From positions 1 through 36,893 of the forward strand of contig JAOZSB010000006.1 in NCBI GenBank assembly GCA_029939895.1: a stretch of 36,893 bases of DNA, written 5' to 3'. A model generated the notes under the pieces. It saw nothing but the letters and a program-made list of their open reading frames with translations. It was not told where the DNA came from and ran no database searches. Of this stretch, positions 1 through 36,893 are shown in pieces (the stretch's first letter is position 1; each line of letters opens with the position of its first letter). Source of the stretch: Desulfobacterales bacterium (GTDB lineage: Bacteria; Desulfobacterota; Desulfobacteria; Desulfobacterales; JAOZSB01). The translations under genes were made by a program, and so were the position numbers.

Positions 1-404
1 CTATCCCTATAACTGAACAGCTCTTAACCTTTGCAAGCACTTAAAAAACCTCCAATGAAACATAATAAACTTGTTTTAGCTAAATACTTATGTGGTGTCA
101 TGACACGATAAAATCAAAACCTATCGGATTTTATTATTTTTTACAATTATAATCTTATGACTATATTTTAATATATTCATTTTACTTCTACAACATCCTG
201 AACATAGCAATTATTTCTTGACAACAAACATATTTTTGGGCTTAATTTATTTAATTGTTCTAAGTTATACTTCTCAACGCTCCTTAAATTAAGGTTATGA
301 CTGTTCTTCTGTGGCTGCTCTGGTTTAAAATTACGAATCTTCACCCTGGCCTGTTCACATTATGGAAACTTGACAAAGTTGAAAATAACCGTGAAAGGTA
401 TATT

Positions 405-1721
405 ATGGCTCATCATATCACCAAATCCGCATTTCCTTTGCTGGTGGACCCCTTAAACCGATTTCCCCAGGGCGCGCCTTCATCTGGCCTGCTGTATAAA
501 ATTTTAAAATTAATGTTTAGCGAAAAAGAAGCTGAACTGGTTTCTATTCTGCCCATCAGACCCTTTACCGCTGAAAAGGCAAGCCGCATATGGAAGATGG
601 GTTTGCCCGAATCGCAAAAAATCCTGAATGGGCTGGCAGAGCGAGCAATCCTTGTTGATATTGATAATGATGGAAAATCAGTCTATTTTTTACCGCCTCC
701 AATGGCTGGATTTTTCGAGTTTTCGTTAATGCGGGTGCGTGAAGACATTGACCAGAAACTGCTGAGCGAGCTTTTTTTTGAATACCTGAACGTGGAAGAA
801 GATTTTGTCCGGCGACTTTTTACCGATGGAGAAACCCGCCTTGGGCGTGTGTTTGTTAATGAAAAGGCTCTTTCGGCAGATAATGCCGTTCATGTTTTAG
901 ATTATGAAAGAGCAACAGAAGTTATTAAAACATCACCAAACATTGCCCTGAGCATGTGCTATTGCAGGCACAAAATGATGCATATGGACAAAGCCTGCGA
1001 CGCACCACTGGAGGCATGCATGACTTTTAACACTTCCGCAGCAACGCTGATAAAGCATGGTCATGCACGAAAAATTGATGTTGCAGAGGGTATGGATGTC
1101 CTGCAGATGGCCTATGATAATTTGCTTGTTCAGTTTGGCGACAATGTTCAGCAGAGGGTTAATTTTATATGCAACTGCTGCGGCTGCTGTTGTGAAGCCC
1201 TGCTTGCAGCCAAACGTTTTTCATTTTTGAATCCAGTTCACACAACCAGTTTTATACCGTTTATCAACATTGATAAATGCAATGGCTGCGGAAAATGCGT
1301 AACAGCCTGCCCGGTTGAGGCCACCTCACTGGTCTCTGCCAATAACCCCCAACACCCGAAATTGAAATCAGCAAGGCTCGATGAAAGCCTGTGCATAGGA
1401 TGCGGGCTTTGCGTCCGCTCATGTCCCGATGGCTGCATTTCTTTGAAATCACGCCCGAAAAGGGTCATAACTCCCCTGAACTCAAGCCATCGGACGGTTA
1501 TGATGGCCATTGAACGGGGAAGGCTCCAGCATCTGATTTTTGATAACCAGCGACTGCTGAGCCACCGGGCCATGGCAGCCGTCCTTGGCGTTATCCTGAA
1601 ACTCCCTCCCATAAAACAGGCAATGGCCACCCAACAGGTTAAGTCCCGCTACATTGCAGCCCTGATAAATCGCTTTCAGAAACAACCGACCCATCAGGAC
1701 TCCACCAGCAGCACTCCATAA
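405..1721 (+). CDS. 4Fe-4S dicluster ferredoxin-domain protein with an additional Cys-rich region
   Basis: ORF 297..1721. The ATG at 405 follows GAAAGG. Motifs: CNGCGKCVTACP and CIGCGLCVRSCP (two 4Fe-4S sites), plus upstream CYCRHKM...C...C and CNCCGCCC. Confidence 0.85.
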   Translation: MAHHITKSAFPLLVDPLNRFPQGAPSSGLLYKILKLMFSEKEAELVSILPIRPFTAEKASRIWKMGLPESQKILNGLAERAILVDIDNDGKSVYFLPPPMAGFFEFSLMRVREDIDQKLLSELFFEYLNVEEDFVRRLFTDGETRLGRVFVNEKALSADNAVHVLDYERATEVIKTSPNIALSMCYCRHKMMHMDKACDAPLEACMTFNTSAATLIKHGHARKIDVAEGMDVLQMAYDNLLVQFGDNVQQRVNFICNCCGCCCEALLAAKRFSFLNPVHTTSFIPFINIDKCNGCGKCVTACPVEATSLVSANNPQHPKLKSARLDESLCIGCGLCVRSCPDGCISLKSRPKRVITPLNSSHRTVMMAIERGRLQHLIFDNQRLLSHRAMAAVLGVILKLPPIKQAMATQQVKSRYIAALINRFQKQPTHQDSTSSTP

Positions 1722-1727
1722 ATAAGT

Positions 1728-2477
1728 TTAAACAGAAACAGGCTGAATTGAAACCACCGCCCTCTCAGCCCTGGAAAACGGGAGGGAGTACTCGTCTATT
1801 GTTACTTCATATTTTTCAGAGAAATCTGGAACCAGGTTCCGAAGTTCTTCGACTTCCTTTGCTGCCTCCTTTCCCTTGAGTGCGATAATGCTGCCGTTTT
1901 CGGCAAGCAGGGGAAGTGCCAGGGTGTGGAACTGGGCAAGGCTGGTTAACGCTCTGGAAGTTACTATGCTGAAGCTGTTGCTTGTGCTTGAATCTGTTTT
2001 GCTGTTTTCATTATTATTCAAATCGTCATTATTTACTTCTTTTGAAACTAATTCCTCTGCGCGGATGTGTTTTGCAGTTATGTTTTTAAGGCCCAGTTTC
2101 CTGATGGCGTTTGCCATGAAGTTGGCTTTTTTTCTTACGGCTTCTATGAGAAGTACTTCTATTGATGGGTTCATGATTTTCATGACAATTCCCGGAAACC
2201 CGCCGCCAGAGCCAATATCGAGGAGTTTTGCATTATCGGGAATGTGTGCTGCAACTGCGGCTGAGTCTATGTAGTGTTTTTCTGCAATCCCGGCAGGGTC
2301 GGTTATAGCAGTGATGTTAATCTTTGAATTCCATAAAAGCAGTTCCTTTGCGTGTATTGCAAAGAGTTCTGCAATGTCATGTTTTATTTCAACATTGATT
2401 TTCTTTGCGCCCTCTATAATCAGGGCCTGCCATTTTTCATCACCGGTTTTCATGTCATTGGGATTTTTTATTAACAA
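1728..2477 (-). CDS. rsmG: 16S rRNA (guanine(527)-N(7))-methyltransferase RsmG (GidB)
   Basis: SAM-binding LLDIGSGGGFPGIVMKI and typical RsmG architecture (VTSRALTSLAQF, ALKGKEA). Confidence 0.9.
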   Translation of the reverse strand: MLIKNPNDMKTGDEKWQALIIEGAKKINVEIKHDIAELFAIHAKELLLWNSKINITAITDPAGIAEKHYIDSAAVAAHIPDNAKLLDIGSGGGFPGIVMKIMNPSIEVLLIEAVRKKANFMANAIRKLGLKNITAKHIRAEELVSKEVNNDDLNNNENSKTDSSTSNSFSIVTSRALTSLAQFHTLALPLLAENGSIIALKGKEAAKEVEELRNLVPDFSEKYEVTIDEYSLPFSRAERAVVSIQPVSV

Positions 2478-2610
2478 AAGTTTCCGAACTGCACCTGCCC
2501 TTTAAATATAAGGCAACCATGTCCTTTTTAAACCACAGAAGGCATGTAAAGTAAATACTACTTCCATGGTTTTTATGGCAGGCAAAGCCGATCAAACAGA
2601 GTGCTGCCGT

Positions 2611-4542
2611 TTATAGCCCGGCCCCGCTTACTTCAGGGCATCTGAGTCCCAGTCGTCTTTCTGTTAGTTTATCAGGGTCGTCAAAGCTCATGTTAATTTC
2701 TATTTCAGAGCCACTGGCCTTTGTTTTCATATTGGGATATATTTTTTTGAAAACGTGTATCATTGGGGCGTTTTCTGTTAAAACGGTTGCGTAAAAGCCC
2801 TTGTACTCATTTTCAAGTGCAATTTCTTCGAGCATGTCAATCATAAAAGAAGTAATTCCCATGCTCTGATATTCTTCTCTTGTTACAAATGCTACCTCGG
2901 CCCGGTTTTCTTCTACTTCTGCGTATGAGCCAATGGCAACAACGACCTTGCGACCCTTCTCCCTTACAATGCCAATGATGCTCATGTTGCGCTTGTAGTC
3001 AACGTTGGCCCATTGTTTTTGCATTACTTCCCGTGAAAATGACTTCATTTTGTAGAAGAATCTGTAGTAAATTGTTTTCTGGTTCAGGGAATAGAAGAAG
3101 TCCCTGCATTTGTCTTCGTCGGTCGGGAACATGGGGCGCAGTTCCACGGTCTGCCCTGTTCTAAGTTCCTTTGTGGTTTTGTAGCCCTCCACAAAGAAAA
3201 GATCATCCTGGGATGGCGGCAGTTGATCCGGGAATATGTAGTGATGCTTTTTTGCAAAACTAATAAGTTCTTCCCGGAACTTGGGATGTGCAATCTGGGT
3301 AAGTTCCATGACCCGCTGGTATACGCCCTTTCCCTGTAGTTCGGCAATTCCGTATTCTGTGACGACAAAGTTAACATCTGCCCTTGTTGTTGCAACTCCG
3401 GCCCCCTCGCTCAGGTGCGGGACAATCCTGGACACTGTTCCGTTCTGGGCAGTTGATGGCAGGGCGATTATGGAAAATCCGCCCTTGGACATTGCGCTTC
3501 CCCGTATAAAGTCAATCTGATCGCCGATTCCGCTGTAAAACATGTAACCCATTGAGTCAGAGCAGATCTGGCCTGTAATATCGAGCTCAAGTGCGCTGCC
3601 AATGGAGACCATGTTATCGTTTCTGGCTATGACTGACGGGTCGTTTACAAAGGATGACTGCCTGAAATAAAAGATCGGATTTTTGTTGACATAGTTGTAA
3701 ATTCGCTTTGTCCCCATGCACATGGAGGCGACAATCCTGCCATTAAGAAGCGATTTCTTTTTGTTTGTAATTACCTTTTTTTCAAGAAGCGGAATAAATG
3801 CATCGGTAATCATGGTGGTGTGTATGCCCAGATCCTTCTTGTTATGCAGGTGGCCCAGCAATGCATAGGGCAGATTGCCGTAACCGATCTGGATTGTAGA
3901 ACCGTTTTCTATCAATTGTGATACATATGAACCGATTCTGCGGGCAATCTCATTGTCTGCTATGTTGGGTTCAGCTTCAAGCAGCGGTTCCTCGTGGAGT
4001 ACCATGAAATTTATGTCGTCCACATGAACCACTCCATCACCCCAGGTTCTCGGCATCTTGGGATTAACCTGCGCTATTACAAATTCTGCGCTATCCATTG
4101 CTGCCTTTGTTACGTCCACAGAAACACCCAGGCTGCAATAACCAAACTTGTCCGGAGGGCTGACCATGATTAAGGCTACGTCAAGCACAACCCGCCCGCT
4201 GATGAAAAGGTTGCAAATCTGGGAAAGATAGGTTGGAGTATAATCAATTTTGCCCTCAAAGGCAGCTTTCCGCATTGCCTGGCTGATAAAAAACAGCTTT
4301 AATGTAAATCTTCTTGAAAAAGATTTTGTGTTCACAAATTCAGAAAGCGTACCCGGCAGCATCTGATAGAGGGTTATGTCCGTCAGGTTTACGTCCTTTG
4401 CCATTGCTCTTATCAGGTGAGGCGGCTCTCCGCAGCCAGTTCCGATAAAGACACGGCTGCCTCTCTCAATTTTTGAGATCGCATCCTCTGCGTTCAACAT
4501 TTTTTTTGGGCAGTGTCCCTTTAGCCAGTCTTTGTAATCCAT
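2611..4542 (-). CDS. acetyl-CoA hydrolase/transferase (4-hydroxybutyrate CoA-transferase-like) fused to a C-terminal GNAT acetyltransferase domain
   Basis: N-terminal CoA-transferase features (GTGCGEPPHLIRAM, QIGYGNLPYALLG, VVTEYGIAELQGKGV). C-terminal ~170 aa GNAT-like region (LRPMFPTDEDKCRDFF...AEVAFVTREEYQSMGITSFMIDMLEEIA). Confidence 0.88.
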   Translation of the reverse strand: MDYKDWLKGHCPKKMLNAEDAISKIERGSRVFIGTGCGEPPHLIRAMAKDVNLTDITLYQMLPGTLSEFVNTKSFSRRFTLKLFFISQAMRKAAFEGKIDYTPTYLSQICNLFISGRVVLDVALIMVSPPDKFGYCSLGVSVDVTKAAMDSAEFVIAQVNPKMPRTWGDGVVHVDDINFMVLHEEPLLEAEPNIADNEIARRIGSYVSQLIENGSTIQIGYGNLPYALLGHLHNKKDLGIHTTMITDAFIPLLEKKVITNKKKSLLNGRIVASMCMGTKRIYNYVNKNPIFYFRQSSFVNDPSVIARNDNMVSIGSALELDITGQICSDSMGYMFYSGIGDQIDFIRGSAMSKGGFSIIALPSTAQNGTVSRIVPHLSEGAGVATTRADVNFVVTEYGIAELQGKGVYQRVMELTQIAHPKFREELISFAKKHHYIFPDQLPPSQDDLFFVEGYKTTKELRTGQTVELRPMFPTDEDKCRDFFYSLNQKTIYYRFFYKMKSFSREVMQKQWANVDYKRNMSIIGIVREKGRKVVVAIGSYAEVEENRAEVAFVTREEYQSMGITSFMIDMLEEIALENEYKGFYATVLTENAPMIHVFKKIYPNMKTKASGSEIEINMSFDDPDKLTERRLGLRCPEVSGAGL

Positions 4543-4969
4543 AACAAATGCTCCATGTATCGATTAATTATATTTTGGTATAAAAAAATACCATGATACA
4601 TTTTTGGTATTTTCTTTAATATATTGTCATGAAATTTAATAATTATATAATGTTTTGGATAAAAAAACAACTTAAAGTTGTGCTACACAGGGAATAGTGC
4701 TTTTTTTTGCGGCGAATACCTGTCCTTCAAACCAATCCAGATCATTTTTCAAACTTCTTTTTTTCTGAGTTTTCTGCTTTTTTAAAATTGTGCATCTGAT
4801 TAAGCAAAAAACCCTTTTACTTCTTTACGAATGCAGGCAATTGATGCCTGCTGGTTTCACTATCAACTATACTATCTTTTTTTGCAACGATTTTATCCAT
4901 AGTTGGTTTTATTCAAGGCTTTTTATATACCGCACTATTATATAACAAAAACAGCACTGGATTTATTTT

Positions 4970-5053
4970 GTTCCTCTATAAAAATGTTCTACTTTGTTCA
5001 AAATAATGCAGGTTAAAATTGGGCATAGGAGCGATGTTTTTGCCTGGGAACTA
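4970..5053. repeat. 84-bp MITE-like repeat, copy 1 (GTTCC...GGGAACTA ends)
   Basis: gttcctctataaaaatgttctactttgttcaa...tgggcatagg...gatgtttttgcctgggaacta. Same length and clearly alignable to 28539..28622. Confidence 0.65.
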
Positions 5054-5063
5054 TTTTAAACAA

Positions 5064-5147
5064 TAAAAAAACACTTCACTCAGGCTTGTGCTTCGGCATC
5101 ATAAGTTGAGACCGTCGCAGTATGACCTGGCTGAAGTGCTTTTTTTA
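5064..5147. terminator. Bidirectional terminator-like inverted repeat
   Basis: AAAAAAACACTTCACTCAGG ... CCTGGCTGAAGTGCTTTTTTT, a long A/T-flanked stem. It lies downstream of the minus-strand small ORF 5167..5325. Confidence 0.55.
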
Positions 5148-5166
5148 GCGACAAATTCTTATTGCG

Positions 5167-5325
5167 CTAATACTTGTTGTGAAGTTCCGTCAGAAACCTG
5201 GCCTTGGTATAATCCCTGGAGCTTCCCAGAAACTGCATATTTCCCTCACCATTGAGGTATACTTCATAAAGTTCCTGATCATTGCCAACTCTAATCGTTT
5301 TTATTATTGCTTTGTTGTTTTTCAT
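5167..5325 (-). CDS. Small protein (52 aa), unknown function
   Basis: Translated from the minus strand: MKNNKAIIKTIRVGNDQELYEVYLNGEGNMQFLGSSRDYTKARFLTELHNKY*. Upstream purine-rich AGAGAGGGGTGGCAAAA-ATG. A terminator-like stem follows. Confidence 0.55.
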   Translation of the reverse strand: MKNNKAIIKTIRVGNDQELYEVYLNGEGNMQFLGSSRDYTKARFLTELHNKY

Positions 5326-5638
5326 TTTTGCCACCCCTCTCTTTTAGTTTTGTTCTTAATATTAGTATCGGTTTTTTTGTTTTTAACTTTACTTATTTTC
5401 CCTCTCTGTCTGTATTACAAAGCAATACCTGTGCCAGGAAGATAACTATTGGATTTTATAGAAAATTCATAGAACCATAAAAAGTGGAACTTAGGAATAT
5501 TTTTCTCATGAAAGCCTTAAAAACGACAACATTCAAGCGAAAACATTTTAATTTTCAGCATGTTATGAAAGGAGGAATTTTTTGACACCAAGTCAATTAT
5601 TCGACTCTTTGGGCGGCATGGGAAAAATTCAGAGAAAG

Positions 5639-6946
5639 TTATTTATTTTCTTTGCTCAGGGTCATTTTCCAGGGAGTCGGCCAGATTTTCATTTCATAAT
5701 TTGGCTTCCTGTGGAATTGCTCCACCTCAACCTGCCATGAAGGCCCAGAAAAAGCCCAGACGTGTTTTTTGCTTTGTGTAAATTCAAACCCGCCAAGAAC
5801 GATCAGCCATGAGACAACTATTGTAAGCATCAGGTTGTATAATCGCTGATTGTTATTACTGTAATCTATTGATAGCAAAACAGAGAGGGAGAAAAATACA
5901 TTCGGAGCAAAAAAATATCGCTCTCCTGCCATGGGCGCAATGTACTGTGCAATTACTCCATTGGCATTGCCTATGGAACCCAGCAGGCTGAACATAAGTA
6001 TCATTGCACCTGAAACCCACAAATACAGGGATGGGTAGCATTTGTTTTTAATAAAAATAAAAAGAAAAAGCAGATAACCGCCCCCGGTGATAGCCAGGAA
6101 AAAAATTTTGTACCAATACTCAGGGTTTTTCAGGGCCATGAGCAGGTCAAGTGTGATGTTTGGCCCTAAAAAAGGCAGCATCAAAAGTTTACTGAAAAAT
6201 ATGACCGGAAGTATACTATAGTCAGTGCTGAGGACCCTGTATCCAGTTGTAATGCATGTATAAACCGGGCCGATCTGAATCAGGGCGCACCCTGCCAGCA
6301 CAAGGAACTCAACCAGTGCATCAAATTTTTTTTCAAGTGCGTATTTCAGGAAAAAACATGGCAGCAGAAAAATTGAATATAATCCATTAAGACCTGCAAT
6401 AAGAATAACCAATAACCTGAAATATGATGAGAATTTGCCCTTTGGGGAAGAAATCAGGCATATACCGCCGCAGATACTTAAATAAATTTTTGAACTCAGG
6501 GTATTGAGCCAGATCTCATGCCCTGGCTGAACAAAAAGGATCAGGCATAATATGGCAGCAAACAGCAAAGGGCCTTTACTTTTTGAGTTGGGAACAGATA
6601 CTGATAAAAGGACTGCCGGAAGTAACTGGACGAGAAAGCCAACATACGTATAGACAAAAGGAGCATATTTCAGGGGAAGGTGTACGGCAATATAGGATAC
6701 CAGCCTTATTAGAATGGAGTAATAGCCGTAGGGTGTTCTGAATAAAGTGGATAGATCAGGAGTTAAGTAGGCATCCCTGAAAAATATTGCACCTTCCTCG
6801 GCCCAGAATCGCGGCTCTGCGAATAAACTGGGGATGCGCAAAACAATCAAGGCAATATAAATGAGTATGGCAATTACTGGAAAAAGGGGTTTAGCTGATT
6901 CGAATTTTGAAAAAAGCCAGAAGGTGTTTCCCTTAATATTAGCCAT
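5639..6946 (-). CDS. Polytopic membrane protein, function unknown (glycosyltransferase-like membrane architecture)
   Basis: 435 aa with ~10 hydrophobic segments and N-terminal RFWAEEGAIFFRDA motif. No confident family. Confidence 0.7.
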   Translation of the reverse strand: MANIKGNTFWLFSKFESAKPLFPVIAILIYIALIVLRIPSLFAEPRFWAEEGAIFFRDAYLTPDLSTLFRTPYGYYSILIRLVSYIAVHLPLKYAPFVYTYVGFLVQLLPAVLLSVSVPNSKSKGPLLFAAILCLILFVQPGHEIWLNTLSSKIYLSICGGICLISSPKGKFSSYFRLLVILIAGLNGLYSIFLLPCFFLKYALEKKFDALVEFLVLAGCALIQIGPVYTCITTGYRVLSTDYSILPVIFFSKLLMLPFLGPNITLDLLMALKNPEYWYKIFFLAITGGGYLLFLFIFIKNKCYPSLYLWVSGAMILMFSLLGSIGNANGVIAQYIAPMAGERYFFAPNVFFSLSVLLSIDYSNNNQRLYNLMLTIVVSWLIVLGGFEFTQSKKHVWAFSGPSWQVEVEQFHRKPNYEMKIWPTPWKMTLSKENK

Positions 6947-6957
6947 TTAATCCCGCC

Positions 6958-6980
6958 GACGGGTAAAGTAATTACCCGTC
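6958..6980. other. Perfect hairpin in intergenic region
   Basis: GACGGGTAA-agtaa-TTACCCGTC. Confidence 0.5.
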
Positions 6981-6994
6981 ATCTCAAATATTGG

Positions 6995-7021
6995 TAACAG
7001 GTGAGTTAAAAAAACCTGTTA
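6995..7021. terminator. Putative terminator hairpin after the rnfB fusion gene
   Basis: TAACAGGT...ACCTGTTA immediately 3' of the minus-strand rnfB stop; weak T-tract. Confidence 0.4.
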
Positions 7022-7030
7022 GTAACAAAA

Positions 7031-9133
7031 CTAATCTTTATCGTAGCAGGTTATACAACAGGACAGGCAGCGATTCGATTCCACTTCTGCATCTTCTTCT
7101 GTGATTACGAGATCTGCCTCAACAAAGGACTGTATCCTTTCTTCGACTTCAAGCTCCGGCATTTCAACACGGGTTGTAGAATTTAATCCAGGTACTTTGT
7201 CAAAAATCGATACTGGAATATGCTTCTCCCGCAGAGATTTTTCAACAGGCGTTACTTCCTGATCTGTCATGTAAAGATGCATGGCCCGTGCAGCTCTTCT
7301 GCCGCCGCCAATTGCTGCGACAACCAGGGAAGCACCAGTATAGGCATCCCCTGCTGTGAAGATGTATGGAATATCCGATTGAAGTGTCTCTGGGTCGGCT
7401 TCAATTGAGTTCCAGCGGGTAAATCTCATGTCATCAAGGCTTTCCTTATCCTTAAAGGAAACATCGGGCCCCTGACCAATGGCAGTAATGAGCATGTCGA
7501 TCTCGATTACGGTTTCGCTGCCCTCGATTGGTACTGGCCTGCGTCTGCCGCTGGCATCTGGTTCACCGAGTTCCATTTTTAGATATTCAAGGCCCATTAC
7601 CTTACCGTTTGCATCGCCCATTACCTTTGTTGGCGCTGCAAGGAAATGGAACTGTATTCCTTCATGCTCCGCAGCCTCGATTTCCACCATATTTGCGGGC
7701 ATTTCGTTTCTGGTTCTCCGGTATACAATATAAACTTCCTTTGCACCCAGACGCACCAGGGTTCTAACGCAGTCAATGGCTGTATTTCCACCGCCAATAA
7801 CAGCGCATTTTTGGCCGATTGGGATGGGAGTGTCCTCAAGGCTGTCCTTTTGCTGCTGGAGAGCAAATCTTGTCAGAAAATCTATTCCAGTATAACAGCC
7901 GTCAAGGTCTTCGCCCTCAACGTTAAGCATATAGTCGCTCCAGGCACCGATTCCCAGAAAGATTGAATCAAATCCATCTTCTTTAAGGGATTTTGTGGTG
8001 TAATCTTCGCCCAGCCGCATGTTCATTTTTGCTTCAATACCTGTCTTGAGTATGCCCTGGCATTCCCAGTCAAGTACTTCCTTTGGAAGCCTGTATTCAG
8101 GGATGCCGTAGCGAATCATGCCGCCAAGCTTCGGCATTGCATCAAAGATTGTAACATCATGCCCCAGTCGCCTGAGGAAGAATGCACAGCTAAGACCAGC
8201 AGGGCCTCCACCCACGACTGCTGCTTTTTTGCCGGTATCTGGTGCGCATGATATTGGAAGTCTGCTTCCTGTATTCATTTCATAATCAGCAGCAAATCGT
8301 TTAAGCTGGTTGATTGAGACTGCTTCTTCTTCAATGCCTCGTCTGCAATAATCTTCACAGGGATGGGGGCAAACCCTTCCGCATGAGAGAAGCAGCGGGT
8401 TTCTTTCACGGATTGTTGCAACTGCACCAGCGTAATCTTTGTCCCGAACCTGGGCAATATATCTGGGGATGTCTATTTCTGCCGGGCATTCCTGGCGGCA
8501 TGGCGCAAGCCTGCCGTCTGTCTGGTTGAATGCAAGGAGTCTGTCTGACATTGTGACAACATGAAGTACGCTCTTGGGGCAGGCTCTTTCGCATGCTCCA
8601 CAGCCAACGCACTTGGATTCTATAACAGTGGGAAATCCTTTTTCGTTAATAAATATGGCATCAAAAAGGCAGGATCTTACGCAATCGCCATAACCCATAC
8701 AGCCGAATTCGCAGGTTTTTTTACCACCGTACATGGCAGCAATGGCGGCGCATGTTGTTGCGCCCATGTAGTGATATTTATTTTCAGCGCGCAGTCCACC
8801 GTCACAGGAGTTGCATGAAAGTTTGGATTCAGCAGTACCAGGGTCCATGCCCATGATGCTGGCAACTGCCGCAGTGGTTTCCGGGCCTGCAACAACACAA
8901 ACGCTTGGCAGAGCTTTACCGCCAACAACTGCTGCCGCAGCAGCTCCACAACCTGTAAATCCACATCCACCACAGTTTGCGCCTGCAAGGGACGATTCAA
9001 CCTCGGCAATCCGCGGGTCTTCATAAACATAAAAAACCTTTGATGCAATCGCAAGAACTGCACCAATGGTAAAACCCATCACACCCATTATCAATACAGG
9101 AACTAATACAGCGTCCAATGTAGATACCTCCAA
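7031..9133 (-). CDS. rnfB: RnfB (multi Fe-S electron transport subunit) fused to a C-terminal GltD-like NAD(P)H/FAD oxidoreductase
   Basis: N-terminal TM and ANCGGCGFTGC, GCMGYGDCVRSC, CVGCGACERACP. Then CRQECPAEIDIP / CGRVCPHPCEDYCRRG (GltD-type Fe-S), VVGGGPAGLSCAFFLRRLGHDVTIFD (FAD), VIGGGNTAIDCVRTLVRLGAKEVYIVYRR (NAD(P)). Confidence 0.92.
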   Translation of the reverse strand: MEVSTLDAVLVPVLIMGVMGFTIGAVLAIASKVFYVYEDPRIAEVESSLAGANCGGCGFTGCGAAAAAVVGGKALPSVCVVAGPETTAAVASIMGMDPGTAESKLSCNSCDGGLRAENKYHYMGATTCAAIAAMYGGKKTCEFGCMGYGDCVRSCLFDAIFINEKGFPTVIESKCVGCGACERACPKSVLHVVTMSDRLLAFNQTDGRLAPCRQECPAEIDIPRYIAQVRDKDYAGAVATIRERNPLLLSCGRVCPHPCEDYCRRGIEEEAVSINQLKRFAADYEMNTGSRLPISCAPDTGKKAAVVGGGPAGLSCAFFLRRLGHDVTIFDAMPKLGGMIRYGIPEYRLPKEVLDWECQGILKTGIEAKMNMRLGEDYTTKSLKEDGFDSIFLGIGAWSDYMLNVEGEDLDGCYTGIDFLTRFALQQQKDSLEDTPIPIGQKCAVIGGGNTAIDCVRTLVRLGAKEVYIVYRRTRNEMPANMVEIEAAEHEGIQFHFLAAPTKVMGDANGKVMGLEYLKMELGEPDASGRRRPVPIEGSETVIEIDMLITAIGQGPDVSFKDKESLDDMRFTRWNSIEADPETLQSDIPYIFTAGDAYTGASLVVAAIGGGRRAARAMHLYMTDQEVTPVEKSLREKHIPVSIFDKVPGLNSTTRVEMPELEVEERIQSFVEADLVITEEDAEVESNRCLSCCITCYDKD

Positions 9134-9140
9134 ATTTATT

Positions 9141-9192
9141 AAAAAAAAAGCGATTTCAAAAACAAACTTTGAGAGGCTTTTGAAATCGCTTT
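9141..9192 (-). terminator. Strong intrinsic terminator between rnfA and rnfB
   Basis: Minus sense: AAAGCGATTTCAAAA...TTTTGAAATCGCTTT (15-bp perfect stem) followed by a run of T (complement of A9141-9149). Confidence 0.75.
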
Positions 9193-9221
9193 AAAAGCCT
9201 TCTATAAGGCCGTTAAGTTTT

Positions 9222-9797
9222 TTAGACCATTCCCTTGAATGCAAAAAAGGAAAGGGACATGATTCCAGCCGTGATAAGACCAATTGAAGTATCCTGCAGG
9301 GCTTTTGGAACCCTTGCCAGAATAATTTTTTCCCGAACACCTGCAAAGAGGATCAGGGCAAGGCCAAAACCGGCTGCAAAGCCAAAGGATGTTACCAGGG
9401 ACTGCATAAAGGTGTATTCTTCGCCAATGTTTATAAGGCATGCACCAAAAACAGCACAGTTTGTTGTAATCAAGGGCAGAAAAATACCAAGGCCAGCATA
9501 AAGTGCAGGCATTGATTTTTTCAAAAACATTTCCACAAACTGCACCAGAGAAGCAATAATCACGATAAATGCAATTGTTGTCAAATATTGCAGATTGTAT
9601 TTTACGAGGAGCATGTGGTAAACAGACCATGTGATTCCACCGGCCAGCACCATGACAAAAATTACCGCCATTGACATTCCAAGGGCAGTTTCCATCTTTT
9701 TTGATGTTCCAAGAAACGGGCAGTTGCCCAGGAACTGTGCAAGAAGGATGTTATTTACAAATACGCAGCTTATAATAAGGACTATATAGTCGCCCAT
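9222..9797 (-). CDS. rnfA: Electron transport complex subunit RnfA
   Basis: MGDYIVLIISCVFVNNILLAQFLGNCPFLGTSKKMETA...TNCAVFGACL. Confidence 0.95.
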   Translation of the reverse strand: MGDYIVLIISCVFVNNILLAQFLGNCPFLGTSKKMETALGMSMAVIFVMVLAGGITWSVYHMLLVKYNLQYLTTIAFIVIIASLVQFVEMFLKKSMPALYAGLGIFLPLITTNCAVFGACLINIGEEYTFMQSLVTSFGFAAGFGLALILFAGVREKIILARVPKALQDTSIGLITAGIMSLSFFAFKGMV

Positions 9798-9903
9798 CTT
9801 TCCATTCCTTTTGTTTGTATGAAAGAAGTTTCAAACACTTACAATTCTTTCATATTTCGTTGTGAGCAGTAAATAAACTCATAAACCGGCCTGCCAATGG
9901 CAG

Positions 9904-10506
9904 TTAATCGAAAAGGTTCATTATACAGAGCATGAGTCCCAGGCAGACAAAAGCTCCTGGTGCCTGTACCATGAAATTAAAAGGCTCGTAACTCGCCGGG
10001 AACAAGGTGTATGCCATATCACCCCATACCGTGAGAGTACCTTTGCCGAATATTTCTCTTAATCCGCCCAGAGCTGCCAGTGCCAGGGTAAAGCCGATTC
10101 CTATGCCCAGGCCGTCAGCCATTGAGTAGATTACGTTGTTCTTTGAAGCAAAAGCTTCTGCCCGGCCAAGCACTATGCAGTTAACAACAATCAGAGGAAT
10201 GAACATTCCAAGGTCGATAAACAATCCATAGACATATGCCTGCATGACCTGCTCAACCACAATAACAAAAGTTGCAATTATGATGATAAAACATGCAATC
10301 CTGACCTTTGTTGGAATAATTCCCTTGAGAAGTGAAACAAGAATATTCGAGCAAATCAACACAAAGGTGGTCGCCAGGCCCATGCCTATACCGTTTTTCA
10401 TGGAGGTTGTAACTCCGAGAACAGGGCAGAGACCGAGAACCAGTCTAAATGGGGGAATCTCTTCCCACAGTCCCTTTGTGAATTCTTGAGCTAACGATTT
10501 GGCCAT
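9904..10506 (-). CDS. rnfE: Electron transport complex subunit RnfE
   Basis: GLCPVLGVTTSMKNGIGMG...VVNCIVLGRAEAFA. Confidence 0.94.
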   Translation of the reverse strand: MAKSLAQEFTKGLWEEIPPFRLVLGLCPVLGVTTSMKNGIGMGLATTFVLICSNILVSLLKGIIPTKVRIACFIIIIATFVIVVEQVMQAYVYGLFIDLGMFIPLIVVNCIVLGRAEAFASKNNVIYSMADGLGIGIGFTLALAALGGLREIFGKGTLTVWGDMAYTLFPASYEPFNFMVQAPGAFVCLGLMLCIMNLFD

Positions 10507-10512
10507 AATTAA

Positions 10513-10580
10513 ACTCCTAATAAACTTAAAATTTTTAACGAAGCTATTTGCTTAGTTTTATCTTTGTTTTTGTTTATCAA
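10513..10580 (-). repeat. Interspersed 5'-leader repeat, copy C (upstream of rnfE)
   Basis: Minus sense: ...ATAAAACTAAGCAAATAGCTTCGTTAAAAATTTTAAGTTTATTAGGAG then start codon of rnfE. Confidence 0.65.
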
Positions 10581-10584
10581 AGAT

Positions 10585-11175
10585 CTATTCAAATTCCTGT
10601 AGTTTTTTCTGTATATCTGCTTCCACCTGCTTGTATGTTTCAAGCCCCATGGAAACCGCAGTACAAACTCCGCGTGAAGTTATGGTTGCACCGCTTATTG
10701 CAGAGATACCGCCGCCATCAGGGATTACCTTTACCGGCTTATCAAGTTCAAGCCCTGCGAACTGGGCAGAAAATGACGGATCATCCTTTGCGTTTGCGCC
10801 AAGTCCGGGGGTTTCCTGGTGGGTTGTAACACGAACGCCCTTGATTGTTTTTTCCTTAACATTCACGCCCACAAGTACGCCAACATTTCCGCCATATCCC
10901 TTGCCAATCAACTCAAAGGCCACCATGGACGGAACACCATCAACTTTACCGACAAAGAAGTTGGTCTCTTTCTCGTCAATTGTGAGTTTAAACCTGTCAG
11001 TCACTGGGTCGTTGGATGTCCCGGTCAGAAGATCCTTAATTGCCGGGCCGACAACAAACTTAAGCTTGTTATTTTCGATATTGGGCTTAAGGTTTTTTTC
11101 CAATGAGGCCAGCACACCGCCAGATAAACAACTGAGCATGGTGAGAACCACTACCATCATTATTTTTTCTTTCAT
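10585..11175 (-). CDS. rnfG: Electron transport complex subunit RnfG
   Basis: FMN-attachment motif SGATITSRGV; HQETPGLGA. Confidence 0.94.
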   Translation of the reverse strand: MKEKIMMVVVLTMLSCLSGGVLASLEKNLKPNIENNKLKFVVGPAIKDLLTGTSNDPVTDRFKLTIDEKETNFFVGKVDGVPSMVAFELIGKGYGGNVGVLVGVNVKEKTIKGVRVTTHQETPGLGANAKDDPSFSAQFAGLELDKPVKVIPDGGGISAISGATITSRGVCTAVSMGLETYKQVEADIQKKLQEFE

Positions 11176-11177
11176 TT

Positions 11178-12137
11178 TTATTCAACCCTTCCAAATGCTT
11201 TAGGCTTGATCTTGCCGAACAGCGGACTTGCAGTGTTCATGAGTATGATGGCAAAAACCACACCATCATAGTACGTGCCGATGTTCCTTATTAAAACGGT
11301 TAAAAAACCACCACCTATTCCGTATAAAATCATGGGTAGAAAACTGACTGGCGAGGATGCATCATCGGTTGCAAGAAAAAATGCTCCGATAAGGGTATAA
11401 CCGGTAAGAACGTGGAATACCGGGCCGGCAAATCTAACCGGGTCAGCCATGTTGAACATCAAGGCTGTAATGGCGACTCCGCCAATAAATGACAAGGCGA
11501 TTTCCCAGCGGATAAAGCCCCTGAGTATAAGATAAACACCGCCCAGGATAAGCCCAAGGCTAAAGGTAGAGCCAATGCCGCCGGACTGTTTGCCAAGGAG
11601 AAGATCAAGGGTGCTCCATGCTTCTGCACCTGTTGAACCGAGGCTTCTTGCTGCTGTAAGCGGGTATACCATACTGAAATCAAAATCATAGCCTGTAAGG
11701 GCAACGTTGAAGTCAAGATAATGCGGCCATGAAACCATGATTATGGCGATTGCGAGAAGGGGCGGGCTGAAAGGATTGCCGCCTATTCCACCGAAGATCA
11801 TCTTGCCTATGATAATGGCAATTGCAGAACCTAAAACCACGAGCCACCACGGAACCGTAGCCGGCAGGAGCATTGCAAACAAAAGCCCTACCAGTGCAGC
11901 GTTTCCATCGTCAACGGTCTGGGGCCGTTTGAGAATAAGGTTCATGATGTACTCCCAGATGATTGAACAGCCTACGGACAGAGCGATAACAGCCATAGCT
12001 GGCACGCCCCACATCAACAAGCCGACAATAACAGCAGGCAGTGCTGCAAAAATTGTGTGATAGGTCTTGTTCTGCAGGCTGCTCCCATAATGGACAAAGG
12101 GAGCGTGGGACACTATGAATTTGGGATTGTTACTCAT
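11178..12137 (-). CDS. rnfD: Electron transport complex subunit RnfD
   Basis: VSHAPFVHYGSSLQNKTYHTIFAALPA; GGIGGNPFSPPLLAIA; start overlaps rnfC stop by one base. Confidence 0.93.
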   Translation of the reverse strand: MSNNPKFIVSHAPFVHYGSSLQNKTYHTIFAALPAVIVGLLMWGVPAMAVIALSVGCSIIWEYIMNLILKRPQTVDDGNAALVGLLFAMLLPATVPWWLVVLGSAIAIIIGKMIFGGIGGNPFSPPLLAIAIIMVSWPHYLDFNVALTGYDFDFSMVYPLTAARSLGSTGAEAWSTLDLLLGKQSGGIGSTFSLGLILGGVYLILRGFIRWEIALSFIGGVAITALMFNMADPVRFAGPVFHVLTGYTLIGAFFLATDDASSPVSFLPMILYGIGGGFLTVLIRNIGTYYDGVVFAIILMNTASPLFGKIKPKAFGRVE

Positions 12138-13537
12138 TATTTTTTTGCCTCATTTTCTTCTGCCACAGCCTCTGCGTCTTCATCGGCTGAATCAGCATCT
12201 GCTGCTTCAGCTTCAAGCCTGGCGAGTTCGTATTTCGCAAGTTTTATATATTGGAAAACCGGCATTTGTGTTGTGCAGACAAACCCGCACAAACCGCAAT
12301 CAATGCATGAATAAAGATCGTATTCATCGGCTGCAAGTTCAAAATCTCCTGATTCAAGCACCCTTGCAAGCATGTTGACCTGAATCTTGGAGGGGCAGAC
12401 CCTGCAACAGTCCCCGCAGTCTATGCAGGGGTAATCTGACACGACTGGAATGTTGCTGCTGTCCTGAACCATCAGGGCATCTATTGATGAAGTTACAGGC
12501 ATATCAAGTGAAAACAGTGCGGTTCCGGTCATTGGGCCGCCGTTTATGATCCTGTCCCGCTCACCTGCGGTTATTCTCAAAGCTGCAAAAACATCGGAAA
12601 TCGGTGTCCCCAGAACAACATCCACCAGGGTTTTTTTACCGTTTTTATCAATAACGGTGACAATTTTTCTGGTTGGAATTTTGCCCTCTGTAATGGCTTT
12701 GCCAATTGCAGCGACCGCCTCAATGCTCATGAAGGTGATTCCAGAGTCCTCAAAGGGCTTGTCCGAAAGTAGCGCCCTGCCGAGATAGTCGTTTACAACC
12801 AGATATGGACTGGCGGTTGGATACTCCATTCCAACACCGGCAAGCTCTGCGCCAACGCTTTCATAATTTTGACCAGCGTCCCTTAACAGGGTAAGGATCG
12901 CTTTTTCGATTCCTGTTGCCTGTTTTAGAATTTTGATTCCAGCCCTGACGTTGTCCACCTCTGAGTTTGCAACATACTGGCGGGTCATGCAAAGAAGATC
13001 CTCATCAGCTCCTGTAATAATCAGGGTGTCAACTGGTTTTTCCGGATTTTGAAATACGGAAAAGTCAGGTGCGCCAGGAACGTTTGCAAGAAATTCTACA
13101 AGATGAGCCAGGTCCGGGCCTTGAGGAGCTTCCTCTTCCGGGGCTTCTTCTGCTGCTTCTTCAGCTTCGGCTGCTTCTTCTTTTTTGGCAGGAGCCTCAG
13201 GAGCCACATCTTCTTCTGCTTCGGCAGCAGTTGGCGTGATGGTTATTGCTGTCCAGTCGTCACCAAAATCACCGGGAAAGGCAGAAACTGTTTTTACCTC
13301 ACCGGAAACCGGGGATGTAGCGTAAATGGAAGATTCCTGGGAGATTGTGAGCTTGTCACCTTCCATGACAGTATCGCCTGGTTTGGTTCCTTCCGAGGCT
13401 ATGCCCACAAGTTTTTCTTTGACGTAAACCGTGACATTGTCAGGAGCAGGCAGCACAACCGGGATATAATTACCCTGGTTCATGTCCTCGTATACGAGAG
13501 TTGGCTTTTTAAAAACAAAAAAGGGTCTTTTAATCAT
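12137..13537 (-). CDS. rnfC: Electron transport complex subunit RnfC (divergent)
   Basis: C-terminal CIDCGDCCRVCP and CIDCGLCGFVCTTQMP; barrel-sandwich N-terminus; INGGPMTGTAL motif. Degenerate central FMN/NADH region. Confidence 0.88.
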   Translation of the reverse strand: MIKRPFFVFKKPTLVYEDMNQGNYIPVVLPAPDNVTVYVKEKLVGIASEGTKPGDTVMEGDKLTISQESSIYATSPVSGEVKTVSAFPGDFGDDWTAITITPTAAEAEEDVAPEAPAKKEEAAEAEEAAEEAPEEEAPQGPDLAHLVEFLANVPGAPDFSVFQNPEKPVDTLIITGADEDLLCMTRQYVANSEVDNVRAGIKILKQATGIEKAILTLLRDAGQNYESVGAELAGVGMEYPTASPYLVVNDYLGRALLSDKPFEDSGITFMSIEAVAAIGKAITEGKIPTRKIVTVIDKNGKKTLVDVVLGTPISDVFAALRITAGERDRIINGGPMTGTALFSLDMPVTSSIDALMVQDSSNIPVVSDYPCIDCGDCCRVCPSKIQVNMLARVLESGDFELAADEYDLYSCIDCGLCGFVCTTQMPVFQYIKLAKYELARLEAEAADADSADEDAEAVAEENEAKK

Positions 13538-13586
13538 GTTTGTACCTTTTATAATAAAGCAGATTTATCCATATTGATTAAGGTCA

Positions 13587-13982
13587 CTATTGAACCTTAA
13601 CATGGCATTCATTGCAATCAACCGGCTTGACATCAAATTCTTTATGACATCCTATGCACTGGGTATGGAGGGCATCAGCACGCTTAATCATATCCTCTGA
13701 GCCTTCACCCTTGAGGTGACATTCGCCGCATGCTTCAGGAACTTCCTCTTCGTCTTCCATTGTATGATGGCAATCGAGACATGAAAGGCCGATGCCAGCG
13801 TCAGAGGCGTGCAGCTTGTGGTCAAATGTTGCTGTACCAGTCACTGTTGAATAAGCCACACGATATGGCGTCTCCGGAGTCGGAGCAGAATATGTGGCAA
13901 AGCAGAACACTCCGACGATCAGCAATCCGATTCCAATCTTAAGTAACGTCGGCAATCCTTTTTGTTCGTCCATTGAGTTCAT
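13587..13982 (-). CDS. Membrane-anchored tetraheme cytochrome c3-family protein
   Basis: N-terminal TM. Four CXXCH: CLDCH, CGECH, CIGCH, CNECH. First gene of the rnf cluster. Confidence 0.88.
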   Translation of the reverse strand: MNSMDEQKGLPTLLKIGIGLLIVGVFCFATYSAPTPETPYRVAYSTVTGTATFDHKLHASDAGIGLSCLDCHHTMEDEEEVPEACGECHLKGEGSEDMIKRADALHTQCIGCHKEFDVKPVDCNECHVKVQ

Positions 13983-14014
13983 TTCCTTATAGTTTTACTA
14001 AGTTTACGTTAAAT

Positions 14015-14182
14015 AAATTTGCTACCATAACTATACGCTCCTATCAAGCATTATTTATCCAAAAATCGCATGTTTTTTTAGAGTATAATAAATAATGATG
14101 CCCAAACAGTTAAGCTGACTGGGGATTTTTTGCCCCACCATGCTGTATTATAAGGGGTTCAAATAATCATGGTAGCAATTTT
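14015..14182. promoter_or_regulatory. Inverted pair of 14-nt near-identical sites in a divergent promoter region
   Basis: ATGGTAGCAAATTT on minus (14015-14028) and ATGGTAGCAATTTT on plus (14169-14182), each ~33-36 nt upstream of the flanking divergent start. Confidence 0.4.
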
Positions 14183-14217
14183 AAAAATAATAGTATATAT
14201 TTATAAAAAGGAGATGT

Positions 14218-15048
14218 TTGAATCTGATGCCGGAAAACAAAAAAAAGCTTTCAAAATTTCAAAAAAAAATCCACGAAGTCATTTTTGAAGCAGATACTGC
14301 CCATGGAAGAGCCTTTGACCTTGTCCTGATTGTCAGTATTGTCATGAGCGTCGGGGTTGTAATGCTCGACAGCGTGGCTTCCATACGGGAAACCTGGGGC
14401 AACTGGCTCTATGCAGCAGAATGGTTTTTCACCATCCTTTTCAGCATTGAGTATCTTCTCAGGATTTACAGCATTGGCAACCCATTTCTATACATGAAAA
14501 GCTTTTTCGGGATCATCGACTTCCTCGCCATCCTGCCCACATACCTCAGCCTTATGTTCCCGGCTGGCCGATACTTCATGATAATTCGAATCCTGCGGGT
14601 ACTCAGGATTTTCAGGGTGCTGAAGCTGGTTCAATACGTCAGCGAAGCAAAACTGCTCATTGCAGCCCTTAAAACCAGCAGAACAAAAATCACTGTTTTC
14701 GTCTTCACAGTACTGACACTCGTGGTGGTTTTCGGGTCTGTCATGTACCTGGTGGAAGGTGCGGAAAACGGGTTCACAAGCATCCCCCGCAGCATCTACT
14801 GGGCAATCGTAACCCTTACAACCGTTGGATATGGCGACATTTCCCCGAACACAAGCATGGGGCAGTTCATAGCCGCAATCATCATGATCTTTGGATACGC
14901 CATAATAGCGGTTCCAACGGGCATCGTTACAGCAGAAATGATTGAGGCAGGAAAAAAGCAAGTCTCTACACAGGCCTGCTCCCACTGCGCCTCCGAAGGC
15001 CACGACTATGACGCACAACACTGCAAATTCTGCGGCTCAAAACTATAA
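14218..15048 (+). CDS. Voltage-gated ion channel superfamily protein (K+ channel) with C-terminal zinc ribbon
   Basis: S4-like RILRVLRIFRVLKL, selectivity filter TTVGYGD, C-terminal CSHCASEGHDYDAQHCKFCGSKL. TTG start (or ATG at 14227) after AAGGAG. Confidence 0.9.
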   Translation: MNLMPENKKKLSKFQKKIHEVIFEADTAHGRAFDLVLIVSIVMSVGVVMLDSVASIRETWGNWLYAAEWFFTILFSIEYLLRIYSIGNPFLYMKSFFGIIDFLAILPTYLSLMFPAGRYFMIIRILRVLRIFRVLKLVQYVSEAKLLIAALKTSRTKITVFVFTVLTLVVVFGSVMYLVEGAENGFTSIPRSIYWAIVTLTTVGYGDISPNTSMGQFIAAIIMIFGYAIIAVPTGIVTAEMIEAGKKQVSTQACSHCASEGHDYDAQHCKFCGSKL

Positions 15049-15089
15049 TTGCCTGACCATCATTGAACATACTTTTTAAGAACCGCTAT

Positions 15090-15117
15090 CAAAAACCAAA
15101 AAACCTGTCATCAGGTT
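15090..15117 (-). terminator. Terminator overlapping the 3' end of glyS
   Basis: Minus sense: AACCTG-atga-CAGGTT-TTTTGGTTTTTG; overlaps the stop codon. Confidence 0.55.
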
Positions 15118-17201
15118 GAAATTCTGGAAAAATCTGCAAACTCGGCAAAAAGCCCCCAGATCTCCTTTAAAATTGCAAGCCTGTTTCTTTTTACTTTTTC
15201 ATCCTCTGCCATCACAAGCACATTATCAAAAAAAGCATCCACAGCCCCACGCAGGGAGGCTATCTTGAGCAATGCATCGTCATAGCTGCCATTTTCAAGG
15301 TCATTGTCAACGCCTGTTTTCACGTTACGCAGGGCAGCAACAAGTTCTTTTTCTTCACCCTGCTCAAACAACCCTTCATCTGCCAGCCCTAAACCGTCAA
15401 TGTCTTCGTTTTTAGCAGACTTTCTGATAATGTTTACCACACGCTTAAAGGCAGCAGCCAGGGGTTCAAAATCTGGTTTGCTTTTCATGTTTTCCAATGC
15501 CCAGGTACGGTTCCACACATCAGGCGCATTATCCACACTCACCGCAGCTATGCTTGCCACAACATCCTTTGAAAAACCTTCCTCAATAAGTATATGTTCA
15601 ATGCGGCCCTGTATAAAGCCGATTGCCTTTGATGCAGTCTCCGCCATATCAGCGGTTGCCTTGTCCTTGAGGAGTTCCAGGCTCTTTGCGATTGCTTTAT
15701 TAAGGGAAAAGCCAAACTGCTTATCAAGCATGATAAGGGCCAGCCCTATTCCCTGCCGCCTTAATGCATAGGGGTCTGATGCACCAGTCGGGATAAGCCC
15801 GACGCTGAAGCATCCGCATATGGAGTCAATCTTTTCTGCAACACTTAAAACCGCGCCAGTCCGGGTTTCCGGGAGGGTTCCGCCAGAGTAAAGCGGCCTG
15901 TAATGCTCTTCAATCGCTGCTGCCACCTCTGCGTCCTCACCAGCCTTTAGAGCATAAATCCGTCCCATTACACCCTGTAGTTTCGGGAACTCGCACACAA
16001 CCTGACTTTCAAGGTCTGCCTTGAAAAGCTGCCCTGCACGGACAATCCTTTGCATTTCATCCCCATCTGCTCCAATCTCCTGTGCTATGAATTCAGCAAG
16101 CTTTGCAACCCTTTCTGCTTTTTCGAAAATTGAACCGAGTCTGGCCTGAAAAAGTACATTTTTCAGCCTTTGGGTCCAGTCCTCCATAGAGTCTTCAAGG
16201 TCAGCCATGTAGAAAAATCTTGCATCATCGAGTCTGGCCCTCAACACACGCTCATGCCCTGCTGTCACAAGATCCATATCCTTTACTGCCGTGTTGTTGA
16301 CCGCTATAAAATATGGAAGCAGGTTTTCAGAATCATCCACAACGGAAAAATATTTCTGGTGCTCCCGCATGGCAGTTACAAGTACTTCCTTGGGTACTTC
16401 CAGGTACTTATCTTCAAACTTACCAGCCGACGGCAAAGGATTTTCGACCAGATTTGCATTTATTCCTATCAACTCGTCATCAGCCAGAAGACTTCCGCCC
16501 ATTTCCACGGCCAGTTTTTCAACCCGCAGCCTTATAATATCCCTGCGCTCGTCAACTCCTGGAACAACACCTGCATCCTTTAATGTCTTTACATACTCAT
16601 CCGGTGAACTCAGCCTGTACTGCTTTGGGTGTGTGAAAGAGTGGCCCCATGTGCTCTGTCCGCTTTCTATGTTCCAGAGCGTAAAAGGCACAACATCCTC
16701 GCCAAGCATTGCAAGAAGGGAATGCACGGGCCTTGCAAAATGCATTTTCAGGTCAGCCCACTTCATGGTTTTTGGAAATGGAATCGCTTTAATTACTTCT
16801 GGAAAAACTTTTTCCAGAAGGTCTATTGCAGGTCTACCCTGATCAGAAACCGTGGCACAGAGGTAACGCCCCTTTTTGGTTTCCTTTATATTAAGGTCTT
16901 TCACATCAATTTTATTTTTTTCCGCAAACTTGACTGCCGCCACTGTTGGATTGCCGTCACCATCAAATGCGACCTTTTCCGGTGGGCCGGTCACCTCAGA
17001 AGTCAATGGCTCCTGCTTGTCAGCCACCGCTTCCACCATTACTGCAAGCCTCCTGGGGGTTCCAAAAACCTTTGCAGCCCCATGAGCTATACGAAGTCCG
17101 TCAAGCTTTTCCAATAATTTTGCAGAAAGCGCATCAAGTGCAGGCTCAATATATCCTGTGGGTATTTCTTCTGCTCCTACCTCTAATAGAAGGGTTTTCA
17201 T
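15111..17201 (-). CDS. glyS: Glycine--tRNA ligase beta subunit
   Basis: MKTLLLEVGAEEIPTGYIEPAL start preceded by CTAGGAG; the ORF extends to 17228. Confidence 0.96.
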   Translation of the reverse strand: MKTLLLEVGAEEIPTGYIEPALDALSAKLLEKLDGLRIAHGAAKVFGTPRRLAVMVEAVADKQEPLTSEVTGPPEKVAFDGDGNPTVAAVKFAEKNKIDVKDLNIKETKKGRYLCATVSDQGRPAIDLLEKVFPEVIKAIPFPKTMKWADLKMHFARPVHSLLAMLGEDVVPFTLWNIESGQSTWGHSFTHPKQYRLSSPDEYVKTLKDAGVVPGVDERRDIIRLRVEKLAVEMGGSLLADDELIGINANLVENPLPSAGKFEDKYLEVPKEVLVTAMREHQKYFSVVDDSENLLPYFIAVNNTAVKDMDLVTAGHERVLRARLDDARFFYMADLEDSMEDWTQRLKNVLFQARLGSIFEKAERVAKLAEFIAQEIGADGDEMQRIVRAGQLFKADLESQVVCEFPKLQGVMGRIYALKAGEDAEVAAAIEEHYRPLYSGGTLPETRTGAVLSVAEKIDSICGCFSVGLIPTGASDPYALRRQGIGLALIMLDKQFGFSLNKAIAKSLELLKDKATADMAETASKAIGFIQGRIEHILIEEGFSKDVVASIAAVSVDNAPDVWNRTWALENMKSKPDFEPLAAAFKRVVNIIRKSAKNEDIDGLGLADEGLFEQGEEKELVAALRNVKTGVDNDLENGSYDDALLKIASLRGAVDAFFDNVLVMAEDEKVKRNRLAILKEIWGLFAEFADFSRIST

Positions 17202-17325
17202 TTTAACTCCTAGCAAACTTTTTTTCATGCTTAATATTCTTGATAAATAAGCTTTGCTTTTTTAATTTTTTGTCAAACTCTGACACATCTGCTTATAAAT
17301 CCACAATACGCATCTCGAATTCTGG

Positions 17326-18195
17326 CTACTTCTTTAATAATGGGAATCCCATTTCTTCCCGCTGTTTCAGGTAGGTCTCTGAACATGCTCTCGCCATTTT
17401 TCTGATCCTGCCGATGTAGCCGGTTCTTTCGGTTACGCTTATCGCACCCCTTGCATCCAGGAGGTTGAAGGTGTGTGAACACTTGAGGCAGAACTCATAA
17501 GCCGGCAGCACAAGTCCGTCTGCTATTATCCGATGGGACTCAGCCTCGTATCTGGCGAAAAGGTCGAAGAGCATTTCAATATCTGCCTTCTCAAAATTGT
17601 ATGTTGACTGCTCCTTTTCCTGCTGTAGAAAAACATCACCATAGGTTATTGTGTCGTTCCACATAAGGTCGTAAACCCTGTCCACGCCCTGTAAATACAT
17701 GGCTATTCTTTCCAGGCCGTAGGTCAGTTCAACGGAAACAGGGTGAACCTCAATGCTTCCTGCCTGCTGAAAATAAGTAAACTGTGTTACTTCCATGCCG
17801 TCCAGCCAGACCTCCCAGCCAAGTCCCGATGCGCCCAGTGTCGGGGATTCCCAGTCATCTTCCACAAACCTAATATCATGGGCCAGTGGATCAACCCCCA
17901 GTGCACTAAGGCTGTCAAGGTACAACTGCTGCACATTGAGGGGCGACGGCTTGAGTATCACCTGATACTGATAATAATGCTGCAACCGGTTGGGATTTTC
18001 TCCGTAACGCCCGTCTGCCGGCCTTCTCGACGGCTGAACATAGGCAGTGTTCCACGGCTCCGGCCCAAGCGCCTTTAACAGCGTCCCTGGATGAAACGTC
18101 CCGGCTCCCACCTCAATATCGTAGGACTGGATAAGAACACAGCCGTTGTTTGCCCAATAGTTTTGCAAGGTTAGAATTATGTCTTGAAATTTCAT
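17326..18195 (-). CDS. glyQ: Glycine--tRNA ligase alpha subunit
   Basis: [38 protein letters not shown]...[33 protein letters not shown]. Confidence 0.97.
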
Positions 18196-18281
18196 TTTTA
18201 CCTCTGTTAAACTTTTTTTATTTCAATTTTTTCTACTTTTATCGTTGACTTCTGGGTACCAGATTCCGTTAATTACAATTC

Positions 18282-19334
18282 TTAAATAAGCCCATCCCAG
18301 TCAGTAGTCATATCCAGCAGGCAGGCTCCTTTGCTTTTATTAAGGATGTCGGCCCATTTGGGTTTCAGGGTTTCAATGTTATCCCCGTTACCTATCGCCC
18401 AGATACAGCCACCACCGCCTGCTCCGGTAAACCTTGCACCGCAGCTAAGTTTTTTTGCTGCATTTACCAGGTCTTTTCCAGGGCCGACCAGCACTCCGGG
18501 TGTCATTTTTCTTCGGATGTCGGTCTCTGCGTTCATGGCCCTTGCTGCACCCTCCATATCCCAGGATGCCAGACAGCCGGCAAATTCACTGGTAAGGTCG
18601 GAAATCCTGACCCATTTATCACGCATTTTGCCTGTTTTGAACTTTTTCACCCAAAATCCATTCACATCAGCAGACTCGTGCTGGATTCCGCAATATGCGA
18701 AGAGGAGACATTTATCAAGGTCTTTTTTCTTATTTTTTTTCAGAAGAAGCCTGCGACTGTATTCCTGCCCCTGGGTGTAGCCAGTCCACGTCCACTGGTT
18801 AACACCGCCAAAGGCTGCGCCCAGTTGATCCTGCAAACCGCAAGGCACACCAGCAACGCTTTGTTCTGCTGCATGTGCAATATTTACAATTGCTTTTCTG
18901 GAAAGTGCTTTTTGTCCCATTTGTTCATGGGCCTTTGAAAACGCCCCCACAAGAGCCACCGCTGCTGCCGAGGAACCGCCCAGCCCGCTTTTGGGCGGGG
19001 ATGACGAGTCTATGTGAATCTGTACACCATCTGCTCCAAAGTATGAGGCCACTGCAAAAAAAAGACCAAATGAATGATCAAGGGGAAAGTTTGCGGTTTT
19101 AAAGGTTGCGGATTTAAAGCCCCTTGATGAAATTTTTATAAAACCAGCCTTAAATTTTGAAAGCGTGACATTGGTGCGCATGTCAACGGCCAGGTTAAAG
19201 GTTTTTGGCCCGATTGAACGTAAAGGAAGATTGAAGATGCTGATATCAAGGGTTCCGCCCATATCGACCCGCATTGGAACCGAGCATTTAATATCGCCTT
19301 TTTCAAGAACTGCCGTAATGTCCACTACGGTCAT
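18282..19334 (-). CDS. GHMP-family sugar/mevalonate-type kinase
   Basis: PPKSGLGGSSAAAVALVGAF (GHMP ATP-binding motif) and FTGAGGGGCIWAIG. Confidence 0.85.
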   Translation of the reverse strand: MTVVDITAVLEKGDIKCSVPMRVDMGGTLDISIFNLPLRSIGPKTFNLAVDMRTNVTLSKFKAGFIKISSRGFKSATFKTANFPLDHSFGLFFAVASYFGADGVQIHIDSSSPPKSGLGGSSAAAVALVGAFSKAHEQMGQKALSRKAIVNIAHAAEQSVAGVPCGLQDQLGAAFGGVNQWTWTGYTQGQEYSRRLLLKKNKKKDLDKCLLFAYCGIQHESADVNGFWVKKFKTGKMRDKWVRISDLTSEFAGCLASWDMEGAARAMNAETDIRRKMTPGVLVGPGKDLVNAAKKLSCGARFTGAGGGGCIWAIGNGDNIETLKPKWADILNKSKGACLLDMTTDWDGLI

Positions 19335-19338
19335 AACC

Positions 19339-20115
19339 CTACCTCCCGATTGATCCCCGTATTGTTTTAAGGAAGTTAAGTGTTTTCAAATTTCGTCCCA
19401 GATAGTATGGAACAAAGCTTTCCAGAAATGCCAGCCCCTCTTTTTGCGCAGTTTCAGAAAGACGTATCCGCATTGCTGCCGGGAGATCCTTTGACTCGAT
19501 CCACAACAGCAGCTTAACCGTCCCCTTGGAAAGAAACCTGTTGCCCCTGGCCTGTGGCCTGCATTCCCTGCAAACAAGGGAGCCTTTGGAAATATCAAAA
19601 AGCATTCGATTCTCTTCAACCGATTCCATGGGTTTGCCGCAAATCCCGCAGGTAATGAGGTTTGGCATAAACCCGGACTGTGACATGAATCGGATCTGAA
19701 AAATTATGCTCAAGGTCTCGATTGGGCCGTCACCATCCTCAAGCTCTGCAAGGGAATGGTGCAAAAGATCAAAAATTTCCTCCTGGACAGAACCTTCTTC
19801 AACCCACTGGTTAACAAGCTCTGCCCAGTAACTGGCATAGGCAGTCTTTTCAACATGCCCCCTGATCCCGATAAATGGCCGAATAAGGGAAGCTTCCTTC
19901 AGTATCAAAAGTCCCTTTTTTTTCCCGCTGGTGTAGACAGCATCAATAAGAGAAAAAAGTTCCATTGTGCCGGCAAATCTTTTAACGCTTTTTTTCGCAG
20001 ACTTGGCAATGGCTGAAACCTTGCCGTTGTCTCTGGTTATCAGCTTTAATATAATGTCGTAGTCGCCGTGGTCGAACTTGCGAAGCATTATTGATTGTGA
20101 TGAAAACTCTGACAT
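19339..20115 (-). CDS. recO: DNA repair protein RecO
   Basis: N-terminal OB-fold SQSIMLRKFDHGDYDIILKLITRDNGKVSAIAKSAKKSVKRFAG; zinc-binding CGICGKPM...CREC. Confidence 0.9.
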   Translation of the reverse strand: MSEFSSQSIMLRKFDHGDYDIILKLITRDNGKVSAIAKSAKKSVKRFAGTMELFSLIDAVYTSGKKKGLLILKEASLIRPFIGIRGHVEKTAYASYWAELVNQWVEEGSVQEEIFDLLHHSLAELEDGDGPIETLSIIFQIRFMSQSGFMPNLITCGICGKPMESVEENRMLFDISKGSLVCRECRPQARGNRFLSKGTVKLLLWIESKDLPAAMRIRLSETAQKEGLAFLESFVPYYLGRNLKTLNFLKTIRGSIGR

Positions 20116-20118
20116 CTT

Positions 20119-21471
20119 TTAAAGTCCAAGAAAAACTGTGGCAAGCATGAAGTAAACAAAAACACTTATTATATCAATAGCAGTAGTCACAAAAGGGCCG
20201 GTGGCAACTGCCGGGTCAACACCTATCCTGCCGAAAAACATGGGAACCATAGAGCCGACAAGGGCTGCAACCGACATGGAAGAGATTACAGCAAGTCCAA
20301 CGGCAAATGCAAGTGCGGGTGTAGAATAGTTAAACTGCGCCACGATTCCGATAAGAGCTCCGTAGACAAAGCCGAGTATCAGCCCGATTGCAAGCTCCTT
20401 TAATACCACGTTCCACAGGTCATCAATTTGCAGCCGACCAGTGGCAAGACCGCGTACTACAATGGTTGATGACTGAGTACCGATGTTACCCCCCATCCCC
20501 ATGATTACAGGGATAAAAGCAGCAAGGCTGGTGACCTGCTGGAGTGTTTCCTCAAAACGGCCTATTATAAAAAAAGCCATGATACCACCCAGACAACTTG
20601 CAAAAAGCCATGGGAGCCGGATCTTGGTACTTTTTATTACTGACTTGGTTTCGACAAATTCCTCACCAGCACCAGCCATCTTGAGAATATCCTCGGTGGC
20701 CTCTGCCCGTATAATGTCGATTACATCATCAACGGTAACAATTCCAGCCATGACGTTTTCATCGTCAACAACCGGGACTGCAAGTATGTCGTAATTTGAA
20801 ACGATTTTTGCAACCTTTTCCTGGTCAGTATATGTCTTGACCTTAAACACATCGGTGGCCATGAAAGAGCGCAGCGGTGTCGCCGGAGGCACGGTTACAA
20901 GCTGTCTAAGGGAACAGACACCCACAAGTTTGCCGTAGTCATCGACAACGTAGAGATAAAACGGCATCTCAACGTCCATATGCTCATTTTGCAGGGATGC
21001 GATAGCTTCCTTTGCAGTGGTTTCCTCCTTTAATGAGATAAAGTCGGTAACCATGATACCACCGGCAGTGTCGTCCTTGTACTTTAAAAGGCCCTCTACA
21101 TCCTCCGACCCTTCCCAGTTAATGGCCTTTAAAAGGGCGGCTGATTTTTTTTCTGGAAGTTTACCAATCAAATCGGCTGCATCATCAGCAGGCATTTTTT
21201 CAAGGATGGTTGCTACATCATCAACCTCCATGCCTTCAACAAGGGCATTGAGGATATCTGTGTCGAGTTCTGCGAAGAGTGCGCTTTTACCGTCAATATC
21301 TTCAACAAGATCCAGAAGCTTTTTCTGGCTGGAAAAGGACATTGATCTGAAGACCGAAGCCAAATCAGATGCGTGTGCATTGTTTACCATTTTCCTGAGA
21401 TGGGTTATACCACCCCGCCTCATAAGCCTTTTCATACTGTCGGCAAGCACCTTAACATGATCTCGTTCCAT
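20119..21471 (-). CDS. mgtE: Magnesium transporter MgtE
   Basis: MgtE N-domain, tandem CBS domains, and TM region GGNIGTQSSTIVVRGLATG. Confidence 0.95.
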   Translation of the reverse strand: MERDHVKVLADSMKRLMRRGGITHLRKMVNNAHASDLASVFRSMSFSSQKKLLDLVEDIDGKSALFAELDTDILNALVEGMEVDDVATILEKMPADDAADLIGKLPEKKSAALLKAINWEGSEDVEGLLKYKDDTAGGIMVTDFISLKEETTAKEAIASLQNEHMDVEMPFYLYVVDDYGKLVGVCSLRQLVTVPPATPLRSFMATDVFKVKTYTDQEKVAKIVSNYDILAVPVVDDENVMAGIVTVDDVIDIIRAEATEDILKMAGAGEEFVETKSVIKSTKIRLPWLFASCLGGIMAFFIIGRFEETLQQVTSLAAFIPVIMGMGGNIGTQSSTIVVRGLATGRLQIDDLWNVVLKELAIGLILGFVYGALIGIVAQFNYSTPALAFAVGLAVISSMSVAALVGSMVPMFFGRIGVDPAVATGPFVTTAIDIISVFVYFMLATVFLGL

Positions 21472-21477
21472 AACAAC

Positions 21478-21557
21478 CGCCTAAAAACTTAATATTAACA
21501 TCAAAGCCTTTTGCTTAGTTTATCCAGGTGGTCTGGTTATGAAATAAGCAAAAAAGC
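21478..21557 (-). repeat. Interspersed 5'-leader repeat, copy A1 (upstream of mgtE)
   Basis: Minus sense: GCTTTTTTGCTTATTTCATAACCAGACCACCTGGATAAACTAAGCAAAAGGCTTTGATGTTAATATTAAGTTTTTAGGCG. Confidence 0.7.
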
Positions 21558-21636
21558 TCCAAATAAACTTAAATGTTTTAACGAAGCCAAACCCCTATTT
21601 TATAACGAAGGTCTGATTGTGAAATAAACAAAAAAC
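21558..21636 (-). repeat. Interspersed 5'-leader repeat, copy A2
   Basis: Minus sense: GTTTTTTGTTTATTTCACAATCAGACCTTCGTTATAAAATAGGGGTTTGGCTTCGTTAAAACATTTAAGTTTATTTGGA. Confidence 0.65.
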
Positions 21637-21791
21637 TCGTTCAATTGTTCATTTAAAAAACAAAAGAAATTATTTAAAATTTGATGCAAAAGGAAATAAT
21701 AACCGCAGGCACAGTCAATTGTAACTTGAGGATTGTAATTTTTTTTCAATGCCTAAGATTGACTGTAAAGACATTTTCTTGCACAATGCTG

Positions 21792-21870
21792 CCAATAAAC
21801 CTAAATAGTAACAATGAAGCCTTTTGCTTAGTTTATACCCAGGGTCTGGTTATGAAATAAGCAAAAAACT
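21792..21870 (-). repeat. Interspersed 5'-leader repeat, copy A3
   Basis: Minus sense: AGTTTTTTGCTTATTTCATAACCAGACCCTGGGTATAAACTAAGCAAAAGGCTTCATTGTTACTATTTAGGTTTATTGG. Confidence 0.7.
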
Positions 21871-21930
21871 GCTTTGCGTCCAGGGCTAAAAATTTCGATT
21901 CCCGGCCAGGGCCAGGCCGCAGTTTTTTTT
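21863..21930. terminator. Terminator-like stem downstream of the rodZ-like gene
   Basis: AAAAAACTGC ... GCAGTTTTTT with GC-rich inner region; the left arm is shared with the outer end of repeat A3. Confidence 0.5.
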
Positions 21931-21941
21931 GCCGGAGGTAT

Positions 21942-22859
21942 CTATGGCAGTTCCATATTAACTGCCTGCCCGCTTCGGCCAGGGACATCAACTGGTTTGC
22001 CGTTAAGCTTCATCGCAACTCCGCCGGCATTTCCAATCAAAATATTATAACTCGTATTTGCCTTTATCATTAACTCATAGCCTGGCTTTAAAAGATACTC
22101 CTTTGGCTCCTGCTCATCAGCAATGACCTTGAGCCAGGTCTCTTCCTTCGCCAAAAAATAAAGCTCGTAAATATCCTTATTATCCTGCGCAACCGTGTCA
22201 GTGGCGGCTTCACGTACATCCCCTGCACCGTCAATCCCGGACTGCTCATCAATTCCCGGACTGGCAGGTGGTTTTTCCTCAAGCACATCACCTGTTATTG
22301 CTGCATCTCCGCCAGAGGACGATGTCTCTGCATCAGCTTCCTGGCTGTCTTTATCTGTGTGATTACTGCTTCCCCCGGAGGCTCCCTCAACTCCATGGGC
22401 CGGGGATTCATGGGGTACTGACTCAACCGCATGCTTATCGCCCGCACCAGCGGGTTCTCCATGCCCCATGTTGTTTTGAAGAATGCTGCTCGAAAAAATC
22501 ATTAAAGCAACCATGGACACAAGCGCAGCCAGCGACATAAGGATTCTTGGCCAGAATTTCTTGCTCAACTGTATCAGATCAGCCTCAGACCTTGTTGTTC
22601 TTCTATGGAACTCAAGGCTAACCTCATAACGCTTGAGAGCATCACCCATATCAGCACCAACAGCCTTGGCATACGCCCTGATAAACCCCCTGGCAAAGAC
22701 TTCCTGCGGGAGCTGGTCATGATCCTCTGCTTCGATTTTCTGCAAAACATCACGGGCTATCCGCGTTTCTTTGGATACCCATTCAATGCTGGTTTTCTTT
22801 TCCTTTCTCGCCGCTCTAAGATAACGGCCAAAGGACAAATTGTCAGTATTATTTTCCAT
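21942..22859 (-). CDS. RodZ-like helix-turn-helix protein with C-terminal DUF4115-type domain
   Basis: N-terminal HTH (SFGRYLRAARKEKKTSIEWVSKETRI), single TM, low-complexity linker, C-terminal LKVIADEQEPKEYLLKPGYELMIKA. Confidence 0.85.
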   Translation of the reverse strand: MENNTDNLSFGRYLRAARKEKKTSIEWVSKETRIARDVLQKIEAEDHDQLPQEVFARGFIRAYAKAVGADMGDALKRYEVSLEFHRRTTRSEADLIQLSKKFWPRILMSLAALVSMVALMIFSSSILQNNMGHGEPAGAGDKHAVESVPHESPAHGVEGASGGSSNHTDKDSQEADAETSSSGGDAAITGDVLEEKPPASPGIDEQSGIDGAGDVREAATDTVAQDNKDIYELYFLAKEETWLKVIADEQEPKEYLLKPGYELMIKANTSYNILIGNAGGVAMKLNGKPVDVPGRSGQAVNMELP

Positions 22860-22865
22860 AAATTT

Positions 22866-23837
22866 TTACTTTATAATTTTGATGTGTATCTTTTTTCTCA
22901 AGCCAGTCAGCCATTCCTTAAATTTTTCTTTTACAATTTTATCATAAAGTACGCCATCAATCTCGTTACGTACTTCATCAAGTTCCTTGCCTTCAGTTAC
23001 ATCTATTTTTATTATTTGAAAAACTTGCAGCCGATCTCCAGAGCCAAGCGCTGGTGTAATGTCGCCCTCACCCAGACCCTTGAGAGCTTCTTTAATGGAA
23101 TCTGCCAGATCCTCATAGTTCATCGGGCCTATTCTGTTTACTCCTGCGCCGTATTGTGCGGCTTTCAACTCATCTACTGCATCTGGTATTGATTTTCCGG
23201 CTTTGAGTTCTGCCCTGACTTTTTCCATCTGCTCTGCAATGTTTGCATCTTCAGGGGTTCCGGCGGCCCTCTGTACCGAAAGAAGGGCCATGGTATATAG
23301 TTCTACTTTTGCATACTTGCTCGCATGCTCATCATAGTACGCCTTGATGTCTTCTTCAACAATTACAATCTTGGAATTCACTTCCCGGTTTATCAGTCTT
23401 CCCATGAGAATACGATCTTTGGTAGTCTCACGAAAATCCTCAAGCGTCATTCCCTGTTCCTTCAAACCAGCTACAAGCTGCTCCTGAGTTGCCGACCTGT
23501 TTTCCTTGAACCTTTCTATGTTGTTGTCTATCTCTTCCTCAGTCACGGTGATTTCATACCGCTCAACCTCTATATCCCTAAGCTTTCCATCAATCAGATT
23601 GTTAAGCACATCTTCCCGCATTTTAAACAGAACTTTTTTTTCTTTTTCAGGCGAATAATTCGCTTCTTTAATTTGTGGGACATATGGTTTTACTGCTTCG
23701 TCCAGCTCGCCCAGGGTTATTATTTCATCACCGACTATCGCAACAATCCTTTCCACGACATCAGCCGCTGCAACTCCGAAAAAAAAGGTTGATGCTGCCA
23801 GTGTTAATATAAGGACGCGCGAAATATTTCTTCCCAT
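22866..23837 (-). CDS. SurA/PpiC-type peptidylprolyl isomerase
   Basis: Signal peptide, then VERIVAIVGDEIITLGELDEAV; SurA N-domain and parvulin-like region. Confidence 0.85.
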   Translation of the reverse strand: MGRNISRVLILTLAASTFFFGVAAADVVERIVAIVGDEIITLGELDEAVKPYVPQIKEANYSPEKEKKVLFKMREDVLNNLIDGKLRDIEVERYEITVTEEEIDNNIERFKENRSATQEQLVAGLKEQGMTLEDFRETTKDRILMGRLINREVNSKIVIVEEDIKAYYDEHASKYAKVELYTMALLSVQRAAGTPEDANIAEQMEKVRAELKAGKSIPDAVDELKAAQYGAGVNRIGPMNYEDLADSIKEALKGLGEGDITPALGSGDRLQVFQIIKIDVTEGKELDEVRNEIDGVLYDKIVKEKFKEWLTGLRKKIHIKIIK

Positions 23838-23846
23838 CTTGTTATA

Positions 23847-23914
23847 CTCCTAAATAAACTTAATAGTAACATCCAAGCCTGTGCTTAGTTTATACAGTAT
23901 GTCCTGCTATGAGT
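23847..23914 (-). repeat. Interspersed 5'-leader repeat, copy B (upstream of the SurA/PpiC gene)
   Basis: Minus sense: ...TATAAACTAAGCACAGGCTTGGATGTTACTATTAAGTTTATTTAGGAGT; fills the intergenic gap. Confidence 0.65.
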
Positions 23915-24619
23915 TTACCCTGTCATTTCTTCCCACAGGGTTCTGTTTATATTTATTACATGTTTTCTTCGCAGATCCTCGATCCATTTAACATAGGCAT
24001 CTTCTGCTTTTTTACTTTTGATATTTGTTATTATTTCCCTGTCTAACTCTGAATTTTTTTTCTGGCTGCTTTTTTCCGCAAGCAAAGGATCTGCACCTGC
24101 TTTATCATTTGAATTGTAATGTTTTTTATAATGTGTGGCAATATCTTCCGGGGTAATTTTTATCCCGTCCTTTAGCTCTGCATCTATTACCTTGTCCATT
24201 ATCATCCTGGTTCTCAGACCTTTTTTCCATGACTTATAGGAAACAGCATATTCAAGCAGGGCCTGCTCAAACTCATCATCCGGGTAATCCCCTTTGATTT
24301 GAGCAATCTTTGTTTCCAGATCCTTTTCTGTAACCGTTATTCCAATTTCCTTTGCACGTTCAATTATGATCAACTCTTCGGTCATCTGTTTTAGAAGGCG
24401 CATCTGCACAGCCCTGTATGCTTCATGGTTCTGCATCAGATTATGGGGATAGGCAGTTTTCGCCATCTCAAGGGTGCGCATAAAAGCATCAACTGTCACA
24501 ACGCTTTCACCCACACGGATAAGGTGCTGGCTTTCCATGACCGGCTTTGAGTCTTCGCAGGCTGAAAAAAATAAAACCAACAGTCCGATTATTATAAAAC
24601 TAATATATTTGCGAGGCAT
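23915..24619 (-). CDS. SurA N-terminal-domain lipoprotein
   Basis: Likely start MPRKYISFIIIGLLVLFFSAC (lipobox). SurA-like helical domain; the ORF extends to 24718. Confidence 0.75.
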   Translation of the reverse strand: MPRKYISFIIIGLLVLFFSACEDSKPVMESQHLIRVGESVVTVDAFMRTLEMAKTAYPHNLMQNHEAYRAVQMRLLKQMTEELIIIERAKEIGITVTEKDLETKIAQIKGDYPDDEFEQALLEYAVSYKSWKKGLRTRMIMDKVIDAELKDGIKITPEDIATHYKKHYNSNDKAGADPLLAEKSSQKKNSELDREIITNIKSKKAEDAYVKWIEDLRRKHVININRTLWEEMTG

Positions 24620-24805
24620 GTTTTTAACGCCTGTTATCCCTTTTGTCTTTGCAAAAAATAGCAAATTATCGTGGCTGGCTGTTTTGTTTAATAAATATGC
24701 AACCTTTAAGTCATGCAACCAGCAATTAAACTCTCATGTTTTAAATACGTCAAAATTTATAATATATCCTCAACCTGCTACTCAATATTATTAAAAATAA
24801 TAATA

Positions 24806-27800
24806 TTATTGTTTAACACGTTGAATTATTTCTTTCAAGATATTTTTGGCCTGCAATAGTTGGCTATGCACCGTCTGACCCGATAGTTTGACCTTTACTG
24901 CACCATCTGGCGTGGTTTTAAGCCTTTCCGGATTTTCTGAAATAAATTCAGTAATTTCCTTTGCATGCTCCATATGGGTACTCGAAAAATGGAGAACAAG
25001 CATCCCTTCCGGTATGTCGACCCTCTTTATTCCAAGATTTTTAGCAAACACTTTTAAAAGAATTTTAAAAAGAAGATTCCTGGCCTCTTCCGGCGGTGGG
25101 CCGAACCTGTCCTTGAGTTCCTGCTTAAAATCCTGTATTTCCCAAAGCTCAGAAAATTTCGACAGCCGCCTGTAGATAGATAATCGCTGGTCAATCTCCG
25201 GCACATAGTCCTCCGGCACAAAGCACGACAATGATACATTAACTTCCGGGTCAAGCTCTTCCTTGAATTCTTCACCCTTGATGTCGCTGACAGCCTCCTC
25301 CAGAAGCTTGAGGAACATGTCATAACCGACTGCGGCAACATGCCCGGACTGAGACGCTCCAAGCATTGACCCGCCTCCCCTGATTTTCAGGTCGCTCATG
25401 GCGATCTGGAAGCCGGCACCAAGATCAGTATGCTCCATCAGCACCTTGAGCCTTTTCTGGGCATCCCTGGAGAGGGCCTCCTCATTGTTGACGATGAGAT
25501 AGGCATAGGCCTGTTCACCCGCCCGTCCCACGCGTCCCCTCAGCTGGTAAAGCTGAGCAAGGCCAAACATGTCCACACGGTTGACCAGAATTGTGTTGGC
25601 AGCCGGGATATCAAGGCCAGATTCAATAATTGAGGTGCAGACCAGCATGTCGATCTGCCTGTTTACAAACTTCACCATGACCTTTTCAAGCGCACGCTCA
25701 TCAAGGCGGCCATGGGCGATTCCAACCCTCAGGCCAGGAACGAGTTTCTGGATACGCAGTGCTATCTCGTCGATGTTGTGAATCCTGTTATGAACAAAAA
25801 ATATCTGCCCTCCACGATCCAGCTCTTTTTGTATTGCACTTGCTATTATGGATTCATCAAATTCGCAGATATAGGTCTTGATGGCCTGCCTTGCCTCTGG
25901 CGGGGTGGCAATCACGCTGATGTCCCTGACGCTTGTGAGGGACATGTGCAGTGTTCTGGGGATTGGAGTTGCTGTCAGGGCAAGGGCATCCACGGAACTT
26001 TTCAGCCCCTTGAGTTTCTCCTTGTGCTTGACCCCGAACCTTTGCTCCTCATCAACTATGAGCAGGCCAAGATCCTTAAAGGCAACGTCCTTTGACAGGA
26101 GCCTGTGGGTTCCTATGACAATGTCGATCTTCCCCTCTGCCAGGTCTTTTATTATGCGCTTTTGCTCGGCTGCTGAGCGGAAACGGCTCAAGCCTGCTAT
26201 GTTTATGGGATAGTCCTTGAACCTGACTGAAAAGGTATCCAGGTGCTGCTCCGAAAGAACCGTTGTGGGAACCAGTATGGCAGACTGCTTGCCGTCCTGA
26301 ACCGCCATATATGCGGCTCTCAGGGCGACCTCTGTCTTGCCGTAGCCCACATCGCCACACACAAGCCTGTCCATGGGAATCTCTGATTCCATGTCTGCCA
26401 GCACATCTTCAATGGCCCTGAGCTGATCCTCTGTCTCCTCAAAGGGAAAAGCCGCCTCAAAATCCTTAAAAGAAGCATCGACCCTGCTGAAGGCATGCCC
26501 CTTGCGGACTTTTCGTTCTGCATACAGCTTTAACAGCTCACCGGCTATTAGCTCTGCTGATTTTTTAATCTTTGACTTGACCTTGTTCCAGGCCTTGCCG
26601 CCCATCTTGTCAAGTGCCGGGTCAACGCCGTCTATCCCGATGTATTTACTTATCTGCCCCATGCGGTCAACGGGCAGGTACAGCCTGTCATCATCCCTGT
26701 AGATTATTAAAAGAAAATCGTTTGTTGTCCCTTCGAGAGTCAGCTTGACCAGTCCAAAGTAACGCCCAAGGCCGTGTTCAGCGTGGACGACAATATCGCC
26801 CCCGTCAATTTCATCAAGGCCCATGAGCTTTGAAAGGTCTGCTTTTCGGGATTGTTTTTTCCTGCGCTGTTTTTTGCCGAAAATCTCATCTTCAATAATT
26901 ACTGATATGGATTCACCCGGCCAGTCAAATCCCCCTGAAACCTTGCCGAGACTGATGAAAACAGTGCCTGTAGATTTTGGCATTTCCGGGAACCCCTGGC
27001 AGGGCCTTGGATATATCCCATAGGGCCTGAGAAGCGACTCTAAACGCTCTGCCATCGCCTTTGTACCACAGACAAACACAACATCATGCCCCTGCTCATG
27101 CTTACTTTTTGCCCAGTCTGCAAGGGGGGCGAGCATCCTCTCTTTTCCCCGCCCGGCAAGAACCGCAGCACTCAAATCAGTATTACTATTGACAGAAAAA
27201 CGTACCTCAGTGTCGCCACCATCCCCATTCGAATCAGGTGGGGATGCAGTATTTATCAAACCGACATTCAGTATCCTTTTTGATTCAAGGAGCGACAGGG
27301 CCTGATCCTTACCAAGGCTGGTCTTGTCCGGCCCGGCGCACAGCCTTGTTGCCTGTTCGTCTTTTTTAAATGCCTCTATTCCCTTTTCCAGGGCCAGATC
27401 AAAAACTTTTTCAAAGGACGGCTGTTCAATAATTACAAAAAGCCAGTCCCCTGGGATATAATCAAAAAATGAACCAGGCGTGTCATAATAAAAATATACA
27501 AGGTCGGTCATCCCCCCTGGCTTTTCACCAGCTTTTACAGCATCTACTATTGCCCTGGTCTTTGTTACGGGCAGTCCCTGGTTTGCGGCCCTTTCCCTGA
27601 TCCGGTGAAGCACCCTGTCCAGACTGTTTGTATTATTACTTTCAAGGCCATCTGCTGAAAGAATGTTTTCACGGGCCGGAATAATAACCGCCTCAAAAAT
27701 ATCTCCAAGCTTCCTCTGGGTAGCAGCAGAAAAAAACCGCATGGAATCGATTGTATCGCCATATTGCTCAATCCGTATCGGGTCAGGGTACTGGGGTGAA

Positions 27801-28357
27801 AAAATATCAAGGATCCCCCCCCTCACACAGTAGCTCCCCGGCTCCTCGACAATCAATGTCCTCTCATAACCTGCGGCTGCAAGCTTCTGGATAAGCAGTT
27901 CCCTGTCTACATCTTCGCTTGTGACTAAAAGTTCGGCAAACTGGGACAATGTTTTTTTGGGGATGGTTTTTTGCAGGAGCGCGCCAGCCGTCACCACAAC
28001 AGGGCCATGACATTCACCGGCAGACAGACTGTAAAGCGTGGTAATCCGGGCTGTTTCTGCTTCGTCCCTGTGGGACAGGAACCTGTCAGAAAAAGTATCA
28101 AGCATTGGATAATACATCGGCTCTTCATGGGGCGAAAAATAAGCAAGATCGTCCATAAAGGTATCTGCCCTTTTTTCATCTTCAAGGACAAACACAATTT
28201 TTTTTCCAATGGCCCCGTCCTGCCCAGTCTCAAGGAGCCTGGCGCACAAATAGGCTGCTTCCGCACCTGAAACCCCGGAGCATGTAATAGTCCCCTGGGA
28301 GGAGTTGACTTTACGGGCAATATCTTTTATCGAATATAGTTCTTCATGGTGCAACAT
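24806..28357 (-). CDS. mfd: Transcription-repair coupling factor Mfd
   Basis: UvrB-like N-terminus, CID/RID region, and helicase motifs GDVGYGKTEVALRAAY, VDEEQRFGVKHKE, TATPIPRTL, QLRGRVGR. The start at 28357 (MLHHEELYS) is likelier than 28504. Confidence 0.95.
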   Translation of the reverse strand: MLHHEELYSIKDIARKVNSSQGTITCSGVSGAEAAYLCARLLETGQDGAIGKKIVFVLEDEKRADTFMDDLAYFSPHEEPMYYPMLDTFSDRFLSHRDEAETARITTLYSLSAGECHGPVVVTAGALLQKTIPKKTLSQFAELLVTSEDVDRELLIQKLAAAGYERTLIVEEPGSYCVRGGILDIFSPQYPDPIRIEQYGDTIDSMRFFSAATQRKLGDIFEAVIIPARENILSADGLESNNTNSLDRVLHRIRERAANQGLPVTKTRAIVDAVKAGEKPGGMTDLVYFYYDTPGSFFDYIPGDWLFVIIEQPSFEKVFDLALEKGIEAFKKDEQATRLCAGPDKTSLGKDQALSLLESKRILNVGLINTASPPDSNGDGGDTEVRFSVNSNTDLSAAVLAGRGKERMLAPLADWAKSKHEQGHDVVFVCGTKAMAERLESLLRPYGIYPRPCQGFPEMPKSTGTVFISLGKVSGGFDWPGESISVIIEDEIFGKKQRRKKQSRKADLSKLMGLDEIDGGDIVVHAEHGLGRYFGLVKLTLEGTTNDFLLIIYRDDDRLYLPVDRMGQISKYIGIDGVDPALDKMGGKAWNKVKSKIKKSAELIAGELLKLYAERKVRKGHAFSRVDASFKDFEAAFPFEETEDQLRAIEDVLADMESEIPMDRLVCGDVGYGKTEVALRAAYMAVQDGKQSAILVPTTVLSEQHLDTFSVRFKDYPINIAGLSRFRSAAEQKRIIKDLAEGKIDIVIGTHRLLSKDVAFKDLGLLIVDEEQRFGVKHKEKLKGLKSSVDALALTATPIPRTLHMSLTSVRDISVIATPPEARQAIKTYICEFDESIIASAIQKELDRGGQIFFVHNRIHNIDEIALRIQKLVPGLRVGIAHGRLDERALEKVMVKFVNRQIDMLVCTSIIESGLDIPAANTILVNRVDMFGLAQLYQLRGRVGRAGEQAYAYLIVNNEEALSRDAQKRLKVLMEHTDLGAGFQIAMSDLKIRGGGSMLGASQSGHVAAVGYDMFLKLLEEAVSDIKGEEFKEELDPEVNVSLSCFVPEDYVPEIDQRLSIYRRLSKFSELWEIQDFKQELKDRFGPPPEEARNLLFKILLKVFAKNLGIKRVDIPEGMLVLHFSSTHMEHAKEITEFISENPERLKTTPDGAVKVKLSGQTVHSQLLQAKNILKEIIQRVKQ

Positions 28358-28538
28358 ATGTCTGGCAAGCTTTTCCTGTTTTTTTTTGTACTTGATTTCA
28401 TAGATTAAACAATTTAGTGTTCCTTGATTATTCTGTGTGACTTTTTTGTGCTGCCTTTTAAAAAAAATAACCTTATCGTTCAAGAATCTTTTACGCAATA
28501 GCAAGATTCAATTTAAATTTATTTTTATTTATTAATTA

Positions 28539-28622
28539 GTTCCTGTAGAAAAATGTTCCATTCTGTTCAAGTCCAGGGTGGATTGAAGTTGGGCAAAAGG
28601 GGATGTTTTTTTTCGGGAACTA
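28539..28622. repeat. 84-bp MITE-like repeat, copy 2
   Basis: gttcctgtagaaaaatgttccattctgttcaag...ttgggcaaaaggggatgttttttttcgggaacta; alignable to 4970..5053. Confidence 0.65.
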
Positions 28623-28652
28623 ACCAGCCAGAAAGCCTGGGATCATAAATAA

Positions 28653-28727
28653 GCCGGCGTAGCTCAGTGGTAGAGCAGCTGATTCGTAATCAGCAGGCCA
28701 GGGGTTCAACTCCCCTCGCCGGCTCCA
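28653..28727 (+). tRNA. tRNA-Thr (anticodon CGT), CCA encoded
   Basis: Acceptor GCCGGCG/CGCCGGC. Anticodon stem-loop GCTGA-TTCGTAA-TCAGC. T-arm AGGGG-TTCAACT-CCCCT. Discriminator T and CCA. Confidence 0.95.
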
Positions 28728-28963
28728 GGAACTTTGCTGACCTGCAAAAATCATTCACAACCCATATACCAATAGTAGCACTAAAAACAAAAAAATTGTT
28801 TTTTTTTCAATAACCCCTTGACATATATTTAATATCTGCCTAACGTATCGGTCTTGTTACTGTTAATTTTTTTTTAGCAAATCAACCATTGGTTTTATAC
28901 AGGGGTTTGACAAAATAATTAAAGGAAATTAACAACTTTTGTCTAAATAGTATCGGGGTTGCA

Positions 28964-29125
28964 ATGGAAGAAAAACTTGAGTCCAGGCTGAAAAATGAAA
29001 TTGATGAAATTTCAAAAAGAATTGACGGAATCATGAAAAGCATTAAAGCCCTTGATTCTGACCAGCAAAACACCCCAAGTGACCAAAAAGCTACAAGTAG
29101 CGGGGATCAGACGCAAACTGCATAA
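28964..29125 (+). CDS. Small coiled-coil protein (53 aa)
   Basis: MEEKLESRLKNEIDEISKRIDGIMKSIKALDSDQQNTPSDQKATSSGDQTQTA*. Two TTGACA-N17 promoter-like boxes upstream (28818 and 28907). Confidence 0.55.
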   Translation: MEEKLESRLKNEIDEISKRIDGIMKSIKALDSDQQNTPSDQKATSSGDQTQTA

Positions 29126-29182
29126 TAGGATTTATGGTTTAAAACAACTTAAAATCCTGAATCATAAATCAGTTCATTGGTA

Positions 29183-29262
29183 GTTTTTTGTTTATTTGAT
29201 AACCAGCACATTGGTATAAACTAAACATTGGCTTCGATGTTTCTATTAAGTTCATTAGGAGG
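29183..29262 (+). repeat. Interspersed 5'-leader repeat, copy D (upstream of ihfA-like gene, opposite genomic orientation)
   Basis: GTTTTTTGTTTATTTGATAACCAGCACATTGGTATAAACTAAACATTGGCTTCGATGTTTCTATTAAGTTCATTAGGAGG then AAGTATG. Confidence 0.7.
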
Positions 29263-29266
29263 AAGT

Positions 29267-29554
29267 ATGGCATTGACCAAAAGCGACATTGTTACAAAAA
29301 TTCACAACCTTGGATTCACAAAGAAAAAATCTGTGGATATTGTGGAAGATCTTCTTGAAATCATAAAAAGAACACTGGCCGACAGCGAAGACGTACTCGT
29401 GTCAGGATTTGGCAAATTCTGCATCAAGGATAAAGATCAAAGAAGGGGCAGAAACCCGGCAACAGGCGCAGACCTGATTCTCAGGGAACGAAAAGTCGTG
29501 ACCTTTAAATGCTCTGGTAAGCTCAGGAACAAAATCAACAAGCTTGAAAACTAA
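29267..29554 (+). CDS. ihfA: Integration host factor alpha / HU-family DNA-binding protein
   Basis: MALTKSDIVTKIHNLGFTKKKSVDIVEDLLEIIKRTLADSEDVLVSGFGKFCIKDKDQRRGRNPATGADL; ATG 29267 after AGGAGG. Confidence 0.88.
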   Translation: MALTKSDIVTKIHNLGFTKKKSVDIVEDLLEIIKRTLADSEDVLVSGFGKFCIKDKDQRRGRNPATGADLILRERKVVTFKCSGKLRNKINKLEN

Positions 29555-29612
29555 CGCTACCGTTAAGAGTAAAGCCAGCATAAAATAACATATATCAAGA
29601 ATTTAAAAAATA

Positions 29613-29662
29613 AATGACGCGCAGGTCAAAGGGTATTGTCCTGCGCGTCATTATTTTTTTTT
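29613..29662. terminator. Intrinsic terminator between convergent genes
   Basis: AATGACGCGCAGG ... CCTGCGCGTCATT followed by ATTTTTTTTT. Confidence 0.8.
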
Positions 29663-29674
29663 GATTTTTCTGAT

Positions 29675-31369
29675 CTACTTAGCTTCGGTTATCCACGCAA
29701 ACTCGTAAGGTTTAAGCACGATTGCGTTTGTGGATACTTTTTCTCCCGTAAAAAGATTCTTCATCAAGTATGGAACATTTTTCAGGGCCACGGTCACTTC
29801 TTCGTTTGAAACATTCGTCAGAGCGTACAAAAGCTGATCCTGGCTGTATCTCTTGATTCCGAACACCCTGGAATCAAGCTCCAGTATTGCAAAGCCTGCA
29901 TTGGGATGGAAGGCTGACTGCTTCTTCCGCATCTTGATCATTTCAATATAGGGACGGAAAACCATTGACCTGAAGGAGTTCTCATCTGCGAGTTCTTCTT
30001 CAATTGTCGCAAAATCAAGTTTCGCGCGGTTGATTGTCCTTGCTCGTCCTGTCATCTCAACACCGTCCTGCCAGTTGTGGGAACCCATGATGCTGTGGAT
30101 ATAAGATGCTGGAACACCCGGCAGAGCGTACTGCACAGACTGGGCAGCAAGGAATTTTTTAGCATGGGTTGCATCGTCTTCGCCCTCTGCTTTCAGGGCA
30201 TCCACATAGGTTATATTCAACTCATAGGGGCTTTGGGAACCATCCGGGTTGTCCTTGTAGGAAACCCTTCCTCCGTTTGAGTTTACTGCTCCAATCAGTT
30301 TTTCTACCTCTTCCGGCGGCAGGATGCCTTCAAGGGGACGTACCCCTATTCCATCGTGGGAGGCTGTAAAATTAAAGAACGTGTTTGTTGTAGAATCCAG
30401 GGTAAGGGTTTTTGCCCAATTGGTCAGCACGTCTGTATTTTTGGTTACAAATGAGTAAAACAGAAGCGGCGGCAGGGTGAAATTATAAACCATCTGGGCC
30501 TCGTCAACACCGTTGCCGAAATAGCTGACGTTTTCCTTATGCGGCACATTGGTTTCAGTCAGAATTATTACTTCTGGATATGTCAGGTCGTAGACTGCCC
30601 TGAAAACCTTGACCATGTCGTGGGTCTTCTGGAGATGCAGGCAGGTTGTGCCGATTTCCTTCCATAGAAATGCAATTGCATCGAGCCTGATAATGGTAGC
30701 ACCCTTCTGAGCATAAACCAGAAATGCTTTAATCATCTGTTCGAGTACATCAAGGCTCTGAAAGTTGAAGTCAATTTGATCTTCGCTGAAGGTTGTCCAG
30801 AGGTGGACTGTCTCTCCTGAGTCTTTTTTGTATTCTGTCAAAAGCGGCAAAGCGCGTGGTCTTGTTACCTGTGAGAGATCTATGGATGGGTCCATCTCGA
30901 TAGCAAATTCTTTAAACCCGTCTTTTCCTGCCAGATAATTTTTAAACCACTGGCCCTTGGATGAAAAATGGTTCAAAACATGGTCAAACATCAACCCAAA
31001 GTCATTGTGGATAGCTTCGACATCATCCCAAACGCCCAGTTCCGGGTCAATCAGGAAAAAATCCATGACTGAAAAACCATCGTCCGATGAATATGGGAAA
31101 AAAGGAAGAAAGTGAACCGTTGAAACTGCTCCCTTTAGATACTTGTTTGCAAATTTATGAAAAGTGCCAAGGGGTACTTCGCCCTCCTGTTTCACAGAAT
31201 CCCCATAGGTGATGAGGACAATATCTTCTTCTGAAAAATACTCCTTAACCTCTCCGCTGTCTGTTTTGTGTTCCTCTATCAGCGGGATAAGCCTGTTCAG
31301 GGCTTCTTCCCCCTTTGTTTCGCCGTAGATACCAGTAAGTAATGCTTTAACCTTCCCGAGTCCTTCCAT
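29675..31369 (-). CDS. GH13 sucrose phosphorylase-like alpha-glucan/sucrosyl enzyme
   Basis: GH13 motifs (HFSSKGQWF, IIRLDAIAFLWKE, ILTETNVPH, FTASHDGIGVRPLEG). Start 31369 preceded by AAAGGAG. Confidence 0.85.
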   Translation of the reverse strand: MEGLGKVKALLTGIYGETKGEEALNRLIPLIEEHKTDSGEVKEYFSEEDIVLITYGDSVKQEGEVPLGTFHKFANKYLKGAVSTVHFLPFFPYSSDDGFSVMDFFLIDPELGVWDDVEAIHNDFGLMFDHVLNHFSSKGQWFKNYLAGKDGFKEFAIEMDPSIDLSQVTRPRALPLLTEYKKDSGETVHLWTTFSEDQIDFNFQSLDVLEQMIKAFLVYAQKGATIIRLDAIAFLWKEIGTTCLHLQKTHDMVKVFRAVYDLTYPEVIILTETNVPHKENVSYFGNGVDEAQMVYNFTLPPLLFYSFVTKNTDVLTNWAKTLTLDSTTNTFFNFTASHDGIGVRPLEGILPPEEVEKLIGAVNSNGGRVSYKDNPDGSQSPYELNITYVDALKAEGEDDATHAKKFLAAQSVQYALPGVPASYIHSIMGSHNWQDGVEMTGRARTINRAKLDFATIEEELADENSFRSMVFRPYIEMIKMRKKQSAFHPNAGFAILELDSRVFGIKRYSQDQLLYALTNVSNEEVTVALKNVPYLMKNLFTGEKVSTNAIVLKPYEFAWITEAK

Positions 31370-31712
31370 GGTTTTCTCCTTTGCTGGTTTTTTTATTCCG
31401 GTGAATGGGAGCCTGGCAAGTATGCCTTTTTTTTTAAGAACCTGCACCGCAAATAAATTATTTAGATCCAGGCATGGCCAATGCAGTAATAGCCTGCATT
31501 ACTGACGGCCCTGCCACTGGACAATGACCTGAAAAAAAGCCCCACAAACAAAAATTTGAAATAAAGATAAAAAAATTCTCAATAAAAAAATTAAATTAAT
31601 ATAAAACAGCAATAGCATAAAAACAGGATGTATTCAATGGGCAGAATTAAGGCATTATATCATTTTTTTTTCAAAACTTAATATTTGACGAGGTAAATTT
31701 TTTTTTGAATTA

Positions 31713-31884
31713 TCAGGCATAGGTTTCACGCAGCTCTTTTAAAAAATCCAAGATACTGCAAATTTTGAAGCGAAATTGATACTTGATGCCTGATAAATCT
31801 TTGTCATACGAAATCAGGTGGGTTGCCGGACTGAGCGGAAATTATGATATTAGTGTCGGGGACTGTCAGAAATTCGGTATCCAC
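31713..31884 (-). pseudogene. Remnant of a PIN-domain toxin (internal deletion plus frameshift)
   Basis: Frame 1 from GTG 31884: VDTEFLTVPDTNIIISAQSGNPPDFV* (PIN N-terminal Asp motif). Adjacent shifted frame: THLISYDKDLSGIKYQFRFKICSILDFLKELRETYA* (PIN C-terminal xDKDL and terminal helix). Confidence 0.6.
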
Positions 31885-31887
31885 AGA

Positions 31888-32157
31888 TTATTCTTTTATT
31901 TGATCTGCTACCACTTTTTGAGCAGCTTCAAACTCGTTAAAGGCCTGTTCCCTGGTGTAGCCCTTTTGGTTACGCTGCTTCACTTCCTCCTGGGATTCCT
32001 TCAGCAGTTGAAAAGCCCGATCAGAGCAAACCCGTCTTACCCCAACCCGAACTTCACCACTCTGAAAATCCTTCTCCAAAACAAGGGAAACCTTTTCATT
32101 TTTATTGAGCAGGTCAGCCACAGCACGGGGAAAGTCATCAACTGAAAGCGGTTCCAT
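31888..32157 (-). CDS. Antitoxin-like small protein (89 aa), partner of the decayed PIN toxin
   Basis: Compact acidic/helical 89-aa ORF; its stop is 3 nt upstream of the GTG of the PIN remnant, as in a TA operon. Confidence 0.6.
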   Translation of the reverse strand: MEPLSVDDFPRAVADLLNKNEKVSLVLEKDFQSGEVRVGVRRVCSDRAFQLLKESQEEVKQRNQKGYTREQAFNEFEAAQKVVADQIKE

Positions 32158-32247
32158 AAAAAGTAATCCTCTTTAATAATTCTGCCTCTATTTTACTCTT
32201 TCTGACGACTAATAGTCAAGCTTTCTCTTTTTTTCCATAGCCCAGTA

Positions 32248-32276
32248 TTGACATATGCACTTGATAAGAGTAGTAT
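32248..32276 (+). promoter_or_regulatory. Candidate sigma70 promoter
   Basis: TTGACA (32248-32253), 17-nt spacer, TAGTAT (32271-32276). Confidence 0.5.
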
Positions 32277-32562
32277 GAAAATTATTAAAATGGCTTAAAT
32301 GTTAGGTTTTTTGTCGGGAGTTAAACCTTAATCTTTGAAAATGCTTTATGTGTTTGAATAGTTTATGTTTTTCTCCACCCCAAATATGGACTTTTTTAAA
32401 AATACGCTTAAATCTGGATCATCGGAATTTTTGATTTATATTTGTATTCTAATAAACTTATAAATTTGTTGAAGCTTTTTGAATGGTTTTTCCTGAATAA
32501 TTCATTTATGCAATCAGCAAAAAGCCTCACAAACAACCTGCAATCGACAAAAGGTATCTGAT

Positions 32563-35136
32563 ATGGGATTCATCAAAAAAAGACCCATGACAATAATGGG
32601 TGTAATCATAACCATCCTTTTCCTGGTCATGTGCATAATCAGGGTCGAGTTTCTCGATTCCACGGACTTGAAGTTTTATGATCTGATGATGAATATGAGG
32701 GGCGATCCTGAAGGCACAAGCCAGATCGTGATTGTGGATATTGACGATGATTCAATAGAAAAACTGGGACGCTGGCCCTGGCCCAGGTCTTTGCTGGCAG
32801 AGGGCATCAAGAAAATAGATGCAGCAGGCCCAAAGGTGATAGGGCTTAATATAATCCTGAGTGAGCCTGAAAGGGTTGCCGGACTCAAGGAGCTTGGCGA
32901 GCTTGAAAACTTGTTCAAGACCGGGGTAATGAACACCGAGGACGACCGGGATGTACAGTTTCTCAAAACAATGGAGTCCACCCGCCTCAAGTTAAACAAT
33001 GATAAAAAACTGGCAGAAGCGATAAAGGCCTCTGGAAAGGTTATACTGCCTGTATTTTTTAAAAGATCGCAAATAGAGGAAAATGCAGAGCCGGAAGATG
33101 CTGTCATGGATCATACCATCCCGGAGGTTTTCAACGATGGCGGTATGTACAACCCCGTAGCTAATGATATGTTCGTTCCTATTCCTGCGCTTTTCAAGGT
33201 GTGTTCAGGTATTGGCCATGTAAATTTCAACAACGACATGGACGGCAAGGGCAGGCGGGAATCACTTTTTTATGAATACAGGGGCGTATATATCCCCTCC
33301 TATACCTTGAGACTTGCAGCATACTACCTCAAGGTTCCACTTGATGACATTACAATTGATGTTGGTTTTGGTGTTGCAATGGGCTCTGCAAATATTCCCA
33401 TAACACTTGATGACTCTTCCTTTTTAATCAACTTCAAAGGGCCGACAGGCTCCTTTAAAAAATATTCTTTTTTTGATGTAATCAACGACAAGGTCTCCAT
33501 GAACGTGTTTAAAAACAAGATCGTTCTGGTTGGGCCTTCAGCAGCAGGAATCATAAACCCTTTAAGCACGCCTACTGACAGCTCAATGCCCCTTATGGAA
33601 TTTTCAGCAAACACAATCTGGTCGATGCTTAACAAACGGTTTATTGTGCAGCCCTCCTGGGCCGCAGCATTTGAACTGCTTATGGTGTTACTTGTGGGCC
33701 TGCTCGTGATATTGCTGCTGCCGCGGTTGCGAGCCAGGACAGCAGGGCTTTTGTTCCTCCTGCTGGTAATCGTCTTGATAGGCCTGCCCATAACCCTGTT
33801 TTCCTCCAAGGGCTACCTGGTTAAGGTGATGTATCCCCTGACCCAGCTTTTCCTGGGATATATTGGTGTAGTTTCTATCCAATTTCTGCTTACGGAAACA
33901 AAAAAAGACAAGGTGGAAGGCGAATCCGCAGAAACAAACAGGATGCTTGGAATTTCCTTTCAGGCACAGGGTATGCTCGACATGGCCTTTGACAAATTCA
34001 GGCGCATACCAATTGATGACGAGGTAAAGGATCTTCTCTACAACCTTGCCCTTGACTATGAAAGAAAAAGACAGCTCAACAAGGCCGCATCTGTATATGA
34101 ATATATAGAAAAGAACGACAGCAAATTTAAAGATGTTGGAGCCAAGAAGACAAAGCTCATGCAGGCCAGCGAGACCATGATTTATGGTGATGGCGGTCTG
34201 GGCGGCGGCGGAGGCGACGGCTTTACCCTGGACGGAAGCACAAAACCCACCCTTGGCCGCTACGAGATTGAAAAAAAGCTGGGACAGGGAGCCATGGGGA
34301 TCGTGTACCTGGGCAGAGATCCCAGAATCAACCGAACCACAGCTATCAAAACCTTCAAGTTTGGCGATGATTTAGAACCCGATGATATAGAAAAGATGAA
34401 GGAGAAGTTCTTCCGGGAGGCTGAAAGTGCCGGGACACTGTCCCATCCGAATATCGTCACGATTTATGATGCAGGTGACGAGCAGGACATGGCCTATATT
34501 GCAATGGAGTTTCTGGAAGGGACTGACCTTGATGACTATGTGAAAAAAGATACCCTCATGGCAGTAAAGCAGGTTGTCGATTATATGGCAGATATTGCCA
34601 GCGGCCTTGGCTACGCCCATGAAAAAGGGATCGTCCACAGGGACATTAAACCCGCCAATATCATGCTTTTAAGGAAAAAAGAAGAGGTTGACGGCAAGGA
34701 AGTGATTAAGGAAGGGCCGGTTAAAATAACAGACTTTGGTATAGCAAGGATAACCGCTACCTCCCAGACACAGACTGGCGTGGTTAAAGGAACTCCCTAC
34801 TACATGTCGCCAGAGCAGTTTTCAGGAGAAAAAGTTGACGGCAGGTCTGACATCTTTTCCATGGGAACCATGATGTATCAGCTTTTGACCAGCGAGTATC
34901 CCTTTACCGGGGACAGCCCTGCATCCCTCATGAACTGTATCATGAATAAAGCCCATGCAGACCCCAGGGAGTACAACAAAAAGATTCCAAAACCGCTGGT
35001 TGACATACTCAACAGAACCCTGGCCAAGACCAAGGAAAAAAGATACCAGAAAGCTGAACAGCTTGAGCAACACCTGAAAAAGGTCAGTGCGTGGATGACG
35101 AAGATGGAAGCCCAGAAAAAGGCTGACAAAGGATAA
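32563..35136 (+). CDS. CHASE2-domain sensor Ser/Thr protein kinase
   Basis: N-terminal CHASE2 (FYDLMMNMRGDP...VIVDIDDDSIEKLGRWPWPRSLLAEGI), three TMs, TPR-like linker, Gly-rich hinge, kinase domain (LGQGAMGIVYLG, HRDIKPANIML, DFGIAR). Confidence 0.93.
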   Translation: MGFIKKRPMTIMGVIITILFLVMCIIRVEFLDSTDLKFYDLMMNMRGDPEGTSQIVIVDIDDDSIEKLGRWPWPRSLLAEGIKKIDAAGPKVIGLNIILSEPERVAGLKELGELENLFKTGVMNTEDDRDVQFLKTMESTRLKLNNDKKLAEAIKASGKVILPVFFKRSQIEENAEPEDAVMDHTIPEVFNDGGMYNPVANDMFVPIPALFKVCSGIGHVNFNNDMDGKGRRESLFYEYRGVYIPSYTLRLAAYYLKVPLDDITIDVGFGVAMGSANIPITLDDSSFLINFKGPTGSFKKYSFFDVINDKVSMNVFKNKIVLVGPSAAGIINPLSTPTDSSMPLMEFSANTIWSMLNKRFIVQPSWAAAFELLMVLLVGLLVILLLPRLRARTAGLLFLLLVIVLIGLPITLFSSKGYLVKVMYPLTQLFLGYIGVVSIQFLLTETKKDKVEGESAETNRMLGISFQAQGMLDMAFDKFRRIPIDDEVKDLLYNLALDYERKRQLNKAASVYEYIEKNDSKFKDVGAKKTKLMQASETMIYGDGGLGGGGGDGFTLDGSTKPTLGRYEIEKKLGQGAMGIVYLGRDPRINRTTAIKTFKFGDDLEPDDIEKMKEKFFREAESAGTLSHPNIVTIYDAGDEQDMAYIAMEFLEGTDLDDYVKKDTLMAVKQVVDYMADIASGLGYAHEKGIVHRDIKPANIMLLRKKEEVDGKEVIKEGPVKITDFGIARITATSQTQTGVVKGTPYYMSPEQFSGEKVDGRSDIFSMGTMMYQLLTSEYPFTGDSPASLMNCIMNKAHADPREYNKKIPKPLVDILNRTLAKTKEKRYQKAEQLEQHLKKVSAWMTKMEAQKKADKG

Positions 35137-35176
35137 ATAAAGTTAAGGCTGAAGTAAACTATGAAGTAGATTAACT

Positions 35177-35992
35177 ATGATTAAATTAGAGGCATCCGGT
35201 CTTACAGACACCGGAATGAAAAGAAAAAAGAATGAGGACTCCCTGTACCTCGACGACCCGATGGGGCTATACATCGTAGCCGACGGGATGGGTGGGCACA
35301 AGGCAGGCGAGGTGGCCAGCATGATTGTAGTCCAGACCATGAAGGACTACATGAGGCAGTTCAAGCATGATGACGATGATGTTGAAGAACTGCCAGATAC
35401 CTTTGATTCACTCTCAAAGGAGGCCAACAGGCTCATCAGCGGCATTACCCTGTCAAATCGTGCTGTCTATGAAGTATCAAAAAGCAGGCCCACATACAGC
35501 GGTATGGGTTCTACGGTATCTGCCATCTATCTTGCAGATCATACGATAATCGCTGCAAATGTAGGTGACAGCCCGATTTATCTGATCCACGATGAGAAAA
35601 TTGAAATGGTTTCAGTACCTCATACCGTGGTGGCAGAACAACAGGCGATTGATCCTGATGCTGCAAAGCAGATTGGAGAACAGTTTAAGCACATTCTCAC
35701 CAGAAGCATGGGGATCAACGAGACTGTCAAGCCAGACGTTACAGAGTTCCATTGCTATAAAGGCGACATGCTGGTGATATGCTCAGACGGCCTTACGGAC
35801 ATGGTTGAGGAAGAAGAGATTCTTAAAACAGTCCTTGAAGCAGAAAACATGGACAAGGCCTGTGCAACGCTTGTCCAGATGGCAAATAACCGTGGCGGGC
35901 TTGACAATATCACTGTAATAGTATTGAAGATAAAGAGCATTGTTGATGGCAAGGGCGGGATTATGGAGTTTGTTTCTCGTCTTTTTAAATAG
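35177..35992 (+). CDS. PP2C-family Ser/Thr protein phosphatase
   Basis: GLTDTGMKRKKNEDS, LYIVADGMGGHKAGEVAS, AANVGDSPIYLI, VICSDGLTDMV, DNITVIVLKI. Confidence 0.94.
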   Translation: MIKLEASGLTDTGMKRKKNEDSLYLDDPMGLYIVADGMGGHKAGEVASMIVVQTMKDYMRQFKHDDDDVEELPDTFDSLSKEANRLISGITLSNRAVYEVSKSRPTYSGMGSTVSAIYLADHTIIAANVGDSPIYLIHDEKIEMVSVPHTVVAEQQAIDPDAAKQIGEQFKHILTRSMGINETVKPDVTEFHCYKGDMLVICSDGLTDMVEEEEILKTVLEAENMDKACATLVQMANNRGGLDNITVIVLKIKSIVDGKGGIMEFVSRLFK

Positions 35993-36067
35993 TTTTTTTA
36001 GGTTAAGTACTTTTTTAATAAAACAGTTTTGTTCAGCAGTATAACACTTTAAATATGAGGGTATGAC

Positions 36068-36841
36068 ATGCCAAGTTTGACGTTAAAATTCAAAGCAAAC
36101 GTTATTAAAGAGTTTGACCTGACAAGCGGAAACTCTCTTAGTATCGGCAGGCGCGACACAAACGATATTGTTATCGAAAACCTTGCGGTTTCTGGCTACC
36201 ACGCAAAGGTGGATCATGTTGATGACGGTTATCTGCTTACCGACCTGCAAAGCAAGAACGGAACATTCGTTGCCGGCAAGAGCGTTACTGCATACTGGCT
36301 CAAAAACGAAGACGTTGTCACGATTGGAAAGCATACCGTGATTTTCGCCTACAAAGATGGAGAAGAAATCCCGGCACAGGATTCTGAACCAGAGCCTGAA
36401 CCTGCACCTGAACCAGATACTGAACCAGATACTGAACCAGAACAAGACCCTGAACCAGAATCCAAAGCAGCCCCCGAACCTGGCGAAGAAGTCGTAATTT
36501 CACCGGATGAGGATGCAGAGGCTGATGCAAAACAAGAGGATGAAGCAGGTGTACAGGGTGTCCTCACCTTTCTTGCTGCTTTAGAAGGAGAAATGGAGCT
36601 TACCCGCAAAATTATCAAAATTGGCAAGGATGACTCCAATGATATAGTTGTAGGAGGCCTTATGATGGGAGCCACAGCCGCAACCATCAGCAAACGTCCC
36701 TCTGGATACACCCTGAGCTTTGTTGGCGGCATGTCAAAACTCAAGCTCAACGGAGAGACTGTCAAGGAATCCGTACAGCTCAAGGATTTCGACACAATAG
36801 AGTTAGGGCCATTAAAGGCTCAGTTTACCATCTGGACATAA
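36068..36841 (+). CDS. FHA-domain protein with Pro/Glu-rich linker and second FHA-like domain
   Basis: LSIGRRDTNDIVIENLAVSGYHAKVDH...DLQSKNGTFVAG (FHA). Linker EPEPEPAPEPDTEPDTEPEQDPEPE. C-terminal KIGKDDSNDIVVGG. Confidence 0.9.
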   Translation: MPSLTLKFKANVIKEFDLTSGNSLSIGRRDTNDIVIENLAVSGYHAKVDHVDDGYLLTDLQSKNGTFVAGKSVTAYWLKNEDVVTIGKHTVIFAYKDGEEIPAQDSEPEPEPAPEPDTEPDTEPEQDPEPESKAAPEPGEEVVISPDEDAEADAKQEDEAGVQGVLTFLAALEGEMELTRKIIKIGKDDSNDIVVGGLMMGATAATISKRPSGYTLSFVGGMSKLKLNGETVKESVQLKDFDTIELGPLKAQFTIWT

Positions 36842-36879
36842 AAAAAAACTAACGGATTATCCAAAAGAGTTATCCGTTA
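36842..36879 (-). terminator. Putative terminator for a convergent minus-strand gene beyond the window
   Basis: Minus sense: TAACGGAT...ATCCGTTA-GTTTTTTTT. Confidence 0.5.
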
Positions 36880-36893
36880 ATGTTATATGATGT

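Follow-up and report, generated by a model that had tools for sequence, protein, structure and literature searches.

In the canonical Rnf complex electrons pass from ferredoxin through RnfB, RnfA/E, RnfG, RnfD and RnfC to NAD+, with Na+ coupling placed at RnfA/E (PMC11889175), and the usual picture of Rnf in sulfate reducers is that of a ferredoxin:NAD+ pump; many Desulfobacterales, sulfate reducers included, carry a type in which RnfB is fused to a GltD-type FAD/NAD(P) module. One such fusion is encoded in the window analysed here (the whole stretch of 36,893 nucleotides from an uncultured Desulfobacterales bacterium, a relative of sulfate reducers), and the question that it raises is where pyridine nucleotides and electrons enter and leave a complex of this kind.

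The rnfB-gltD gene and its operon

The minus-strand ORF 9133-7031 joins an RnfB domain (residues 1-200) to a complete GltD-type module (208-696) and is the last gene of an operon with the order cyt c3 (tetrahaem cytochrome c3/TmcA-like), rnfC, rnfD, rnfG, rnfE, rnfA, rnfB-gltD; all six Rnf subunits (RnfABCDGE) are encoded together in the window (Table 1). The frame is open for the 700 codons given in a preliminary description of the locus, but the likely start is TTG 9118, with a product of 695 aa: the ribosome-binding site GGAGGT at 9131-9126 lies 7 nt before this codon and fits it better than TTG 9133.

Table 1. Coordinates of the rnf operon in the window, with parts of the fusion protein (aa, residue numbers) and the second RnfB-GltD paralogue
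Feature	Position	Strand	Remarks
Tetrahaem cytochrome c3/TmcA-like gene	13587..13982	-	4 CxxCH; N-terminal hydrophobic segment; first operon gene
rnfC	12137..13537	-	Retains the RnfC fold and two [4Fe-4S] motifs; has lost the FMN/NADH glycine loop and the acidic motif; PF01512 absent
rnfD	11178..12137	-	Tyr in place of the FMN-anchoring Thr (T156 of A. woodii); Ser at the RBF Asn123 position
rnfG	10585..11175	-	Covalent-FMN SGAT threonine kept; above cut-off of NCBIfam RnfG_DVU2794
rnfE	9904..10506	-	Profile matches
rnfA	9222..9797	-	Profile matches
Terminator-like hairpin between rnfA and rnfB-gltD	9138..9192	-	17 bp, then U9; z -5.65; 12-nt loop
rnfB-gltD fusion gene	7031..9133	-	700 codons from TTG 9133, uninterrupted; likely true start TTG 9118 (695 aa)
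RnfB domain, aa 1-200	8534..9133	-	Predicted TM helix ~5-33
GltD-type module, aa 208-626	7256..8512	-	C212/C216/C251/C255/C259/C263; Lys278; FAD motif GGGPAG; NAD(P) motif GGGNTA; YRR
C-terminal tail, aa 654-696	7046..7174	-	RCLSCCITC; aligns with N-terminal segment of NfnL
Second RnfB-GltD paralogue	G000:C194:205-2214 (L120), also L124-L127, L129		Degenerate NAD(P) Rossmann and YRR motifs

Pfam matches above the cut-off were found in the fusion protein for PF04060 (residues 49-80), Fer4 (168-187), PF14691 (210-288) and PF07992 (303-610), the last two together with two Rossmann motifs as in GltD-type modules; NCBIfam models of RnfB cover approximately residues 1-200 and those of GltD residues 208-696. 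The open frame and these domains, which include the three Pfam families proposed for a search in the preliminary description (PF04060, PF14691 and PF07992), bear out its reading of RnfB and a GltD-like module within one ORF. For the RnfB part the best solved relative is A. woodii RnfB (9eri_B, residues 6-200); GltD modules are matched by residues 199-694. The predicted model of the protein includes a helix at 5-33 and is of good confidence across much of the GltD part (mean pLDDT 80).

The RnfB domain contains the PF04060 cluster (C54, C57, C62 and C79), two ferredoxin-type clusters (C141-C185) and the extra invariant residues C110 and C128. The three cysteine motifs first noticed in the protein, as well as GGGPAG and GGGNTA, are all found in it. 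The usual N-terminal CxxC is absent from the GltD module and sits in the C-terminal RCLSC tail, which from its sequence appears to be a displaced cluster half-site that supplies the N-terminal CxxC of ordinary GltD.

Between rnfA and rnfB-gltD lies a strong hairpin followed by U9, and the expression level of rnfB-gltD may therefore differ from that of the rest of the operon; this hairpin is not general among relatives, since 13 of 97 loci have one by loose criteria. Elsewhere in the window, a single frame at 2611-4542 (minus strand) joins a GNAT acetyltransferase domain to the C-terminus of an acetyl-CoA hydrolase/transferase.

Distribution and earlier description of the fusion

Full-length homologues of the fusion, with 55-73% identity, were found in 41 of the 58 sampled genomes of the order (window genome included); the systematic part of the search covered the phylum of the window, and in the phylum sample about 21 of 247 genomes had a full-length match at roughly at least 50% identity. 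In addition, 80 loci were taken from GTDB genomes, among them those of Desulfonema magnum, Desulfosarcina, Desulfobacter latus, Desulfocicer vacuolatum and the Olavius algarvensis Delta 4 symbiont.

The fusion has a published counterpart: according to PMC5109826, the Rnf of D. toluolica Tol2 has an RnfB of ~700 aa that carries NAD+-binding sites, while its RnfC is devoid of NADH-oxidoreductase and ligand-binding domains. This "D. toluolica Tol2-type Rnf", or Rnf2, with its large RnfB, RnfC without the NADH domain and linked cytochrome encoded within the rnf2 cluster, was reported together with the detection by proteomics of five Rnf2 subunits under all conditions tested, and its mode of action was left by its describers to future experiment (PMC5109826). 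In the window, RnfB of ~700 aa carries an NAD(P)-binding module, RnfC lacks PF01512/SLBB and a c-type cytochrome gene lies in the cluster; judged by sequence, the complex is a Tol2-type (Rnf2) Rnf and the fusion itself is known, so that the idea of a unique or novel fusion was rejected. The preliminary description named as grounds for its refutation a fusion ubiquitous and already characterised in related taxa, and this is largely what the 41 of 58 genomes and PMC5109826 show. An artefact of assembly, annotation or frameshift that joins two neighbouring genes has a negligible probability and was ruled out by the tens of independent assemblies, closed chromosomes included, in which full-length homologues run without interruption; the proteomic detection of Rnf2 subunits in D. 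multivorans (PMC5109826) also speaks against it.

An RnfC above the canonical cut-off is present in 14 of the 41 fusion-bearing genomes, and therefore both Rnf types coexist; D. multivorans and D. autotrophicum each carry both (PMC5109826). In the window genome (4.7 Mb, 94% complete) a single RnfD was detected and no canonical Rnf was found beside the fused one; four other genes of this genome match PF01512, the window RnfC not being among them.

Conserved and altered residues in the GltD module and the other Rnf subunits

The nearest solved modules, both by sequence and by fold, are those of Nfn-ABC and StnC, and the best structural matches of the predicted fusion model are Nfn-ABC subunit A, StnC and NfnABC subunit A. 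In bifurcating NfnB/NfnL a Glu is the ligand to the FAD-proximal [4Fe-4S] cluster; in the fusion this position is occupied by Lys278, and StnC likewise has a Lys (K170). NADPH is oxidised in StnC at a non-bifurcating FAD (PMC10482914) and linear electron transfer is thus the simplest reading of the GltD FAD of the fusion, which by analogy is probably non-bifurcating too; we infer that this module most likely prefers NADPH over NADH.

Among 82 complete rnf-linked fusions, the surveyed RnfB and GltD cysteines are conserved at 99-100%, except C107, C316, C455 and C693, and the motifs GGGN[TS]A (GGGNSA being counted with GGGNTA) and YRR are intact in 73; in the remaining nine, all divergent and from more distant lineages, the NAD(P) site is degenerate. 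The NAD(P) site is degenerate, too, in a second full-length RnfB-GltD paralogue (~38% identical) that is often found beside a NuoF-like gene, as it is in the window genome, the adjoining protein being a NuoF/HydB-like subunit of 595-626 aa (PF01512, PF10589). In some other genomes of the phylum, rnf clusters whose RnfC and RnfB-GltD are both degenerate (L215, L219 and L229; also L220) are followed or flanked by molybdopterin formate-dehydrogenase-type genes, and an in-frame TGA in HCARLUH, typical of selenocysteine, occurs in L215, L219 and L229. Both variants are united in L216, where a NuoF-like gene, a tetrahaem cytochrome, rnfCDGEA and an RnfB-GltD with a degenerate NAD(P) site are encoded.

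To the earlier literature we add a survey of 166 clusters with rnfC next to rnfD, classed by the FMN/NADH glycine loop of RnfC. The loop is intact in 45 clusters and missing in 121, a loss confirmed column by column in the alignment; it is missing in all 83 clusters with a fused RnfB downstream, none of the 45 intact-loop clusters has a fused RnfB, and the upstream multihaem cytochrome found in 98 clusters is accompanied in all 98 by an altered RnfC. The upstream cytochrome is absent from 11 fused clusters, and in some altered-RnfC clusters RnfB is short or unlinked. On a tree of RnfA+E+G (94 rows, quick method) the RnfC state changes about twice, the fusion four times and the cytochrome five times, and the cluster counts are therefore not independent events; the association of RnfC loop loss with the fusion is that of one deep clade and one other group, not of 83 independent events.

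In RnfC, none of the 119 altered proteins examined has lost any of the six surveyed [4Fe-4S] cysteines, so that the altered RnfC probably still carries electrons. The covalent-FMN threonine of RnfD, Thr153 in C. tetanomorphum and Thr156 in A. woodii (PMC9588780, PMC11889175), is present in 44/44 intact clusters and in 8/117 altered ones, and is replaced in 79 of the 83 fused clusters (kept in four), a change that need not imply the loss of FMN; the RBF Asp is mostly replaced by Glu in altered clusters. The FMN threonine of RnfG is present in all 160 proteins and the cluster cysteines of RnfA/E are nearly invariant. By these residues, the altered type spares the limb RnfB-RnfA/E-RnfG and degrades the limb RnfD-RnfC-NAD; that the RnfC site and the RnfD threonine are lost together offers concrete residues to probe, and the clade amounts to a natural experiment that bears on which Rnf parts pumping requires. 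The altered RnfC and RnfD of the operon had gone unmentioned in the preliminary description. A decahaem cytochrome upstream and an RnfC without the FMN/NADH loop occur also in L259, L260 and L121, the first two having a short RnfB and resembling the Desulfovibrio dhcA-rnf operon; L152, L157 and L158 have an altered-type rnfCDGEA and a cytochrome with no rnfB nearby, and any RnfB partner must be encoded elsewhere.

Electron path, competing readings and known systems

The NAD(P)H port very probably sits on RnfB, while the exit of electrons to the cytochrome is finely balanced; the combined reading, in which a Tol2-type (Rnf2) complex has its pyridine-nucleotide port moved from RnfC to RnfB and acts as an ion-coupled oxidoreductase between NAD(P)H (probably NADPH) and cytochrome c, is the best of those considered but may be held and doubted in equal measure. 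A hydride from NAD(P)H, most likely NADPH, would reduce the FAD of the GltD module, and single electrons would move through the Fe-S clusters of GltD and RnfB to the [2Fe-2S] cluster of RnfA/E, to the FMN of RnfG on the periplasmic side and through the membrane-anchored cytochrome c3 to the periplasmic cytochrome pool, with Na+ or H+ export coupled at RnfA/E; in the reverse mode, cytochrome electrons and the ion gradient would reduce NAD(P)+. This reading is supported by the intact FAD/NAD(P) module, its resemblance to StnC, the conservation of the RnfB Fe-S and RnfA/E cysteines and of the RnfG threonine, the lost RnfC loop, the replaced RnfD threonine and the tetrahaem cytochrome c gene in the operon, and the Rnf of Methanosarcina acetivorans is a precedent for it (PMC4023990). 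Against it count the retained RnfC [4Fe-4S] cysteines, the few changes on the tree, the short or unlinked RnfB of some altered clusters, the 11 fused clusters without upstream cytochrome, the nine degenerate NAD(P) sites and the case of D. alaskensis, in which the decahaem cytochrome gene of the rnf operon (dhcA) is almost without fitness effect, though Rnf is needed (PMC4215793).

A soluble NAD(P)H entry or exit wired to RnfB, as first proposed for this protein, agrees with the FAD/NAD(P) motifs and Fe-S cysteines conserved in close fused homologues and with the oxidation of NADPH by StnC. The GltD module had been regarded as an extra part of an Rnf that is canonical in all else; what the operon shows looks instead like a relocation, because the FMN/NADH site of RnfC and the FMN threonine of RnfD are lost and a cytochrome c3 gene lies in the operon. 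If both the NAD(P) site on RnfB and the cytochrome exit are true, models of energy conservation need another reaction, from NADPH to the periplasmic cytochrome network.

The retained clusters of RnfC and the near-null phenotype of dhcA keep alive an exit through RnfC: with the NAD(P)H port on RnfB and a port for ferredoxin or another cytoplasmic carrier on RnfC, electrons would follow the full U-shaped path and leave by the RnfC [4Fe-4S] clusters, the cytochrome being accessory. The preserved RnfC fold and the contrast between dhcA and rnf mutants in D. alaskensis (PMC4215793) favour this unlikely arrangement, which has to contend with the RnfD threonine replaced in most altered clusters and the RBF Asp mostly changed to Glu, and with a linked cytochrome gene in nearly all close relatives. 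Less probable still is an entry of ferredoxin at RnfB as before, the GltD module making the complex a ferredoxin/cytochrome:NAD(P)+ reductase with a physiological flux towards NADPH for biosynthesis; the ferredoxin-type clusters of RnfB are retained and Rnf is reversible (PMC11889175), but if ferredoxin and NAD(P) meet on the same subunit, electrons need not cross RnfA/E and ion coupling is bypassed. The homology of GltD with bifurcating NfnL raises the case of a GltD FAD that bifurcates NADPH electrons as NfnB does, to a low-potential acceptor via RnfB and to a high-potential acceptor; it is very improbable, being disfavoured by Lys278, a Lys as in StnC and not a Glu, at the proximal-cluster ligand position and by the lack of a recognised NfnA/NfnS-like partner gene in the rnf operon of the window.

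The variants of the protein suggest that RnfB-GltD may be an adaptor whose own NAD(P) site is retained in the absence of another donor subunit. More tentatively, and short of an even chance, the Rnf of this clade could be half-path pumps in which RnfB-GltD-based donor modules, drawing on an NAD(P)H site of their own, on a NuoF-like subunit or on a formate dehydrogenase with selenocysteine, deliver electrons through RnfA/E and RnfG to a periplasmic cytochrome, with no return via RnfD/RnfC; if so, sulfate reducers would have in them a family of ion-pumping oxidoreductases that pass electrons from a donor to cytochrome c.

In comparison with known systems, the complex shares with the canonical Rnf of A. 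woodii and C. tetanomorphum the RnfABCDGE set, the RnfA/E cluster cysteines, the RnfG FMN threonine and the RnfB clusters; in contrast, its RnfC has no FMN/NADH site, its RnfD has no FMN threonine, RnfB carries GltD and a c-type cytochrome is encoded in the operon. The GltD modules of StnC and Nfn-ABC (8oh5, 9bov, 9n5u) have the same fold, ~36-42% identical in the structural match, and share the Lys at the proximal-cluster ligand position, the C-terminal RCLxC tail and the YRR motif, but the module described here is fused to RnfB and a membrane ion pump, not to NuoG/FdhF-like domains and a NuoF-type bifurcating core. The Rnf of Methanosarcina acetivorans likewise has a co-transcribed multihaem cytochrome c, to which RnfG has been modelled to pass electrons, but it is archaeal, takes electrons from ferredoxin, shows no NAD(P) activity and has no GltD fusion described (PMC4023990). 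The Tol2-type Rnf, Rnf2 of Desulfococcus multivorans, likewise has an RnfB of ~700 aa that includes NAD+-binding sites, an RnfC that lacks the NADH-oxidoreductase and SLBB domains, and a cytochrome gene in the cluster; nothing essential differs, except that D. multivorans also has a canonical Rnf1, whereas the fused Rnf is the only one found in the window genome.
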